Shown piece after piece: positions 1 through 64,000 of a DNA stretch of 64,000 bases. Position numbers and translations under genes: made by a program. Source of the DNA: Halovenus aranensis (GTDB taxonomy: Archaea; Halobacteriota; Halobacteria; Halobacteriales; Haloarculaceae); NCBI RefSeq assembly GCF_900100385.1, contig NZ_FNFC01000009.1, positions 1-64,000 of the forward strand, read 5' to 3'. The first letter of the stretch is position 1. Every line of letters begins with the position of its first letter. Below the pieces are notes generated by a model. It ran no database searches. It saw only the letters and a list, made by a program, of their open reading frames with translations, and was not told where the DNA came from.

Positions 1-1
1 G

Positions 2-3000
2 GGAACAGTTCTCGGCGACCACGAGACCGACGTAGAGCCAGAAATCGGTCCCACTCTGGTCGAGGCTGACCCGGAAGCGGGGTTCGAGTACCCTTACTTC
101 CTGTACGCCCCGACCCGAGACGAAGGCGACGAGCCACGGCCGGTACTCGCTCAGCCGAACAACACGGGCTACTCGACCGACGACTTCAGCGTCCACCGCG
201 AGCGAGCCAAAGAGACGGCTGAACGCTCTTCGGGGCGGCAGATAGTCGACCGGCTAACCGCGCCGTTTCTCGTTCCCGTGTTCCCACGGCCGCGCCCAGA
301 TTCCCAAAACCCGAATGGGTACAACCACGCACTCGACCGCGATATGTTCGAACTGGAGGAAGGCCCGCTCGAACGCGTCGACAAGCAGTTGCTCGCGATG
401 GTCGACGACGCCCGCGACCGTCTCGACGATGAGGGGTATCCTGTCGCCGAAGGGTTGTTACTCAACGGCTTCTCTGCGAGTGGGAACTTTGTCGAGCGGT
501 TCGCGAGCCTCCACCCTGATGAGGTAATCGCAGTCACGGCGGGCGGCATCAACGGGATGCCACTGCTGCCACTCGACCGGGCCGACGGACGGGAGTTGCC
601 GTATCACGTCGGCGTGGGCGATATCGAGGAGTTGACCGGCGACGCCTTCGACGCCGACGCGTTCGCCGACGTCCACCGGTTCCTGTATCTGGGCGAAATC
701 GACGTGAGCGACACCATCCCCTACGGCGACGTGTTTCCGGCCGACCTGCGGGAGGTCGCACTGGACGTGTTCGGGTCGAACATGCAACGCGACCGACTCC
801 CGTACGCCAAACAGGTGTACGAGGACGTGGAGGCAAATGCCGTCTTCCGGATGTACGAGCGTGAGCCACACACGCCGCGACCAGCAATCGACGATATGGT
901 TGCGTTCCACGAGCGGTCACTCGCGGGCGAGTCGATTGACGATATCCGCGCCGACCTCGGGGGGAACGTTCCGGAGTTGGGTGCTCACGTCGAGAGTGAC
1001 GTGACCGAGCTAGAGGTCGACGAATCGGTCACGTTCGACGGCAGTCGGTCGTCACTCGACGCGGGCGAGATAACCGACTACGAGTGGACGATTGACGGCG
1101 ACCGGACGGCGACCGGCGAGACAGTCACGCACACGTTCGAGACAGCAGGCGGGCACGCGGTACAGTTACGCGTCGAGACGGCCGATGGGACGGCCGACGA
1201 GACAGTCCACCAAGTCGTCGTTGGAGGGGGTCAGAGTGTGTCTGAGCCAGTAATCGAGGTGTCTGAGCAGTCATTTGCCGACCGGACGGTGACGATAGAC
1301 CGGGTTGCGACGGACCGCCCTGCGAGGCTGGGCGTCAGTGGCCTAACTGGAACTATCGGACTCGACGCGGACGAGGAGCGCGCCAATCTCACGCTCGACC
1401 TGACAGAACGACCGTCGCCGGGCGAGGAACTGCGCGTGTCGCTGTACGACGCCGACACCGGTCAGGGCTTTGCCTCGAAAACCGTGTCGGTGACAGGTGA
1501 CCTGTCGGACCGCACCGAGGGAGTCGAGCCGACACTGATCGAGGCCGACCCGGATGCTGGCTTCGAGTACCCCTACTTCCTGTATGCGCCAGAGCGGTAC
1601 GCAGACGAGACACCTGGCCCGATGGTCGTTCAGCCAAACAACACCGGCACATCGACCGACGACTTCTCGCGACACCGAGAGCGAGCCCGCGAGGCCGTCG
1701 AGAGAAATCCGGGGCGACTCGTGGCCGACAGCTTCGCGAGCCCGCTCCTCGTGCCCGTCTTCCCCCGTCCGCGTTCAGGTGAGATTAATTTCCGGTACTA
1801 CACACACCAACTCGACAGAGATACGCTCGAAATCGACGAGGGACCGCTGGAGCGAATCGACCGCCAGTTGCTCGCGATGGTCGACGACGCTCGCGACCGT
1901 CTCGACGATGAGGGGTATCCCGTTGCCGACGGGCTCGCAATCGACGGGTTTTCTGCCTCGGGGAACTTCGCGAATCGGTTCACAGCACTCCACCCCGAGG
2001 AGGTGTCGTCGGTCACCGCCGGCGGCGTGAATGGGATGCCGCTTCTCCCACGAGAGTCGGCACAGTCACAGCCCTTAGACTACCACGTCGGCGTGGGCGA
2101 TATCGAGGAGTTGACCGGCGACTCCTTCGACTTAGAGGCCTACCGCGATGTCGACCAACTGCTGTACATGGGGGAGTTCGACGACAGCGACACGATTCCG
2201 TACGGAGACGCCTTCTCCGAGGAGTTGCGCGACGCGGCGCTGTCGGTGTTCGGCCCACACATGACAGACGACCGGTTCCCGTACGGTCGGGCAGTCTACG
2301 ATGCGTTCAACATCGGGACTGTCTTCCGGACGTATCCTGGGTCTGCTCACACCCCTCGTCCCGCAATACGTGACATACTCCGGTTTCATAAGGCGAGTTT
2401 CACCGGTACGGACACGGAGACACTACGGGCGCGATTTGGGGGCCAGACGGCGAATACGCGAGCCCATGTCAGGTTCGCGCCCACGCGACCGGCTGTCGAC
2501 GAACGCGTTACGTTCGATGCAAGTCAGTCCAACATTCGAGGCGTCGACGCCGAGCCGGAGTCGTATGAGTGGGCGTTTGCCGACGGACGGACCGCGACCG
2601 GCCCGGTGGCACGTCACACGTTCGACTCGACGGGACGACACGCCGTCGAACTCACTGTCACGTACACCGACGGCACAGTCGTAACCGCCGTCGAGTACGT
2701 GCCGGTGGGACCAGACGGCACACAGGTTTACAACGACGGCGTCACGTCCGAGACTGGCGGCGAGCCAATCGCGTATCGCTCACAGTCTGAGTCGTCGACC
2801 CCGACAGCGACCGAGACACCGACACCCACAGAGACGACGCCAACGCCGACAGCGACCGAGACGCCGACCGAGACAGCAACCCCGACGGCGACAGCGACGC
2901 CGACAGAGACGACACCCGAGGCCGAGCCGTCACCGACCTCGGCACCGGCGGCCGACGACGATGGTGCCAGTGTCTTCGGTTTCGGCGTTGGAAGCGCGCT

Positions 3001-3067
3001 CGCCGGCCTCGGCACCGCAGCGTACGCTGTCGCCCGACGACTAGGCGACGAGGACGAGACAGAGTAA
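2..3067 (+). CDS. Cell-surface protein with duplicated esterase-like and PKD modules, PGF-CTERM-like tail (5' partial)
   Basis: The reading frame is open from the left edge, so the start lies outside the window; 1021 residues are visible. It holds two copies of an alpha/beta-hydrolase-like module, each with a GFSASG nucleophile elbow (near visible residues 156 and 649, 493 residues apart). Each is followed by a PKD-like beta-sandwich (about 328-413 and 821-905). The linker before copy 2 resembles the residues at the very left edge, so the repeat unit probably starts with that linker. A Thr/Pro-rich spacer (about 932-983) leads to a hydrophobic segment starting VFGFGVGSALAGLG and a short basic/acidic end. 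This layout is typical of archaeosortase (ArtA) substrates, so I infer an S-layer-associated, extracellular hydrolase or binding protein. The substrate is unknown; PHB-depolymerase-like esterase is one possibility. Confidence 0.85.
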   Translation, partial: GTVLGDHETDVEPEIGPTLVEADPEAGFEYPYFLYAPTRDEGDEPRPVLAQPNNTGYSTDDFSVHRERAKETAERSSGRQIVDRLTAPFLVPVFPRPRPDSQNPNGYNHALDRDMFELEEGPLERVDKQLLAMVDDARDRLDDEGYPVAEGLLLNGFSASGNFVERFASLHPDEVIAVTAGGINGMPLLPLDRADGRELPYHVGVGDIEELTGDAFDADAFADVHRFLYLGEIDVSDTIPYGDVFPADLREVALDVFGSNMQRDRLPYAKQVYEDVEANAVFRMYEREPHTPRPAIDDMVAFHERSLAGESIDDIRADLGGNVPELGAHVESDVTELEVDESVTFDGSRSSLDAGEITDYEWTIDGDRTATGETVTHTFETAGGHAVQLRVETADGTADETVHQVVVGGGQSVSEPVIEVSEQSFADRTVTIDRVATDRPARLGVSGLTGTIGLDADEERANLTLDLTERPSPGEELRVSLYDADTGQGFASKTVSVTGDLSDRTEGVEPTLIEADPDAGFEYPYFLYAPERYADETPGPMVVQPNNTGTSTDDFSRHRERAREAVERNPGRLVADSFASPLLVPVFPRPRSGEINFRYYTHQLDRDTLEIDEGPLERIDRQLLAMVDDARDRLDDEGYPVADGLAIDGFSASGNFANRFTALHPEEVSSVTAGGVNGMPLLPRESAQSQPLDYHVGVGDIEELTGDSFDLEAYRDVDQLLYMGEFDDSDTIPYGDAFSEELRDAALSVFGPHMTDDRFPYGRAVYDAFNIGTVFRTYPGSAHTPRPAIRDILRFHKASFTGTDTETLRARFGGQTANTRAHVRFAPTRPAVDERVTFDASQSNIRGVDAEPESYEWAFADGRTATGPVARHTFDSTGRHAVELTVTYTDGTVVTAVEYVPVGPDGTQVYNDGVTSETGGEPIAYRSQSESSTPTATETPTPTETTPTPTATETPTETATPTATATPTETTPEAEPSPTSAPAADDDGASVFGFGVGSALAGLGTAAYAVARRLGDEDETE

Positions 3068-3079
3068 CAACCGCCCTCG

Positions 3080-3823
3080 TCAGGACGACTGCTCTGTGAG
3101 TCGTCCCCCGTCGACGGCGACGTTCTCGCCGCTGATGTATGCGGCCCCATCGGAGAGGAAAAACAGGAGCGGAGCAGCCACGTCGTCGAACGACGCCGCC
3201 CGGCCACGCGGGTACGCAGACACGTCGGAGACGGTGTTTTCGACGGCAAACGGCGAGACGGCGTTGACGGTGATACCGTCGTCTTGCGTGTCGCCGGCCA
3301 GCATCCGCGTGAACATCAGGACGCCGGTTTTCGCCACGAAGTACGGAAAATTCACCGGCGCGGCGTGCATCCGGTCGCTGTCGGCAAAGCCGATGTTGAC
3401 GATGCGACCCCATCCCTTGTCGCGCATGCCCTCGAGCGCCCGCCGTGAGCAGAGTACAGTGCCATAGAAGGTGCTCTCGACGACGCTTCGCCAGGCGTCC
3501 CACTCGATGTCTTCCCAGTGGCGGGCGTCGAAGTTGCCGACGTTGTTCACGAGTACGTCGACATGCCCGAGTTCGGCCGCGGCCTCGTCGAACATCGCAT
3601 CGACCGCGTCCGGGTCGGTGATGTCACCCTGGACCGTCGTCGCGGCAACGCCGTGTTCGCGCGCTTCCTCGGCCGTCGCAGCGGCCTCGGCGTCGCTCTC
3701 GCGGTACTGAACGACGACATCGGCGCCGCAAGCTGCGAGGCGAAGCAGTAACTCCCGGCCAACGCGGGTGGCGCTTCCGGTGACGAGTGCTGTGCGACCG
3801 TCCAAATCTGGCTCTGGAGCCAT
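3080..3823 (-). CDS. SDR family NAD(P)-dependent oxidoreductase
   Basis: This is a 247-residue short-chain dehydrogenase/reductase. The Rossmann dinucleotide motif TGSATRVG lies at residues 15-22, the NNVG motif near residue 90, and the catalytic YxxxK as YFVAK, with a Ser about 12 residues before the Tyr. Length and layout fit the 3-oxoacyl-ACP-reductase-like branch of classical SDRs, which reduce ketones or oxidise alcohols with NAD(P)H. The C-terminus carries a typical GG-R-L end of this family. It converges on the surface-protein gene with a 12-nt gap. The physiological substrate cannot be read from the sequence. Confidence 0.9.
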   Translation of the reverse strand: MAPEPDLDGRTALVTGSATRVGRELLLRLAACGADVVVQYRESDAEAAATAEEAREHGVAATTVQGDITDPDAVDAMFDEAAAELGHVDVLVNNVGNFDARHWEDIEWDAWRSVVESTFYGTVLCSRRALEGMRDKGWGRIVNIGFADSDRMHAAPVNFPYFVAKTGVLMFTRMLAGDTQDDGITVNAVSPFAVENTVSDVSAYPRGRAASFDDVAAPLLFFLSDGAAYISGENVAVDGGRLTEQSS

Positions 3824-3909
3824 ACAGTACTGAGAGTCGAGACCGTCTTAAATCGGATACCAACACTGTTTCCTGGCGAGTATTTAGGTGTCCCACTCGT
3901 GTCGTGAGT

Positions 3910-4368
3910 ATGGACCTAGACCGGTTTGCAACAGACAGTCCGGCCGACGACGCGCCGGGCGAGGCGTCGGTCTGTGTCGTGGCGACCCAGTCAGAGACGT
4001 TCGAGCGCTGTCGGGAGGGGTACTATCCCTCGCCGCGGTCCTACCCCCGGACCCGCGAATCCTTCGAGTACATGGCCTTTTATCGTACGGCACCGGTCTC
4101 CAGCGTGACACACTACGCCCGAGTCACGGACCGCGTTCCACAGACCCGCTCCGAGACGGGACCGATGGACGAGGCGGACTGGGCGGCACTTATCGACCCA
4201 TTCTCGGAGGAAGACGAGGTGGTCGTCTTCACCCTCAGTGACCCCGTCCCGCTCGATACCCCCGTCGCGAACGACGAGAACGGCGTTCGTGGGGCGTGGT
4301 ACTGTACAGTGGCCGACCTCCGGTCCGCGTCGACGCTTTCGGCGCTTGCAGACAGAGCGCGGACCTGA
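3910..4368 (+). CDS. Hypothetical haloarchaeal protein
   Basis: This is an acidic 152-residue protein with no membrane segment and no motif I recognise. The frame is open further upstream, but the ATG at 3910 (MDLDRFATDSP) starts the acidic haloarchaeal-type sequence, and the residues before it are basic and unlike a halophile protein. It is divergent from the SDR gene. The central part is rich in Tyr, Arg and Pro (around residues 36-60), and a hydrophobic strand (EVVVFTLSDP) follows. No function is assigned. Confidence 0.7.
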   Translation: MDLDRFATDSPADDAPGEASVCVVATQSETFERCREGYYPSPRSYPRTRESFEYMAFYRTAPVSSVTHYARVTDRVPQTRSETGPMDEADWAALIDPFSEEDEVVVFTLSDPVPLDTPVANDENGVRGAWYCTVADLRSASTLSALADRART

Positions 4369-4444
4369 CACAGAGACAAACCGGTACAGACATCAATATC
4401 AAGAGCGAGCGACAGCTGGGTGTGAAAGAGTGTGTGACGGACCG

Positions 4445-4594
4445 TCAGATTTCGTCGACAGAACTGTACTTGTTCCAGCACTGGCAGTCGAGGTCTTCAA
4501 TCGAGTTCACTTCGTCGGGCAGGTCGGATATCGGCATCCCGTCCCCAACTTCGTCACAGTCGTCGTCATGAACGGTAAAGTCGTCGCTCGACAT
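4445..4594 (-). CDS. Small acidic hypothetical protein (49 aa)
   Basis: A short minus-strand frame starts MSSDDFTVHDDDCDEVGD and ends with DCQCWNKYSSVDEI. It is very acidic and holds a DCQC pair near the C-terminus, as expected for a small haloarchaeal protein and not for a random frame. An in-frame ATG three codons upstream (4603) is an alternative start. The function is unknown; the Cys residues could bind metal. Confidence 0.45.
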   Translation of the reverse strand: MSSDDFTVHDDDCDEVGDGMPISDLPDEVNSIEDLDCQCWNKYSSVDEI

Positions 4595-4704
4595 AACCGG
4601 CATACATACGAATACGAGTGAACGATAATAAATTCTGTCACTAAGACAATTCGACAGCACAATCGTGAGACCACCAGTGACCAGTGCGATAAAAAGACAG
4701 TAAT

Positions 4705-5550
4705 TTGACGGTACAGCGAGAATTTTGGCCCGTGGTTGGATTAGACAGACTCATCATCGGCGGCTTACTTGCGGTGGTCGGTCTGGTGTTGCTGTATCGC
4801 CTTGCAGGTGTGGTATCCGCGTTTGCCACCGTGTGGGCTGCATCGCCAAGCGAGAATCCGACAGTTGCCGACGGCGAGCCGATTACAGTCGACGGGCGGG
4901 TGTTCGTCGAAGAGTCGGCAACTGTGACCGACCGGTTGTTTCCCGACGCGCCGGATGTCGGCGGCTACGTCTGGCAGGCCGGCTTTCCCAGCGCAGGGAC
5001 GTACACATACGACTCGGCACGCGGTGAGTTCCGCCAGCGTCGGACGCCGTTTGCTTCTGGCGTCGAATCCGGACAGCTCGGCGTCGAGAGTGGTGGACAG
5101 CGGTTGTACCTCGATTTCGACTGGCTCCGAGACCAGTACGACTGTCCGGCGCTGACAGACCTCGAAGTCGGCAATCCGCGTAAGAACGTCTCACTTCCGG
5201 CACTGGTGACGCGGTATCTCATCGACTCCGAGTTCGTCTGTCTGCACTCGACGGTCGGTGAGGTGGCCGTCGACAAGCTCACCGATGTCGTGGAACTGTA
5301 CCGCGACGACGTTCACACAGACGAGTTCTTCGTCGACGCACGGGGAATTCCGGCCGGCCAAGAGCTGTTCGTCCACGGCAACGTGAAGCTGCGAAACGGC
5401 CGCCCAGCGGTCGTCGGCACCGACGACACGCCGCTTGTCGTCTCCGACCGTGGAAAGCGTGGACTGTGTCGGATGCTCCTGTGGAAGGCAGCGAAGTACG
5501 GGCTTGTTCTCGCTGTGGTCGGATTACTCGGCGCCGTATTCGTGCTGTGA
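4705..5550 (+). CDS. Two-TM membrane protein, GIDE-like layout
   Basis: This is a 281-residue protein with one membrane helix near residues 17-40, a large hydrophilic middle and a second helix at the very C-terminus (about 262-281). The pattern of a beta-rich domain between two helices resembles GIDE (MUL1-like) domain proteins, which occur in halophiles, but this is a weak structural impression and no catalytic motif is visible. The start is a TTG at 4705, with no better in-frame ATG or GTG ahead of the first helix. It is followed by a small soluble-protein gene on the same strand. Confidence 0.7.
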   Translation: MTVQREFWPVVGLDRLIIGGLLAVVGLVLLYRLAGVVSAFATVWAASPSENPTVADGEPITVDGRVFVEESATVTDRLFPDAPDVGGYVWQAGFPSAGTYTYDSARGEFRQRRTPFASGVESGQLGVESGGQRLYLDFDWLRDQYDCPALTDLEVGNPRKNVSLPALVTRYLIDSEFVCLHSTVGEVAVDKLTDVVELYRDDVHTDEFFVDARGIPAGQELFVHGNVKLRNGRPAVVGTDDTPLVVSDRGKRGLCRMLLWKAAKYGLVLAVVGLLGAVFVL

Positions 5551-5593
5551 CCGGTCGGGTGTGCTTATCAGGCTGGGGGGCGGAGTATCGCCT

Positions 5594-5857
5594 ATGTTCA
5601 CGCTCGACGTAGACCGATTCACCTTCGAGTTGAAAGACGGGGCGCTCAAACACGTCGGTGCCTCGAACAAATCCGCGACGGCGAAGCTCTACGACGTCGA
5701 GTCCGCCGAGGTCCGCGAGTTCGGCGACGAGCGGGTGAAAATTACCTGTGAAGACGACAGCGGCAACGAAATCGAGGTGGCGCTCGGTCCCGAGGCGGCG
5801 AGTGACGTCGCACAGGAACTCACACAGCTCGAAGCCGAGAGCGAGGTATTCGAGTAG
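5594..5857 (+). CDS. Small conserved hypothetical protein
   Basis: This 87-residue acidic protein starts at the ATG at 5594 (MFTLDVDRFTFELKDG). The sequence alternates hydrophobic and charged residues, suggesting a beta-rich N-terminal half, and an Ala/Glu-rich helix lies at the C-terminus. The frame is open upstream, but those residues are Cys/Ser/Arg-rich and not halophile-like. It sits between the membrane-protein gene and the YkgJ gene on the same strand. The function is unknown. Confidence 0.65.
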   Translation: MFTLDVDRFTFELKDGALKHVGASNKSATAKLYDVESAEVREFGDERVKITCEDDSGNEIEVALGPEAASDVAQELTQLEAESEVFE

Positions 5858-5898
5858 ACGCCCCGACGCGCTTTTCAGGCCGCCGACGAAGACTCTGT

Positions 5899-6558
5899 GT
5901 GGACAGCCTGGAGACGGAACTCGACCGCGCTCGCTCGCTGTCGGTCGACAGCCTCGCGGACGCAATCGAGGCAATCGGCTTCGAGTGTACCCACTGCGGG
6001 GCCTGCTGTAAGGCCGCCGACTGTGGTGATTCAGACGATTCCGACGAGGAACACACCGCGACGGTGTTTCCCGACGAGGTGCGCGAGTTACAGGACCGCG
6101 GGGACTACGACTGGCGGGACGTGGCCCGACCGATGCCGTACGGCCTCACCGAGGGCGACGACGGCCCGACGGGGGAGACCTTCGAGTGGGCGCTCCAGAC
6201 CGACGACTGCGGGGACTGTACCTTCTACGATGGCGGTGCCGCCCGGTGTACGGTCCACGAGGACCGCCCGCTCATCTGCCAGACATACCCCTTCAGCGTC
6301 GCACTTGGCGGTACCTCCCAGCCGATGGGCGAAGCCGTCGACAGCGAGGGGATGGTCCGGGCACACGAGTGCGAGGGGCTGGGCCAGGACATGTCCCGCG
6401 GCGAGGCCGAAGAACTGGCCGCCGCGCTCAAAGAGCGCGCGGTCCGCGAACTGGAAGAGGCGATTGGCGTCCGAGACTCCTACGAACCCGTCGAGACGGA
6501 GGGTATCGTCGTCTACGATTCTGAAGGCCCGAAAGACGCCGACGGACGGCCGTACTGA
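5899..6558 (+). CDS. YkgJ family cysteine-cluster protein
   Basis: This 219-residue protein starts at GTG 5899. It has the family's cysteine signature: CTHCGACC at about residues 32-39, then CGDC, a further Cys in the ARCTVHEDRP stretch, LICQTYPF, and HEC towards the C-terminus. The YkgJ/Fli-B-like family is thought to bind zinc or an Fe-S cluster through these residues; its reaction is not established. A Glu-rich helical C-terminal region follows. The next gene (TRAM) is on the same strand about 90 nt downstream. Confidence 0.88.
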   Translation: MDSLETELDRARSLSVDSLADAIEAIGFECTHCGACCKAADCGDSDDSDEEHTATVFPDEVRELQDRGDYDWRDVARPMPYGLTEGDDGPTGETFEWALQTDDCGDCTFYDGGAARCTVHEDRPLICQTYPFSVALGGTSQPMGEAVDSEGMVRAHECEGLGQDMSRGEAEELAAALKERAVRELEEAIGVRDSYEPVETEGIVVYDSEGPKDADGRPY

Positions 6559-6648
6559 CCGCAATCCCGGACGCAAGCTGGGTGGTGGCAGATAACAACT
6601 ACTTTGACGGTGGCAGTTGCCAGAGTACATACGGAGGTTCGACTACCT

Positions 6649-7029
6649 GTGGAGATTTCAGATGAACTCCTCTGTCTGTACAGCGCCGATGTATCGGACG
6701 ACGGCGATAGCTACCGCATCGAAGTACCGCGTCGCGAGGTCGAGACGGGCGCGGTGTCGGTCGGTGAGACCTACCGGGTCGCACTCATCGCTCCCGAGAG
6801 CGAGTCGACGACCGAGGCCGAGGTCTCTGACGAGCCCCAGCCGCCGGTCGAGCCCGGCGAGATTCGCTACGTCGAAATCGAAGACCTCGGCAAACAGGGC
6901 GACGGCATCGCCCGCGTCGAGCGAGGGTACGTCATCATCGTCCCCGACACCGAGGTCGGTCAGCGGGTCAAAGTCGAAATCACCGAAGTCAAATCGAACT
7001 TTGCGGTCGGCGAAGCGATTCCCGAGTAA
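6649..7029 (+). CDS. TRAM domain protein
   Basis: I start this 126-residue protein at the GTG at 6649 (VEISDELLCLYSADV), because related haloarchaeal proteins begin at this point and a GGAGG-like sequence lies at 6632-6636. A TTG at 6604 in the same frame would be 15 codons longer. The C-terminal half (IRYVEIEDLGKQGDGIARVE and following) is a TRAM domain, a small beta-barrel that binds RNA and is found in archaeal RNA-chaperone-like proteins as well as in tRNA-modifying enzymes. No catalytic domain is attached, so it is probably a stand-alone RNA-binding protein. Confidence 0.85.
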   Translation: MEISDELLCLYSADVSDDGDSYRIEVPRREVETGAVSVGETYRVALIAPESESTTEAEVSDEPQPPVEPGEIRYVEIEDLGKQGDGIARVERGYVIIVPDTEVGQRVKVEITEVKSNFAVGEAIPE

Positions 7030-7203
7030 GCCGGCGTCGCTGTTTCGGTGCTGTACCAGTGACACCAGTGTGACCGGCGGTGAGTGATGTCAGTCCACGC
7101 CCGGCGGGCGTCCGACGCTGTTCTGTGGGCAGAATCGCAGTACTGCGCGGTGTTAACTCTTCGTACCAAACCGGCTATAGGTGAACAGTTCCGAACGTAG
7201 TGT

Positions 7204-7452
7204 ATGAGCACGACGGCCGAGACCGCGACAGGTGTCCCGACCCTCTCAGAGAAACAACAGCGCATCCTGGGCTACCTGCGAGACAACGCCGACGAGCAGA
7301 CCTACTTCAAGTCTCGGCTCATCGCCGAGGACCTCGACATGTCGGCCAAAGAGGTGGGGACGAACATGAAAGCTATCGAGCAAGGCGAGTTCGACCTCTC
7401 CGTCGAGAAGTGGGGGTACTCCTCCAGCACGACGTGGATGGTCACGACGTAG
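7204..7452 (+). CDS. Small winged-helix-like protein (DUF7123 family, from memory)
   Basis: This 82-residue protein has the pattern of a compact HTH: PTLSEKQQRILGYL, then the putative recognition region AEDLDMSAKEVGTNMKAIE, and ends WGYSSSTTWMVT. It belongs to a small family found widely in haloarchaea and recalled as DUF7123. A CTATAG-like box lies about 29 nt before the ATG, suggesting a leaderless transcript. Its last 11 nt overlap the end of the convergent regulator gene. DNA binding is inferred from the fold pattern only. Confidence 0.85.
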   Translation: MSTTAETATGVPTLSEKQQRILGYLRDNADEQTYFKSRLIAEDLDMSAKEVGTNMKAIEQGEFDLSVEKWGYSSSTTWMVTT

Positions 7453-8062
7453 CGTCGGGCGCGTAATCGAGTAAAGCCGGCGCAATCGACGCCAGCGCCG
7501 CAGCATCTTCGCCGAAGGAGTCTGCATACCGGACTAGCAGTACCATCACCTGTTCGGGTTCTGTAACACTGTAGCCGTCGGCACGCGAAAGGAGTCCGTT
7601 CTCTTCGAGCCGAGCGGCGTGTTTGCTCACTGTCGGTCGGGAGACATCGAGTCGAGCGGCGATATCACCCGCGGACGCGCCGGGGTCTTCCAGCAACGCG
7701 ACGAGGATGCCTCGCTGGGTCTCTCGGCGCAAGTGGCCTAACACGACCTGTTCGAACTCGGAGAACTCGTCTGCCGGGAAATACCGGCGGTAGTCGCCGT
7801 CTTTCCGGCTCTCGACGACACCGTCGTCTTCGAGCTGGCGGAGGTGGTGTTGAGTCTCGCCGGTCCCGAGTTGCAGGTCGTCACGTATCTTCGAGAAGTG
7901 TGCGCCGGGCGTCGTACTCAGATAGCCAGTCAGGGCCTCAGGGGCGTCGCTGTCGCTCTCGTCGGCACTCGCGAAGCCGACGAGCGGGCTGGCCGCTCCC
8001 AGCGCGGCAAAGCGGCGGAGTGTCGCCCGTTTCGATTGGTCGACACTCCTGTCTCGGGCCAT
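7442..8062 (-). CDS. Tandem winged-HTH transcriptional regulator with signal-like N-terminus
   Basis: This is a 206-residue protein with two winged-helix units: one around residues 42-95 (SKIRDDLQLGTGETQHHLRQ) and one around 105-170 (AGDIAARLDVSRPTVSKHAA). The first 35 residues contain an LRRF pair followed by a small-residue hydrophobic stretch (AALGAASPLVGFASA) that looks like a signal or membrane anchor. Similar haloarchaeal regulators often carry hydrophobic N-terminal segments. It probably acts as an ArsR/MarR-like repressor or activator. Its target is unknown. It overlaps the convergent small HTH gene by 11 nt. Confidence 0.85.
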   Translation of the reverse strand: MARDRSVDQSKRATLRRFAALGAASPLVGFASADESDSDAPEALTGYLSTTPGAHFSKIRDDLQLGTGETQHHLRQLEDDGVVESRKDGDYRRYFPADEFSEFEQVVLGHLRRETQRGILVALLEDPGASAGDIAARLDVSRPTVSKHAARLEENGLLSRADGYSVTEPEQVMVLLVRYADSFGEDAAALASIAPALLDYAPDATS

Positions 8063-8124
8063 ATCGGGGCAACGTTGGGTAGACGTATAACCGCTTCGCT
8101 CGTTAAAACGGTCGCCGCGACCCG

Positions 8125-9252
8125 CTACGCGCCGTCTCCGGCCTCGGGGTCGGCACCGTCGTCGATGATTTCGTCGGGGTCTTTGATGTCTGCGCTCGTC
8201 TCGCCAGCCTTGACCGCCTGTGCTTCTTCCTCCATTCCTTCGATGTCGACGATTTCGTCTTCGTCTTCGAGTTCGCCGAGAATCTCCTGGATGTCGTCGA
8301 GACCGAGCATCTCACGGGTCTCCTCGTCGAACTCCAGTCCTTCGAGGACGTGGCCGTTCTCCTTGACATCACTACCCTGGAGGTGGCGGCCGTACCGCGA
8401 GACCAGCGACGTGAGTTCCTGGGGCAGGACGAACGTGTTCGACTCGCCCTGACCGATGCCTTCCAGGGTCTCCATCCCCTTGTCGATAATCGCCCGCTCG
8501 CCCATCGAGTCGGCCGCTTTCGCTCGCAGGACCGTCGAGATGGCATCGCCCTGCGCTTCCAGAATCTGGCTCTGTTTCTCACCCTGTGCGCGGATAATCT
8601 GGCTCTGCTTGTCACCCTGGGCCTCCTCGATAGAGCTGCGGCGTTCACCCTGGGCTTCCAGAATCATCGCGCGGCGACGGCGCTCTGCGGAGGTCTGTTT
8701 CTCCATGGCCTGCTGGACGTCTTTCGAGGGGTTGACCTCGCGGACTTCGACTGACTCGACGCGAATCCCCCACTCGTCGGTCGGCTCGTCCAGCTCTGTC
8801 CGGATTTTTGCGTTGATCTCCTGTCGCTTGTTCAGCGTATCGTCGAGTTCCATGTCCCCCAGCACGGCCCGCAACGTCGTCTGGGCCAGATTCGACACCG
8901 CACGCTTGTAATCGTCAACTTCGAGGAACGCCTTCTTGGCGTCCATCACCTTGATGTAGACGACGGCATCCGCGGTTACCGGTGAGTTGTCCCGCGTGAT
9001 GGCTTCCTGACGGGGCACGTCGAGTGTCTGTGTCCGCATGTCGAACGTGTACGTCTTCGTCACGAACGGCAAGACGATGTTCGGCCCCGGTTCGAGCAGG
9101 CCCTGGTACTTCCCGAAGCGAGTGTAGGCTCGCTTCTCGTATGCGCGGACGATAACGATACTCTTGTAGGCGGTAACGACAACGAGGACGAACAGTATTG
9201 CGGCAATCAGGCCCCCCGCCGACCCTGTTGCCAACACTGCTTGTGATACCAT
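8125..9252 (-). CDS. SPFH/band 7 (stomatin-like) membrane protein
   Basis: This 375-residue protein has one N-terminal membrane helix (about residues 12-32), then a prohibitin-homology/SPFH domain containing PGPNIVLPFVTKTYTFDMR and the stretch DVPRQEAITRDNSPVTADAV. An extended helical region follows, with AQGE/AQGD K-QSQI repeats of about 11 residues (roughly residues 205-245). The C-terminal 90 residues are strongly acidic. Such proteins form rings or scaffolds in membranes and often chaperone a membrane protease. No NfeD or protease gene is adjacent here. The ATG at 9252 begins directly before the helix. Confidence 0.93.
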   Translation of the reverse strand: MVSQAVLATGSAGGLIAAILFVLVVVTAYKSIVIVRAYEKRAYTRFGKYQGLLEPGPNIVLPFVTKTYTFDMRTQTLDVPRQEAITRDNSPVTADAVVYIKVMDAKKAFLEVDDYKRAVSNLAQTTLRAVLGDMELDDTLNKRQEINAKIRTELDEPTDEWGIRVESVEVREVNPSKDVQQAMEKQTSAERRRRAMILEAQGERRSSIEEAQGDKQSQIIRAQGEKQSQILEAQGDAISTVLRAKAADSMGERAIIDKGMETLEGIGQGESNTFVLPQELTSLVSRYGRHLQGSDVKENGHVLEGLEFDEETREMLGLDDIQEILGELEDEDEIVDIEGMEEEAQAVKAGETSADIKDPDEIIDDGADPEAGDGA

Positions 9253-9502
9253 AACATTCTGAACTTGGGTATCGCCGCACTAAAGTGTTGGTCGTCGTTT
9301 CAGCGTATCTCGATACGCAAAGCAAATGTGCCTGAAATGCCACAAAGAAGTTCAAGGATAATTTCCAAAAGTTATGTGCGGGCGTTGTCAGAGTGATCTC
9401 ACCGTCGAAAACAGCAAGATACGTTAGTATTGAGGTACAAACACCCACCGTCTCGCAGGCGTACCGAGAGTCGCCAGTGAGCGTAACCGAAACAGGGAGA
9501 CC
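9253..9502. other. Divergent intergenic region with palindromes
   Basis: This 250-nt stretch separates the divergent SPFH and TrmB genes and holds both promoters. It is AT-richer than its surroundings. I see the interrupted palindrome GCGTAT-4-ATACGC at 9303-9318 and a shorter ATAC-4-GTAT near 9420. I see no ORF with haloarchaeal composition and no RNA gene. Confidence 0.6.
9303..9318. promoter_or_regulatory. Candidate operator palindrome
   Basis: The sequence GCGTATCTCGATACGC has perfect 6-bp arms around a 4-bp centre. It lies between divergent genes, one of which encodes a TrmB-type DNA-binding regulator, so an autoregulatory or shared operator is plausible. Function is inferred from position and symmetry only. 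Confidence 0.35.
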
Positions 9503-10264
9503 ATGGACGAGAACGAAGCCATAGCGGGGTTGAAACAGCTCGGGCTGACGACCTACGAGGCCCGAGTGTTTGTCGCCCTCCAGAAACTCGGGACGGGAAC
9601 AGCCAGCGAGATAAGCTCGGTCGTCGACGTGCCGCGGTCACAGGTCTACGGCGCGGCCGAAGGGCTCGAAGAGCGCGGGCTCGTCGAGACACAGCAATCG
9701 ACGCCGACGGCGTACCGGCCGGTCCGGCTCGAACAGGCGCGACGGCTGTTGCTCGACCAACTCGCCGAGACGGGGACGGAGACGTTCAAGTACCTGGAAC
9801 GGGTGCAGGATACCCACGAGGGTGAGGAACGTAGCGAATCTATCTGGCTCATCAACTCCCGCGACGCAATCGTCTCGCGGACAGTCGAGATAATCGAGGC
9901 AACTGACCGACAGCTTCTCTATGCCGCCACCGAGGTCGATGCGCTCGAAGAGGACGTACTCGCTGTGCTCGATGCTGCCGCGGCTCGGGGCGTCCAGGTC
10001 GTCGTCAGCAGTTCGAATCGAGCGGTACTCGACGCGGTACCGGCAACAGAAGGGTACCAGACCTACCGTGTACCCGAAGACCGGGATATGAACGTCGATA
10101 CCGGGCGCGTACTCGTCGCGGACGGCGACACGGTGCTGGTGAGCACACAGTCGGCATCGGCAGCTGAAACGAGCCAGGAAATCGCCTTCTGGACGAGCGA
10201 GAACCCGTTTGCCGCCATCTTCGTCGAACTGGTCGAAGCCTGGCTGCAAGACCCCTTCGAGTGA
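9503..10264 (+). CDS. TrmB family transcriptional regulator
   Basis: This is a 253-residue protein. The N-terminal winged helix covers about residues 8-75 (GLTTYEARVFVALQKLGTGTA, then DVPRSQVYGAAEGLEERGLV), followed by a coiled linker (about 80-110) and a PLD-like/TrmB C-terminal domain (about 115-250). TrmB proteins sense sugars or metabolites and control sugar uptake and glycolysis/gluconeogenesis genes in archaea. This copy is not beside a sugar ABC transporter, so its effector is unknown. Its stop overlaps a GTG of the next frame, but the next gene probably starts 40 nt further on. Confidence 0.92.
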   Translation: MDENEAIAGLKQLGLTTYEARVFVALQKLGTGTASEISSVVDVPRSQVYGAAEGLEERGLVETQQSTPTAYRPVRLEQARRLLLDQLAETGTETFKYLERVQDTHEGEERSESIWLINSRDAIVSRTVEIIEATDRQLLYAATEVDALEEDVLAVLDAAAARGVQVVVSSSNRAVLDAVPATEGYQTYRVPEDRDMNVDTGRVLVADGDTVLVSTQSASAAETSQEIAFWTSENPFAAIFVELVEAWLQDPFE

Positions 10265-10302
10265 GGCGGTGGGCTGAAGCAGCCGCCAGACTCAGTAGTG
10301 CC

Positions 10303-10986
10303 ATGGGCACGATGCTGTCGTCGGCAGACGAGCAGGCCAGCGAGTTACTCGACCGACTCCACGACGAGTATCCAGATTCGACGATTTCGCTGCGCTTTTC
10401 GAGCCGGCTCGAACTGCTGATAGCGGTCATCCTCTCTGCACAGTGTACCGACGAGCGCGTCAACGGCGTGACCGAAGACCTCTTCGAGAAATACGACGGT
10501 CCCGAGGCGTACGCGGCCGCCGACCAAGACGAACTCGCCGAGGACATCAACTCGATTACCTACTACAACAACAAGGCGGGCTATATCCGTGACGCCTGTC
10601 GGCAGATTGTCGAGGAACACGACGGCGCGGTCCCAGACACCATGTCGGCGCTGACAGACCTGTCGGGCGTGGGTCGAAAGACCGCGAACGTCGTTCTCCA
10701 GCACGGCCACGACGTGGTCGAGGGTATCGTGGTCGACACACACGTCAAACGCCAGAGCCGACGGCTCGGCCTCACCGAACAGTCCACTCCAGAAGCAATC
10801 GAGCGCGAACTCATGGAGGTAGTACCAGAAGACGAGTGGCAACAGTTCACACACTTACTCATCAGCCACGGGCGGGCGGTCTGTTCGGCGCGAAGTCCCG
10901 ACTGTGAGGCGTGTGTACTCGAAGACATCTGTCCCTCCTCGAAACTGGACAACGAAACGGACCTCGCGTCGGGAGAGGCCTGGTAA
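10303..10986 (+). CDS. nth: Endonuclease III (DNA glycosylase/AP lyase)
   Basis: This 227-residue enzyme removes oxidised pyrimidines in base-excision repair. The helix-hairpin-helix LSGVGRKTANVV carries the catalytic Lys, and VDTHVKRQSRRLGL carries the catalytic Asp. Four cysteines at the C-terminus follow the 4Fe-4S spacing C-x6-C-x2-C-x5-C. I chose the ATG at 10303; the frame opens at a GTG (10261) overlapping the upstream stop, but the extra 14 residues are Arg/Ala-rich and not conserved in the family. It lies downstream of the TrmB gene on the same strand. Confidence 0.95.
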   Translation: MGTMLSSADEQASELLDRLHDEYPDSTISLRFSSRLELLIAVILSAQCTDERVNGVTEDLFEKYDGPEAYAAADQDELAEDINSITYYNNKAGYIRDACRQIVEEHDGAVPDTMSALTDLSGVGRKTANVVLQHGHDVVEGIVVDTHVKRQSRRLGLTEQSTPEAIERELMEVVPEDEWQQFTHLLISHGRAVCSARSPDCEACVLEDICPSSKLDNETDLASGEAW

Positions 10987-11061
10987 CGCCAGCGCCGTTA
11001 GGCCGGGGATATATGCCGGCAGCGTACGAACACCGTATACGGAGATTCAGAGGTAACGCCG

Positions 11062-12489
11062 ATGAATATCGATTCTGTTAGACAGTACCAGGCACTCGTC
11101 GAGCACTCGACAGACAGTATCACGCTCGTCGACGAGGCTGGCATCGTCCAGTTCAAAAGCAAGTCCGCAACGCGTGTTATCGGGTACGACTCCGACGAAC
11201 TGGTTGGTGAGAACGTCTTCGAGTACGTCCACCCAGAGGACAGGCCGCGGGTGCGGGAGGCGTTCGAGGAGGTCGTCGACTCGCCCAGCGGAACGACAGG
11301 CATGATAGAGTACCGGTTCGACCACGGCACCAAGTCCTGGACCTGGATGGAGTCGACGCTCGTCAGTCGGACCGACACGGCGCTCGATGGCTACGTTATC
11401 AACACCCGCAACATCAGCGAGCGGAAAGCCCGCGAGCGCGAACTCGAAGAGGAGCGCCGGAAGTACTCCACGCTCGTCGAACAGAGCAACGACGGAATCG
11501 CTATCATCCAAGATGGCGACATCGTCTTCACTAACGAACAGTTCGAGCGGCTGTCCGGCTACGACGAGCGCGAACTTCTCGGCACGTCGTTCCTGCAGGT
11601 CGTCGCACGTGAAGACCGAGAGCTAGTCGAACAGCGGTATCAGCAGCGATTCGACCCCGACGCCGACGTACCGCCGTCCCGGTACGAGATTCGCGTTCTC
11701 ACGAGCGACGACAACCATCGTGTCGTCGAGCTCAGCGTCGCCAAGATACAGTACGAGGGCGACGACGCATCGCTCGCGATGGTCCGCGACGTGACCGAGC
11801 GAAAGAGCTACGAGGAGGCACTGGAGGAGGTCAACGCCGAACTGGAGCTGTTGAACCGGATGGTCAGACACGACATCCGCAACGACATGAGCGTCATCCT
11901 CGCGTGGGGTCAGTTACTCGAAGACCACGTCGACGAGGCGGGCCGAGAGAATCTCGACAAAATCCTCGCGAGCAGCGAACACGTCGTCGAACTCACCGAG
12001 ATTGCCCGGGACTACGTCGAGGTGTTGACCAGCGACGGCGACCTCGAACCTAAACCGGTGGTGTTGGCCGAGGTGCTCGAAACCGAGTTGGCGCTCCGCC
12101 GCGAGTCGTTCCCGGAAGCGGAGTTCGTCGTCCCCGAGGAGATTCCAGAGGTCGAGGTGCTAGCAAACGAGATGCTCGGCTCGGTGTTCAGGAATCTCCT
12201 CACGAACGCCGTCCAGCACAACGACAGTGACACGCCGGTCGTCGAACTCACAGTCGAGCGACGTGACGACGACGTTGTCGTACAGGTCGCGGACAACGGG
12301 CCGGGCATCCCCGACCCACAGAAAGCGACGGTCTTTGGCAAAGGCGAGAAAGGACTCGACAGCCCGAGCACCGGCATCGGGCTCTATCTCGTGTACACGC
12401 TGGTCACACAGTACGGCGGCGCTGTCCACATCGAGGATAACGACCCCCGTGGTGCGGTGTTTTCGGTTCACCTGCCGCGTGCGGAGTGA
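11062..12489 (+). CDS. PAS-domain sensor histidine kinase
   Basis: This 475-residue cytoplasmic kinase has two PAS domains (about residues 5-125 and 130-255), each ending in a PAC-like block (ISERKARERELEEE; VTERKSYEEALEE). A HisKA-like dimerisation helix follows with the phospho-acceptor His270 in RMVRHDIRNDM. The HATPase domain has the N box (LLTNAVQHND), the G1 box (DNGPGIP) and the G2 box (STGIGLYLV). No membrane segment is present, so it senses an internal signal such as redox or a ligand. No response-regulator gene is adjacent. Confidence 0.94.
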   Translation: MNIDSVRQYQALVEHSTDSITLVDEAGIVQFKSKSATRVIGYDSDELVGENVFEYVHPEDRPRVREAFEEVVDSPSGTTGMIEYRFDHGTKSWTWMESTLVSRTDTALDGYVINTRNISERKARERELEEERRKYSTLVEQSNDGIAIIQDGDIVFTNEQFERLSGYDERELLGTSFLQVVAREDRELVEQRYQQRFDPDADVPPSRYEIRVLTSDDNHRVVELSVAKIQYEGDDASLAMVRDVTERKSYEEALEEVNAELELLNRMVRHDIRNDMSVILAWGQLLEDHVDEAGRENLDKILASSEHVVELTEIARDYVEVLTSDGDLEPKPVVLAEVLETELALRRESFPEAEFVVPEEIPEVEVLANEMLGSVFRNLLTNAVQHNDSDTPVVELTVERRDDDVVVQVADNGPGIPDPQKATVFGKGEKGLDSPSTGIGLYLVYTLVTQYGGAVHIEDNDPRGAVFSVHLPRAE

Positions 12490-12507
12490 GACGAGGTGTG
12501 GGCCGGA

Positions 12508-12936
12508 CTACTCCTCGGCGAACTTGTCGTCGAGGAACTTATCGGCCTTGCGCAGAATTTCGCGTGGCCCGTCCTGCGTAATCGTGTTTATGGCCTGTTC
12601 GTAGTCGCGCCACTGGTGGTCGCGGTGTTCGTGTGACAGTTCCGCCGACGCCTCGAACGAGCGAGCGATAAACAGATGTACTGTTTTGTGGATAGTGTCG
12701 CCACCCGCCTCGAAGACGTAATCGTACTCCTCACGGAAGCCATCGATGAGCCGGAAATCGGCAATTCCGGCCTCCTCTTTCACCTCGCGTATCGCCGTCT
12801 GCTGGAGTTCCTCCTTGCCTTCGACGCCGCCTTTGGGAAATTCCCAGTCGCCCGGGCGGCTTTTGAGCAGGAGGTACTCTCGACGGCCACGTGTGTCGCG
12901 AAAGAGGATGGCTCCCGCGCTCGTGGCCTCCTTCAT
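12508..12936 (-). CDS. Nudix hydrolase, Ap4A-hydrolase-like
   Basis: This 142-residue protein has a perfect Nudix box (GGVEGKEELQQTAIREVKEE followed by AGI), and the N-terminal part (ATSAGAILFRD, LLKSRPGDWEFPKGG) matches diadenosine-tetraphosphate hydrolases of archaea. It probably cleaves dinucleoside polyphosphates asymmetrically. I start at the ATG at 12936 (MKEATSAGA), where related proteins begin. ATGs at 12945 and 12957 are also in frame. It converges on the histidine kinase gene. Confidence 0.9.
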   Translation of the reverse strand: MKEATSAGAILFRDTRGRREYLLLKSRPGDWEFPKGGVEGKEELQQTAIREVKEEAGIADFRLIDGFREEYDYVFEAGGDTIHKTVHLFIARSFEASAELSHEHRDHQWRDYEQAINTITQDGPREILRKADKFLDDKFAEE

Positions 12937-13038
12937 TGAAAGCATGTAGTATGGCATGCGTTAAGTGAATGTCGAACAGTTGCTCTGGGGGCAATCGAAA
13001 ACGAATGGGTTTTGTCTTCGCCCGTGCTGGCGTCGTGT

Positions 13039-13362
13039 ATGCCGTTCATCACTCGGCTCACGCTCAAGAGTGGAGACGGAGACCTGCTCGAGTCAGTCGT
13101 CTCCGATATCAAAGAGCGGGCCGAGCGCAAGGGTGTCGAGTTCAAGGGGCCACACCCGAAGCCGCCGTCGCGCCAGACAGTGCCGCTGTACAAGGGCCTG
13201 CGTGTAGACGGCCGATTCCGCCCGTGGGAGTACACCGTCTACACTCGCGTCATCGAGATTATCGACCACAACGAATTCGCCCGCCAGATTGCCGGCGAGG
13301 AGTTCCCCGACAGCATCCACATCTCCGCGGACATCGAGCAGTTCAGCCAGACCGGCGAGTAA
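13039..13362 (+). CDS. uS10/mL48-like ribosomal-protein-family protein
   Basis: This 107-residue protein resembles ribosomal protein S10 in its middle part (KGPHPKPPSRQTVPLYKGL, then WEYTVYTRVIEIID), but it is not the canonical uS10 that archaea encode next to the EF-1A gene. It belongs to an S10-like family present in haloarchaea, whose role on the ribosome is not established. The ATG at 13039 (MPFITRLTLKSGDG) is preferred; nine extra codons upstream do not look coding. Confidence 0.82.
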   Translation: MPFITRLTLKSGDGDLLESVVSDIKERAERKGVEFKGPHPKPPSRQTVPLYKGLRVDGRFRPWEYTVYTRVIEIIDHNEFARQIAGEEFPDSIHISADIEQFSQTGE

Positions 13363-13413
13363 ACGCGAGACAAAACCGGCCGTGTTTATGTCCCTCAAAC
13401 CGCGTGTCACCCT

Positions 13414-14703
13414 ATGGGCGACGTTACCGACACAGACTGGCTCGTCTCGCTGCGCCGGGAACTCCATCGCCGTCCGGAGCCCGCCTGGTGTGAGTTTTAC
13501 ACGACTGCACGTATCGTCGAGGAGCTACAGGCACTCGGCGTCGACGACATCACGCTCGGTCCGGAGATACTCACAGAGGGCGAACGCCAGGGCGTTCCCG
13601 ACCGGGAGACCCGCGACGCCTGGCTCGACCGGGCACGGGAAACCGAGGTCGACGACGCGGTTCTCGACGAACTCGCCGGCGGTTACACCGGTGCGATAGC
13701 GACAATCGAAGGCGGCGACGGCCCGACTGTCGCTCTCCGGGTCGACATCGACGGGCTCCCACAGCGTGAGGCCGACGGTCCCGGCCACCAGCCCGCAGAG
13801 GAAGGGTTCCGCTCGGTTCACGAGGGGTACATGCACGCCTGCGGGCACGACGCACACGCGACGTTTGGCCTCGGTGTCGTCCGTGCGTTCGCCGACGCCG
13901 ACTTCGATGGCACCCTGAAAGTCATCTTCCAGCCCGCCGAGGAGGTCGTCGGCGGCGGCAGACCAATTGCCAGAAGCGGCCACCTCGACGACGTTGACAC
14001 GCTGCTCGCAGTCCATATCGGTCTCGACAATCCCACCGGAACCGTCGTCGCCGGGATGGGCGGATTCTACGCCGTCTCACACCTCGAAGCGACATTTACC
14101 GGCGAGTCGGCACACGCCGGCGCGCGACCCAACGCGGGGGCGAACGCGGTCCAGGCGATGGCGACTGCGATACAGAACCTCTACGGCATCGCGCGCCACG
14201 GCGACGGTGCGACCCGGGTCAACGCCGGTGAGGTCGCCGGCGGCACGGCCTCGAACATCATCGCCGAGGACGCCTACATAGAGGGCGAAGTCCGCGGCGA
14301 GACGACCGACCTGATGAACTACACACGCGACAGGGCCGAACAGGTCATCGAGTCGGCCGCGGCGATGCACGACTGCACCGTCGATATCGAGCGCGGCAGC
14401 GAGGCACCCAGCGCCGAGAGCGACGACGCCGTCGCCGATGTCGTCGCCGACGTGGCGGCGGACCACGGCGGCGTGACACACGTCGCGCCGACCGGCGAAC
14501 TCGGCGCGAGCGAGGATGCGACATACCTGATGAACCGTGTCCAGGATACCGGCGGCCTCGCCTCCTTCGTCGGTATCGGGACGAACCACCCCGGCGGTCA
14601 CCACACCGCGACCTTCGATGTCGACGAGCGCTCACTCGGAGTCGGCGTCGACGTGCTCACCGGTACAATCGAAGACCTATTTCGGGACGAACACGACGCG
14701 TAA
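13414..14703 (+). CDS. M20-family amidohydrolase/peptidase (AbgA-like)
   Basis: This 429-residue metal-dependent amidohydrolase starts at the ATG at 13414. The motif MHACGHDAHATFGLG carries metal ligands, and QPAEEVVGGGRPIARSG contains the catalytic Glu pair. A lid/dimerisation domain lies in the middle (about residues 215-320). The N-terminal stretch (REL-HRRPEPAW, plus a long insert before the metal motif) resembles the p-aminobenzoyl-glutamate/indole-acetyl-amino-acid hydrolase branch, so it probably removes an acyl group from an amino acid. The exact substrate is not known. Confidence 0.92.
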   Translation: MGDVTDTDWLVSLRRELHRRPEPAWCEFYTTARIVEELQALGVDDITLGPEILTEGERQGVPDRETRDAWLDRARETEVDDAVLDELAGGYTGAIATIEGGDGPTVALRVDIDGLPQREADGPGHQPAEEGFRSVHEGYMHACGHDAHATFGLGVVRAFADADFDGTLKVIFQPAEEVVGGGRPIARSGHLDDVDTLLAVHIGLDNPTGTVVAGMGGFYAVSHLEATFTGESAHAGARPNAGANAVQAMATAIQNLYGIARHGDGATRVNAGEVAGGTASNIIAEDAYIEGEVRGETTDLMNYTRDRAEQVIESAAAMHDCTVDIERGSEAPSAESDDAVADVVADVAADHGGVTHVAPTGELGASEDATYLMNRVQDTGGLASFVGIGTNHPGGHHTATFDVDERSLGVGVDVLTGTIEDLFRDEHDA

Positions 14704-14726
14704 CGTGGCGGATAACACCTTAACAG

Positions 14727-14733
14727 TTTAGTG
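14727..14733 (+). promoter_or_regulatory. TATA-like box for ferredoxin gene
   Basis: A TTTAG-containing box ends a short AT-rich stretch about 29 nt before the ATG at 14756, which is the usual haloarchaeal spacing for a leaderless or very short-leader transcript. Confidence 0.4.
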
Positions 14734-14755
14734 ACGTACGGTTGTAGACCAGGGC

Positions 14756-15094
14756 ATGACAGAGTACACAGTTGAGTTCGTCGGCACCGGTGAGAGTATC
14801 ACCGTCTCCGACAAGGAGACGATTCTAAACCGGTGTATCGAAGAGGGAATTGCTCAGGAGTTCTCTTGCCGGGTCGGGATGTGTCTCGCCTGTTCGGCGA
14901 AAGTCGTCGAGGGCGAGGTGACACAGCCGGCTGCCCGCGGCCTGACCGACGAGGAGAAATCAGAGTACGCACTGACATGTATGGCTCGACCCGAGTCCGA
15001 TCTTAAACTCGACCGTGGCAAATACCCGCCGAGCATCGAGGCAGAGCACGCCGCCGAAGAGGGCACTGGAGACACGGCCGCCGCTGACGACTGA
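14756..15094 (+). CDS. 2Fe-2S ferredoxin, plant type
   Basis: This 112-residue protein has the 2Fe-2S signature SCRVGMCLACSAKV (C-x4-C-x2-C) and a fourth Cys in LTCMARP about 30 residues later. It carries low-potential electrons in the cytoplasm. The C-terminal end is a typical acidic halophile extension. A second, differently spaced ferredoxin is encoded at 37539-37871, so partners probably differ. No reductase is adjacent. Confidence 0.93.
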   Translation: MTEYTVEFVGTGESITVSDKETILNRCIEEGIAQEFSCRVGMCLACSAKVVEGEVTQPAARGLTDEEKSEYALTCMARPESDLKLDRGKYPPSIEAEHAAEEGTGDTAAADD

Positions 15095-15228
15095 GCGACA
15101 AAGGCAGTCGGTGTCGTCGGTCGAACGCGGTACCGAAGGATAGCCCATTTATGGGTGGGACCCGTAGGTACCTGTATCGAGTCGTTGCCAGAGCAGACAA
15201 CCCGGTTCACTCAGCTCCCCCTACATCC

Positions 15229-15819
15229 ATGACCAGCCGCGTATACAGACTCCACTCGACGCTGGAACTGCCACTCGAAGAACTCCACGAGTATCTGGAG
15301 GACCCCGACCTCCCCGAACGCGTCGACGACATCGAGTTTACCCGACGAAACAACACGCTCATCATCAGTGCGGTGCCGGCTGATGAAAGCATCAGCAAGT
15401 ACACGCCGACGGCGCAGTTGAAAGCCAGCGTGACAGAGAACCGCGTCTACGAAGAGGACCCAGAAGAGACACCACCGGGGAAACCGCCCCGGACCAGCGG
15501 CGGCGGTCCCCAGTGGGGCTCGCTGGACGAGGAAGAAGAAATCGAGTCAGAACTCGTCGAGTACGCCTGTTTCAAGGGCGACCGCGAGACGGTACTCCAG
15601 AACACTGCACTCCAGTACCAGATGTTCGAGGTCCTGTGTGAGATTGCCCGTCGGGCCGAGAAGGGCGCGCTCACCGCCGTCGCAACCAACGAAGAAGACA
15701 TCGAGGCGATTCGCATCGTCGACGGCGAGGAGGTTCCGGCCTCGATTACCGTCACCGAGGACCCCGGCGAGGGCGACGAAGACAGCGGTGTCGACTGGCG
15801 AAGCAACGAGTTCATCTAG
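15229..15819 (+). CDS. Conserved haloarchaeal protein (DUF7110 family, from memory)
   Basis: This 196-residue protein starts at the ATG at 15229 (MTSRVYRLHSTLELPLEEL). The regions KYTPTAQLKASVTENRVYEE and ACFKGDRETVLQNTALQYQ are characteristic of a family restricted to haloarchaea, whose function is unknown. A low-complexity Pro/Gly/Glu linker lies at about residues 80-110. The protein ends SGVDWRSNEFI. It stands alone, and a T-tract follows the stop. Confidence 0.85.
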   Translation: MTSRVYRLHSTLELPLEELHEYLEDPDLPERVDDIEFTRRNNTLIISAVPADESISKYTPTAQLKASVTENRVYEEDPEETPPGKPPRTSGGGPQWGSLDEEEEIESELVEYACFKGDRETVLQNTALQYQMFEVLCEIARRAEKGALTAVATNEEDIEAIRIVDGEEVPASITVTEDPGEGDEDSGVDWRSNEFI

Positions 15820-15840
15820 CCGCACGTCCGGCTGGTCGAC

Positions 15841-15850
15841 TTCCTTTTTG
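15841..15850 (+). terminator. T-tract terminator
   Basis: CCTTTTTG lies about 20 nt after the stop of the preceding gene. Archaeal terminators are typically short T-runs in the non-template strand, so this is a reasonable candidate. Confidence 0.35.
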
Positions 15851-15889
15851 TCGTAAGTTGTGTGTACACAGCCGCGTCGACAGCGGCGG

Positions 15890-16675
15890 TTACACCCCGA
15901 GGGCGTCGAGTCCACGGGCCGGGTAGGCGACGATGTGGTCGACGCCAGCCTCCTGGAGGAGGTCGACCTGATGGGAGACGCTGTCGTTGACGCCGACGAG
16001 CGCGTAATCACAGCAGGCTTCGAGCAGCGTCTCGCGGGCGTCACCCTCGATGTCGCTGTCCCGGGGGCAGTCCTCGGGGAGCGCGGCCCGCACGGGGCCA
16101 CGGCGGGCCGTGTACTCACCGACAGCATCGAGAACGACGTCTTCGTCGTCGGTCAACACCGTCGGCGCGTAGACGGCAATCTCACCGTCGAAACCGACCT
16201 CGCGGAGCGCCCGCACGTCACGGACGGTACTTCGCGAGAGGAGTTCGTACTGCGTGCCGCCGGCAGCGAGGGCCGTGCGTTCGATGCCCTCTGTACCGAC
16301 CCACGGCGCCTCGCTGTCGGCGACCGCGGCACCGAGTCGCGGAGCGATAGCCCGCTTTCGCTCGGCGCGTTCGAGGTAGGCAGGGTGGCCGGCGACGAGG
16401 ACCTCGCCGACGACCTCGGGAATGTCGGCCCGGACACTCTCGTCGCCGAGCGGGTCGAACCCGTCGGCGCGAACCGGGACCGTGGCCCGCACGTCGGCGT
16501 GTTCGGCCAGGCGTTCGAAGACGGCTGGCGCTGGGACGTGCTCGTGGCCTTCGTAGTCGATGGTCACAGTCTGCACGTCCAGGTCGCGGGCGCGTTCGAC
16601 GTCGACCTCGCTCGGCTTGAGCGCGACCGCGTCGATGCCCACGTTTGTCAGCCGTTCGCCTGTTAGTACTGTCAT
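15890..16675 (-). CDS. Conserved haloarchaeal protein, TIM-barrel-like
   Basis: This 261-residue protein has alternating hydrophobic strands and Ala/Glu-rich helices throughout. The C-terminal stretch NDSVSHQVDLLQEAGVDHI resembles the end of luciferase-like (F420-dependent) oxidoreductases. The family is haloarchaeal and recalled as DUF7388. No catalytic motif is certain, so I do not assign a reaction. It is convergent with the DUF7110 gene and upstream of the Nudix gene on the same strand. Confidence 0.78.
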   Translation of the reverse strand: MTVLTGERLTNVGIDAVALKPSEVDVERARDLDVQTVTIDYEGHEHVPAPAVFERLAEHADVRATVPVRADGFDPLGDESVRADIPEVVGEVLVAGHPAYLERAERKRAIAPRLGAAVADSEAPWVGTEGIERTALAAGGTQYELLSRSTVRDVRALREVGFDGEIAVYAPTVLTDDEDVVLDAVGEYTARRGPVRAALPEDCPRDSDIEGDARETLLEACCDYALVGVNDSVSHQVDLLQEAGVDHIVAYPARGLDALGV

Positions 16676-16750
16676 GGCCGTTTCGTCTGTGTTTCTCTAC
16701 CGCCGGTGAGACATAATCCTGTCGGTCGAGACGAAACTCCGGGTGCGCTG

Positions 16751-17344
16751 CTATAGCGGGTAATCTGCGTCCGCGTCGACGACTTCGTCGACCTCGGGTG
16801 TCGTCCAGTCGGTCGTCAGTTCGAGGAACTGGACGAGCATACGGGCTGTCGCCCCCCAGACTGTGTACTCGTCGACATAAAAATAATGAACCCGAATCCG
16901 GCCGCGTTCGGGGTGGTCGCGGTACTCACCGTGGTAGTTGTCGCGGTCGGTGAGTGCCGCCACCGGGAGGACTGCAATCTCGGCCACCTCGTCGTCACAG
17001 GGCTGGTACTCCTGGTCGGGCACCCGGGCGACGAACGGGCTGACCGAGAAGCCGGTGACGGTCACGATATCGTCGAGTCGGCCGACGAAGTCGGCTTCGT
17101 CAGGGTCGAGACAGATTTCTTCGTCGGCCTCTCGGGTGGCCGTCTCCGAGAGCGTATCGTCTTCGGGCTCGCGTCGCCCTCCGGGAAAGCTCATCTGACC
17201 GGGGTGATTCGAGAGGTGATCCGCACGCTTGGTAAAGAGGAGATGCGGCGTGTCGCGCTCGATGACGCCTACCAGGACCGCCGAGTCGCGGCGCTCGGCC
17301 GTCGTCAGCGTCGGGTCGAACCGCTTCACCCCGTCGAGGTGCAT
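16751..17344 (-). CDS. Nudix hydrolase, CoA-pyrophosphatase type
   Basis: This 197-residue protein carries the extended CoA-type Nudix region: MSFPGGRREPEDDTLSETA followed by TREADEEICL. The Gly of the usual EExG end is replaced by Cys, as in some family members. The stretch HLLFTKRADHLSNHPGQMSF matches the UPF0035/NudL signature, which marks enzymes that split coenzyme A into phosphopantetheine and 3',5'-ADP. The C-terminal EYTVWGATARML is typical. It likely recycles CoA or removes oxidised CoA. Confidence 0.92.
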   Translation of the reverse strand: MHLDGVKRFDPTLTTAERRDSAVLVGVIERDTPHLLFTKRADHLSNHPGQMSFPGGRREPEDDTLSETATREADEEICLDPDEADFVGRLDDIVTVTGFSVSPFVARVPDQEYQPCDDEVAEIAVLPVAALTDRDNYHGEYRDHPERGRIRVHYFYVDEYTVWGATARMLVQFLELTTDWTTPEVDEVVDADADYPL

Positions 17345-17369
17345 GCCTGTAGCAACGTGACCCAGCGGC

Positions 17370-17858
17370 TTAATTCGTTTGTGTCGCCCCAGCCAGTTCC
17401 TCGCGAATCCCCTCGACCGTCACGCCCGCCCAGGGTTCGAGTTCGTAACTCGCATCCAGCAGCGTGTCGATACGCTCCGTGTCGTCGGCCTCGATAGCCG
17501 CCATAGCGTCCTCGCGGAACATCTCGACGACCGCCGGACCGACGACTTCCGTCGAGACGGTCCTGGTCTCGACGTCCAAGATGTGTGGCAGGTCCCGCGC
17601 GTCGGTCGGCAGTGTCGGGAACGCGAGCGGCCCGGCGAGCAATAGCGGCTCGGTGACCGCCGCCCCCAGCGCGTCCGGGTCGACGGCGACGAGATAGTAG
17701 GCTTTGATTGCCTCATCAATTGGGTCCTCGAAGGCGCTCGCGTCGTAGCCCTCGCCCTGTCTGTACGCAAGTTCGGCGAGCGCCTCCGAAAGCTCGTCGT
17801 GTGTGAGCCCCCCAAAGAGGTCGACGACGCCGGCCAGCTCGTCTCCGGTAAACTCCAT
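17370..17858 (-). CDS. Conserved haloarchaeal protein (DUF7109-like)
   Basis: This 162-residue acidic, mostly helical protein starts MEFTGDELAGVVDLFGGL. It has no membrane segment and no catalytic motif that I can see. It sits 25 nt upstream of the CoA-type Nudix gene on the same strand, so the two are probably cotranscribed, suggesting but not proving a link to nucleotide or cofactor metabolism. The family is recalled as DUF7109. Confidence 0.75.
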   Translation of the reverse strand: MEFTGDELAGVVDLFGGLTHDELSEALAELAYRQGEGYDASAFEDPIDEAIKAYYLVAVDPDALGAAVTEPLLLAGPLAFPTLPTDARDLPHILDVETRTVSTEVVGPAVVEMFREDAMAAIEADDTERIDTLLDASYELEPWAGVTVEGIREELAGATQTN

Positions 17859-17890
17859 ATGCTACTTCGGGACTGGCGTGGTCTTTACTG

Positions 17891-18061
17891 TTATCCGACT
17901 TCCTTCCACTCTGCGCCACACTCGGGACAGACCCGTACCTTGCCGACGACCTCCGGGTCGTTCTCCGTGTCGAGGTCGATATCACACGTAGAACACCGTA
18001 ATCGCCCGTACGTGTCTTTCTCCAGCTCTCCGGCCCGTAGCCCCTTTCGTGTCGATTCCAT
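17891..18061 (-). CDS. Small zinc-finger protein (HVO_0758 family)
   Basis: This 56-residue protein starts at the ATG at 18061 (MESTRKGLRAGELEKDTYGR). Two zinc-knuckle pairs, CSTC and CPEC, are about 25 residues apart and form a zinc ribbon. The sequence closely resembles the Haloferax HVO_0758 type of small CPxCG proteins. The upstream 12 codons open in the same frame (18097) are not part of the family. The role is probably nucleic-acid or protein binding. It is about 30 nt upstream of the helical protein gene and may be cotranscribed. Confidence 0.88.
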   Translation of the reverse strand: MESTRKGLRAGELEKDTYGRLRCSTCDIDLDTENDPEVVGKVRVCPECGAEWKEVG

Positions 18062-18151
18062 AGCTGTGTGTATGTGACACAATCGTAAAAGATTCATGTT
18101 GTATTACCTATATATAGAGCGTCCGGCTGGCCGGGTCGGTCACCTTCCGGA

Positions 18152-18188
18152 ACCGGCAATCATTAATAGATACAATCCAATTGCCGGT
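18152..18188. promoter_or_regulatory. Inverted repeat bracketing the TATA box of the folP-type gene
   Basis: A perfect 9-bp inverted repeat, ACCGGCAAT at 18152-18160 and ATTGCCGGT at 18180-18188, encloses an AT-rich box (ATTAATAGAT, about 18162-18171). The box lies 27 nt before the ATG at 18190. The right arm ends two bases before the start codon, so a protein bound to the arms would cover the promoter and transcription start. It may be an operator; as RNA it could form a hairpin only if transcription started upstream. Confidence 0.55.
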
Positions 18189-18189
18189 A

Positions 18190-19368
18190 ATGCGAACTGT
18201 CGACGCAGCAGGGCTGCGTATCGGTGACGAGTATCCGACGCGGATTATGGGCGTCTTGAACGTCAGTAAAGAGTCACCGTACGACCCGTCGGTGTACGAC
18301 GACCCGGGCGAGGCGGCGGCGTACGTCGACGACGAACTCATCGGAGAGGGGGCCGATATCGTCGATGTCGGCCTGGAATCGGCGAACAAACGCCTCGATG
18401 TGCTGTCGGCCGAGCAAGAACTCGAACGGCTTGATACCGCCGTCGAGACGATTGAATCCGTGAGCGGCGATGCCATTTTCTCTATCGAGACGCGGTATGC
18501 ATCGGTAGCGGCCGCCGCGCTTGACCGCGGATTCGACATGGTAAACGACATCTGTGGCTTTGCCGACCCGGAGATGCCCGAAATCTGTCGGGAGTACGAC
18601 GTGGCTGTCGGCAAGATGGCGAGTCCGCCGGACATCGAACGCCCCGGGGCCGTCGGCGACGTGGACTGGGCGGACGCCCGCTCGCCGGAGTGGGCACAGC
18701 AGGCCGACTACGTCGACAAGGTCTACGCCGCACTCGACCAGAACGGGATGACCGAGAAGACGATTCTCGACCCCGCATTTGGGGGCTGGAGTGAAGCCAA
18801 GACCATAGACAACGACCACGAGACGTTCCGCCGGCTGCCGGAGTTTCGCGCCTACGGACGGCCGCTGCTCGTCTCTATCAACCGCAAGAACTTCCTGCGG
18901 ACCCTCGCCGACCGCTCGACCGAGGAAGCCCTCCCTGTCAGCCTCGCCGCAACCTCGATGGCCGTCGAGCGCGGCGCACACGTCGTCCGGACCCACGACG
19001 TTGCGGAGACGAAAGACGCCGCGCGTATCGGTGACGCCTTCACCGAGCGAGCGAGCACGACCGCCTCGGGCGCGACCGCAACAGAACTCAACGCCCCGAC
19101 GACCGGCGAGCTACGGCGGCGTATCGACGGAATCGGTGCCGACGGAGACGCCGACAGTCTCGCGGGTCGCGTCCTGCAGGTCGATGGCCTGAGCGAGGCG
19201 GCGCGACGGGAACTCGCCGAGGCCGCCGAGCAGGTGGGCGTCACGGTTGTTGCCGGCCCAGACGGTCTCTTGCTCGGTGGCTCTGGAGCCGCTCTTTCGG
19301 CGCTTGCCGACGGGCTATCGACGCCGGAACTCGACGGCGTCGTCGACGTCTGCCGGACTGGGAGGTAG
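18190..19368 (+). CDS. folP: Dihydropteroate synthase-like protein
   Basis: This 392-residue protein resembles DHPS, which joins a pterin pyrophosphate to p-aminobenzoate in folate synthesis. The first 270 residues show the family signature (TRIMGVLNVSKES, ADIVDVGLESA, MVNDICGFAD, and the C-terminal end of the barrel with VERGAHVVRTHDVAETKDAA). It then continues for about 110 residues with an Ala-rich helical extension that I do not recognise. I start at the ATG at 18190; a TTG three codons earlier sits inside the inverted repeat. The next gene begins 2 nt after the stop, so they form an operon. Confidence 0.88.
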   Translation: MRTVDAAGLRIGDEYPTRIMGVLNVSKESPYDPSVYDDPGEAAAYVDDELIGEGADIVDVGLESANKRLDVLSAEQELERLDTAVETIESVSGDAIFSIETRYASVAAAALDRGFDMVNDICGFADPEMPEICREYDVAVGKMASPPDIERPGAVGDVDWADARSPEWAQQADYVDKVYAALDQNGMTEKTILDPAFGGWSEAKTIDNDHETFRRLPEFRAYGRPLLVSINRKNFLRTLADRSTEEALPVSLAATSMAVERGAHVVRTHDVAETKDAARIGDAFTERASTTASGATATELNAPTTGELRRRIDGIGADGDADSLAGRVLQVDGLSEAARRELAEAAEQVGVTVVAGPDGLLLGGSGAALSALADGLSTPELDGVVDVCRTGR

Positions 19369-19370
19369 CG

Positions 19371-20480
19371 ATGGATTACGCACAGGAGTACGTGACGACG
19401 GTACACGACCTGACGGACCCGACGCCAGCAGCACCGCTGGCGGAGTGTGCGGTCGTGGTACCGATTGCCGGCGACGAGCCCGCAGCGGTGACGCCCGAAC
19501 ACATCTTCTCGACGCTGGAGACAGTCGGCCCGGCTTCTGTGGTCGTGCCACTGCGCGCTCCCGCGGAGACGGCTGGTGCGTTCAGAGAGTGGATACAGAA
19601 CTTCGAGGTCCCGGTGACCGTGCTGTGGTGTGACGCCGACGGCATCGGCGACAGACTCGCCAAGCACGGTCTCGATGGCCCGCACGGGAAAGGGCGTGAC
19701 GTGTGGCTCGGGCTTGGCGTCGCCGCCGACCGGGCCGACTACGTCGTCGTCCACGACGCCGACGCGACGACCTACGGTCGCCACCACGTTCCGCGACTGC
19801 TCGCGCCGCTTACCCATGGCCACGACTTCGTCAAGGGGTACTACGCCAGAGTAGAGAACGAACAGCTCTACGGCCGACTTACTCGTCTGTTCGTCGCGCC
19901 GTTGGTAGACGCGCTCCGTGAGAACCGCCGAGCGGCGTTTCTGGAGTATCTCGATGCCTTTCGGTATCCGCTCGCTGGCGAGTTCGCCGTCACCGCCGAG
20001 GCCGCCAGACGCCTCCGCGCACAGCGGACCTGGGGGCTCGAAGTCGGCCTGCTCGGTGACGCCTACGGGGTCGCTGGCCGGGACCGGACCGCACAGGTCG
20101 ACCTCGGTGTCCACAGACACGACCACCGGCCGGTCGAGGGGTCGAGCGGGCTATCGACGATGGCCGACGAAGTTGGCGCGGCGCTGTTCCGAGCGCTTGC
20201 TGACCACGGCATCGACCCCGACTACGACCGACTCCGTGAGCGGTACCGGACGGCCGCCGACCGCCTCGTCGACCAGTACGCCACCGCCGCCTCACTCAAC
20301 GACCTCGAATACGACCCGGCCGCCGAGCGCGAGCAGGTTCGTGCCTACGCCGAGAGCGTCGACGCTCCCGGTCCCGACGACAGACTGCCGGCCTGGACCG
20401 AAACCGACCTCTCGCCGTCGGCCGTGCTACACGCGTCACGGAACACGGAGACGACCGCAAGCAGTCCATCTCCGGACTGA
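19371..20480 (+). CDS. GT81-type glycosyltransferase (phosphoglycerate/mannosyl-type)
   Basis: This 369-residue protein has a GT-A fold pattern. The Asp-containing nucleotide-sugar motif is YVVVHDADATTYGRHHVPRL, and a conserved middle (GEFAVTAEAARRLRAQRTWG, LEVGLLGDAYG) resembles glucosyl-/mannosyl-3-phosphoglycerate synthases. Those enzymes make compatible solutes or glycolipid precursors from a sugar nucleotide and 3-phosphoglycerate. The partner phosphatase gene is not adjacent. It starts 2 nt after the folP-type gene, an arrangement I recall from other haloarchaea; the reason for the pairing is unknown. Confidence 0.85.
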   Translation: MDYAQEYVTTVHDLTDPTPAAPLAECAVVVPIAGDEPAAVTPEHIFSTLETVGPASVVVPLRAPAETAGAFREWIQNFEVPVTVLWCDADGIGDRLAKHGLDGPHGKGRDVWLGLGVAADRADYVVVHDADATTYGRHHVPRLLAPLTHGHDFVKGYYARVENEQLYGRLTRLFVAPLVDALRENRRAAFLEYLDAFRYPLAGEFAVTAEAARRLRAQRTWGLEVGLLGDAYGVAGRDRTAQVDLGVHRHDHRPVEGSSGLSTMADEVGAALFRALADHGIDPDYDRLRERYRTAADRLVDQYATAASLNDLEYDPAAEREQVRAYAESVDAPGPDDRLPAWTETDLSPSAVLHASRNTETTASSPSPD

Positions 20481-20523
20481 AGGTGGCCGCCGGGTTCAAA
20501 TGACCCCGGCGCGATGAGTCACT

Positions 20524-20895
20524 ATGACTGACTGGGATGCGGTCCTCAGCGGCTTTCTTACCATCGTCATCCTCGGGTTCCTCGGCATCATCATCCCGGG
20601 TGTGGGACAGCTCACAGCAGCACTGCTTGGCGGTGGCGTCGCCGGATACAGAGCGGGCGGTGGCCTGGCAAGCGGGTTCTGGCACGGGCTGCTCGCAGGC
20701 AGTTTCGGCGGCGTCGTCCTCGGTTTCGTTCTCTTTGTCGTCCTCTCAGTCACGGGGCTGGCGTTCGGCCCCGTCGGGGGCGCTATCGGCAGTGCGCTCG
20801 GGCTCGGGACGTTTTTCGTGGTCGTGGCCATCGCCATGGTCGCGGCGGTCGACAGCGCCGTCGGCGGTGCCCTCGGCGCGCTCGTTGCCGAGTGA
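20524..20895 (+). CDS. DUF5518-like membrane protein
   Basis: This 123-residue protein has about four hydrophobic segments separated by Gly-rich turns (PGVGQLTAALLGGGVAGYRAG and similar), a pattern of small haloarchaeal integral membrane proteins recalled as DUF5518. Its role is unknown. A TTCAAAT box at 20495-20501 sits 29-23 nt before the ATG and inside a GC-rich hairpin (CGCCGGG arms). The last 150 nt of this gene are antisense to the C-terminal tail of the convergent carotenoid-type gene, which is unusual. Confidence 0.82.
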   Translation: MTDWDAVLSGFLTIVILGFLGIIIPGVGQLTAALLGGGVAGYRAGGGLASGFWHGLLAGSFGGVVLGFVLFVVLSVTGLAFGPVGGAIGSALGLGTFFVVVAIAMVAAVDSAVGGALGALVAE

Positions 20896-22047
20896 GTGAG
20901 CCGCGAGCGCCTCGTGTATCCCGAGGACCAGCCCGGGCACCACGATCATGAAGATGTGTTCCTCGACCGGGATACCAAAGAGGTCGTACCCCGTTCGCAT
21001 GGTGATGTCGAAGACGCCGACTTCGAGCGTGTACCAGTCCCAGACGTAGGCGATGGGGTAGACCGCGAGGATGGTACGGGCGGCCCGTCCCAGTGCATCG
21101 GCGTAGACGAGAAGCGCGAGTGCAAGCGAACCGAAGGCGACCTCGGTCGCCAGATAGGTGTACGAGCCAAACACGGTGATATCGGGAAGCGCGACACCGG
21201 CGAGTGGTTCGAACCAGACCGCCATGACGAGGACGGCGAGGAAGACGTATGCGCCGCGGATGAGCAGCATCGTCCCGACGGTTGGCCCGCCTCTGCTGGC
21301 GACCAGTGCGACCATGCCGAAGGCGAGTGCGCCAAGGGGTGACGACGGCGGGAAGAGCCCCGAAAGCGTTCCCCAGAGGACGCCGACCAGTCCGAACACG
21401 ACGAGCGTAAACGCAAGCGTCCGTGCCCGGGAGCGACCGAGCACGACCGCGACCGTCGCCTTCGAGATAGAGCGGTCGTAGTCGTAATCCTGCTCGTCGT
21501 CGATGATTTTCACGCCGGCAAGCGTCACCAGAAAGACGAGCGCGAACCCGACGGCGGTCGGAGAGACTGCCGTCGCCTGGACGTAATGGCCGCCGACGAT
21601 TGCGAGCGCGATGCCAGTCGGATAGCCGAGCGTCGTCGTCACGGGGTTCGTGTCCAGTTGCGGGGCATGGAGGAAGCCGATAAACCAGGTCGGCAGCGTA
21701 ATCAGGACCGCAGTGGTGTCGACCAGCACACCGAGGGCGAGGACACAGGCGGCGAACCCGGCGGTCGCTCCGACGAGCGCGAGGCGACAGCCCCGGCCTG
21801 TCAGGGGATGGTCGTCGTCCTCGCCGCGCCCATAGAAGTCGACGTAGCCGTCCTTGACGTGAGCCGTGTAGACGGCACAGAACATCGCCGCCATGTGGAC
21901 GGCCCCGACGCCGAGACCGAACTCGCCCGCGACGATTGCGCCGAACCAGGAGGCTGCAAGCGGCGGCAGCATAAACACCGGATGGACCTGTGAGGCCAGC
22001 GCCCGCAGGTCCGCTCGCGGCCCAGTCGCGTGGCGTGCAATTGCCAT
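20746..22047 (-). CDS. UbiA prenyltransferase fused to a lycopene-cyclase-like domain
   Basis: This is a 433-residue polytopic membrane protein. Residues 1-280 form a UbiA-type prenyltransferase with Asp motifs at KDGYVDFYGRGEDDDHP (about 65-81) and DDEQDYDYDRS (183-193), as in lycopene elongases that start C50 bacterioruberin synthesis. Residues 300-384 match a half-size CrtYcd/lycopene-cyclase module (VWDWYTLEVGVF, FGIPVEEHIFMI). The last 49 residues are hydrophilic, His/Asp-rich and lie entirely antisense to the convergent DUF5518-like gene, so they may be a read-through tail. A TTATT box lies about 28 nt before the ATG. The product is a membrane carotenoid or isoprenoid-modifying enzyme. 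Confidence 0.82.
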   Translation of the reverse strand: MAIARHATGPRADLRALASQVHPVFMLPPLAASWFGAIVAGEFGLGVGAVHMAAMFCAVYTAHVKDGYVDFYGRGEDDDHPLTGRGCRLALVGATAGFAACVLALGVLVDTTAVLITLPTWFIGFLHAPQLDTNPVTTTLGYPTGIALAIVGGHYVQATAVSPTAVGFALVFLVTLAGVKIIDDEQDYDYDRSISKATVAVVLGRSRARTLAFTLVVFGLVGVLWGTLSGLFPPSSPLGALAFGMVALVASRGGPTVGTMLLIRGAYVFLAVLVMAVWFEPLAGVALPDITVFGSYTYLATEVAFGSLALALLVYADALGRAARTILAVYPIAYVWDWYTLEVGVFDITMRTGYDLFGIPVEEHIFMIVVPGLVLGIHEALAAHSLGNERAEGTADGAVDRRDHGDGHDHEKRPEPERTADSAPDGAERQPRD

Positions 22048-22111
22048 ATATTCACATTGTCCAGCCGCCGAATAAGTCTATCCGTGAGACCGATACCCAG
22101 AGACATTTGAG

Positions 22112-23362
<1,251 letters not shown>

Positions 23363-23433
23363 GCCTATATGTTAATATGTAACTGCATAGATTCAAAATT
23401 ACTGGGGGAGTAGGCCAAGTCTTTGCTGATAGA

Positions 23434-23462
23434 GTGGCTCAATAGCGTACGGATTCAGCCAC
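23434..23462. repeat. Inverted repeat near the left end of the tnpB element
   Basis: GTGGCT at 23434-23439 and AGCCAC at 23457-23462 form a 6-bp stem with a 17-nt loop. It is about 70-100 nt upstream of tnpB, where the left-end hairpin of such elements is expected. The rest of 23363-23620 is AT-rich and shows no other feature apart from the promoter of the next gene. Confidence 0.45.
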
Positions 23463-23590
23463 CCCCTGGAGAGGTTGGTTTGGCGGTGTTTAGTTAAGCG
23501 ACCGTGGAGTCAAAGAACCAGAAAGGGGCTGGAACTGCACAGCTGATAAATTCTGCTAGAGTAAACACTACCGTTGGTTTTCTCCTGCAT

Positions 23591-23597
23591 TTTATAA
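23591..23597 (+). promoter_or_regulatory. TATA box, leaderless promoter
   Basis: TTTATAAC lies 30-24 nt before the ATG at 23621, the classic haloarchaeal TATA spacing for a leaderless transcript. It supports that ATG over the longer upstream open frame. Confidence 0.65.
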
Positions 23598-23620
23598 CGG
23601 CCGACATCGAACCGGCAGGT

Positions 23621-24259
23621 ATGCCGAACTACCCGACACACGCCCGATGGGGGCGTATCGGTGCTATCGTGATTGCGTTCGCAACCGGCGGCGCACTCTT
23701 TGCCGTGTTCGCGTCGCCAGCCCTGGCGCTCGCTGGCGCGGCCGGCGGTGGTGCAGCGACCTTCGTCGGCGCGCTGTTTCCGGATATCGACCACCACAAG
23801 TCAATACCCCGGCGGAAGGCAGTCAGAGCGTTTCAAGTACTCGTCTGGCTGGGCGTCGTCGCGCTCGCGGTGCTTTCCTGGGATATACTCGTCGAGGGGG
23901 TCGAGACGGCGCTTGTCGGCCCGGGTGAGACCGCCCTCGCGGAAGGACTCGGGAACGCGCCCGAGATTCCGCCCGCCTTCGTCGCGAGCATCGTCGTCCT
24001 GCTAGTCGCGCTCGGTCTCGCCAGGGTTGTCGACCCGTTCATCGGACTGGTGACACGCCGCCACCGCGGCTGGACCCACAGCGTCCCGATCACCTTCGTC
24101 CTGACCGGTGCCGTCGCCGGTGCGGTCTGGGTCGCCACCAGCGATATCGTGCTCGCGGACGGGTTGGCCTTCGAGCGACAGGTCACGGCGGTCAGTGTCG
24201 TCGGCACCTTCTTTCTCGGCATCCTCATCCACCTCGGCCTCGACGGCGAAATCATTTGA
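23621..24259 (+). CDS. YdjM-like membrane-bound metal-dependent hydrolase
   Basis: This 212-residue protein has about five membrane segments. Two family motifs are FPDIDHHKSIPRR (about residue 50) and the loop HRGWTHSVP (about residue 150), both with potential metal ligands. The DUF457/YdjM family is induced by DNA damage in E. coli; its substrate is unknown, though phospholipase-like activity has been suggested for relatives. The frame opens earlier (23504), but the TATA box indicates the ATG at 23621. Confidence 0.88.
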   Translation: MPNYPTHARWGRIGAIVIAFATGGALFAVFASPALALAGAAGGGAATFVGALFPDIDHHKSIPRRKAVRAFQVLVWLGVVALAVLSWDILVEGVETALVGPGETALAEGLGNAPEIPPAFVASIVVLLVALGLARVVDPFIGLVTRRHRGWTHSVPITFVLTGAVAGAVWVATSDIVLADGLAFERQVTAVSVVGTFFLGILIHLGLDGEII

Positions 24260-24278
24260 GCAGGTGAGGGGGTGAAGC

Positions 24279-24303
24279 TTTATCTCTCCCGCCCACAGGC
24301 GGG
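24279..24303 (+). promoter_or_regulatory. TATA box plus palindrome before the creatininase-type gene
   Basis: A TTTAT box at 24279-24283 lies about 28 nt before the ATG at 24307. Between the two is CCCGCC-CACA-GGCGGG (24288-24303), a perfect 6-bp inverted repeat. It may be an operator covering the transcription start; the GC-rich stem would block initiation if a protein were bound. Confidence 0.45.
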
Positions 24304-24306
24304 GAT

Positions 24307-25059
24307 ATGAAGCTCTCGGAGCACACCTGGACCGACGTTGCGGACTGCGAGACAGACCTGGCGGTCCTCCCTGTCGGCAGTACCGAACAGCACGGTCCAC
24401 ACGCCCCGCTTGGGACTGACGCGCTGACGGCCGCCGCCGTCGCCGAGGCGGGTGTCGACCGCTACGACGGGACCGCCGTCATCGCACCGACGATTCCGGT
24501 CGGCGTCGCGGCCGAACACCGGCAGTTTCCCGGCACGCTCTGGGTGAGTCCCGAGACGTTCCGACGGTACGTCCGCGAGACAATCGAGAGCCTGAGGACC
24601 CACGGGTGGGACCGTATCGTCGTCGTCAACGGCCACGGCGGCAACGTCGACGCGCTCCGGGAACTCTGTGGCACCCTCGTCCGCGAGTCGGAGGCCTACG
24701 CGGTTCCGTTCACCTGGTTCGACGCCGACATCTACGACGACATCGAGACAGATATCCGGATGGGTCACGGCGGCCCTGTCGAGACGAGCGTTATCCAGCA
24801 CACTGACCCCGAACTCGTCCGTGAGGAGCGAATGAAGCGCGCCGGCGAGGAGAGCGCCACAGGGTGGGGAGAGTACCAGTCTGGTGTTAACCTCGCTTAC
24901 GACTCCGCGGAGTTCACCGAGAACGGGGTCGTCGGCGACCCGCGCGAGGGCGGACCAGCGGTCGGCGAGGGGTTGCTCGACGGTGCGGTGACGGCACTCA
25001 GCAGACTGTTAGAAACGGTCGCCACGCGGGATGTATCACGACCACAGCGGCGGGACTGA
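24307..25059 (+). CDS. Creatininase-family amidohydrolase
   Basis: This 250-residue protein has the family's metal ligands: VLPVGSTEQHGPHAPLGTD (Glu, His, Asp), VNGHGGN and a Glu near ETSVIQHTDPELV. In archaea this family includes the formamide hydrolase ArfB of riboflavin/F420 synthesis as well as uncharacterised amidases. The position next to a TATA-palindrome promoter suggests separate regulation. Which amide is cleaved cannot be decided here; ArfB is the leading candidate because F420 is needed in haloarchaea. Confidence 0.88.
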   Translation: MKLSEHTWTDVADCETDLAVLPVGSTEQHGPHAPLGTDALTAAAVAEAGVDRYDGTAVIAPTIPVGVAAEHRQFPGTLWVSPETFRRYVRETIESLRTHGWDRIVVVNGHGGNVDALRELCGTLVRESEAYAVPFTWFDADIYDDIETDIRMGHGGPVETSVIQHTDPELVREERMKRAGEESATGWGEYQSGVNLAYDSAEFTENGVVGDPREGGPAVGEGLLDGAVTALSRLLETVATRDVSRPQRRD

Positions 25060-25063
25060 GAAC

Positions 25064-25471
25064 TCAGGCCTCGGCAGCGTCCTCATCTGCGTCTTCGAGG
25101 GCGCCCTTTAGCTGTGGGACCGTGCTGGTGAGGTCACCCACCTGCTCGCTCGCGTCCTCGATGTCGGCGATGAGGTCTTCGACCTCGGCAATCTCCGCTT
25201 TGAGGTCCTCGGCATCCTCGAACGCATCTGCCTTCTCGCCCATCGTGAACCACTTTTTCGCGTCGCGCAAGTCGTCGCGGGCGTCGCCGACATCGAGTGC
25301 CGAACGGAGCGCGTTGAGCACGCCCAGCGTGTTCTCGGCGTCGACCTCCCAGACCGTCTCGGCGTCCGGAAGCGACTCGCGGGCGGCGTTGAGCGAGGAC
25401 TCGACATCCTCGCGCATCTCTGAGGCCGCCTCGGTGAACAGTTCGTCGTCGTCGAGTGTTGCCTGAGACAT
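25064..25471 (-). CDS. DUF5790-like protein
   Basis: This 135-residue, very acidic helical protein (MSQATLDDDELFTEAASEM) has a central signature DDLRDAKKWFTMGEKADAFE. The second half is a predicted coiled coil (AEIAEVEDLIADIEDASEQV). The family is conserved in haloarchaea and recalled as DUF5790; its role is unknown. It converges on the creatininase-type gene with a 4-nt gap. No membrane segment is seen. Confidence 0.85.
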   Translation of the reverse strand: MSQATLDDDELFTEAASEMREDVESSLNAARESLPDAETVWEVDAENTLGVLNALRSALDVGDARDDLRDAKKWFTMGEKADAFEDAEDLKAEIAEVEDLIADIEDASEQVGDLTSTVPQLKGALEDADEDAAEA

Positions 25472-25539
25472 ATCTGGTAGTATGCTACCGGTAGGGTTAA
25501 AAGACCGCCTGAAAGTGAAAGTGAAGTTACCAGGGCGTG

Positions 25540-25941
25540 TCAGGATTCGTCTGCAGTCGCCGACTCCGGCGACGTTTTCGGAAGCTGAACGCGAAGGGTC
25601 CCTGCGTCGGTAAGCGTCGCACTCGCCTCGTCGGGGTCGACCTCGGCGTCGGTGGGAACGGCGACCCGGCCGTCGAGTGTCAGCCCTCGTCCCGGAAACT
25701 GCATCTCGAACCCGTCGTAGAAGTCCCGGAAGCGGTCGACCCGGACGACGATTGCGTCGTCTTCGTATTTCACCTGTACGTCGGCGGGGTGTGCCCCCGG
25801 CGCGTCGAAGACAGCGAGGAAGGCGTCGTCGCTCTCGTAGAGGTCAGCCGGCAGCGGTCGCTGCTCCTGTGCGCGGCCGAACATCCGACCGACCGTCTCG
25901 AACAGCGACGAGCCGACCGATTCGCCGAGGTCCTGAATCAT
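25540..25941 (-). CDS. Hsp20/alpha-crystallin family protein
   Basis: This 133-residue protein has the alpha-crystallin beta-sandwich pattern (DAFLAVFDAPGAHPADVQV, GLTLDGRVAVPTDAEVDPD, TLRVQLPK). Small heat-shock proteins hold unfolding proteins without ATP. The start is the ATG at 25941 (MIQDLGE), overlapping the upstream zinc-ribbon gene by 4 nt (ATGA), so the two are translationally coupled. The usual C-terminal IxI motif is absent; the protein ends in an acidic tail. Confidence 0.87.
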   Translation of the reverse strand: MIQDLGESVGSSLFETVGRMFGRAQEQRPLPADLYESDDAFLAVFDAPGAHPADVQVKYEDDAIVVRVDRFRDFYDGFEMQFPGRGLTLDGRVAVPTDAEVDPDEASATLTDAGTLRVQLPKTSPESATADES

Positions 25942-26096
25942 AGCTCGACCTCCGAGAGGCACTCGGTTCCGTTACAGTACGGACACTGGAAGTCTGTAAC
26001 GCCGACCTCCTCGGGCATGTCGTAGGTGTAATGAAGCTCGAACATGTCGAGTTCACAGTCGTCGGCCGTACAGACGACTTCGAGCGTGGCTGGCAT
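25938..26096 (-). CDS. Small zinc-ribbon protein (DUF7559 family, from memory)
   Basis: This 52-residue protein starts at the ATG at 26096 (MPATLEVVCTADDCELDMF). CTADDC and CPYCNGTEC give two cysteine pairs for one zinc site. It overlaps hsp20 by 4 nt and is upstream of it in an operon, an arrangement that suggests a role in the same stress or folding process. The molecular function is not known. Confidence 0.85.
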   Translation of the reverse strand: MPATLEVVCTADDCELDMFELHYTYDMPEEVGVTDFQCPYCNGTECLSEVEL

Positions 26097-26235
26097 AGCT
26101 GACAGTAGGGCTGGAGCCGTAATCAATTGCCGGGTCTGCGGGCCGAACGGCCGGGACACCGGGTGCAGGCCCGACCAAAGACGTTAGCCAGACAACAATA
26201 AGATTCAATTGGGCGGGGTGGGAATAGGGCCAACA

Positions 26236-26475
26236 ATGGCAGAAATACTCGCCGAGAACCTGTCCGGGAAAGCGGTCATGGGTACGGACGGGACCGAACT
26301 GGGGATGTTGTACAACATCTCGATGGATTTAGACACCGGACAGCTAGAGAATCTGATTATCACACTCGACGAGACCGCCGACCCAGCAGAGTTCGAGCGA
26401 AACGAGCAGGGTCGGGCGCTCGTTCCAGTACAGCGCGTGCAGGCAGTCAAAGACCACATGATAGTCGACCGGTAA
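26236..26475 (+). CDS. PRC-barrel domain protein
   Basis: This 79-residue protein starts at the ATG at 26236 (MAEILAENLSGKAVMG). The PRC-barrel pattern (GTELGMLYNISMDLDTGQ, LIITLDETADP, ALVPVQRVQAVKDHMIV) spans almost the whole chain. Such single-domain proteins are common in archaea; relatives take part in RNA metabolism or bind the divisome. The nob1 gene follows 4 nt after the stop, so a link to RNA processing is reasonable. Confidence 0.9.
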   Translation: MAEILAENLSGKAVMGTDGTELGMLYNISMDLDTGQLENLIITLDETADPAEFERNEQGRALVPVQRVQAVKDHMIVDR

Positions 26476-26479
26476 TCGA

Positions 26480-26938
26480 ATGTACGTTCTCGATTCCTCG
26501 GCGTTCATCCACGAGTATCACACCGACGAACCGATAGCCTCGGTGCCGCTGGTCCGGGAGGAGCTCGAAGACGAGAGTGCCTACCGGTTCGACGCCCTGG
26601 AGGGCTCAGGGATGCATCTTCACATCCCCGACGAGGAGACGGTCGTCCGCATCGAGCGCGCCGCGCGAGAGACCGGCGACCTCGAAGAGCTCTCCGAGAC
26701 AGACGTTCGACTCGTCGCTGCGGCCTTCGAGCTCGATGGCACGCTGGTCACCGACGACTACGCGATGCAAAACGTGGCCGAGAAGCTGAACGTCACCGTC
26801 GAAGTTATCGAACGTGACGGTATCGCCGAACAGCGCGACTGGACGTTCCAGTGCCAAGGCTGTGGCCGAGAGTTCGACGACCACCACGACCGCTGTCCAA
26901 TCTGTGGCAGCGACCTCTCGCGGAAGAACCCGGCCTGA
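26480..26938 (+). CDS. nob1: rRNA-maturation endonuclease Nob1
   Basis: This 152-residue protein has an N-terminal PIN domain with the acidic active-site residues (YVLDSSAFIHEY, SETDVRLVAAAF, LVTDDYAMQNVA) and a C-terminal zinc ribbon (CQGCG and CPICG). Nob1 cuts the 3' end of 16S rRNA during maturation of the small subunit. The length and order match archaeal Nob1. It is cotranscribed with the PRC-barrel gene (4-nt gap). Confidence 0.94.
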   Translation: MYVLDSSAFIHEYHTDEPIASVPLVREELEDESAYRFDALEGSGMHLHIPDEETVVRIERAARETGDLEELSETDVRLVAAAFELDGTLVTDDYAMQNVAEKLNVTVEVIERDGIAEQRDWTFQCQGCGREFDDHHDRCPICGSDLSRKNPA

Positions 26939-26941
26939 CCG

Positions 26942-27100
26942 CTACTGGTCTGGGACGCCAGCACCCTCTTCGAGGGCGTCGGGCCCGAGGTCGACGAGCT
27001 GGCGCAACACCTCTTCCTCGGTCACACCGTGTTCCTGTGCCAGCGTCCGGACCTCTCGCGAGGTGCCGTCGTCACACACCAGTGTGTAGTGGGCGACCAT
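26942..27100 (-). CDS. Small conserved-looking protein (52 aa)
   Basis: This short minus-strand frame encodes MVAHYTLVCDDGTSREVRTL and continues AQEHGVTEEEVLRQLVDLGPD, ending GVPDQ. The composition is acidic and halophile-like, the helical pattern with TEEEVLRQLVDLG resembles a ribbon-helix-helix or small HTH unit, and I recall similar short proteins in haloarchaea. It is convergent with nob1 (stops 3 nt apart) and 62 nt upstream of the CAAX protease gene on the same strand. The function is unknown. Confidence 0.65.
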   Translation of the reverse strand: MVAHYTLVCDDGTSREVRTLAQEHGVTEEEVLRQLVDLGPDALEEGAGVPDQ

Positions 27101-27162
27101 TGACAGAGACTACTCGCCAACAGGGCTTAAAATGGCGTCAGACAGCTGTCTGACCGCCGCCT

Positions 27163-27936
27163 CTACAGTATGTTCGTCGCGCCCACGTAGAGATTGAGAT
27201 AGATAACGACATTCCAGCAGGCGTGGACGGCAATCGGCACGGTGAGGTTCTCGGTGTACTCGTGTACTCCGCCGAGGACCAGTCCGGAGACGAAAGCGAC
27301 GGCCACGTACGCGAGTCGGCTCCCTGCGCCGACAAGTGCAACGTAGTGAACCAGCCCGAAAACGAGCGCCGCGCCAAGGATGCCCGGAATGACGCCGTAG
27401 GCGCGTCGGAACAGCCCCTGAACGACACCTCTGAAAAGCAGCTCCTCGGCCGGGGCGTTCAGGAAGACGACCAGCGGGACGAAATAGAGGAACAGCTGGG
27501 GGTTGTCCTTCCCAATATCGACGGTGGCGTTTTCGGCGGGTTCGAGGCCGAGCTGTGCGAGAACAACGTCGAGGCCGACCATGAACGCGACGAGCAGCGA
27601 GAACCCGAGCAGTATCCACCGGATATCGTGCCAGGTCGGGCGGACAGCCCGGACGAGTGCGCCATCGTCCCAGCGGAGATAGGCACCGGCGACGACGAAG
27701 AATCCGACGAAGTGTAGCCCCATCGGCACAATCTGTGTAAGCACCGGCGCATTCGCCTCTGTCAGACCGGCCCCATCGAGTACCGAGAGTCCGAAACTCT
27801 GGATGATGCCAGCAACGAGAAAGGCGACGGCAACGAGCAATAGCGCGTGTGTGATGTTCTCGACGCGCTGGAGAGGGTCGGCGGTCCGAACGAGCGGCCG
27901 TTTTTCGGGGACGCCGTCGTCGGCTGTCGGCTCCAT
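27163..27936 (-). CDS. CPBP-family intramembrane metalloprotease (CAAX protease homologue)
   Basis: This 257-residue protein has seven or so membrane segments. The catalytic motif APAEELLFRG (EExxxR) is followed by FGLVHY and IAVHACWN, which supply the His and Asn/His ligands. Family members cleave prenylated or other membrane proteins and often take part in bacteriocin immunity. The frame is open to 28227, but I start at the ATG at 27936 (MEPTADDGVPEKR); the residues before it belong to the neighbouring small gene read in another frame. Confidence 0.9.
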   Translation of the reverse strand: MEPTADDGVPEKRPLVRTADPLQRVENITHALLLVAVAFLVAGIIQSFGLSVLDGAGLTEANAPVLTQIVPMGLHFVGFFVVAGAYLRWDDGALVRAVRPTWHDIRWILLGFSLLVAFMVGLDVVLAQLGLEPAENATVDIGKDNPQLFLYFVPLVVFLNAPAEELLFRGVVQGLFRRAYGVIPGILGAALVFGLVHYVALVGAGSRLAYVAVAFVSGLVLGGVHEYTENLTVPIAVHACWNVVIYLNLYVGATNIL

Positions 27937-27976
27937 GCCTATCCTAGCGTCCTCACGGTCAAGTTTGCACCGATTC

Positions 27977-28162
27977 CTATATGCGGTCGAGCAGCCAGAG
28001 GACGATGAGGACAGCAATGACGAGTCCAATGAGGTTCGGAAGCAGGCCCAGGAGACTCCCGAGCAGGTCCACTGTCGCATCCAGAACCTCAAGGACGAGC
28101 CAGACGAGGACCAGCACCAGGATGACTTGCAGGAGCGTATCGGCGTCGAGTTCTGCTCGCAT
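27977..28162 (-). CDS. Small membrane protein (DUF7554 family, from memory)
   Basis: This 61-residue protein starts at the ATG at 28162 (MRAELDADTLLQVILVLVLV). It is mostly one or two hydrophobic helices and ends VLIVLWLLDRI. Such proteins are conserved next to unrelated genes in haloarchaea. No function is known. It lies 40 nt upstream of the CAAX protease gene on the same strand. Confidence 0.75.
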   Translation of the reverse strand: MRAELDADTLLQVILVLVLVWLVLEVLDATVDLLGSLLGLLPNLIGLVIAVLIVLWLLDRI

Positions 28163-28245
28163 ACCAGTCTGTGTGTTGGCCAAGGTAAAATTCGTTCCGG
28201 CCGGTCGGACAACACATATGACGCCACGGCAAGAAAGCACGCACG

Positions 28246-29316
28246 ATGAATCGCACTCGCTGGACCGTCATCGTGGGTGCTGTCGCCCTGGCCGCGGCAC
28301 TATTCGGGGCAGCCGCGGTCGTCGGTACGGCCGGGGCCGCCGACGACGCGCCCGAGGGGGCGCTGTTCCAGACGGATATCGACGCTGACACCGTCAGGAT
28401 GGCGGCGACTGTCGACCAGGCCGGGGACGCAACGTGGCAGGTGACTTACCGGCTCGACCTCGACGGCAACGAGTCGGTGCAGGCATTCGAGTCACTCCGG
28501 GCCGACATTCGTGCCAACGAGTCGGCGTATCTCTCCCCATTTACCGACCGAATGCGACGGACCGCAGACACCGCGTCGAACGCGACTGGACGCGCGATGG
28601 CCATCAGAAACACCACTATCGACACCCAGCGGATTACACAGCCCGACGCCGAGTTCGGCGACGTCGTCTTCTCCTTTAGTTGGACGGGCTTTGCCGCCGT
28701 CGACGGCGGAACCGTCCGCGCAGGCGACGCAGTCGACGGGCTCTTTCTCGACGAGCAGTCGAGTCTCACCCTCAGCTGGACGGGCGAGTTGACCGTCGAT
28801 TCACAGACGCCACAGGCGGACACGGCCACCGGACAGCGGCTCACGTGGCGCGGTCCCATCGAATTCGAGACCGGCGAGCCACGGGCAGTCTTGGTTCCGC
28901 CATCAGAGAGTGACGGGAACGCAATATCGCCACTGATGGTCGGTGCGCTGCTGGTCGCCGTTGTCGGTGTCGGTCTGGCAGCGTTCCTCAGCCGACGCGA
29001 CGGCGACACCCCGACGGTAACAGAGGAAGAGCCGACCCCCGCGGCCGAGTCGGAGAATCAGGGGCCGCCCTCAGAGCTGTTGAGCAACGAAGAGCGCGTA
29101 CTCGCGCTCGTCGAAGACAACGGCGGCCGAATCAAACAGAAGGAAGTCGCCGAACGCCTCGACTGGAGCGCGGCGATGACCAGCCAGGTCGTCGGCGACC
29201 TTCGAGAGGCCGACGAAATCGAGACGTTCCGCATCGGCCGCGAGAACGTGCTGACACTGCCCGATGTGGACATCGTCCCGGAGGACGAAGGGACGAGCGA
29301 GGACGAGACCGGATAA
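28246..29316 (+). CDS. Membrane-tethered winged-helix protein (signal, extracellular domain, TM, wHTH)
   Basis: This 356-residue protein has a signal peptide (about 1-31, ending AGAA), an extracytoplasmic beta-rich domain (about 32-222) rich in Thr/Asp, a membrane helix (about 226-250) and a cytoplasmic winged helix (about 275-340: NEERVLALVEDNGGRIKQKEVAERL). The topology suggests an outside signal regulating an intracellular DNA-binding domain. I recall these domains as DUF7345 and DUF7343. The downstream gene (29414) is on the same strand but has its own promoter and encodes another exported protein. Confidence 0.85.
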   Translation: MNRTRWTVIVGAVALAAALFGAAAVVGTAGAADDAPEGALFQTDIDADTVRMAATVDQAGDATWQVTYRLDLDGNESVQAFESLRADIRANESAYLSPFTDRMRRTADTASNATGRAMAIRNTTIDTQRITQPDAEFGDVVFSFSWTGFAAVDGGTVRAGDAVDGLFLDEQSSLTLSWTGELTVDSQTPQADTATGQRLTWRGPIEFETGEPRAVLVPPSESDGNAISPLMVGALLVAVVGVGLAAFLSRRDGDTPTVTEEEPTPAAESENQGPPSELLSNEERVLALVEDNGGRIKQKEVAERLDWSAAMTSQVVGDLREADEIETFRIGRENVLTLPDVDIVPEDEGTSEDETG

Positions 29317-29338
29317 TCACCAGACGCCAACGGCTAAA

Positions 29339-29354
29339 TCCGAGTTAATTCGGA
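29339..29354. promoter_or_regulatory. Near-palindromic operator candidate
   Basis: TCCGAGTTAATTCGGA is a 16-bp near-perfect palindrome with one mismatched pair. It lies about 60 nt before the ATG at 29414 and about 27 nt upstream of its TATA box. The preceding gene encodes a membrane-tethered winged helix, so autoregulation or cross-regulation is possible. Confidence 0.4.
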
Positions 29355-29380
29355 CAAAATTGGGGTTGAAGACCGTCTAT

Positions 29381-29387
29381 TTATAAG
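29381..29387 (+). promoter_or_regulatory. TATA box for 29414 gene
   Basis: TTATAAG, within a TATTTATAAGCG stretch, lies 33-27 nt before the ATG at 29414. This spacing fits a transcript with a leader of a few nucleotides. Confidence 0.6.
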
Positions 29388-29413
29388 CGATAGGGGTACC
29401 ATGGATACAGTAG

Positions 29414-30463
29414 ATGAATCGAACTGTCCCGTTCGTCGTGGTCGCTGTGGCGTCGCTCGCGGTGCTTGCACTCCCTGCGATGGGGATGGGACCGACCACC
29501 GGCGGGGCCACACAGGTCGACAGCAACGCCACCGCCCCCGGTGAGCAACTGTCAGGCGTTGTCGGCGTCCAGGGGGCCGAACTGGACGGCGCGCTCGAAC
29601 AGCGAGCCTTCGGTATTCAGTTCTCTCAGGCCGCAGATAACGACACGAAGGCAGCCATCCTCGCCGACCGACTCCAGAGCGTCGAACAGCGGCTGGCTGC
29701 CCTCCGGGACCGCAAGGCTACCCTCGAAGCACAGCGCAACGCGGGCGAGATAACAGACGGAAAATACCGGGCCAAAATGGCGAAAGTCGCGACACAGCTC
29801 AAGGTACTCTCGCGAGCCACGAACCAGACTGAGCAGGCAGCCGGCAACGTGCCGGCCGCCGCCCTCGAAGGGCGCGGTGTCAACGCGACCGCCATACAGA
29901 CCCTGCGAGACCGAGCCAGTGAACTGTCCGGTCCCGAGGTAGCCGCAATCGCTCGGGACATCGCCGGCCCCGGTGCCGGCAAGGCACTTGGTCGTGGGAA
30001 CGAGACGACGCCGGTAAACGGAACGGGGCCACCCGGCGCAGACAGCAACCGTGGGGACGGACAGGGCAAGTCGGCCCGTAGCGACCAGGCCGGCGACGAG
30101 CGCCAGTCGCCGGGAGAGAACAGGCGCGAAAACAGCACCCGGGTAGCAGACGGACGTGACGGAGCTGACGACAGAGGCGGCGACCGCGGGAGAGACGATA
30201 CCGCTTCGGACGACACAGCCGGCGATAGCGAGCAGAACCCAGACGACTCTCCGGGCAACGAGACAGAGCCCGGCGGCGACGGGACGCCTACTGAAACAGA
30301 GTCAGACGACACACAGACCAATACGCCGACAGACGACGGCACGGACAGACAGTCGCCGGGCAACGACAGGGTGGACGACTCCACCGCGGATGACGAACGC
30401 GACGACGAGGACGACGAAGGTGACGAGGGCGACGACAGGAGTTCCTCGAAAGCGCAACGATAA
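29414..30463 (+). CDS. Exported helical protein with long acidic disordered tail (DUF7096-like)
   Basis: This 349-residue protein has a signal peptide (VPFVVVAVASLAVLALPAM, about 4-24) and a helical domain to about residue 190 (AILADRLQSVEQRLAALRDR and a likely coiled coil). The last 150 residues are a low-complexity Asp/Glu/Ser/Thr/Gly tail. I recall the N-terminal domain as DUF7096, seen beside the membrane-tethered winged-helix family. It is probably cell-surface or secreted. The function is unknown; a paired sensor role with the upstream gene is only a guess. Confidence 0.8.
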   Translation: MNRTVPFVVVAVASLAVLALPAMGMGPTTGGATQVDSNATAPGEQLSGVVGVQGAELDGALEQRAFGIQFSQAADNDTKAAILADRLQSVEQRLAALRDRKATLEAQRNAGEITDGKYRAKMAKVATQLKVLSRATNQTEQAAGNVPAAALEGRGVNATAIQTLRDRASELSGPEVAAIARDIAGPGAGKALGRGNETTPVNGTGPPGADSNRGDGQGKSARSDQAGDERQSPGENRRENSTRVADGRDGADDRGGDRGRDDTASDDTAGDSEQNPDDSPGNETEPGGDGTPTETESDDTQTNTPTDDGTDRQSPGNDRVDDSTADDERDDEDDEGDEGDDRSSSKAQR

Positions 30464-30493
30464 TCGCCCCGGGGGTGCTGAGTTGGGATAACC

Positions 30494-31627
30494 ATGAGTG
30501 GATTCACCTATTCGCAGAAATCGATGGAGATAGCCGGTGGAGAGGGGGTCTACCTCACCGACAGCGAGGGTGTCGAGTACCTGGATTTCGGTGCGAACTA
30601 CGCCTGTACGCCGCTCGGTCACGACCACGAGACAGTCCAGTCGGCGGTCGCCGACCAGCTCGATGACCTGACGTTCGTTCAGGCGGTGTACCCCGTCGAG
30701 ACCCGACAGCGTCTCCACGAGACACTCGCTGCGGCCGCGCCGGCAGACCTCGACAACGTCTGGGTCTGTAACTCCGGCACCGAAGCTAACGAGGCCGCGC
30801 TCAAGTTCGCCCGCTCAGCGACTGGCAACACGAAGTTCGTCGCCGCGACGCACGCGTTCCACGGACGGACGATGGGGTCGCTCTCGCTGACGTGGAAAGA
30901 CAAGTACCGCAGCCACTACGAGCCACTGCTCGACGAGACGGAGTTTGTCCCCTACAACGACAGCGAGGCACTGTCCGAGGCCGTCGACGACGACACCGCA
31001 GCGGTCATCCTCGAACCAATCCAAGGGGCCGGCGGTATCAACCCCGCGACGGTCGAGTTCTTGCAGACGGCACGCGAGGCAACCGAGGAGATGGGCGCGG
31101 CGCTGGTCTTCGACGAGGTCCAGACCGGGCTCGGCCGGACCGGGCGGATGTGGAACCACGAACGCGCGGATATTGTCCCCGATATCGTGACGAGTGCGAA
31201 GGGGCTGGCCAACGGCCTGCCTATCGGCGCGACGCTGTGTCGCGACTGGATTGCAGCGGCGTACGGCAACCACGCCTCCACCTTCGGCGGTAGTCCCGTC
31301 GTCGCCGCGGCCGCCGAGGCGACTCTCTCGACGATTCACGACGAAAGGCTGCCAGCACACGCCGGCGAGATGGGGACCTACCTGCGCGAGCGCCTCGAAC
31401 GCGAACTCGGTGACAGTGTCCGGGACGTTCGCGGCGAAGGGCTGATGGTCGGCGTCGAAATCGAGGAGAGCGCGGCAGACGCCGTCGCCGCGCTCGCACA
31501 CGACGAACACGTGCTGGCGCTTACAGCCGGAAAACACGTGGTTCGATTCCTGCCGCCGCTGGTCGTCGACGAAGGCCACGTCGACCGCGCGGCGAACGCG
31601 CTCGCGGCGGTCCTGAGAAAGGAGTAA
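30494..31627 (+). CDS. Class III (acetylornithine/ornithine-type) aminotransferase
   Basis: This 377-residue PLP enzyme has NSGTEANEAALKFAR, LVFDEVQTGLGRTG (Asp that binds the pyridine N) and TSAKGLANGLPIGA with the catalytic Lys. The N-terminus (MSGFTYSQKSM) and length match archaeal ArgD/LysJ enzymes of arginine or lysine synthesis. However, no other arg or lys gene is nearby, and no LysW carrier gene is visible. It may be a paralogue using another amine such as GABA or an omega-amino acid. It is convergent with the seven-repeat protein gene. Confidence 0.9.
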   Translation: MSGFTYSQKSMEIAGGEGVYLTDSEGVEYLDFGANYACTPLGHDHETVQSAVADQLDDLTFVQAVYPVETRQRLHETLAAAAPADLDNVWVCNSGTEANEAALKFARSATGNTKFVAATHAFHGRTMGSLSLTWKDKYRSHYEPLLDETEFVPYNDSEALSEAVDDDTAAVILEPIQGAGGINPATVEFLQTAREATEEMGAALVFDEVQTGLGRTGRMWNHERADIVPDIVTSAKGLANGLPIGATLCRDWIAAAYGNHASTFGGSPVVAAAAEATLSTIHDERLPAHAGEMGTYLRERLERELGDSVRDVRGEGLMVGVEIEESAADAVAALAHDEHVLALTAGKHVVRFLPPLVVDEGHVDRAANALAAVLRKE

Positions 31628-31643
31628 CGAGACGGTTGCGGTG

Positions 31644-34403
31644 TTACTCGCTGAGGTTCGTCCGGTCGATTACCTCGCCCTCGTTGTAGATGAGGAGGAC
31701 GTTGTCTGGTTTCTCCTCGGCTTCGATGGTCATCGAGTCACCTTCTGAGACGGTCCCGTCGCCGTCCCAGTCGGCGAGCCCCTCGGTTGCTGGTGGGGCG
31801 TAGACGCCGAGGCTGTCGGCATCAATTTCGTCGCCGCCGTTGTGCTCGATACTGAGCGCGCCTTCGTCGCTGTCGTAGCTGACGGCGAAGCTCGCATCTG
31901 GAACGACGGTGTACTCTTGGACTTGTGTCGCATCACCGCTAGTCGGCCACTCAATGACGATTGTCGTCCCCGCCTCGAACGAGCCGAGCTCGAGTTCGTC
32001 GCCCTCTTCGAGCGTGTCGTACTCCTCGCCCGGCTGGGTGTCGAGTTCCTCGCCGTCGGCGAGGAAGCGGAACTCGCTGGCGTCGCGGGAGGTGTCCTCG
32101 CGATAGGTCGCGACGAGCGTGCCCTCACGGTTCTCGAAGTTGAACGCGTACCGTGGCTGTGCGCTAAACCGATAGACCGTCGACCATCGCCGGTCGTCCG
32201 TCGTGACGACAACGTTGATACTCGTTTCCGGACCCACGTCTTCCAGAGTTACGCTGTCACCGTTTGACAGCGTTTCGATGTCCGAGAACGGCTTTTCGTC
32301 GTTTTCGTTGTCTGCGTCGCGACTGTAGCGTCGGACTTCGAGGTTCGAGGCATCGGCCGTCTGCTGGCCAGTGTAGGCCAGTTCGACCGTCTCGTTCGAG
32401 GGGTCGTAACTCGCCTGGAACAGGTCACGCCCGGTGACCCGCTGTGTAATCGTCTCCTCGGTCTCGCCGTCGGTCCAGACGACTTTTACCTCTTGGAACG
32501 GCTCGCCGTCCACCGAGAGCGAGTCGCCCTGGCTAACTGTGTCGTACTCGTCGCTGAACTGCGTCTCAGCCGCCTCGTCGTTGAACGTGAGTTTGAGGTT
32601 GCTTGCATCGACCTCCTCGCCGTTCTGGTGTGTGAGCGTGACAGTGCCCTCCTCGTCGTCGTAGGACACGTTCATGTAGACCCGAGGCGTGATGACTATC
32701 TCTTCGATGACAGTCGTCTCGTCGCCAGCGGTCCACTCGACGACGATTTTCGTCCCGTACTCGACATCGGGAAGCGAGATTTCGTCCCCGCGTTCGAGCG
32801 TGTCGTGCTCGTCTGCCGGCTGTGTCTCCATCTCCTCGTCGTCGGCGAGGACCCGGAAGTTCTCGGCGTCTCGGGCGATGTCGTCGTAGTACCGCAGCGT
32901 GAGTCCTTTGTCTCCACGGTTCATCACAGAGATGCGTGGTTCGCGGATGCGGTATCTGACAAGCGTCCTGTCAGGCCCGAATGAGCTTGCCGGTTTCTGT
33001 GGGACATCGAGTCTGAGCTCTACTCTGTCACCGATTCCGGCCTCCTCGACGGTCAACGAGTCGCCGGTCGTGAGCGTGTCGCCCAGCTCTTCGATTGGTG
33101 CCGTGAGCTGTTCGGTTTCGTATCGGTACGTGTTGTCGTCCTCGTCGTTGTCAACACGTCGCCGGACCGTGAGGGCGAGACGGTCCGTTTCGGCGTCCAT
33201 CTCGCCGGTGTAGGTCATTTCGACTGCTTTCGTCGACGGGTCGTACGATTTCTCGAAGGAGTTGCGACCGATGGCCTCGTTGACGTACGCGAAGTACTCG
33301 TTTGCTTCTTCGTCGAACCAGCGGAGGTAGACGACTGCGAGCGGGCCAGTATCGACCGTAAGCGAGTCGCCTTCGGTGAACGTCTCGAACTCGTCGGCTG
33401 GCTGTGTCTCCGCCATCGCACCGTTGACCCAGAGTTCGAGCATCTCTGCCGGAATCGACTCTCCGCTGCGGTGTGTGAGCGTCACGGTTCCCTCGCCATC
33501 AGCCGTCTTTATGCCGACTGACGCATCGGGGGCCGCCTCGCGAGCACGCCGTGGCGGCGCTTCGACAACCGTCTCCACGTAGGCGAAGCCGTCGTCGTAC
33601 TCGGTCTCAAGCTCGACAAGTGTACCCTGTTCGAGTTCCTGGAGAATCTCTTTGACGGCATCGTCGTCGAGGTCGACTCCATCGGCCGCTTCGAGGAGAT
33701 ACGCGTTCTCGAATGTTCCCTGCATTCCGCGAATCTGGGAGGGCGACTCCTCGAATCCGGCGCTGAACGTCTGAATCTGTTCCGAGAGTGATGCCGAGGC
33801 AAACTGGAGATCCGTGATATAGTAGAAGTGCGATTTGTCGCCGAGACGGTCGAACGCCTTGCTGAGCGTCTCAACCCCGTCGACTGCAGAATCAGTTCCA
33901 CCGACCCCGACTTCCTGGGCAGTCTCGGCCGCATCGATGCGCACGTCCGAGTCCTCGGCGCTCGCAAAGGCGAGCATCCCGTCGGTGCTCGCGGTTGCGC
34001 GTCGATCGTCCTCACTGTCACCGATGCGCCACCCACCGATTTCGTCGACCTGTTCTCCCGGCTTCGGTGTGCCGAACGAGCCGAGGATAGCGCCAACGGA
34101 GAGTCCGTCGTCGGTCGTGGCGGTCGCGACGGAGTCGACGTCCGCAATGTCGATTTCCTCGAACTGAGTGAGAATCGCGGCTTCGTAGGTAAGCTCGTCC
34201 CGGCTGGTGGCCTCGACTGTCGTCTCGGTAATGCGGCCGTATTCGGCGTCAAGTTCCGAGGGTGCAGGGACGAGGTCGAGTGCCGTCTCTATCTCGACAA
34301 GTTCCTGCGTTGTTGTCTGTTGTGCCTGTGCTTTCGGTACGCGGCCGCTCAGGAGAACTGCAGCAGCACCTCCAGAGCTAAGGAGTAAGTCTCGTCGTTT
34401 CAT
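31644..34403 (-). CDS. Tat-exported protein with seven tandem beta-type repeats
   Basis: This 919-residue protein has a twin-arginine signal (KRRDLLLSSGGAAAVLLSG, cleaved near AQA at about residue 27). A helical/mixed domain of unknown type spans about 30-290. Then seven repeats of about 85 residues follow, beginning near residues 295, 382, 491, 575, 661, 751 and 836, each with a TQ-DE-DT--GD-SL core. Units 1, 2, 3 match units 4, 5, 6 respectively, giving a 3+3+1 super-repeat. The repeats resemble the beta-domains of haloarchaeal pilins and surface proteins. No membrane anchor is visible. I infer a secreted or S-layer-associated adhesive protein. An SD-like GAGGTC (34408-34413) precedes the ATG. 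Confidence 0.85.
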   Translation of the reverse strand: MKRRDLLLSSGGAAAVLLSGRVPKAQAQQTTTQELVEIETALDLVPAPSELDAEYGRITETTVEATSRDELTYEAAILTQFEEIDIADVDSVATATTDDGLSVGAILGSFGTPKPGEQVDEIGGWRIGDSEDDRRATASTDGMLAFASAEDSDVRIDAAETAQEVGVGGTDSAVDGVETLSKAFDRLGDKSHFYYITDLQFASASLSEQIQTFSAGFEESPSQIRGMQGTFENAYLLEAADGVDLDDDAVKEILQELEQGTLVELETEYDDGFAYVETVVEAPPRRAREAAPDASVGIKTADGEGTVTLTHRSGESIPAEMLELWVNGAMAETQPADEFETFTEGDSLTVDTGPLAVVYLRWFDEEANEYFAYVNEAIGRNSFEKSYDPSTKAVEMTYTGEMDAETDRLALTVRRRVDNDEDDNTYRYETEQLTAPIEELGDTLTTGDSLTVEEAGIGDRVELRLDVPQKPASSFGPDRTLVRYRIREPRISVMNRGDKGLTLRYYDDIARDAENFRVLADDEEMETQPADEHDTLERGDEISLPDVEYGTKIVVEWTAGDETTVIEEIVITPRVYMNVSYDDEEGTVTLTHQNGEEVDASNLKLTFNDEAAETQFSDEYDTVSQGDSLSVDGEPFQEVKVVWTDGETEETITQRVTGRDLFQASYDPSNETVELAYTGQQTADASNLEVRRYSRDADNENDEKPFSDIETLSNGDSVTLEDVGPETSINVVVTTDDRRWSTVYRFSAQPRYAFNFENREGTLVATYREDTSRDASEFRFLADGEELDTQPGEEYDTLEEGDELELGSFEAGTTIVIEWPTSGDATQVQEYTVVPDASFAVSYDSDEGALSIEHNGGDEIDADSLGVYAPPATEGLADWDGDGTVSEGDSMTIEAEEKPDNVLLIYNEGEVIDRTNLSE

Positions 34404-34407
34404 GGGG

Positions 34408-34445
34408 ACCTCAAGCTACTGTTCACTTGGGAGGCTTTTTATTCA
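34408..34445 (-). promoter_or_regulatory. Promoter and SD of the seven-repeat protein gene
   Basis: On the minus strand GAATAAAAAG (34435-34445) is a TATA-like box about 32-42 nt before the ATG at 34403, and GAGGTC (34408-34413) is a Shine-Dalgarno-like sequence 4 nt before it. This gene therefore probably has a short leader, unlike the leaderless genes around it. Confidence 0.45.
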
Positions 34446-34487
34446 TACGGTGTCGTTTCTGGCCCAGCAACGAACAGCAGCCACCGA

Positions 34488-34494
34488 TTTATCA
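34488..34494 (+). promoter_or_regulatory. TATA box, leaderless promoter of HTH gene
   Basis: TTTATCA lies 30-24 nt before the ATG at 34518, matching a leaderless promoter. It is divergent from the promoter of the seven-repeat protein gene, so both are within about 110 nt. Confidence 0.5.
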
Positions 34495-34517
34495 CGCGTG
34501 CGGTCTATGACTCCCCT

Positions 34518-35408
34518 ATGGACCACCCGCAGTTCGTCGAACACACGGAACCAGAAGCCGTGTTTTCCCTGCTGTCTGACGACAACCGAATCGCTATTCT
34601 TCGGGCGCTCTGGTACAGTGACGAGCCGTTGACGTTCTCGGAACTGCACGACGCCGTCGACATCACAGATTCAGGGCAGTTCAACTACCACCTCAACAAG
34701 CTCGTCAGCCAGTTCGTCGCGAAAAGCGACGACAGATACACCCTCACCGCTGCCGGCGCGCGAGTAAACGGCGCAATCGATGCCGGCTCGTACACGACCA
34801 GCGGGAGTATGGAGCCAATGGCACTGGAGGCGGCGTGTCCGACCTGTGGCGGCAACCGGACCCTCGGGTACGAGGACGAGGTGGCGCGGGTAGAATGTGA
34901 CTCGTGTGACGTGGCCGCGGAATTTACTGTTCCACCGAGCGCGTTCGTCAACTGTGAGCGCGGCGAAATCCCGACGGTCGCCGGACAGTATCTGCGGACA
35001 ATCGCAGAACGCCTCGCAAACGGGTTCTGCTGGCAGTGTGACGGGCCGGTCGAACAACGTGTGTGTCGGCTCTCGGAGGCCGCAATGTGGGAGGAAAGTG
35101 ACTCGGATGACGGAGGCATAGACAGCGACCTAAGCGACACGCCCGTCGTCGAGTACGAGTGTCTCCAGTGTGGCATGAAGCCGACGGCAGGACTGACGTT
35201 CGCACTCGTCTCTGCGCCAGCGGTGGTCAGCTTCTATCACGACCGTGGTGTCGACATACGGGACCAGTCGTTCTGGCAGTTTGCGACCTTCAGCGACGAA
35301 CAGGTTCGCAGCGACGACCCCTTCCGGGCGAGTGCGACGTTCACCGTCGACGGCGACCAGTTGACCGTCGTTGTCGACGACAACCTCGCCGTCGTCGAGA
35401 CGGAATAG
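34518..35408 (+). CDS. ArsR-like HTH regulator with two zinc-ribbon-like domains (DUF7351-like)
   Basis: This 296-residue protein starts with a winged helix (residues 15-80: LLSDDNRIAILRALW, SGQFNYHLNKLV). Cysteine pairs follow: CPTCGG and CDSC (about 105-130), CWQC (about 175), and CLQCG (about 220). Each could bind zinc. The C-terminus is beta-rich. A paralogue with the same order lies at 48854-49738 on the other strand. It divergently faces the seven-repeat protein gene and may regulate it. The family is recalled as DUF7351. Confidence 0.85.
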   Translation: MDHPQFVEHTEPEAVFSLLSDDNRIAILRALWYSDEPLTFSELHDAVDITDSGQFNYHLNKLVSQFVAKSDDRYTLTAAGARVNGAIDAGSYTTSGSMEPMALEAACPTCGGNRTLGYEDEVARVECDSCDVAAEFTVPPSAFVNCERGEIPTVAGQYLRTIAERLANGFCWQCDGPVEQRVCRLSEAAMWEESDSDDGGIDSDLSDTPVVEYECLQCGMKPTAGLTFALVSAPAVVSFYHDRGVDIRDQSFWQFATFSDEQVRSDDPFRASATFTVDGDQLTVVVDDNLAVVETE

Positions 35409-35426
35409 TTGCACCCGCCGGTGGCG

Positions 35427-37466
35427 TCACTCCTCCTCGTCGTGTTGTTCCATCCGGGCGACGATGTCGTAGGGGCTGTCGTCTTTCCGGATTCCGTCGA
35501 GCAGGAGAAACGCCTGGTCCGGCGAGAGGAAGTGACTCGTCACGGCTCGCCCCAGTCGGGTCGGGTCGAGGTCGTCGATGAACTCGTATTCGAGGAGTTT
35601 GCCAAGGGCGTACTTCGTCGGCACCTCGCCGACCATCCGCTCGTTGAGCTCGCCCGCCTGTGCGCCGGCGACGGTAATGTTCGCGAGTGTCTCCTCGACC
35701 GCGGCGGCGCCGTCGTAACGGGTCGTCACCGGCTCCATCTGGCCTTTCAGGAGCTTGAACGCCACCTCATCTTCGGTCATCTCCTGGCTGCCGTGATAGC
35801 TGCCGTCTGGCTCGACGAGCAGATACACCGTCCCCTTGTCGTGGTAGTCGGGGCGTCCGGCCCGGCCCAGCATCTGGTGGAACTCCTGGACAGAGAGCCA
35901 CTCAATGCCCATCGCCAGCGAGTCGAAAATCACCTGTGAAGCCGGAAAATCGACGCCGGCAGCCAGCGCCGCCGTGGTGACGACGGCGGCAAGCTCTTGA
36001 TCGGCGAACTGGCGTTCGACCCGTTTGCGCCGCTTGTTGTCCAGCCCGGCGTGGTAGGGAGCCGACGAGTACTCCAGTTTGCGGGAGATTTCGTGACAGC
36101 GCCGCCGGGAGTTGGTGAATACGATGGTCTGTCCCCGGTACCCCTTGCTCGATTTCTGGTCGAACGCTCGGCGGACGAGCTTGTTCTCGATGCGGTCTTT
36201 CTCGCGGCCGTCGGCGAAGGTGACGTGGCGCTCGATTGGGACCGGCCGCTCCTCGAACTCGATGAGCGTCGCCTTCAGTGACTGCGCTAGCGTCTCCGGA
36301 TTGCCGACCGTCGCCGAGAGGTATATCCACTGTGTGTCGCTCTCGCGCTCTTGACAGTAGTACTTGAGCCGTGTGATGAGGCCGTCGAGGCGGTGGCCGC
36401 GCTCGCCCTCGCCGAGCGTGTGCACTTCATCGATGACGACGGTTCCCACGTCGCCGAGGTTCTTTCCGGTCCGAAGCGCGTGGTCGATTCCCTCGTAGGT
36501 CCCGACGATAACGTCGGCACTGGGGTCGAACCGTTCGCCGTTGTCGTTGACACGGCTGGCCCCGACCCGGAGCGTCACGTCGACGATGTCGCCGTAGCGG
36601 TCCTGAAACTCCTCGTATTTCTGGTTGGCGAGCGCGACCAATGGAACGAGAAAGAGCATTTTCCCCTCGCCGTTGAGCGCCCGGTCCAGCCCGGCCATCT
36701 CGCCGACGAGCGTCTTGCCCGTCGCGGTGGCACTGACGACGAGTTGGTCGGTGCCCTCGGTGACGCCGTTCTCGACGGCGAGGCTCTGGACGGGCAGAAG
36801 TGTATCGAAGCGACTCTCAAGCTTGGACTGGATGCCCGGGTGCAGCGACAGCGAGTCGACGGGGACCGGGTCGACGTTCTCGACGGTCGGGCTAATCTCG
36901 TCGAACTTGGTCAGCTCGGGGTCGAGTTCGCCTTTGAGGAGGTTTGTAATGCGCTCGAGGTCTTGCACTTCGAGTAGGAGCGATTCGAGGCGGTCCTGTG
37001 CAGTCCCCGAAATCTGTCCCTCGTAGGCGAGTTGACGGTCGAGTTCTTCCCGGGCACAGTCCGGACAGATGGACTCGTCGTTTTCGGTCTCGATAGCTGT
37101 CTCGGCGGTAATCGGGGAGTAGCGGCCGCTGGATGCACAGAGCCGGCAGGTCCGGACGACCTTCGCCCCGAGCTGGTAGGCATCGAGCAGCGCCCGTAGC
37201 TCCTCGCGGCCGTGCCGTGAGGTCTGCTCGGAGATGCGAATGCGAGTGGCTCGTCGGGCCATGTCGACGAACTCGTCGGGGCTGTGGAGTTGCTCGTCGC
37301 TTCCGTCAGCAATCCGGAGCCGCGCCGGTCGCGGGCCGGCGTTTGTCTCTTTGACCTCCAGGTGGCCGTCGAGTACCCGGTCGCCGTCGCGCTCGACGAC
37401 GAGCCGGTAGGTATCGCCGGCCTCGTGGAGAAAGAGCGTATCGACGCGTGGAACCTGCCGTGACAC
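35427..37466 (-). CDS. Ski2-like DEAD/DEAH-box helicase
   Basis: This 679-residue helicase has motif I (SATATGKTLVGEM), motif II (VVIDEVHTLGEG, DEVH), motif III (LSATVGNPETL), motif Ia-like blocks, and motifs V-VI (TTAALAAGVDFPASQV, QMLGRAGRPDYHDKG). The N-terminal 230 residues contain a likely zinc ribbon (CRLC about residue 112; CPDC about 136) and no helicase motif. Ski2-like helicases act on RNA or stalled replication forks. This one is shorter than Hel308 and has a distinct N-terminal domain, so I do not name it. It is convergent with the HTH gene. Confidence 0.92.
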   Translation of the reverse strand: MSRQVPRVDTLFLHEAGDTYRLVVERDGDRVLDGHLEVKETNAGPRPARLRIADGSDEQLHSPDEFVDMARRATRIRISEQTSRHGREELRALLDAYQLGAKVVRTCRLCASSGRYSPITAETAIETENDESICPDCAREELDRQLAYEGQISGTAQDRLESLLLEVQDLERITNLLKGELDPELTKFDEISPTVENVDPVPVDSLSLHPGIQSKLESRFDTLLPVQSLAVENGVTEGTDQLVVSATATGKTLVGEMAGLDRALNGEGKMLFLVPLVALANQKYEEFQDRYGDIVDVTLRVGASRVNDNGERFDPSADVIVGTYEGIDHALRTGKNLGDVGTVVIDEVHTLGEGERGHRLDGLITRLKYYCQERESDTQWIYLSATVGNPETLAQSLKATLIEFEERPVPIERHVTFADGREKDRIENKLVRRAFDQKSSKGYRGQTIVFTNSRRRCHEISRKLEYSSAPYHAGLDNKRRKRVERQFADQELAAVVTTAALAAGVDFPASQVIFDSLAMGIEWLSVQEFHQMLGRAGRPDYHDKGTVYLLVEPDGSYHGSQEMTEDEVAFKLLKGQMEPVTTRYDGAAAVEETLANITVAGAQAGELNERMVGEVPTKYALGKLLEYEFIDDLDPTRLGRAVTSHFLSPDQAFLLLDGIRKDDSPYDIVARMEQHDEEE

Positions 37467-37538
37467 ACGTTTTTGTACTCTCTCCCGGTATTTGAGTGCC
37501 CCGAACTCCCGACGGCACGGTAACGGCGAGTGGTCGCG

Positions 37539-37871
37539 CTACTCCTCTGGTTCGCGGTCAGTGTGTTGTCCCCAGAAGCCGGGGTATTTCTCGACGGTTA
37601 CGTCGCCGTAGACGCGGGTCTGGCAGGCGAGACGGAGCCCCGACTCGGTGTCGTGTGGTGGCACCGACAGCCGGACGGATTCGCGGCGTCCTCGGGAGTC
37701 TACGTCGCCGCTGACCGCGACCGCGCAGGTGCCACAAGAGCCAAGGCCCCGGCAGTTGAGTGTGTCTGCCCGGCCGTTGTGTGGAGAGCAGCCCGCATCG
37801 AGCAAGACGTTTCGCAACACCGCCCCCGGTTCACAGTCGATTTCTCGGCCGCGAAACGTGACAGTGGGCAT
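37539..37871 (-). CDS. 2Fe-2S ferredoxin, short-spaced type
   Basis: This 110-residue protein starts at the ATG at 37871 (MPTVTFRGREIDCEPGAVLR). The cluster motif is NCRGLGSCGTCAV (C-x5-C-x2-C) with a later Cys in RLACQTRV. The C-x5 spacing differs from the first ferredoxin's C-x4. It probably transfers electrons to a different partner. The frame is open to 37997, but the 42 upstream codons are basic and not ferredoxin-like. Confidence 0.9.
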   Translation of the reverse strand: MPTVTFRGREIDCEPGAVLRNVLLDAGCSPHNGRADTLNCRGLGSCGTCAVAVSGDVDSRGRRESVRLSVPPHDTESGLRLACQTRVYGDVTVEKYPGFWGQHTDREPEE

Positions 37872-38040
37872 GCGATAGATTGTCGTGGGAGGTACAAAAC
37901 GACACCGGTAGCCACGAACGTTGTTACGGTGTACTGGGGTCGATTGCCCCGCTACACGCTGGTTCGGACACATCAGTGTATGATGAGAATGAAACACAAT
38001 ACCACGGGAATATCACTACTTGTTCGCGAGATAGTTGCCC

Positions 38041-38530
38041 ATGAACGACGGAACCTCTGAGCGCTCGGCGTCCCTCGACGAGAATCGCACCCACTGCGAA
38101 GAGATGGCCAAAGCGGTGTCGGTAACGGATTCTATTCGCAGAACATCACCCAATCGCGACCGCTCTCGCAGACGACCTGAGTGACGGAGAGGTAACTGTC
38201 GAGAACCCGCACCCTTCGACCGAGGAGTCAGTAACACCGGAGGACGAGCCACCGTACAAGTGGACACATGGGCTGGGCGAGGTTCTGAGTGCGCTCGTAG
38301 ACGCCGGTATCGAGCTACAGTTCGTCCGCGAACACCCGTTCTCGATACTCCAGCGCTCGCCCGGGATGGTACAAAACGAGGAGGGGAACTGGCGACTTGA
38401 GACAGACATCGACCTCCCTCTGACGGTGACAGTGACGGGAACGATGACGGCTGAGACAACACAGCCGCGCCCGACAATGCCCGAGAGTAGCGGTTCGGCG
38501 GAGACGGCCCCCAGAGCCTGCCCGATGTAA
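38041..38530 (+). pseudogene. Internally deleted SAM-dependent methyltransferase
   Basis: Two pieces of one gene remain. The start, in frame 1 from the ATG at 38041, reads like a methyltransferase N-terminus (SLDENRTHCEEMAKAV). From about 38126, in frame 2, the sequence matches the C-terminal third (ILFAEHHPIATALADDL, PPYKWTHGLGEVLSALVDAG, REHPFSILQRSPGM), ending at the TAA at 38528. The central AdoMet-binding region, roughly 145 codons by my estimate of the family length, is missing, and the frames no longer match. The remnant cannot bind AdoMet. The junction lies near 38110-38130. Confidence 0.75.
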
Positions 38531-38679
38531 TCGACAGGGAAACGCCGCCGGGCCACTCGTCGAAAATCCCACGGTATCCGGTGCCACAAACCGACACACA
38601 ACGGCGGAGACGTGCGATGCCGGACTACCGGTCCTGTGGCCAGGTCGGCAGTTCTATCATTGATAATAGCTGACGTGGA

Positions 38680-38687
38680 TTTATATA
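38680..38687 (+). promoter_or_regulatory. TATA box, leaderless promoter of subtilase gene
   Basis: TTTATATA lies 30-23 nt before the GTG at 38710. This strongly supports the GTG start and a leaderless transcript, consistent with a Tat signal beginning at that codon. Confidence 0.65.
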
Positions 38688-38709
38688 ATCCGAACACAGT
38701 GTCTGCTTC

Positions 38710-41700
38710 GTGGACAAATATAGCTATTCGCCGAGTAGACGGGAGTTCATCGCCGGAACGGTCGGGGTCGGTGCAGCGGGGCTGGGGCTGGCGTCGACTG
38801 CTGGCAACGCGCGGGCGGAAAGCATGGACACTCTGGACACCTCTGGCACAGTCAGGGCGGTCGTCCGGTTCGACCCTGCAGAGGGGACTGGGAAGGCGAC
38901 ACTGCAACAGCACGCACGCATCACCCAGCGTGCCTTCGAGCAGTTCGCGGCCGGACGGGCGGACATCAGCATCGAGCGTCGGTTCTGGGCCGCAAACGCC
39001 GCCTCGGTGTCCGTCGACCTCGGGAGCGTCGGTCGGGAGACGATTCTTGGTGTCGATGGCGTGACCGAGGTGCATCCGAACTACGCCGGGCGGGCAGACA
39101 GTGCTGTCGAAGAAACGTCAACGAAAGCGTCAGCCGAAACCAGTGACACCGCCACACAGGAGACAGGCGTTACGTATCCTCTCGCGGAGATGAATGTCCC
39201 GCAGGCGTGGGAGGTACACGACACTCGTGGCGAGGGCGTCGACGTGGCGGTCATCGACACGGGCATCGACACTACCGGCCACGAGGGTCTTGCCGCCTCG
39301 CTGGAGCGAGGTGGCTGGGCCGAGTTCGACGAGAACGGCAATCGGCTCGACACAGAGCCAAACGAGGGGTCAGACGTGCTCCGCGGCCACGGCACAGCCG
39401 TCAGCGGCGTCATCGCAGGCGGGACAGACGATGAGGGTGACAGCTACGGCATCGCACCGGGGGTGAACCTCTACGTCGCGACCAGCGTCTCTAAACCACC
39501 AGAGGGCGTTCGGCTGCTCTCCGTAGTCGCGGGCATCGAGTGGGCCATCGAACAGGAAGTAGACGTCCTGTCGATGAGTCTGGGCCATCCGCAGTACAGT
39601 CACGCGTTCGTCGAACCAGTCCAGAATGCAATCGAGAGCGGTATTCTCGTCGTCGGAAGCACCGGAAACGCCGGACGGTACACGGGCGTATCACCATCGA
39701 ACATTCCGGGCGTCCTCGCGGCCGGTGGCATCAACGACGACCGGCAGCCGTACGACGATGGAAGCGGTGAGCAGGTCGATACCGAACGATACTGGGGAGA
39801 TGACGCCCCCGACTCGTGGCCCCAGACGTACACTGTTCCGGACGTGACTGCGCCGGCTGTCGACGTCCCGTCGGCCTACCTCGACGGTGAGTATACCGCC
39901 GATAGAAGCGGGACGAGTTACGCAGCGCCGTGTGTCGCCGGCGTCGCTGCCCTCGCTCTCGCCGCGACCGACGCCGACAGCGAGGCGGTCCGAAACGCAA
40001 TCATCGAGACGGCGTGCCACCCGGCTACCGAGAACGAGTTCGACCTCGACCCGGGACACGACGACCGGTACGGTCAGGGCATTGTCTCCGCGCTCGCAAC
40101 AATCAGCCATCTCCGGGCCAGCGAGACCGTTTCCGGGACAGTCACTGACGAATCCGGCACTCCACTCGACGGCGTGACCGTCGTCTCGGAGGTCGGTCTG
40201 CAGACCGAGACCGACGACCAGGGAACGTACGAACTAACGCTTCCACCAGTTACCCAGCCCGTCGGCGCGACCGGTCTCGGGTTCGACACGACCGGCGGGA
40301 GAATCGACCCTGCCAGCACCGACACACAGTCGTTCGAACTCGCCCGGACGGACGGCCCCGAGGTCGAGATGACCGGCCGGATGGCGACGCGAATCGACCC
40401 CGGCAACGCGGCAACGGCAACGTTCGACACCGCGAACGTCGAAGCGGTCACGGTCGTACCGGAGGTCAACGGACCGGCTGACCCGGAGGCGCTGGACCTC
40501 ACGGTCAACGACACGGCAGTGGCGTTCGGAGAACCGGTCGCTATCGACCCAGACCGCACGCAGGTTACGGTTGGCATAGCTGTCCCCGAGTCGGCCCTGA
40601 TTGCGCAGTTCCGGGCGAGTTACGAGTTCACGGGCGGCGAGGAGTCAGTCGAGGGACGCGGTCATCTGGTCTACGCCCATCCCGACCCATTCGTTATCTC
40701 ACCCTCGGACCCACCGAGCCTGCAAACACCAATCGACCTGATGGCACCCCGGACGACGCTCGAACTGACAGACGGCCAAGCGGCCGCGGTTGCGAGCGGA
40801 GACGACGACGCGGGAGTCGTCATCGACAAACCGCTAACAGTACGGGCCACCGACGGGGCGACACCAGAGATTCAGTTCTCGAACGAAGGGGCCGACGAGC
40901 CGGCGGCCGTGCTCGTCTTGGCGAACGACGTGACGATATCGGGACTCGATGTCGACGGTTCGGGTGCCGAGACGGGAGTCCAGGTCGGCCTCGGTATCAG
41001 AGAGACATTTAGGGACGGGAAACCGTGGCCCTCGGGCGTGACAGTTCGTGACCTCTCTGTTGCCGGGGCGACGACAGCGATTCGCTCGTATCAGTCGCCA
41101 GCGCTACGAATTACGAACAACGAGCTGACCGCCGACGTGACGGGCATCACCGTCGCAGGCCGGGCGAAGGTCACCGTTCGAGCGAACGACGTGACCGATG
41201 TCGAGACAGGTATCGAGGCAGTCGGCCAGGTCGATGCTATCGAGGCAAACAGTCTCTCGGACATCGGCGGAACGGGCATCTCGGTCGGGACGCCACGCTT
41301 CTTGAGTCGTCACTGGGGGCAGGAAATCGGCCCAGTTCGGTCGAACACTGTCACCGGCGCGACTCGCGGGATTGCCATCGAAGGGGTGACGACCCGTCCG
41401 GTCGAGGAGAACGACCTGTCCGACATCGGCGAGACGGCACTCGTCGTCAACGGCGGTATACTTGCCCCGCTCCGGTCTAACAGCATTGAGAACGCTCAGC
41501 GAGGGATTACGATTGCCGACGACGCGGACGTAGCGACGGTGAGTGACAACGAGTTCACCAACGTCGAAGAGCCCGGCGACGGTGTCGAGGCAGACGACGC
41601 CCCCGGGGACGACCAGAGCGACACTACGCCCGAGCCGACGGAAACACCAGACCAGCGCAACACAGACGAGCCCACGCCCGAGCCGACTGTCTCCCCGACC

Positions 41701-41844
41701 GAAACGGAAGCTGGACCGGCCGCGACAGAGACCGCCGAGACAGACGGCTCCGGTTCAGAGTTCGGTATCGGGAGCGCAGTCGCCGGTCTCGGGACCGTCG
41801 GCTACCTGTTGAAACGGCGGTGGGCAGACGACGAGACGGAGTAG
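38710..41844 (+). CDS. Tat-exported subtilisin-like (S8) protease with beta-helix and PGF-CTERM-like tail
   Basis: This 1044-residue protein has a twin-arginine signal (SRREFIAGTVGVGAAGLGLA). The S8 catalytic triad is visible: Asp183 in VAVIDTGID, His227 in RGHGTAVSGV, and Ser403 in SGTSYAAPCVAG. A carboxypeptidase-regulatory-like beta-sandwich (about 475-550) follows, then a region to about 690 and parallel beta-helix repeats (about 740-960) like polysaccharide-binding or degrading proteins. A Thr/Pro/Glu spacer (about 970-1020) leads to GIGSAVAGLGTVGYLLKRR, a PGF-CTERM-like anchor. It is probably attached to the cell surface by archaeosortase. It starts at GTG 38710. Confidence 0.9.
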   Translation: MDKYSYSPSRREFIAGTVGVGAAGLGLASTAGNARAESMDTLDTSGTVRAVVRFDPAEGTGKATLQQHARITQRAFEQFAAGRADISIERRFWAANAASVSVDLGSVGRETILGVDGVTEVHPNYAGRADSAVEETSTKASAETSDTATQETGVTYPLAEMNVPQAWEVHDTRGEGVDVAVIDTGIDTTGHEGLAASLERGGWAEFDENGNRLDTEPNEGSDVLRGHGTAVSGVIAGGTDDEGDSYGIAPGVNLYVATSVSKPPEGVRLLSVVAGIEWAIEQEVDVLSMSLGHPQYSHAFVEPVQNAIESGILVVGSTGNAGRYTGVSPSNIPGVLAAGGINDDRQPYDDGSGEQVDTERYWGDDAPDSWPQTYTVPDVTAPAVDVPSAYLDGEYTADRSGTSYAAPCVAGVAALALAATDADSEAVRNAIIETACHPATENEFDLDPGHDDRYGQGIVSALATISHLRASETVSGTVTDESGTPLDGVTVVSEVGLQTETDDQGTYELTLPPVTQPVGATGLGFDTTGGRIDPASTDTQSFELARTDGPEVEMTGRMATRIDPGNAATATFDTANVEAVTVVPEVNGPADPEALDLTVNDTAVAFGEPVAIDPDRTQVTVGIAVPESALIAQFRASYEFTGGEESVEGRGHLVYAHPDPFVISPSDPPSLQTPIDLMAPRTTLELTDGQAAAVASGDDDAGVVIDKPLTVRATDGATPEIQFSNEGADEPAAVLVLANDVTISGLDVDGSGAETGVQVGLGIRETFRDGKPWPSGVTVRDLSVAGATTAIRSYQSPALRITNNELTADVTGITVAGRAKVTVRANDVTDVETGIEAVGQVDAIEANSLSDIGGTGISVGTPRFLSRHWGQEIGPVRSNTVTGATRGIAIEGVTTRPVEENDLSDIGETALVVNGGILAPLRSNSIENAQRGITIADDADVATVSDNEFTNVEEPGDGVEADDAPGDDQSDTTPEPTETPDQRNTDEPTPEPTVSPTETEAGPAATETAETDGSGSEFGIGSAVAGLGTVGYLLKRRWADDETE

Positions 41845-41916
41845 GTCCGTTCTGCTGTCTACGGACGCTATCTCGTCGGCGGACGACCTAGCAGGCAGAC
41901 GGCCCGAGGCCGGGGC

Positions 41917-42524
41917 ATGCGACAGGGACAGCGACTGCAGGTAATCGGTCACCGGGGCTGTGGCACACACTATCCGGAGAACACGCTCACGGCAATTCGG
42001 GGCTGTGTGCCCCACGTCGATGCGGTCGAAATCGACGTACGGCGGTGTGCGAGCGGCGAGATAGTCGTCTTTCACGACGAGACCGTCGACGGAGCGACCG
42101 AGCCGATTCCCACGCTAGCCGAGGCACTCGATGCGCTTCCCGACGACACAGGGGTAAACGTCGAACTCAAACACGCGGGGATGGCCGATGAAGTCGCGGC
42201 GTTGCTCCGAGCAGTCGACGACGCGATGGTCTCCTCGTTCGAGGCGGCGGCGCTCGAACCGTTCCGAGAGGAGTCGATTCCGACGGCATACCTGTTCGGA
42301 GAAGGGTTCGCGTCGGGGCTGGATACTGCCACAGCACTCGGTTGTTCGTTCAGCCCCACTACGCAGACACCGACGGTGAACGCATCGAACAGGCCCACGA
42401 CCGCGGCTTGGCCGTCAACGCGTGGACGGTTCCCCGCGAGCGCGATGTGAAACGGCTCCACAATGCGGGTATCGACGGTGTCATCGTCGATTCCTGGACG
42501 ATTGTCCCTGGTGGGGTGTACTGA
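41917..42524 (+). pseudogene. Glycerophosphodiester phosphodiesterase with a frameshift
   Basis: The first frame (41917 to about 42345) encodes a GDPD N-terminus with GHRGCGTHYPENT, AVEIDVRRC and VVFHDETVDG. After ATALGC the frame is lost, and the rest continues in another frame as VQPHYADTDGERIEQAHDRG and GLAVNAWTVPRERDVKRLHN, ending GVIVDSWTIVPGGVY at the TAG/TGA at 42522-42524. A single-base loss near 42345 would explain this. GDPD cleaves glycerophosphodiesters to glycerol-3-phosphate. If it is a real mutation the protein loses its last third and probably its fold. Confidence 0.8.
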
Positions 42525-42588
42525 CTCGTAGGGAGCGATATGTAGGACTCCTAGTAACGTTCACGGTACTCACCGCTGAGGTTTACCT

Positions 42589-43779
42589 GTGAACGAGTCA
42601 CCTGTCTGGGCCGACTCCGATACTGCGACGAAACTGCGACAGCTACACGACGTGACACGGCAGATGATGCAGGCCGACTGTCACGAAGAGCTGTTCACGC
42701 GGGTCACGGCCGCGGCCGACGAACTTCTCGGCTTCAAATACAACACGGTCCGCCGACACGACCAGAACCCCGACCGGCTCGTTCCGGTCGCCGTCTCGCC
42801 GGCGCTTTGCGACCAGAGCAACCGCCGCGTGTACGAACGAGACACCTCCGTCCAGTGGAACGCAATCGAAACCGGCCGAATGCTCGTCTTTCAGTCAGTC
42901 GCCGACATCGAAGACGGCGTCCGCCGGCCCGGGGACGGGAGCATGATGGTCGTGCCGCTGACCGGGTACGGCGTGTTGACACTTGGGTCCCCGGAGCCAC
43001 GGAGCATCGACGAACGCGACCGCCAACTCGCCAGAGTCTTCGGTGCGAACATCGAGACAGCGGCCGAGCGGGTCGAACAGCTGCGAGCACTCGAACGCCG
43101 AGAGAGACGGCTCGAAGCCAAGACCGAGCGACTCGAACGGTTTGCCAGCAAGCTCGGCCACGAACTGCGAAATCCGCTGAACGTCATCGCCGGCAAGGTC
43201 GACCTGGCGCGACAGACCGGCGACCCGAGCCACTTCGACGACCTCGAACAGTCGGTCACGCGGATGACAAAACTCGTCGACGACCTGCTGGCGTTCGCCC
43301 GCGAGGGCGAGATACAGGTCGACCCCGAGTGGCTCGACCTGGGAGGACTGTCGACGGACTGCTGGCACGCCGTCCCGACCGAGGAGGCCGCCCTTCGCGT
43401 CGAGTCGACGGCGACGATCCGCGGTGACGCCGACCGAGTGCGTCAGGTACTCCAGAATCTCTTTCGAAACGCCGTCGAACACGCCGGCAAGGGCGTGACA
43501 GTCACCGTCGGCACCCTCCCGGAGGGGTTCTACGTCGAGGACGACGGAAAGGGTATCCCACCGTCGAAGCGTGACCGAATTCTCGAAACGGGCGAGACAG
43601 CCAAGGCCCACTGGACCGGTATCGGATTGCGGGTCGTCTCGGAAATCGCCGAGGCTCACGACTGGACCGTCCAGGTCGGCGAGAGCGACGACGGTGGCGC
43701 ACGGTTCGAGTTCCGTGGGGTGGAGTGTGGCCCCGGCCAGCACCGCAGTGCGCCCGCCCCCTCTGCAAGCGGCCAGTGA
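42589..43779 (+). CDS. GAF-domain sensor histidine kinase
   Basis: This 396-residue cytoplasmic kinase starts at GTG 42589. A GAF domain covers about residues 10-165, a HisKA helix follows with His191 in SKLGHELRNPLNVIAG, and the HATPase has LFRNAVEHAG, DDGKGIPPSKRD and TGIGLRVVSEI. GAF domains sense small molecules, redox or light. No response regulator is adjacent. The neighbours are a GDPD remnant and ppk1, so a phosphate or energy-status signal is a possible input. Confidence 0.92.
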   Translation: MNESPVWADSDTATKLRQLHDVTRQMMQADCHEELFTRVTAAADELLGFKYNTVRRHDQNPDRLVPVAVSPALCDQSNRRVYERDTSVQWNAIETGRMLVFQSVADIEDGVRRPGDGSMMVVPLTGYGVLTLGSPEPRSIDERDRQLARVFGANIETAAERVEQLRALERRERRLEAKTERLERFASKLGHELRNPLNVIAGKVDLARQTGDPSHFDDLEQSVTRMTKLVDDLLAFAREGEIQVDPEWLDLGGLSTDCWHAVPTEEAALRVESTATIRGDADRVRQVLQNLFRNAVEHAGKGVTVTVGTLPEGFYVEDDGKGIPPSKRDRILETGETAKAHWTGIGLRVVSEIAEAHDWTVQVGESDDGGARFEFRGVECGPGQHRSAPAPSASGQ

Positions 43780-43813
43780 CCCGGCTGCCAGTCGGTGCGC
43801 TCCGGAGAATGGT

Positions 43814-43844
43814 ATACCGGTATTGAGTCCAACGTACCGGTACG
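43814..43844. promoter_or_regulatory. Two phased palindromes upstream of ppk1
   Basis: ATACCGGTAT (43814-43823) and CGTACCGGTACG (43833-43844) are perfect palindromes with the same TACCGGTA core. Their centres are 20 bp apart, so they lie on the same DNA face. They are about 123 nt before the ppk1 start and 35 nt after the kinase stop. This is the arrangement of a two-site operator bound by a dimeric regulator. Confidence 0.5.
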
Positions 43845-43966
43845 GACCACTCCTAGCAACCCTTTTGCAAGAACTCCGGGAACGTGGCCAACGAATGCGG
43901 CGACGGCGCGGCGACTAACCCCGCAGTCTCGCGCGTTGCCCGCACAGCAATAGAGACGACCGGACC

Positions 43967-46138
43967 ATGTCAAACAAACATCACCGATACGAGTGTCTCT
44001 CCTGTGAAAGCGGGTTCGAGACCAAGGCACAGCTTCGCGGACATCTGAACAACGGACACACCGACTGTGAACCGGGTGGCGAAGTCGACCTGACAGACCC
44101 GGAGTACTACCTGAGCCGGGAGCTGAGCAAACTCGAGTTCAATCGACGAGTCCTCGCGGAGGCGACAGACGAGCGCAATCCGCTGCTGGAGCGCCTGAAA
44201 TTTCTCGCTATCTTCACACAGAACATGGACGAGTTCTTCATGAAACGGGTCGGCGGGCTCGAACAGCAGCGCGCTGCGAACATCACCGACCGCTCGCCAG
44301 ACGGCCGAACCCCCGACGAACAGTGGCGTGACGTACTCGACATGGCGGGGCCGATGCTCGAAGAGCAGGCCCGAGCGTACCACGACCACCTCAGGCCGGC
44401 ACTCGCCGACGCGGGTATCGCCGTCCTCGATTACGCCGCCCTTTCGTCGGACGAGCAGGCGAGACTCGACGACTACTTCGAGAGCTCCATCCTGCCGACG
44501 CTGACCCCGCTGACGATTGACTCCGCGAAGCCGTTCCCGCATATCTCGAATCTCTCGCTGTCGCTTGGCGTGTTGACCCAACAACCGGGCGAGAGCGACG
44601 CGACGTTCTCCCGGGTAAAGATTCCAAAGAACCAGCCGCGGCTGGTTCAGGTCGGCGATGACACGCGCTACGTACCACTCGAACAGCTGGTGGCTGCCAA
44701 CCTCGCGATGCTGTTCCCCGACGTCGACATCGTCGAACACGCCGCGTTTCGTGTCACGCGCAACGCCGAGGTCCGGCGAAACGAAGAAATCGCCGAGGAC
44801 CTCGTCCAGCGCGCCGAGGAAGTCATCGAACGCCGACAGTTCGCAACGGTTGTCCGGCTGGAAATCGCCGAGTCGATGTCGGAACGGATGCTCGACACGC
44901 TGCTTTCACATCTCGATGTCGACGAGCGGGCAGTCTTCGGTCTCCCGGCACCGCTCGATTTCCGGGATTTCGACCAACTGCTCGACCTCGACAGGCCCGA
45001 CCTGACCGTCGAGGAGTGGACGCCACAGCCACACCCGCGGCTGTCTCGGCCCCGCCACGATTCGGGTGGCTCGATTTTCTCGGAGATCAAACGCGAGGAC
45101 CTACTCGTCCATCACCCGTATCAGTCCTTCGAGGGAACCGTCCAGCGGTTCCTCGACGAGGCCGCCGACGACCCGAACGTCCTCGCAATCAAGGCCGCAA
45201 TCTACCGAACAGCGAGCGATTCGAAGGTCGTCCAGCGACTCATCGAGGCGGCCGACAACGGAAAACAGGTCGCGGTCATGGTCGAGTTGAAAGCGCGGTT
45301 CGACGAGGAGAACAACCTCGAATGGGCCAAACGACTCGAAGAAGAAGGTATCCACGTCGCTTACGGCACAATCGGCCACAAGACACACACCAAGACGATG
45401 CTCGTGGTACGGCAAGAAGACGACGGCGTCCAGCTCTACTCACACGTCGGCACCGGAAACTACCACTCCGAGACGGCAAAGCGCTACGAGGACCTGGGAC
45501 TGTTTACTGCCAGCCGCGATATCGGCCAGGACCTCGTGAAGCTCTTTAATTACTTCACGGGCCACTCGCTGCACGACCAGTACCGCGAGCTGCTCATCGC
45601 GCCGGGGAACATGCGCGAACGGTTCGTCGAGCTGATTCGCCGCGAAGCAGAACACGCTCGCGAGGGAAAAGAGGCGAGTATCGTCGCCAAGGTCAACCGC
45701 CTCGAAGACCCCGAGATTATCGAGGAGCTGTATCGCGCCGCCCGTGCAGGCGTCGACATCGACCTGGTGGTACGCGACATCTGTCGGCTCCGGCCCGAGC
45801 TGGCCGGCGTCAGCGACAGTATCACCGTCCGGAGTATCATCAACCGGTTTCTGGAGCACTCCCGTCTCTTTTACTTTCACGACGACGGAGCCGGGCGCTA
45901 CTACATCGGCTCGGCCGACTGGATGGAGCGCAACCTCGACAACCGCGTCGAGGCGGTGACGCCGATACACGACCCAGACATCCAGCAGCGCCTCCGGCAT
46001 GTCCTCGACCTCTCGCTTGCCGACAACTACAACGCGTGGGAACTTCAGCCAGACGGGAGCTACGTCCGCCATACGCCCGGCGAAGACGAGCCAATCAGGA
46101 AGACTCAAGCGCAACTCATGCGTGAGGCACAGGAATGA
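43967..46138 (+). CDS. ppk1: Polyphosphate kinase 1 with N-terminal C2H2 zinc finger
   Basis: This 723-residue enzyme makes long-chain polyphosphate from ATP. From residue 35 the sequence is PPK1: YYLSRELSKLEFNRRVLAEA, FMKRVGGLEQQ, the active-site His474 in KTHTKTMLV, and GSADWMERNLDNRVEAV near the C-terminus. Residues 10-31 form a perfect classical C2H2 zinc finger: C10, C13, F17, L23, H26, H31 (C-x2-C-x3-F-x5-L-x2-H-x4-H). A linker of about ten residues separates the finger from the kinase. The finger may bind nucleic acid or a protein and could place polyphosphate synthesis near RNA or DNA. The ATG at 43967 is used because the finger begins directly after it. Confidence 0.95.
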   Translation: MSNKHHRYECLSCESGFETKAQLRGHLNNGHTDCEPGGEVDLTDPEYYLSRELSKLEFNRRVLAEATDERNPLLERLKFLAIFTQNMDEFFMKRVGGLEQQRAANITDRSPDGRTPDEQWRDVLDMAGPMLEEQARAYHDHLRPALADAGIAVLDYAALSSDEQARLDDYFESSILPTLTPLTIDSAKPFPHISNLSLSLGVLTQQPGESDATFSRVKIPKNQPRLVQVGDDTRYVPLEQLVAANLAMLFPDVDIVEHAAFRVTRNAEVRRNEEIAEDLVQRAEEVIERRQFATVVRLEIAESMSERMLDTLLSHLDVDERAVFGLPAPLDFRDFDQLLDLDRPDLTVEEWTPQPHPRLSRPRHDSGGSIFSEIKREDLLVHHPYQSFEGTVQRFLDEAADDPNVLAIKAAIYRTASDSKVVQRLIEAADNGKQVAVMVELKARFDEENNLEWAKRLEEEGIHVAYGTIGHKTHTKTMLVVRQEDDGVQLYSHVGTGNYHSETAKRYEDLGLFTASRDIGQDLVKLFNYFTGHSLHDQYRELLIAPGNMRERFVELIRREAEHAREGKEASIVAKVNRLEDPEIIEELYRAARAGVDIDLVVRDICRLRPELAGVSDSITVRSIINRFLEHSRLFYFHDDGAGRYYIGSADWMERNLDNRVEAVTPIHDPDIQQRLRHVLDLSLADNYNAWELQPDGSYVRHTPGEDEPIRKTQAQLMREAQE

Positions 46139-46209
46139 AACGCCGGGTGAACCGCCTCCGTATGACTATATAGCTGTCCGAGACGGCATGTAGGTGAACT
46201 AGCAGGACA

Positions 46210-46215
46210 TTTTAC
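46210..46215 (+). promoter_or_regulatory. TATA-like box of the phosphatase gene
   Basis: TTTTAC lies 27-22 nt before the ATG at 46237, consistent with a leaderless transcript separate from ppk1. Confidence 0.4.
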
Positions 46216-46236
46216 CGGGAGATTCACAGTCTGGGT

Positions 46237-47013
46237 ATGGCCACAGAGCGCCGCGAGGATGCCCGTATAACCCCGAACCCATCGAGCGACCGGCTGGCGA
46301 GTACGGTCGGCGAATGGGGTGCGGGGACAGCCCTGAGCGACGTGAGTTTCGACGACCGAGTCGCAGCGAACCACCTGCGACTGGACGCCGAAGCCTACGA
46401 GAACGTCTACGTCGTCGGCGACGTACACGGCTGTCTCCCAGCGCTCCAGGACCTCTGGGACCGGCTCGACCCGTCACCGCGGGAGATGGTCGTGTTCGTC
46501 GGCGACCTGATACGCAAGGGACCGACCAGCACCGGCGTCGTCGACTTCGTCGCCTCCCGGCCCAACGCCGTGAGCGTTCGGGGCAACAACGAGATGAAGG
46601 TCATCGAGGGGACCGTCGACACGGTCCGGTTCGAGCCGGTTCGAGAGGCCATCGAGTCGACGCCGCTGGTCGTCAGCTGGGAGGACTCGATGGCCGTCCA
46701 CGGCGGCGTCGACCCCCGGCGGGCGCTGTCGGCACAGGCGCCAATCGACCTGCTCGAAACGCGGGCAATCCCGCCCGAAAACGGGTACGACGGCCCGTTC
46801 TGGTTCAAGCAGTACGACGGCCCCGGGCGGGTCTTTTTCGGACATACGGTGCTCGAATCACCGTTTCTCTCTGAACACGCGGTCGGTCTCGACACCGGCT
46901 GTGTCTACGGCGGCGAACTGACCGCCTACGACTGCAACCGTGACGAAGTCGTCAGCGTCACGCCCGAGCGCACCTACCAAGAGCGCGCCGACGAGAAGAT
47001 ACTCTCGTTCTGA
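46237..47013 (+). CDS. ApaH/PP2A-like metallophosphatase
   Basis: This 258-residue protein has the full calcineurin-like motif set: VVGDVHGC (about residue 67), VGDLIRKGP, RGNNE, VHGGVDPRR and FGHT. The order and spacing are like symmetrical diadenosine-tetraphosphatases (ApaH) and PP2A-type phosphatases. It could hydrolyse Ap4A or dephosphorylate proteins. It lies directly downstream of ppk1 on the same strand and has its own TATA-like box, so it may belong to a nucleotide/polyphosphate module. An N-terminal extension of about 55 residues precedes the first motif. Confidence 0.9.
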   Translation: MATERREDARITPNPSSDRLASTVGEWGAGTALSDVSFDDRVAANHLRLDAEAYENVYVVGDVHGCLPALQDLWDRLDPSPREMVVFVGDLIRKGPTSTGVVDFVASRPNAVSVRGNNEMKVIEGTVDTVRFEPVREAIESTPLVVSWEDSMAVHGGVDPRRALSAQAPIDLLETRAIPPENGYDGPFWFKQYDGPGRVFFGHTVLESPFLSEHAVGLDTGCVYGGELTAYDCNRDEVVSVTPERTYQERADEKILSF

Positions 47014-47074
47014 CGATTCGCAGGAAGAGTATTCGTAGTAATAGATTGTAAACAACGTTCTACGACGCTTTACT

Positions 47075-47959
47075 TCAACTGTCGGTCTGGATGATGAGGA
47101 CACCCGCGAGAATCAGCCCACCCCCGACAAACAGGAGCCAACTGGGGGCTTCACCGAGGACGACGATACCGAGCACGACAGTCACGAGGGGCTCGGCGGT
47201 GCCGAGAACGCTCGCGTGACTGGCCTGAATCCGGTCGAGTGCGGCGATATACAGGAACATCGGCACGGCGGTTCCAATTGCGCCGATACCGAGGACGACG
47301 AGCCACTGGTCGAGGCCACTCGGTAGCGTCAGGCGGCCGGTGCCGCCGCCAAAGAGCAGGAACGCCCCTGCGGTGCCGACGAGGACAGTCCCCGAGAAGG
47401 CATCAGAGTCGGCGGTCGCGAGCGCGGCCCGGCTCCCGACGACGTAGCCAGCGAGGCCGAGCGCGGCCAAGAGAACGAGCGCCACGCCGACGAAATCGAC
47501 CGCGTCGGGGTCGCCGCCGACGATGAGCCCGACTCCACCGAGCGCGAGCGCCAGCGCGCCGACCTTGCGCCCAGAGAGGGGTTCGTCGAGCAGCCAGACC
47601 GCAAGGACGTAGACGTAGACGGGATAGGTGTAAAAGACCAGCCCGGTAAGCCCCGCCGGGATGAACAACAGCCCCCAGAAATAGAAGCCGGTAAAGAGGG
47701 CATAGAGCACGCCGAGCGCGAGTGCAGCGCGACTCTCGCGCCTGTCGAGCAGTGTTGCCCGTCCGGTGACGGCGAGCCCGGCCCAGAGGAGCGCCGCCCC
47801 GACGAGAAAGCGAAAGACGAGGAGCGTGGTCGTCGAGAGGCCGACCTCTGTCGCAATCTTGCCGAAGATAGCAAGCGTTCCGAAACAGGCCGCCGAGACG
47901 AGTCCCATGACGGCGCCGACGGTTCGTCGGTCGGTCGCCAGCAACTGCTGTCTGCTCAC
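47075..47959 (-). CDS. EamA/DMT-family transporter
   Basis: This 294-residue protein has ten predicted membrane helices arranged as two EamA repeats (about residues 10-145 and 155-290). Each repeat has the typical Gly/Ala-rich helices, and the C-terminus ends with LILAGVLIIQT. DMT transporters export amino acids, nucleotide-sugars or other metabolites. The substrate is unknown. It is convergent with the phosphatase gene and lies upstream of a long intergenic region. Confidence 0.88.
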   Translation of the reverse strand: MSRQQLLATDRRTVGAVMGLVSAACFGTLAIFGKIATEVGLSTTTLLVFRFLVGAALLWAGLAVTGRATLLDRRESRAALALGVLYALFTGFYFWGLLFIPAGLTGLVFYTYPVYVYVLAVWLLDEPLSGRKVGALALALGGVGLIVGGDPDAVDFVGVALVLLAALGLAGYVVGSRAALATADSDAFSGTVLVGTAGAFLLFGGGTGRLTLPSGLDQWLVVLGIGAIGTAVPMFLYIAALDRIQASHASVLGTAEPLVTVVLGIVVLGEAPSWLLFVGGGLILAGVLIIQTDS

Positions 47960-48436
47960 GGACTGGAGGACGGCTGCGGGCGGCTAAGTTCCTCCGTTTC
48001 GGACTCGTAGTGATTATCGGGGTCCTGAGCGTATCATGTAGCCACACGGTTGGATTAGCGGTCAGTACAGCCACCTTTTTCATCGTCGGGTGTCCTCGCT
48101 CACTACGTTCGCTGCGGGCACCACTCCTCGAAAAACGTGGGTGAAAAAGGCCGACGACTCGTCACTGCGTTCCTCGTCGTCGGTGAAACGCCTCGCTTCG
48201 CTCGGCGTATGCTTGCCCGACGTAGCTTGGTCAATGCACGCTCTGCATGTTTCATATCACCTCAAACACCATTCTTGTTTGGTATCTTCTTCACCAGTCA
48301 ATAAACCCGCTACTGACCGGCTGAGAACATTTCTCTGACACAGTCTTTCCCACCATGTCACCGTCACAGCGGTGTCACAAACTGTGATACGGCGATATAT
48401 GTCACCGGATTATAAAAAGAACTGCAATAACCACTC
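47960..48436. other. Long intergenic region with stem-loop array
   Basis: This 477-nt gap holds the promoter of the DMT transporter gene at its left end, a run of four stem-loops (48074-48208), and then an AT-rich stretch (48240-48430) with no ORF of halophile composition. Short open frames across the stem-loops encode basic, Arg/Ser-rich peptides and are not credible genes. No tRNA or rRNA match is visible. Confidence 0.6.
48074..48208. repeat. Array of stem-loops with similar loop sequences
   Basis: CCTTTTTCA (48074-48082) pairs perfectly with TGAAAAAGG (48142-48150) around a smaller GGTGTCC/GGGCACC hairpin. CCGACGAC (48151-48158) pairs with GTCGTCGG (48176-48183), and ACGCC (48188-48192) with GGCGT (48204-48208). 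The loops share a TCRCT-CGTTC-like sequence. This could be a repeat element, a structured RNA, or a transcript end. I cannot tell which without transcript data. Confidence 0.45.
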
Positions 48437-48805
48437 TCACTCGACGAGCTGGATGTCGTCGTCGCCGGTCGGGACCGCACAGATGAACGCGCCGTCCTCC
48501 TCGCCGGGGTTGCGGTACCAGTGGACCGCGCCGGCCGGGATGTGCAGCGAGTCGCCCGCACTGACGGTGTACTCGGTGTCCTCGATGCCGACGACGTACT
48601 CGCCTTCGAGGACGTACTGCTCGTGTTCGATTTCGTTGGTGTGTTCCGGGACGGTCCCGCCGGCCGCGAGCACGAACCGACGGATGGCGACGTTCGGTGC
48701 GCCGTGGGTCTCGTTTATCAGGACGCCCTTCGAGAGGCCGTCGGCCGCCTCGACCTGTTCGTACTCGATGTCGTCGCTGTGTCGGATACGGTGGTCGTCT
48801 GGCAT
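48437..48805 (-). CDS. Cupin-domain protein
   Basis: This 122-residue single-domain protein has the two cupin motifs: GGTVPEHTNEIEHEQYVLEG (His, Glu, His metal ligands) and DSLHIPAGAVHWYRN. The metal-binding residues are intact. Single cupins serve as small dioxygenases, isomerases or sensors; nothing here decides which. It is upstream of a stem-loop region, and the preceding gene is on the same strand, 49 nt away. Confidence 0.9.
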   Translation of the reverse strand: MPDDHRIRHSDDIEYEQVEAADGLSKGVLINETHGAPNVAIRRFVLAAGGTVPEHTNEIEHEQYVLEGEYVVGIEDTEYTVSAGDSLHIPAGAVHWYRNPGEEDGAFICAVPTGDDDIQLVE

Positions 48806-48853
48806 AGTCGACCGTGCGACCGGCTGGAAGATAAACCGTCGGAAACGAGCAGT

Positions 48854-49738
48854 TTACGAACAGCCGATGCAGGCGGTTTCGGTGACAGTCAACTCCTCGT
48901 CGAGCGTGACGTGTAGCTCCTCGGAGCCGACCGGAATCCGGACCGAAATCGTGAGTGGCTCCTCGGATTCGACGGCCGTGTACTCGTCGTCGACACACCA
49001 CGGGAGCGTCCAGTACGGCCGGTCGGTCAGCGAGATGCCGTGGTCGTCGTAGAAGGAGGCGACCCGCGTCTCGTCGAGCAAGACGAGTCCGACCGGCGAA
49101 CAAAGTTCGTGACGACACTGCTGACAGACGTGTTCGGCCCGAACCGACACGTCGAGACAGCAGGGCTCCTCGCGCTCGATTGTGGTCTCCATCCGACCGC
49201 TACAGACCGGACAGACGCCGTCTGCGGCCAGACAGTGGAGATGTCGGACCCGCTCGTCGAAGGCCTGTGCAATCTCGTCTGGCGTTCGGTCGGCCAGCCC
49301 GCCTGGCGGGAACGGATACTGGCCGTGGGCCTTGTCGCAGTCGTCACAGGCAATCGAGAGCTGTTCGTCGTCGTAAACGGCGACGAGCGGCCCGCCACAG
49401 CGCGTACACGACCCCTGTACGTCGAAGGGATCGATGTTGGGCTGGCGGGTAAACGTCCCGGTTCGGATGGCCCGGATGACCTGGCCGCCGGCAAACCGGA
49501 GGTCGTACCCCTCCTCGGACTTGGCGACGAACTGGTCGGTGAGCTGTTTGAGGTGGTAGTTGAACTGCGCGCTGTCCTCGAGGTCGACCCTGTCGAACAG
49601 CTCCGAGAACCGGACCGGGCGGTCCTCGGCTCGCCACAGGGCTTCGAGAATGTCGAGTCGCGTCTCGTTTGCGATGACCGAGAGCGCTTCCGCCGGCGGC
49701 ACGTTGCTCTCGGACGGCCCGTCGGTCATAGAACTCAT
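48854..49738 (-). CDS. ArsR-like HTH regulator with zinc-ribbon domains (paralogue of 34518 gene)
   Basis: This 294-residue protein has a winged helix (SVIANETRLDILEALW, SAQFNYHLKQLT) then cysteine pairs CTRCGG, CDDC, CPVC and CQQC and a Cys-rich C-terminus (ETACIGCS). The domain order and motif wording match the gene at 34518 (DUF7351-like), so the two are paralogues. The additional C-terminal CIGC motif may form another metal site. The preferred start is the ATG at 49738; 49729 is an alternative. Its target and ligand are unknown. Confidence 0.85.
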   Translation of the reverse strand: MSSMTDGPSESNVPPAEALSVIANETRLDILEALWRAEDRPVRFSELFDRVDLEDSAQFNYHLKQLTDQFVAKSEEGYDLRFAGGQVIRAIRTGTFTRQPNIDPFDVQGSCTRCGGPLVAVYDDEQLSIACDDCDKAHGQYPFPPGGLADRTPDEIAQAFDERVRHLHCLAADGVCPVCSGRMETTIEREEPCCLDVSVRAEHVCQQCRHELCSPVGLVLLDETRVASFYDDHGISLTDRPYWTLPWCVDDEYTAVESEEPLTISVRIPVGSEELHVTLDEELTVTETACIGCS

Positions 49739-49805
49739 ACGTTGGTGTTCGTCGGAACACCACAAAAACGTTCGCTGAAACGAATTTCAGGAGCGCTAGC
49801 GTGAG

Positions 49806-51089
49806 CTACCGACCATCGATATCGGCTCGGGCCGCCTCAGCGGCCTCCCGTCCGCTGTCGAGTGCGCCCTGTATCGCCGACCAGTCGGTGTACTCGCCGG
49901 CGAGATACACCGCCCCCTCGGGTGCGTCGACCGCTGGCCACTGACCCCTGAAGCCGGGCTGTTGGGAGAGTTGCGCGAACGGAATCCGGTCGGTCCTGAG
50001 CAGTTCGAGGTCGGCGAAGTTGTTCTCGGGGAACCACGAGCCAAGCGCCGCCCGAACCTCCTCGGCCAGTTGCTCGTCGGTCGCCGACTGTTCGCCCAAG
50101 AACGTTGCACTGAGCAGGCGTTTCCCCTCAGGTGCGTATTCGGGCGCGACCGCCGACAGCACCGCGACCTGATTCGGCCGCGCGTCGGCGACGTTCAACA
50201 GGAGTCGCTCGCTGCCCGCCAGATGCTGGGTCGTCGGCAGCGAGAAGTACTGGGTCACACAGCCGCGTGCCACCGTGGGAATCGATTCGACACCGGTCAG
50301 CTCCTGGCCGGTCGGCGGGTCCGTCGCCACGACCGCCGCCGCCGTCTCGATGGTCTCCGATGTCGTCTCGACGACGGCACCGTCGGCCGGGCTATCGCCG
50401 GCGGGTTCGACCGCCTCGACGGTCGTTCCCGCCTCGATTGTCGCGCCGGCCTCCCGTGCCGACTCGGCGAGTTGGGCGGTCACCGCGCCCATCCCCTCGG
50501 CGGGGACTGTCGCTCGGCTGGTCGAGAGCATCTTGAACGTGTACGCGAAGACGAACGCCGACGAGGAGAGCGACCGGTCGAGCGTGATACCACCGTAAAA
50601 GGGCGCGATGAACCGCTCGCGGAACCGCTCGGAAAACCCCCGTCTGTCGAGGTACTCGACAATGTCCATGTCGTCAGCACCGTCGAGGTCGTCGAGCGAC
50701 GTTCGGGCGAGTTCGCGTCTGAGCCGGAGGATGCGGAGCTTATCACCGATTGTCACGTCGCGGTTGAGTACCGTTGCCAGCAACGCGCCGGGGTCCCGAA
50801 GCGGGTCCGACAGTGTCGTCCGCTCTCCGGGCCGGACGAGTGTCGCGCCGGGTTTGAATCCCCGGAGCGAGAGCGCGTCCAGGTCGAGTTCCCGCCTGGC
50901 CGCGGGGTAGGAGGGAAAGAGTACCTGGAATCCGCGGTCGAGGACGAACCCATCCTCGCGGTCGCTTTGGACGCGCCCGCCGACTTTCTGGTCGCGTTCG
51001 AACAGCGTTACGTCGAGTCCGGCGTCGGCGAGGTGTCGTGTGGCTACCAGTCCAGCGAGGCCGCCGCCGGCGACCACGGCATCTGTCAT
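49806..51089 (-). CDS. FAD-dependent amine-oxidase-like oxidoreductase
   Basis: This 427-residue flavoprotein has the FAD-binding motif VVAGGGLAGLVATRHLADAG at residues 5-24, GGRVQSDREDGFVLDRGFQ, and a C-terminal motif AVYLAGEYTDWSAIQGALDS. This pattern is shared by protoporphyrinogen-oxidase-like, phytoene-desaturase-like and amine oxidases. The substrate is not known. The frame is open to 51314, but the ATG at 51089 directly precedes the nucleotide-binding motif. Confidence 0.9.
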   Translation of the reverse strand: MTDAVVAGGGLAGLVATRHLADAGLDVTLFERDQKVGGRVQSDREDGFVLDRGFQVLFPSYPAARRELDLDALSLRGFKPGATLVRPGERTTLSDPLRDPGALLATVLNRDVTIGDKLRILRLRRELARTSLDDLDGADDMDIVEYLDRRGFSERFRERFIAPFYGGITLDRSLSSSAFVFAYTFKMLSTSRATVPAEGMGAVTAQLAESAREAGATIEAGTTVEAVEPAGDSPADGAVVETTSETIETAAAVVATDPPTGQELTGVESIPTVARGCVTQYFSLPTTQHLAGSERLLLNVADARPNQVAVLSAVAPEYAPEGKRLLSATFLGEQSATDEQLAEEVRAALGSWFPENNFADLELLRTDRIPFAQLSQQPGFRGQWPAVDAPEGAVYLAGEYTDWSAIQGALDSGREAAEAARADIDGR

Positions 51090-51362
51090 ACCATGGATGT
51101 TAGTCCCGACCACTAAAACGGCTACGAGGAGTGCTGACAGCAATCTGTTGTTGGCTCCTGCGGGTCGCCCCGGTTCGTGGCCGGATACGACCGAACAGGG
51201 CGGCCTCGGTGACCCGACCAATTTCGACCCGGCCGCCGTTGCCCGCATCGTCGAACAGACGACCGACGATATTCTGACTGCGCTCCGAGACGATACCGAC
51301 GCGGGCTGGTACATGATTCCAACATGGGACAGGCTCTTGTGAGGGCTCGCCTAACCGCGAGT
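51090..51362. other. Intergenic region with a possible gene remnant
   Basis: The region between the divergent flavoprotein and M28 genes holds an open plus-strand frame ending at 51342. Its C-terminal part is halophile-like (FDPAAVARIVEQTTDDILTA, GWYMIPTWDRLL). It could be a small gene of about 45-60 residues starting at a non-ATG codon, or a remnant of a gene end. I see no clear start or promoter for it. Confidence 0.3.
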
Positions 51363-52697
51363 ATGCGAAAGCTCCCCAACAGCGTCGTCGGGGACGCACA
51401 GACCAGCGACTTCGGCTGGGAGGTGCTGACCGACCTCGTCGACGTCGGGAATCGGATGGCCGGACAGGAAGGCGAGGCCGAGGGTGCGGCCGTCGTCCGC
51501 GACGCGTTCGAACGGGCCGGGCTCCGCGAGCCAGCTATCGAGCGTTTCGACATCCCCGGCTGGTGGCGTGAGGAGGCGACGCTCACGGTCGAGACGCCAC
51601 GCGAACGCGTACACGAGAGCACACACGAGGTCATCTCGTTGCCCGGCTCGCCGTCCGGTACCGTCACCGCCGAAGTCGTCGACGTCGGTCCCGGCGGGTA
51701 CGACGACTTCGAGGCCGCAGATATCGACGGCGCGGTCGTCATGGCATCGAGCGAGACGCCCGACTCCGCCGAGCGCTGGATTCACCGGATGGAGAAGTAC
51801 TCCAACGCCGCCACAGAGGGCGCGGCCGCCTTCGTCTTCCGGAACCACATCGACGGCGCGTTGCCGCCGACCGGCGAAGTGGGCTACGGCAACCGCCCCG
51901 GCCCGATTCCGGCCGTCGGCGTCAGCAGTGAGGTCGGGCAGCGACTCGCCCGCTACGCCGAGGAAGGCACGACGGTCACCGTCGACTCCCAGTGTCGAAA
52001 CGAGCCCGCGACCTCGCGCAACGTCGCGGCACGGCTCGGCCCCGAAGACGGTGAGGCGGTGCTCGTCACCGCACACGTCGACGCACACGACATCAGCGAC
52101 GGAGCGCTCGACAACGGCACCGGCTCTGCCCTCGTCGCCGAAATCGGCCGGCTTCTCACAAGTATCGAGGACGACCTCGACCATCCCGTCCGATTCGTCA
52201 CCTTTGGCTCCGAGGAAATCGGCCTGCGCGGCGCCTACCACTGGGCAGAGACGCGGGACCTCGACGACGTGAAATGCGTGGTGAACATCGACGGCGCTGG
52301 CTCGTCGCGCAACCTCTGGGTCGGGACAAACGGCTTCGACGCGCTCGGAGAGGTGTTCGAGGATGTCGCCGAGACCTTCGACGCACCGCTGTCGACGCGG
52401 TCGACCATCTCGCCACACGGCGACCAGTGGGCGTTCGTTCAGGAAGGTGTGCCAGCGGTTATGGCCGGCAGCGTCTCCGAGTCTTCGGGCCGGGGCTGGG
52501 GCCATACGCACGCCGACACGCTGGACAAACTCGACAGCCGTGACCTGCGTGACCTCTCGGTCCTGCTTGCCGAGGGGGTCGCCCGTCTGGCCGACGAGGA
52601 CGTGACCGTCGAAACGAGAGCCAGGAATGACATCCGCGAGACAATCGACGACGGCTACGTCCAAGAACTCAAGACAGGTGGTCGCTGGCCGTACTGA
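51363..52697 (+). CDS. M28-family aminopeptidase with PA domain
   Basis: This 444-residue protein has zinc ligands in VTAHVDAHDISDGALDNGTG, EEIGLRGAYHWAET, an Asp in NIDGAG and a His in GHTHADTLDKL. A protease-associated (PA) domain is inserted at about residues 110-215. No signal peptide is visible, so it probably acts inside the cell on peptide N-termini. I start at the ATG at 51363 (MRKLPNSVVGDAQ). The next gene follows closely on the same strand. Confidence 0.92.
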   Translation: MRKLPNSVVGDAQTSDFGWEVLTDLVDVGNRMAGQEGEAEGAAVVRDAFERAGLREPAIERFDIPGWWREEATLTVETPRERVHESTHEVISLPGSPSGTVTAEVVDVGPGGYDDFEAADIDGAVVMASSETPDSAERWIHRMEKYSNAATEGAAAFVFRNHIDGALPPTGEVGYGNRPGPIPAVGVSSEVGQRLARYAEEGTTVTVDSQCRNEPATSRNVAARLGPEDGEAVLVTAHVDAHDISDGALDNGTGSALVAEIGRLLTSIEDDLDHPVRFVTFGSEEIGLRGAYHWAETRDLDDVKCVVNIDGAGSSRNLWVGTNGFDALGEVFEDVAETFDAPLSTRSTISPHGDQWAFVQEGVPAVMAGSVSESSGRGWGHTHADTLDKLDSRDLRDLSVLLAEGVARLADEDVTVETRARNDIRETIDDGYVQELKTGGRWPY

Positions 52698-52727
52698 GCG
52701 AGCGCGGCGACCGACCGAAACGGTAAG

Positions 52728-53405
52728 GTGGATGACGACGAACTGGGAGATATGGACGACGTGGACAGCCAGGAGATGCTCGGGACTGTCGTCGAGGAGT
52801 TTCTGGACCACGAGCGCGGGACGCGTGCCCTGCTCGACGAGTTCGAGAAGCTGTCCATCGAAGGCGAACACGAGGAACTGCGCGAGCGGATTCGCGATTT
52901 CGCCGAACACAACCAGGAGGTCTTCTATACGGTCGCGCTGGCGCTGACGAACTCACAGCATTTCTTCGGCGACGTCGAGGCCCAACTCGGCGTCGGGCCG
53001 GCGGATACCCTGCGCGACCTGGCCGAAACCTACCCCTCGCTCGCCGAGCCGTTCTATCTGGTCCGCATCGAGGTCACACAGGACCGGCGCAATCCGATAA
53101 CCGAACTCGATGTGACGACGAGCTATCACCGCGAGGAAGAGGTGCCCCTGGTCGCGTACTCGGCGGCCTCCGGCGGCGTCAATCTCTACGACTACAAGGG
53201 CGCGCCACACGAAGTCCTCCAGACCGCCACGTTCCTCGTCGAAGCGACCAACGACTCTCTGGAGGCCGCGCTCGCACAGAACCACTCGGTCAACACCGAC
53301 GAACTGAGCGAACTCATCGACCGCCGCGAACAGCTCGAATCACAGCTCAACGCCCTGCAGGACAACATCGACGCCCTCCGGCGGAAGCCGGTCGGCGACG
53401 AGTGA
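52728..53405 (+). CDS. Conserved acidic protein with C-terminal coiled coil
   Basis: This 225-residue protein is acidic and largely helical in its first 90 residues, with a beta-rich middle (LVRIEVTQDRRNPITELDVT) and a coiled coil at the end (LIDRREQLESQLNALQDNID). I do not recognise a family. The start may be the GTG at 52728 or the ATG at 52752 (MDDVDSQEM). It follows the M28 peptidase gene on the same strand and converges on crcB. Confidence 0.75.
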   Translation: MDDDELGDMDDVDSQEMLGTVVEEFLDHERGTRALLDEFEKLSIEGEHEELRERIRDFAEHNQEVFYTVALALTNSQHFFGDVEAQLGVGPADTLRDLAETYPSLAEPFYLVRIEVTQDRRNPITELDVTTSYHREEEVPLVAYSAASGGVNLYDYKGAPHEVLQTATFLVEATNDSLEAALAQNHSVNTDELSELIDRREQLESQLNALQDNIDALRRKPVGDE

Positions 53406-53408
53406 ACC

Positions 53409-53765
53409 TCAGCTTAGAACCGCGACGAGGGTCGCGCCGGCAGCGACGGCGACGGTCGCTCCCAGAAGGTTGACTGCGGCGTTTGCCACTGCCAGCCGTC
53501 GGTCTCCCGTCTCGACGGCGTGGACGGTTTCGACGGCGAACGTCGAGAAGGTGGTGAAGGCGCCACAGAACCCGACCGCGAAGACGAGCGAGAGCGGATG
53601 TGTCGCCGGAAGTGCGAGCAACGCGCCGAGCGCGAAACTGCCGAGGACGTTCACCGCGAGCGTATCCAGAAGCCGTCGCTCGACGCGCTGGCCGAGCAGA
53701 TACCGCGCCCACGCGCCGAGCACGCCGCCGGCCCCGACCAGCAGAAGCTCACTCACGTCCCCCAC
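53409..53765 (-). CDS. crcB: Fluoride channel subunit CrcB (Fluc), copy B
   Basis: This 118-residue protein has four membrane helices and the family motif VGFCGAFTTFSTF. Fluc channels are dual-topology or paired subunits that let fluoride leave the cell. The partner subunit gene overlaps it by 13 nt upstream, so the two form a heterodimer by the usual two-gene arrangement. Fluoride-riboswitch sequences are not evident. Confidence 0.95.
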   Translation of the reverse strand: MGDVSELLLVGAGGVLGAWARYLLGQRVERRLLDTLAVNVLGSFALGALLALPATHPLSLVFAVGFCGAFTTFSTFAVETVHAVETGDRRLAVANAAVNLLGATVAVAAGATLVAVLS

Positions 53766-54121
53766 CTCGCGACGGCGTGGCCAAACAGGACGGCCGCGAA
53801 GCCGAGAACGTAGTTCGCGGCGACGTTCGTAACCGCGAGGGTGGGCGACAGCGACACCGTTTGTGCGGCGAACGTGCTGTAGGTCGTAACCGACGAGCAG
53901 AACCCGGTCCCGACAAGCAGGTGTGTCTGAGCGCTCAGTCGATCAGCGAGGCGCCGGTCGGAGACGAGAGCACCGAGCAAGAACGCCCCGAGCGCGTTCG
54001 CCGCGAGCGTCCCCCATGGAAAGGCAGTCGGCAACGAAACCGCAAGCACGTGACGCCCAGCGGCACCGACGAAGCCGCCAACGGCAATCAGTGCGAACGC
54101 CGACCGAGACGACTGTGTCAT
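53753..54121 (-). CDS. crcB: Fluoride channel subunit CrcB (Fluc), copy A
   Basis: This 122-residue protein has four membrane helices and the motif VGTGFCSSVTTYSTFAAQ. It is divergent from its overlapping partner in sequence, as expected for opposite-topology subunits. It is the first gene of the pair. A divergent promoter region of about 160 nt separates it from cetZ. Confidence 0.94.
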   Translation of the reverse strand: MTQSSRSAFALIAVGGFVGAAGRHVLAVSLPTAFPWGTLAANALGAFLLGALVSDRRLADRLSAQTHLLVGTGFCSSVTTYSTFAAQTVSLSPTLAVTNVAANYVLGFAAVLFGHAVARWGT

Positions 54122-54281
54122 GTCTTCGCTCTCGGGAGAGAGTGACTCGTAGCTTTCGAACGTCGGCTATGGCGAATTCCGGGGCCAACAGTGTCCCGTT
54201 GCCGACGGTCACAAAGCCAAGACACAAACACAGCTGAGAGTCAGCAACAGTTACATGGTGGGGTAGTGAAAACAAGGTCAC

Positions 54282-55355
54282 ATGCAAGTCGTCCTGATTG
54301 GGGTCGGCCAGGCCGGTGGCAAGGTGACACAGGTCCTGGCGGAGTTCGACCACGATATGGGATTCAATGCAGTGCAGGGTGCGTTCGGCGTCAACACTGC
54401 AAAGGCAGACTTACAATCCCTCAGTATCGATACGATGCTCATCGGCCAAGACCGGGTGAAAGGCCACGGCGTCGGCGGCGACAACGAACTCGCCGCAGAG
54501 ATTATGCAAGACGAGTCCACAGAGGTGATGGACGCATTAGACGGCCGCATCTCGACGAGTGCAGAGGCGGTCGTCATCGTCGCCGGCCTCGGCGGCGGCA
54601 CCGGCAGCGGTGGAGCGCCCGCGCTGGCCCGTGAACTCCGGCGGGTCTACGAGGTTCCCGTCTACGTCCTCGGCATCCTCCCCGGCCGAGACGAGGGCGC
54701 ACTCTACCAGGCCAACGCCGGCCGGTCACTGAAGACCGTCATCCGAGAGTCCGATGCGTCCCTCCTCATCGACAACGACGCGTGGCGGAGCAGCGAGGAG
54801 ACCCTCGAAGAGGGGTTCGACCACATCAACGACCAGATTGCCCAGCGCATCGGCCTCCTGCTTGCCTCCGGCGAGGCTGTCGAAGGCGTCGGTGAGAGTG
54901 TCGTCGACTCCTCGGAGATTATTAACACGCTCCGAGACGGCGGTATCGCCTCGCTTGGCTACGCCAGTGCCGAGGCGTCGGCCGACCCCGGCGAGAACGT
55001 CAATACCGTTACCAGTATCACCCGGAAGGCGCTGTTTACCGGGATGAGCCTGCCAAACGCCGTCGACGCCGAGGCCGCACTCCTCGTCGTCGCCGGTGAC
55101 CCGGACCGCATTCCACGGAAGGGTGTCGAGCGCGCCCGCAAGTGGCTCGAAGAAGAGACTGGCTCGCTGCAGGTCCGTGGCGGCGACTTTCCGCTCGACA
55201 GCGATCGTCTGGCCTCACTCGTCTTGCTCGGCGGTGTCGAGCGCTCCCAGCGCATCGAGGAGTTCATGCAACGCGCCCGGGAGGCACACGAGGCCGCCGA
55301 AGAGCGCGACCCAGTCGAGGAGTTCGAGAACGACGAACTCGACGACCTGTTCTAG
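54282..55355 (+). CDS. cetZ: CetZ-type tubulin-superfamily protein
   Basis: This 357-residue protein has the tubulin GTP-binding loop GGGTGSGG at residues 104-111, the N-terminal LIGVGQAGGKV, and the T7-loop region near NDQIAQRIG. The order fits the haloarchaeal CetZ family, whose members control cell shape and swimming motility. The C-terminal tail is acidic (EEFENDELDDLF). It is not one of the paired FtsZ division genes. It stands alone, with a convergent phosphodiesterase-like gene. Confidence 0.93.
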   Translation: MQVVLIGVGQAGGKVTQVLAEFDHDMGFNAVQGAFGVNTAKADLQSLSIDTMLIGQDRVKGHGVGGDNELAAEIMQDESTEVMDALDGRISTSAEAVVIVAGLGGGTGSGGAPALARELRRVYEVPVYVLGILPGRDEGALYQANAGRSLKTVIRESDASLLIDNDAWRSSEETLEEGFDHINDQIAQRIGLLLASGEAVEGVGESVVDSSEIINTLRDGGIASLGYASAEASADPGENVNTVTSITRKALFTGMSLPNAVDAEAALLVVAGDPDRIPRKGVERARKWLEEETGSLQVRGGDFPLDSDRLASLVLLGGVERSQRIEEFMQRAREAHEAAEERDPVEEFENDELDDLF

Positions 55356-56702
55356 CTACTTGACGAGCGTGGCACCGTCGAACTCGCCGCGGTCGTACTC
55401 GATACCGAGCAGCGACAACACTGTCGGCGCGATATCGTAGAGGTCGGCGTCCTGTATCCGGGCGTCGGGATGGTCGATAAACAGCGAGGCGTCGTCGAAG
55501 GTGTGCATCCCGCTGCGGTGTGTCTGTGTGAACACGTCCGTCGTGCCGTTGAACGACGCCTTCAGGTCGAAGCCGTCGTGTGGAATCGCCACCAGGTCGG
55601 GCGCGATATCTGCGTGGTCTCCCCGGAATGCTTCCTCGGCCGTCTCGACGCGCTCGACGACCGGATTCCCGTCTGGGCCGGTCAGCTCTTCTAAGGCCGC
55701 TTTCAGCTCCGCCCTCGTCGACTCGTACTCGTCTTCGGCGACAGCGCCTCGTGGCTCGCGACCTTCTACGTTGAGATAGAACCGACCTGGGACGAGCGAG
55801 TAGGCCCGCGTCGAGTCGGCGATATCGGCGAGGTCGCTTGGCTCGTCGGTCGTATAGTCGAGCCAGCCCTCCCGCGCGAGCCATTCGTTACAGTTGACCT
55901 CGTAGTCAATCGTCGTGAAGCCGTGGTCTGAGACGACGACGAGAGTCACGTCGTCGGGCAGGGCCGCGCGTAACTCACCGATGTAGCGGTCCAGCTTGCG
56001 GTAGAACTCCATGAACGCCTCGGCGTACTCGCCGTCTTGTTCGTAGTCGCGAAGCAGGAAGTGATTGACCCGGTCGGTCGTCATAAACACGCCCCAAAAC
56101 AGGTCCCAGTCGTCGAGTTCGATGTAGCGTTTGAACGCCTCGAAGCGCTTGTCAAGTGTCTCGTTTGCGTTGTCGAGAAACGCTTCCTTGTCGTCTTGAT
56201 GGCCCAGATGAGCGTCGGTGTCGATGCGGTAGCCGATGTCTGTCAAGTACTCGCGGAGTTCGTTGGGGTAGGCTGCCTTGTCTAGCTCCGGTGAGAGAAA
56301 GCCAGACACCATCCGCTGGATGCCCCGCTCGGGGGGAAAGGTCACCGGAACGTTCAGCACCGTCGCCTGTCGCCCGGCGTCGTGGACGCGCCCCCAGACA
56401 CGGGTCGCCTGCACGTCTCGTCCCATCGGGATGTACGTGTCGTAGGTGCCGACCTCTCTGTCAGTCGCGCCGTAGACACCGGTTTCGCCGGGGTTGACGC
56501 CAGTCGTCAGCGCCGGCCAGCACGCGTTCGAGTCCGGCGGCACGATGCTGTCGATAGCGCTTGCCGCCCCCTCGTCGGCGAGCGCACCGAGGTGTTCGAA
56601 CTCCTCGAAGTGACTCGATAACAGACTGTAGGGCACACCGTCGATGCCGATGACAGCAACTCGGGGGCGGTCGTCGCCACGGAGTCGGTCGAACAGGCCC
56701 AT
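55356..56702 (-). CDS. Alkaline-phosphatase-superfamily phosphodiesterase
   Basis: This 448-residue protein has metal-binding Asp/Thr/His residues in VIGIDGVPYSLL, PDSNACWPALTTGVNP, VVSDHGFTTIDYEVNCNEWL and SGMHTFDDASLFIDHPD. This is the nucleotide pyrophosphatase/phosphodiesterase branch. No signal or membrane segment is seen. The C-terminal part is typical of haloarchaeal relatives (LYDIAPTVLSLLGIEYDRGE). It is likely to hydrolyse a phosphodiester or nucleotide. Its stop abuts the cetZ stop. Confidence 0.9.
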   Translation of the reverse strand: MGLFDRLRGDDRPRVAVIGIDGVPYSLLSSHFEEFEHLGALADEGAASAIDSIVPPDSNACWPALTTGVNPGETGVYGATDREVGTYDTYIPMGRDVQATRVWGRVHDAGRQATVLNVPVTFPPERGIQRMVSGFLSPELDKAAYPNELREYLTDIGYRIDTDAHLGHQDDKEAFLDNANETLDKRFEAFKRYIELDDWDLFWGVFMTTDRVNHFLLRDYEQDGEYAEAFMEFYRKLDRYIGELRAALPDDVTLVVVSDHGFTTIDYEVNCNEWLAREGWLDYTTDEPSDLADIADSTRAYSLVPGRFYLNVEGREPRGAVAEDEYESTRAELKAALEELTGPDGNPVVERVETAEEAFRGDHADIAPDLVAIPHDGFDLKASFNGTTDVFTQTHRSGMHTFDDASLFIDHPDARIQDADLYDIAPTVLSLLGIEYDRGEFDGATLVK

Positions 56703-56739
56703 ACCACCGTTTCAGGTGTCGCCTACAAGAAGGTTGGTT

Positions 56740-56856
56740 TCATCGACACTCGCAGGGAGACGATTCACAGACTGAACAGTCCTCGGTCTCGGGGTCGAAG
56801 TTCTCTGGCACCACCGTCGGGTGGTCGACTGCGACTGTCTGATTGCTGGCTGCCAT
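56740..56856 (-). CDS. Small Cys-rich protein (38 aa)
   Basis: This minus-strand frame encodes MAASNQTVAVDHPTVVPENF and ends ETEDCSVCESSPCECR. The CSVC and CEC residues could bind zinc or an Fe-S cluster. A TTATTTAAC box lies 26-34 nt before the start (56882-56890), supporting a leaderless gene. Its length is below common annotation cut-offs. The function is unknown. Confidence 0.6.
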   Translation of the reverse strand: MAASNQTVAVDHPTVVPENFDPETEDCSVCESSPCECR

Positions 56857-56881
56857 CACGCCTAGTATTACCGAGAGAACC

Positions 56882-56890
56882 GTTAAATAA
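56882..56890 (-). promoter_or_regulatory. TATA box for the small Cys-rich gene
   Basis: On the minus strand TTATTTAAC lies 26-34 nt before the ATG at 56856. The match to the haloarchaeal TATA consensus supports this short ORF as a real gene. Confidence 0.5.
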
Positions 56891-57014
56891 TTACCCATGC
56901 TCATAACTAATTTCGGTGACGGGGGTGATACACGCGAGACATATCGGGTCAGAGCGGGTTCCAGCAGCCGGGAACAAGCGACAGAACTACCTTAGTTTAG
57001 TCCAAGCCTCCCGT

Positions 57015-58064
57015 ATGGATACCGGGATTGTCCTGCTGAACTTCGGTGAACCTGGCGAACCGGAACGGGACCGCGTCGTCGCCTATCTCGAACGCATCTT
57101 CTTCGCAAACGCGGACCTCGAGGAGGCAGACACCGAAGAGGAGGCACGGGAGCGCGCTCACCAGCTCGCACAGCGTCGCGCCCCAGGGCTGATCGAAGAA
57201 TACGAGGAAATCGGGGGGTCACCGCTCAACGAACAGGCCATCGCACAGAGTGAGTTGCTCGAATCCGCCCTAGAGGAGAGGGGATACGACGTGACCACGT
57301 ACAACGGAATGCAGTACACTGAGCCGTTCATCGAGGACGCCGTCGAGGCCGCCGACGAGGACGGCATGGAGACGCTCGTAGGCCTCCCAGTCTACCCGTT
57401 GTGTGGTGCCTCGACGAACGTCCTCGCACTCGACGAACTCGAAGACGCTGTCGAGGAGCAGGGCGTCGATATCGACGTTCGCGGCATCACGGGCTGGCAC
57501 AAACACCCGACCTACAACCGCGTCCGTGCTGACGCTGTCTCGTCGTTTTTGACCGACAACGACATCGACCCCAACGACCCCGAGACAGCATTCGTCTTCT
57601 CTGCACACGGCACCCCCGCACACTACCTCGACGAGGGGAGCCGTTACGACATCTACGTCGAGGAGTTCTGTGAGACAATCGCCTCGATGGTCGGTATCGA
57701 GGACTACCACCTGGGCTATCAGAACCACGGGAACCGGGACATCGCCTGGACCGAACCCGAAACCGAGGACCTCGTCGAGGAACTCGACCACGACCGCGTC
57801 GTCGTCGACCCCGTCAGCTTCCTGCACGAACAGAGTGAGACGCTCTCTGAACTCGACATCGAGCTCGAAGAGGACGCAATCGGCGACGACCAGGAGTTCT
57901 ACCGGGTGCCAATCCCGCACGACGACGAGCGCCTCGGCGACCTGTTCGCCGACCTAGTCGAGCCGTTCCTCGCGGATTTCGAGCCGGAGTACTACCAGTA
58001 CCGGCAGTGTCAGTGCCGCGACGAACCGGGGACGATGTGTCTGAACGCACCGCGGAGCGACTAA
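57015..58064 (+). CDS. hemH: Ferrochelatase-type enzyme
   Basis: This 349-residue enzyme inserts iron into the porphyrin ring, the last or penultimate step of heme synthesis. The motifs are GIVLLNFGEPGEP, PVYPLCGASTN (with a Cys), the catalytic His in FSAHGTPAHYL, and EHD-type acids. The C-terminus (YYQYRQCQCRDEPGTMCLN) holds three Cys that could bind a 2Fe-2S cluster, as in some ferrochelatases. I start at the ATG at 57015 (MDTGIVLLNFG); the frame is open to 56916. The next gene starts 8 nt after its stop. Confidence 0.93.
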   Translation: MDTGIVLLNFGEPGEPERDRVVAYLERIFFANADLEEADTEEEARERAHQLAQRRAPGLIEEYEEIGGSPLNEQAIAQSELLESALEERGYDVTTYNGMQYTEPFIEDAVEAADEDGMETLVGLPVYPLCGASTNVLALDELEDAVEEQGVDIDVRGITGWHKHPTYNRVRADAVSSFLTDNDIDPNDPETAFVFSAHGTPAHYLDEGSRYDIYVEEFCETIASMVGIEDYHLGYQNHGNRDIAWTEPETEDLVEELDHDRVVVDPVSFLHEQSETLSELDIELEEDAIGDDQEFYRVPIPHDDERLGDLFADLVEPFLADFEPEYYQYRQCQCRDEPGTMCLNAPRSD

Positions 58065-58071
58065 CGCCACA

Positions 58072-59430
58072 ATGACAGAGCAACGACACACCGTCGGAAT
58101 CGTGGGGGCTGGCATCACCGGGCTGGCGGTCACACATCACCTCGCCGACCGCGGCATCGACAGCGTTACGCTCGAAGCCAGCGACGAGCCTGGCGGCGTC
58201 ATCTGTTCGCGCGAGGTCGACGGCCACGTGCTGGAGGTCGGGCCACAGCGGATGCGCAAGACCCCCGGCGTGGCCAAACTGGCCGAGGCCGCAGGCGTCG
58301 CCGACGCGTTCATCGAAGCCGACGAAGAAGAGCTCTACGTCTACGCTGACGGCGACCTCGGCCGCGCTCCCCTGTCGGTGTCGGCGTTTTTCCGGACGGA
58401 CCTGCTCTCCTGGCGAGGGAAGCTCCGGATGGCGACCGAGCCACTCACCCGCGAGGGCCGCCCAGAGGAGACCGCAGGCGAGCTGTTCGTCCGCAAGTTC
58501 GGCCGCGAGGCCTACGAGAAGTTCATCGGCCCGCTGTACGGCGGCATCTACGGCTCGGACCCGATGGAAATGCCCGCCGCCTTCGCGCTCGATGGCCTGC
58601 TGAAACGCGAGCAGGAGGCCGGCAGTCTGCTTCAGGCCTTCCGCCAGCGGGTCGGCAACGGGCACACCGCGCCACCCGTCTCCTTCGAGGGAGGAAACCA
58701 GCGGCTCCCGCGTGCGCTGGCCGAGACCTACAGCGACCGCGTCGAGCTAGAGACACCCGTCACCACCATCGAATCCCGCGATAGCGAGAGCGTTGCGGCC
58801 GAGGAGGACGGTGGCCCGTACCGTCTCACGACGCCCGACGGCACGTACGTGGTCGACCACGTCGTCGTGACGACGCCGGCGGCCGCTGCGGGCGACCTGC
58901 TCTCGGGACTCGGCGAGGGCGTCGGCGACCTCGACGAGTTGCGATACAATCCCCTCGCGATGGCGTTTCTGGAGGCAGACCACGACCGCGTCGGGAAGGG
59001 GTACCAGGTGGGGTACGGCGAAGACGTTCACACCCTGGGCGTCTCCTGGAACGGCCGGATGTTCGGCCGCGAAGGCGTTCAGACGGCGTTTCTCGGCGGG
59101 ATGCACGACCCTGAGATTCTGGAGGAGTCAGACGAGCGCCTCGGCGAAATCGCGGCCCAAGAGTTCGAAGCGGCCGTCGGTGTCCCGGCCTCGGTCATCA
59201 CCGTCGAGCGCCTCGACCCCGGGTTCCCCGCCTGGGACGGGTCGTGGTGGCTGCTGGAGGACCTGGAGTTGCCCGCCGACGTGACGATGGCGACGAACTA
59301 CACCGCCCGGATGGGTATTCCGAGCCGCGTCCGCGAGGCACGAGAGGTGGCCGAGACCGTCGCTGACGCGACCGACGAGACCGGCCTCCAGAGGAGCGAG
59401 CCGGCTGGGAGAGTCGCTGCAGACGACTGA
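58072..59430 (+). CDS. hemG: Porphyrinogen oxidase, HemY type
   Basis: This 452-residue FAD enzyme oxidises coproporphyrinogen or protoporphyrinogen. The nucleotide-binding motif GIVGAGITGLAVTHHLADRG is at residues 9-28. The family stretch GPQRMRKTPGVA and the C-terminal NYTARMGIPSRVREAREV are typical. It directly follows the ferrochelatase gene, so the pair makes heme. Whether it works on copro- or protoporphyrinogen is open. Confidence 0.9.
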   Translation: MTEQRHTVGIVGAGITGLAVTHHLADRGIDSVTLEASDEPGGVICSREVDGHVLEVGPQRMRKTPGVAKLAEAAGVADAFIEADEEELYVYADGDLGRAPLSVSAFFRTDLLSWRGKLRMATEPLTREGRPEETAGELFVRKFGREAYEKFIGPLYGGIYGSDPMEMPAAFALDGLLKREQEAGSLLQAFRQRVGNGHTAPPVSFEGGNQRLPRALAETYSDRVELETPVTTIESRDSESVAAEEDGGPYRLTTPDGTYVVDHVVVTTPAAAAGDLLSGLGEGVGDLDELRYNPLAMAFLEADHDRVGKGYQVGYGEDVHTLGVSWNGRMFGREGVQTAFLGGMHDPEILEESDERLGEIAAQEFEAAVGVPASVITVERLDPGFPAWDGSWWLLEDLELPADVTMATNYTARMGIPSRVREAREVAETVADATDETGLQRSEPAGRVAADD

Positions 59431-59495
59431 CTGTCCCGACTCCCCAGCGCCGTTGAGTAACACGTTTATGCCAGTGGTCGATAGCCACAACTACG

Positions 59496-60449
59496 ATGAA
59501 CGACGGGCAGACACCCGGGGAAGTGACCGACACGACGGACACTGCCGAACAGCGCGTCGCCGCCGACGGCGGACACGCCCACGAAGCGGCCGACGAAGTA
59601 CAGCTGTCGCTTGCAGACTTGCAGGACTCGGCCGAGGATATCGCGGCACGCATCGCGGATATTCGAGAGGGAACACAAGAACAGTCCGAGGGAATCAAAC
59701 AGGTCGCAGAGGAGGTGTCGAACCTCTCTGCATCGGTCGAGGAGATTGCGTCCTCCTCCGAAGAGGTGTCTTCGGCTGCCTCGGAGGCTCGCGAGCTCGC
59801 ACAGGAAGGGCAGGAGACAGCCACCGAGGTGAGCGACTCGATGGAGGACGTGAGCGAAGCCGCAGACGAGGTTGCCGAAAACGTCCGGACGATCCAACAG
59901 CAGGTCGAGGAAATCGACGAAATTGTCGACGTCATCAACGACATCGCCGACCAGACGAACATGCTGGCGCTGAACGCCTCTATCGAGGCCGCCCGCGCCG
60001 GCGAGGCCGGCGAAGGATTCGCTGTCGTCGCCGAGGAAGTCAAATCACTCGCCGAGGAGTCCCAGGACCAGGCCGGCCGTATCGAGGACATGATTGCACA
60101 GATTCAGGAGGACACGGCGGTCGCCGTCGAGAGCCTCGACCGCAACAACGAGCGCGTCGAAGAGGGTATCGAGAACGTCGAGGAGTCGGTCGAGATTCTC
60201 GAAGACATCCACGGCGTCGTCGAGGAGGTCTCGGACGGTATCGCCGAGGTCGCGACGGCGACCGACGAACAGGCCGCCTCCACCGAGGAGGTCGCGAGCA
60301 TGCTCGACGAGTCCGTCACGAGCGCCGAGGACCTCACCGCCGAGGCCGACATGGTCGTCGACGAGGTGTCCAGACACAGCGACGAAATTGACGACCTCAA
60401 CCGCACGGTCGAGGACCTGCTCGCCGAGCTAGCACGGACCGGCAACTGA
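59496..60449 (+). CDS. Soluble methyl-accepting chemotaxis-type transducer, minimal
   Basis: This 317-residue protein is almost entirely the MCP signalling coiled coil: the hairpin tip reads [19 protein letters not shown] and [16 protein letters not shown], near residues 158-190. There is no membrane segment, HAMP domain or sensor domain. Repeated heptads flank the tip, with Glu/Gln pairs that could be methylated. It would work with CheA/CheW. An input by a partner protein is needed; adjacent hem genes make heme or redox a speculative cue. A TTTATG box lies about 30 nt before the ATG. Confidence 0.9.
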
Positions 60450-60494
60450 CGAGACACCAACACCCTTTCCTCTCCAGGTTACCCACCCTCAGCT

Positions 60495-61214
60495 ATGTTT
60501 CCCGAGTTCGAGGTGATTCCGGCGGTCGACGTACAGGACGGTCAGGTCGTCCAGCTCGTCGGCGGCGAGCGGGGTACGGAGACGACATACGGCGACCCAA
60601 TGGAGGCGGCGATAGAGTGGGTCGAGGCCGGTGCAGAGACGCTGCATCTGGTCGACCTCGACGGTGCCTTCGAAGGTGAGCGCGAGAACGCGACAGCAAT
60701 CGAAGCGGTGGTCGAGGCGTGTGACCTGCCGGTCCAGCTCGGTGGTGGTATCCGGACCGTCGAGGACGCAACCGACCTCCTCGACGGCGGCGTCGACCGC
60801 GTCATCCTCGGGACCGCCGCCGTCGAGAACCCCGACATCGTTGCGGCGATTAGCGACCACCATCCCGGAAGCGTGCTCGTCAGCCTCGACGCCAAAGACG
60901 GCGAGGTCGTCGTCTCCGGCTGGACAGAGGGAACCGGGCTCGCTCCGGCCGAGGCCGCACAGCGCTACGAGGAGCTGGGTGCTGGGGGCATCCTCTTTAC
61001 CAACGTCGACGTCGAGGGACAACTCGACGGCGTCCAGACGGAGCCGGTCGCGGACCTCACAGACAGCGTCGACATTCCGGTCGTCGCCAGCGGCGGCGTG
61101 GCGGCCATTGAGGATATCCGTTCGCTCAGGGCGGCTGGTGCCGATGCGGTGGTCGTCGGGAGCGCACTCTATGAAGGACAGTTCACGCTCACAGAGGCAC
61201 GCGAGGCGCTTTAG
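60495..61214 (+). CDS. hisA: Phosphoribosylformimino-5-aminoimidazole carboxamide ribotide isomerase
   Basis: This 239-residue TIM-barrel enzyme catalyses an Amadori rearrangement in histidine synthesis. The catalytic Asp is in IPAVDVQDG (residues 7-15), LVDLDGA and VQLGGGIRTVED are typical, and the second half has the pairing Asp region plus phosphate-binding GGVAAIEDI and VVGSALYEG. No other his gene is adjacent, which is common in haloarchaea. It is convergent with the 2H phosphoesterase gene. Confidence 0.95.
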   Translation: MFPEFEVIPAVDVQDGQVVQLVGGERGTETTYGDPMEAAIEWVEAGAETLHLVDLDGAFEGERENATAIEAVVEACDLPVQLGGGIRTVEDATDLLDGGVDRVILGTAAVENPDIVAAISDHHPGSVLVSLDAKDGEVVVSGWTEGTGLAPAEAAQRYEELGAGGILFTNVDVEGQLDGVQTEPVADLTDSVDIPVVASGGVAAIEDIRSLRAAGADAVVVGSALYEGQFTLTEAREAL

Positions 61215-61714
61215 GCTGGAAGCGAGACGGTACTAACGGGCTGGTTGTGTTGGCCGTCCCAGAAGACCAGTTCGTCGACAGCCCACGTGATGTCGTCGAT
61301 GTCACGGGACGCGACCCGTTTCGCCCGGTCGAGCGAACCGCCCCGGGCAATCGTCACGTGTGGGGAGTACTCGGGCGTTTCGACGCCTTCGACCGGCTCG
61401 AACACCGCAGCGAGGCGGCCGTGGAGGCGGTGTAGCTCCGGCGACTCGACAGCGAGATACACGACCGGCGAGCTTCCTTTCGGAACGTCGGTGAAGAAAT
61501 CGATACCGGTGACGCGACACTCGAACCCCGGCTGGCCGATTATCGCCTCGCGTGCTTTCGTCTCCAGCCGGCTGTAGGACTCGTCGCCGACGAGGCGTTT
61601 GATGCCCAGCGTGTGTTCGCCCCGGGGGCGGCGGTAGGCTTCGGGCAGGTCTCTGGCGAGTTCGCCAGCTAGCTTGGCCACCTGTCCCGGAACGGGGACG
61701 TTCAGGCTGTACAC
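61211..61714 (-). CDS. 2'-5' RNA ligase/2H phosphoesterase family protein
   Basis: This 167-residue protein has two HxT-type motifs: HTLGI (about residue 34) and HVTIARG (about 126). The family carries out ligation or hydrolysis of 2'-5' RNA bonds or cyclic phosphates. The stop overlaps that of hisA by 4 nt. The 36-nt gap to the dihydrofolate reductase gene suggests they are cotranscribed. Confidence 0.85.
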   Translation of the reverse strand: MYSLNVPVPGQVAKLAGELARDLPEAYRRPRGEHTLGIKRLVGDESYSRLETKAREAIIGQPGFECRVTGIDFFTDVPKGSSPVVYLAVESPELHRLHGRLAAVFEPVEGVETPEYSPHVTIARGGSLDRAKRVASRDIDDITWAVDELVFWDGQHNQPVSTVSLPA

Positions 61715-61752
61715 GTCAGACCAGAGGGAAACGGCCTAAAAAAACACGTCGG

Positions 61753-62241
61753 TTACTCGTCGGGACTCGTTCGCACCCATTCCCGGAGAGAAAATCGCTC
61801 GAAGTCGGTCTCCTCGCGCAGCTCCCACTCCTCGTCGTCCCACTCCGGATAGTAGCTGTCGCCGTCGTACTCGCCGTGGACGCGGCTGAGCACCATCCGG
61901 TCGAGATGGGGCTGGAACAGGGCATAAATCGCGCCGCCGCCGAGGACGTAGACCCGGCTGGCGTCGTGTTTGCGTGCGCGGTCGAGTGTCCCCTCGACGC
62001 CGTCGACGTGGACTGCCGTTTCGGCGTCGAAACTGCGTTCGCTCCGGCTCAGCACGAACTGGGCCGAACCGGGCAAGTCCTCGCGCATCGACTCGAAGGT
62101 CCTCCGGCCGAGAACAACCGGGTGGTCGGCGACGCGACGCCTGTACTGGGCCTTGTCGGCGGGGATGCTCGGCCAGGGGAGCGCCCCGTCGTCTCCGATA
62201 ACACCGTTGTCTGCGACCGCAGCTACCGAGACGAGTTCCAT
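61753..62241 (-). CDS. folA: Dihydrofolate reductase
   Basis: This 162-residue enzyme reduces dihydrofolate with NADPH. Recognisable parts are [38 protein letters not shown] and [14 protein letters not shown]. The protein is short but complete for an archaeal DHFR. Haloarchaeal DHFR is needed for thymidylate synthesis. It works with the dihydropteroate synthase encoded at 18190. It starts at the ATG at 62241. Confidence 0.94.
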
Positions 62242-62309
62242 AGCTCGGCAGACGTGTTCGAGGTGAATAGCAGTTTCTTCCTGCGGTCGATAGCCGGGGC
62301 TGTGGCGTC

Positions 62310-62963
62310 TTATGCCTCCGGGTCGAACGCGTCGTAGACGGAGTTCTCGACCAGCGTCTTCACGCCTTTGCGGAGACGAATCGAGGCCGCCTGTGTCGTG
62401 ATGTCGAGTTTCTCGCCGAGTTCCTGGAGCGTCGTCTCGCGTGGTACCTCGAAGTAACCGGTCTTGAGCCCCTCCCAGATGATTTCGAGCTGTTTCTGTG
62501 TTAGGCCGAACGCCTCCTCGGACATGTGGAATGTGCCGTCGCGCATCACCGTTATCTCGGTCTCGATTGGCTCCTCGGAGATGGTATCCCAGAACTCGGT
62601 AAACGACGCCTTATCGGGGAAGCTCATCTTCGTATACCAGCAGGAATTCATATTCTGTGCGTTGAGGTGAACGCCGCCGGCGTTGACCGCCGCATTGTAC
62701 ACCCGCTCGTCGACCGTCCCCGACCCCACGTAGATATGATACAGCGTCCGGCTGTCTTCCTGGAGAATCGTCTGCAACGTCTCGACGTGCTGGTCTGCAT
62801 GTGCACGCGCCTCGAAGCGCTCGGTGTTGCCACGGACCGAACAGGTGAGCCGGAGCGGAAAACGGCTGGTCGCGGTGAGATGGCTAATATTGACCTTGAT
62901 ATCCGGGTACGTGTCCCGTATATCAGAGAGAACATCTCTGTTGTTTATGAACTCTACGTACAT
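62310..62963 (-). CDS. Bat-type HTH_10 transcriptional regulator
   Basis: This 217-residue protein has the C-terminal HTH_10 module typical of the bacterioopsin activator family ([40 protein letters not shown]). The N-terminal part (about 1-150) is an unknown input domain with alternating strands ([17 protein letters not shown]). No PAS or GAF domain is evident. It may control a nearby gene, but a target cannot be named. Confidence 0.9.
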
Positions 62964-63060
62964 GCGTTCCTGTTGCGCTGTAGTTGCAAGTATGTTCCCC
63001 TGACTCGCTTAGACAGCCAGAACGGATAGATAACTCGAACTGTCTCACCGGAGGCGAACG

Positions 63061-63585
63061 CTACCACGTCAGCTCGAAGGCCGCCTGTTCGTCCGGGCCT
63101 GGTGAGGTTTCCGAGAGGTCGACAGAGCCGTCAGACAGTTGCCGCCCTGCGCCCAGAAACACACCCTTGAAATTCTCCAGCGGATACGGCGCGCCCTGTT
63201 TGATGCCGATGCGAGCGCTGTGGTCTCCCGTCTCCTCGACGACGTACCCACCCTCGTAGCCGCCACGGTGGGCATCTCTGTCGGCCTCGACGATAAACTG
63301 TAGCCCGTCGGCGACTGTCTCGATGTGGTCCGGCCACGGGGCAGCTTTTGCCTGCTCGATACCGGCTTCGGTGATAGTCTTGCTCCCGACCTCGTCTTTG
63401 ACCTGGTCCATCGCTTTCGCGTAGTTTAGCGCATCGTGCCAGGAATTCTCGGAGATGCTGTCTACGTCGAGGTCGTTCTCAGCGAACATCTTCCTCGTCT
63501 TTCGTTCAAACACTGGCGAAACTTTGCCAGTACTCTCTACAAACGCGAGAATGTACCGGCCAACTATCTCAGTTCCCTGTTGCAT
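63061..63585 (-). CDS. Haloarchaeal hypothetical protein (HNOB-like size)
   Basis: This 174-residue protein starts MQQGTEIVGRYILAFVEST. It has a helical first half (FERKTRKMFAENDLDVDSIS) and a beta-rich second half (GVFLGAGRQ and following). The pattern is reminiscent of H-NOX or V4R-type ligand-binding proteins, but I cannot see a clear heme ligand, so I do not assign it. ATGs at 63594 and 63612 are also in frame. It stands alone between two minus-strand genes. Confidence 0.7.
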   Translation of the reverse strand: MQQGTEIVGRYILAFVESTGKVSPVFERKTRKMFAENDLDVDSISENSWHDALNYAKAMDQVKDEVGSKTITEAGIEQAKAAPWPDHIETVADGLQFIVEADRDAHRGGYEGGYVVEETGDHSARIGIKQGAPYPLENFKGVFLGAGRQLSDGSVDLSETSPGPDEQAAFELTW

Positions 63586-63769
63586 GCATCTCATACTCCG
63601 AGGGTATGTCATTTAAACTGCCATTTTTAATACTAAACTATAGCTGTGAAAACATGTTTGCTTCGATGGAGATGACAGTTAGGGCGTACGAATTCCTCGC
63701 AGACAGACCTCGGACACGCCACGGACCACCAGTGAACGAGTCACCGAACCGCCGTGTCGCTGAAGACTG

Positions 63770-64000
63770 TCAGTCGTCGGTGTTCACCTCGGTCTCGGAG
63801 TCGGCCTGGAGGCCGCTGCTGGACTCGCTTTGCTCGGTGCTGGCGGCACCTGTCTCGTCGACAGCGTCGTCATCGATAACGCCTTCGGCCCACCGACCGA
63901 GACTGAACCAGAAAGCGGCCAGCAAGAACGTCACGAAGGCACCGATGGCAAAGGAGGCCCAGACGCCGATGACGCCGAGGTCGAGCGCGGCAATCTGGAG
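63770..64000 (-). CDS. C-terminus of a MATE-like transporter (partial)
   Basis: The last 76 residues of a minus-strand gene are visible; the rest lies beyond the right edge. One membrane helix (ALDLGVIGVWASFAIGAFVT and on) ends near LGRWAEG, followed by an acidic Ser/Thr/Glu-rich tail ending VNTDD. This layout fits the last helix and tail of a MATE multidrug/sodium antiporter, but other polytopic transporters would look similar. Confidence 0.55.
   Translation of the reverse strand, partial: LQIAALDLGVIGVWASFAIGAFVTFLLAAFWFSLGRWAEGVIDDDAVDETGAASTEQSESSSGLQADSETEVNTDD

Follow-up and report, generated by a model that had tools for sequence, protein, structure and literature searches.

The window, a 64,000-nucleotide stretch of the Halovenus aranensis genome, carries on its minus strand an open reading frame of 919 residues that is a real gene, because a full-length, 67% identical copy is present in Halovenus salina. 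This copy and that of Halovenus rubra (45%), both from the genus of the window, are the nearest full-length relatives. The gene and its parts are listed here with the evidence for each.

31644..34403, minus strand: open reading frame, 919 aa
34323..34403, minus strand: predicted Tat signal peptide, aa 1-27, MKRRDLLLSSGGAAAVLLSGRVPKAQA, without a lipobox (RR kept in aligned relatives; sub-threshold Pfam TAT_signal match)
33528..34322, minus strand: N-terminal (N) domain, aa 28-292, predicted alpha/beta, common to lipobox relatives with 1, 4 or 6 units
33264..33527, minus strand: unit 1, type A1, aa 293-380 (unit comparison, profiles, unit tree; Pilin_N match at 33417-33548)
32937..33263, minus strand: unit 2, type B1, aa 381-489, in which a longer loop is inserted (unit comparison, alignment, profiles)
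32685..32936, minus strand: unit 3, type C1, aa 490-573 (unit comparison, profiles; 71% DNA repeat with unit 6)
32427..32684, minus strand: unit 4, type A2, aa 574-659 (unit comparison, profiles, unit tree)
32154..32426, minus strand: unit 5, type B2, aa 660-750 (unit comparison, profiles, unit tree)
31899..32153, minus strand: unit 6, type C2, aa 751-835 (unit comparison, profiles; DNA repeat with unit 3)
31647..31898, minus strand: unit 7, type T, aa 836-919, the C-terminal end of the protein (Pilin_N, PDB 8fj5, T clade)

The gene neighbourhood is conserved in Halovenus salina only; a conserved neighbourhood elsewhere was considered and rejected, as just near neighbours share flanking genes, without a functional link. 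A divergent HTH regulator (DUF7347 + DUF7351; 34518-35408, plus strand) starts 114 bp from the gene, and the two genes stay together in Halovenus salina but not in the other relatives. Further along, at 38710-41844 on the plus strand, lies a 1044-aa subtilase (S8) with carboxypeptidase-regulatory-like and right-handed beta-helix/NosD domains.

The earlier note had described the product as Tat-exported and lacking a membrane anchor, with no clear family for its first 290 residues. On the first of these claims, relatives with an intact N-terminus have the RR followed by a hydrophobic stretch; use of the Tat route is predicted from this conserved motif, the match to Pfam TAT_signal being sub-threshold only (E 0.09-0.4, best 0.088). 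The absence of an anchor is borne out: outside the signal the chain has no strongly hydrophobic 19-mer (maximum Kyte-Doolittle value 0.88), and not one of its 919 residues is a cysteine, so that the lipobox cysteine of haloarchaeal Tat lipoproteins is not found and a lipid anchor is excluded. The calculated pI is 4.05. Likewise, the N domain has no credible match in Pfam, NCBIfam or PDB, and its model is weak (pLDDT 61.5; best PDB match by Foldseek at E 0.03), with no recognisable fold. It is nevertheless shared within the family: its profile aligns to the N domain of the lipobox group with four or six units (hhalign probability 97.4, E 9e-12) and, in a weaker link, to L013/L017 (62.6%, E 7e-5), while the hhalign link to L014/L015 covers the signal only.

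Downstream of the N domain, the seven repeats of about 85 residues proposed earlier were recovered as seven units of 84-109 aa each. With the tail cut at the repeat starts and every pair of units scored as z against shuffled sequences, the three highest-scoring pairs within units 1-6, out of 15, are exactly 1/4 (36/86 identical, 42%, z 29.4), 2/5 (30/91, z 14.2) and 3/6 (37/83, z 31.7), and the remaining pairs among all seven units range from z 0.9 to 13.5. The comparison on which the earlier note had staked its order of types, units 1 and 4 against units 1 and 2, thus came out in its favour (42% against 29% identity, the latter from 24/84 positions; z 29.4 against 4.7). At the DNA level, units 3 and 6 form a 187-nt direct repeat, 71% identical, with a spacing of 786 nt that corresponds to one three-unit block.

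The order A, B, C, A, B, C, A claimed for the units stands for the first six; the final A does not. Type profiles for A, B, C and T were built from five full-length proteins (that of the window and L002-L005) and run on all relatives. In proteins that took no part in profile building, from Halorubrum and others, the units read A-B-C-A-B-C-T, the last one scoring 48-106 bits on T and 16-42 bits on A. Moreover, in a tree of 96 units, which with 87 columns and many open forks is used for broad groupings only, the T units of seven-unit proteins join the final unit of relatives with four and six units (SH-aLRT 94) and sit in the part that holds genuine pilin domains (82), separate from the A units (98). 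Profile scores and unit tree together indicate two A-B-C blocks and a T, with no third A, and the architecture of the protein is read from its sequence as N-[A-B-C]x2-T. The protein has the combination by which the ABC-T family is defined here, namely an N domain, one or more A-B-C blocks and a terminal T. Two further ideas about single units were rejected. One was an origin of A2 by unequal crossing-over between A and T: A2 is equidistant from T and A1 in the first strand only, and A1 is equally near T in that strand, so there is no A/T hybrid signal in A2. The other was an EF-hand-like loop seen in T (DWDGDGTVSEGD); relatives do not retain it, and it is put down to chance.

The unit identities, the type profiles and the existence of one-block relatives all support the proposed duplication of a three-domain block. 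Its history was read from a tree of 42 ABC blocks (269 columns) in proteins from several genera and families, in which the 15 rows of block 1 cluster with L108 in one clade (100/100), and the 15 rows of block 2 make up a second (99/97). That each block is a single clade shows that there was one duplication, before the lineages split, with copies that have not been homogenised since; the event is single and old. Single-block lipobox proteins branch outside blocks 1 and 2 (91/82), as forms older than the duplication would, and such an origin is favoured, although neither placement is rejected when they are constrained to block 1 or to block 2 (p-AU 0.32 and 0.48). In L108 (G386) the one block present falls inside the block-1 clade, and a constraint to block 2 is rejected (p-AU 0.015), so this protein lost a block. 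The locus (G386:C1:903300-909200, minus strand) is of the seven-unit type, cut to A1-B1-C1-T; past T, its C-terminal end looks unrelated, perhaps owing to a frameshift. Separately, the C unit alone is triplicated in two lineages, L122 (G318) and L007-L010, which lie apart in the block tree, so that the triplications are probably independent.

The search for relatives with different unit counts, suggested by the earlier note, yielded proteins with 1, 4, 6 and 7 units. The ABC-block profile hits 82 of the 394 genomes of haloarchaea, spread over 25 genera, and in a sample of the phylum the family occurs in 12 of 295 genomes, all from the window's own order; on genome contigs, a single-protein scan found none and an alignment scan found 16 relatives. 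The N-ABC-ABC-T form is represented by 34 non-identical proteins, and 34/34 typed two-block proteins read ABCABCT. N-A-B-C-T is found in L006 and L104-L107, N-A-B-C-C-C-T in L007-L010 and in the more distant six-unit L122, and N-T in open reading frames of 420-560 aa with one unit (L146-L155, L157), which were recovered by a combined N-domain profile and whose unit is typed best as T in most cases and as A in one. Other unit counts were not seen among the intact core-family proteins at the fetched loci. L011 (G004), a relative in the six-unit group, is split into two reading frames after the B unit, reflecting a broken gene or an assembly error. A lipobox is present in L006, L007-L008, L104-L107, L111 and L118; it occurs in all five intact N-ABC-T proteins on the separate branch of single-block forms, in most N-T proteins, in some N-ABCCC-T proteins and in only 2 two-block proteins. 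In annotated plasmid records the relatives are labelled "hypothetical protein", and literature searches found no paper on the ABC-T family.

The suspected likeness of the repeats to pilin or surface beta-domains is borne out by sequence comparison. Pfam Pilin_N (PF07790) matches the protein at E 8.5e-15, best over aa 830-868 against profile positions 33-72, and the five-sequence profile retrieves one PDB entry, the pilin 8fj5, whose residues 48-114 align to T (836-899; E 1.7e-8). By these comparisons T is, of the seven units, the one closest to the heads of true pilins. An archaeal pilin is made up of a helix at the N-terminus and an Ig-like beta domain at the C-terminus (PMC11178852), and the Pilin_N match in the ABC-T protein is restricted to the globular part, covering profile positions 32-76 only and never 1-31. 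Specifically, 14 Pilin_N places were found in the genome; 11 of them, over the cut-off, begin at profile position 1-4, as in pilin-type proteins, and the two within the gene begin at position 32. Two ordinary pilin-type genes lie in tandem on the same contig, about 53 kb past the end of the window (G000:C7:117483-119000). AlphaFold2, run with 14 sequences, predicts beta-rich units with pLDDT mostly 80-93 (mean of 74.2 for the whole chain), and Foldseek relates the model to tandem Ig/FnIII arrays (E about 1e-7).

Three other readings of the protein were weighed against this evidence. The homology of T to pilin heads, in a genome with those eleven other Pilin_N places, could suggest a large minor pilin or a tip adhesin whose heads co-assemble with type IV pili. 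Yet the chain has neither a class III signal nor an N-terminal assembly helix, in keeping with the unmatched first 31 profile positions, it starts with a predicted twin-arginine signal, some relatives have a lipobox, and the gene is not adjacent to pilus genes. Because the assembly helix is absent and a predicted twin-arginine signal stands in its place, the protein is not a pilin, and a role as a pilus component of this kind is very unlikely. The persistence of the N domain across unit counts, which makes it probably the working part, would agree with an enzyme or ligand-binding protein in which this domain is active and the beta domains serve as substrate-binding or cell-wall-docking modules; as a matter of general knowledge, lipoprotein kin would also be compatible with a binding protein held at the surface. 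However, no enzyme, solute-binding or carbohydrate-binding family is matched, and there are few strictly conserved residues and no catalytic-looking set, leaving this reading unlikely, though worth keeping in mind.

That the units are seven interchangeable adhesin repeats, kept similar by recombination and with no role specific to each slot, is scarcely credible. Similar domains do stand in tandem arrays, C has been amplified alone in two other lineages and a whole block has been lost in L108, but blocks 1 and 2 fall into distinct clades that span many genera, every bootstrap tree recovers block 2 as a single clade, so that homogenisation is excluded, and the number of units is constant at seven in every two-block protein seen.

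The explanation that we favour, and consider reasonably probable, is that of an exported, un-anchored surface or matrix protein with an N domain and a rod of seven Ig-like domains resembling pilin heads. The Tat signal would export the protein already folded, comprising a family-specific alpha/beta N domain and, behind it, a rod built of beta-sandwich domains that are homologues of the pilin head. The rod may have grown from one terminal, pilin-type T, to which an A-B-C block was added and then duplicated once as a whole. Since a lipobox is common in the relatives with 1, 4 or 6 units, the ancestor was probably a stalk tethered to the membrane; lipobox forms would have the N domain next to the membrane and T at the far end, and in the lineage of the window, without a lipid anchor, the protein would be released or held by other contacts (S-layer or matrix). 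The N domain and the terminal T are invariant, with 0, 3, 5 or 6 units between them, and this stepwise number between constant ends is what is expected of a spacer that sets the distance from N to the tip. An Ig-like domain is roughly 3.5-4 nm long, and seven units would thus span about 25 nm. The slot-wise conservation suggests specific contacts between neighbouring units and argues against interchangeable beads. The rod shape and a role in which the units act as a spacer or an adhesive stalk that carries the N domain are proposals. The pTM of the full model (0.43), the weak model of the N domain, the p-AU values of the single-block constraints and a gene neighbourhood kept only in Halovenus salina count against this explanation.

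In a wider sense, it is conceivable, if somewhat short of an even chance, that these proteins constitute an undescribed haloarchaeal family in which Tat-exported pilin heads, as a stalk of 1, 4, 6 or 7 units, carry an N domain through the S-layer or past it, in forms that have a lipid anchor and in forms that lack one. In a bolder form of this proposal, the terminal T may dock onto type IV pili, tying them to the cell surface. The system offers a clean case of modular surface-protein growth, with one block duplication that has stayed at seven units across several families of haloarchaea, and with living one-, four- and six-unit relatives available for comparison with the seven-unit protein. 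It also presents the archaeal pilin head domain at work outside pilins, and for annotation it implies that a Pilin_N match alone does not define a pilin.

Compared with known systems, the protein is a variant of tandem-domain surface proteins. Tandem Ig/FnIII rods, such as the fibronectin type III fragments 6mfa and 1fnf, are likewise strings of small beta-sandwich domains; TM-scores are low (0.1-0.3), so the likeness is one of layout within a common fold class, and sequence kinship is not claimed. The predicted twin-arginine signal resembles that of haloarchaeal Tat lipoproteins (Storf et al. 2010, PMC2945643), and, like them, relatives with 1, 4, 6 and (twice) 7 units carry a lipobox, whereas the protein of the window, without any cysteine, has no lipid anchor. 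Lastly, archaeal type IV pilins (PF07790, PDB 8fj5) have in common with it the Ig-like beta head domain, above all in unit T; unlike them, it dispenses with the assembly helix and the class III (prepilin peptidase) signal, and instead presents seven heads per chain behind a predicted twin-arginine signal and an extra N-terminal domain of about 260 residues.
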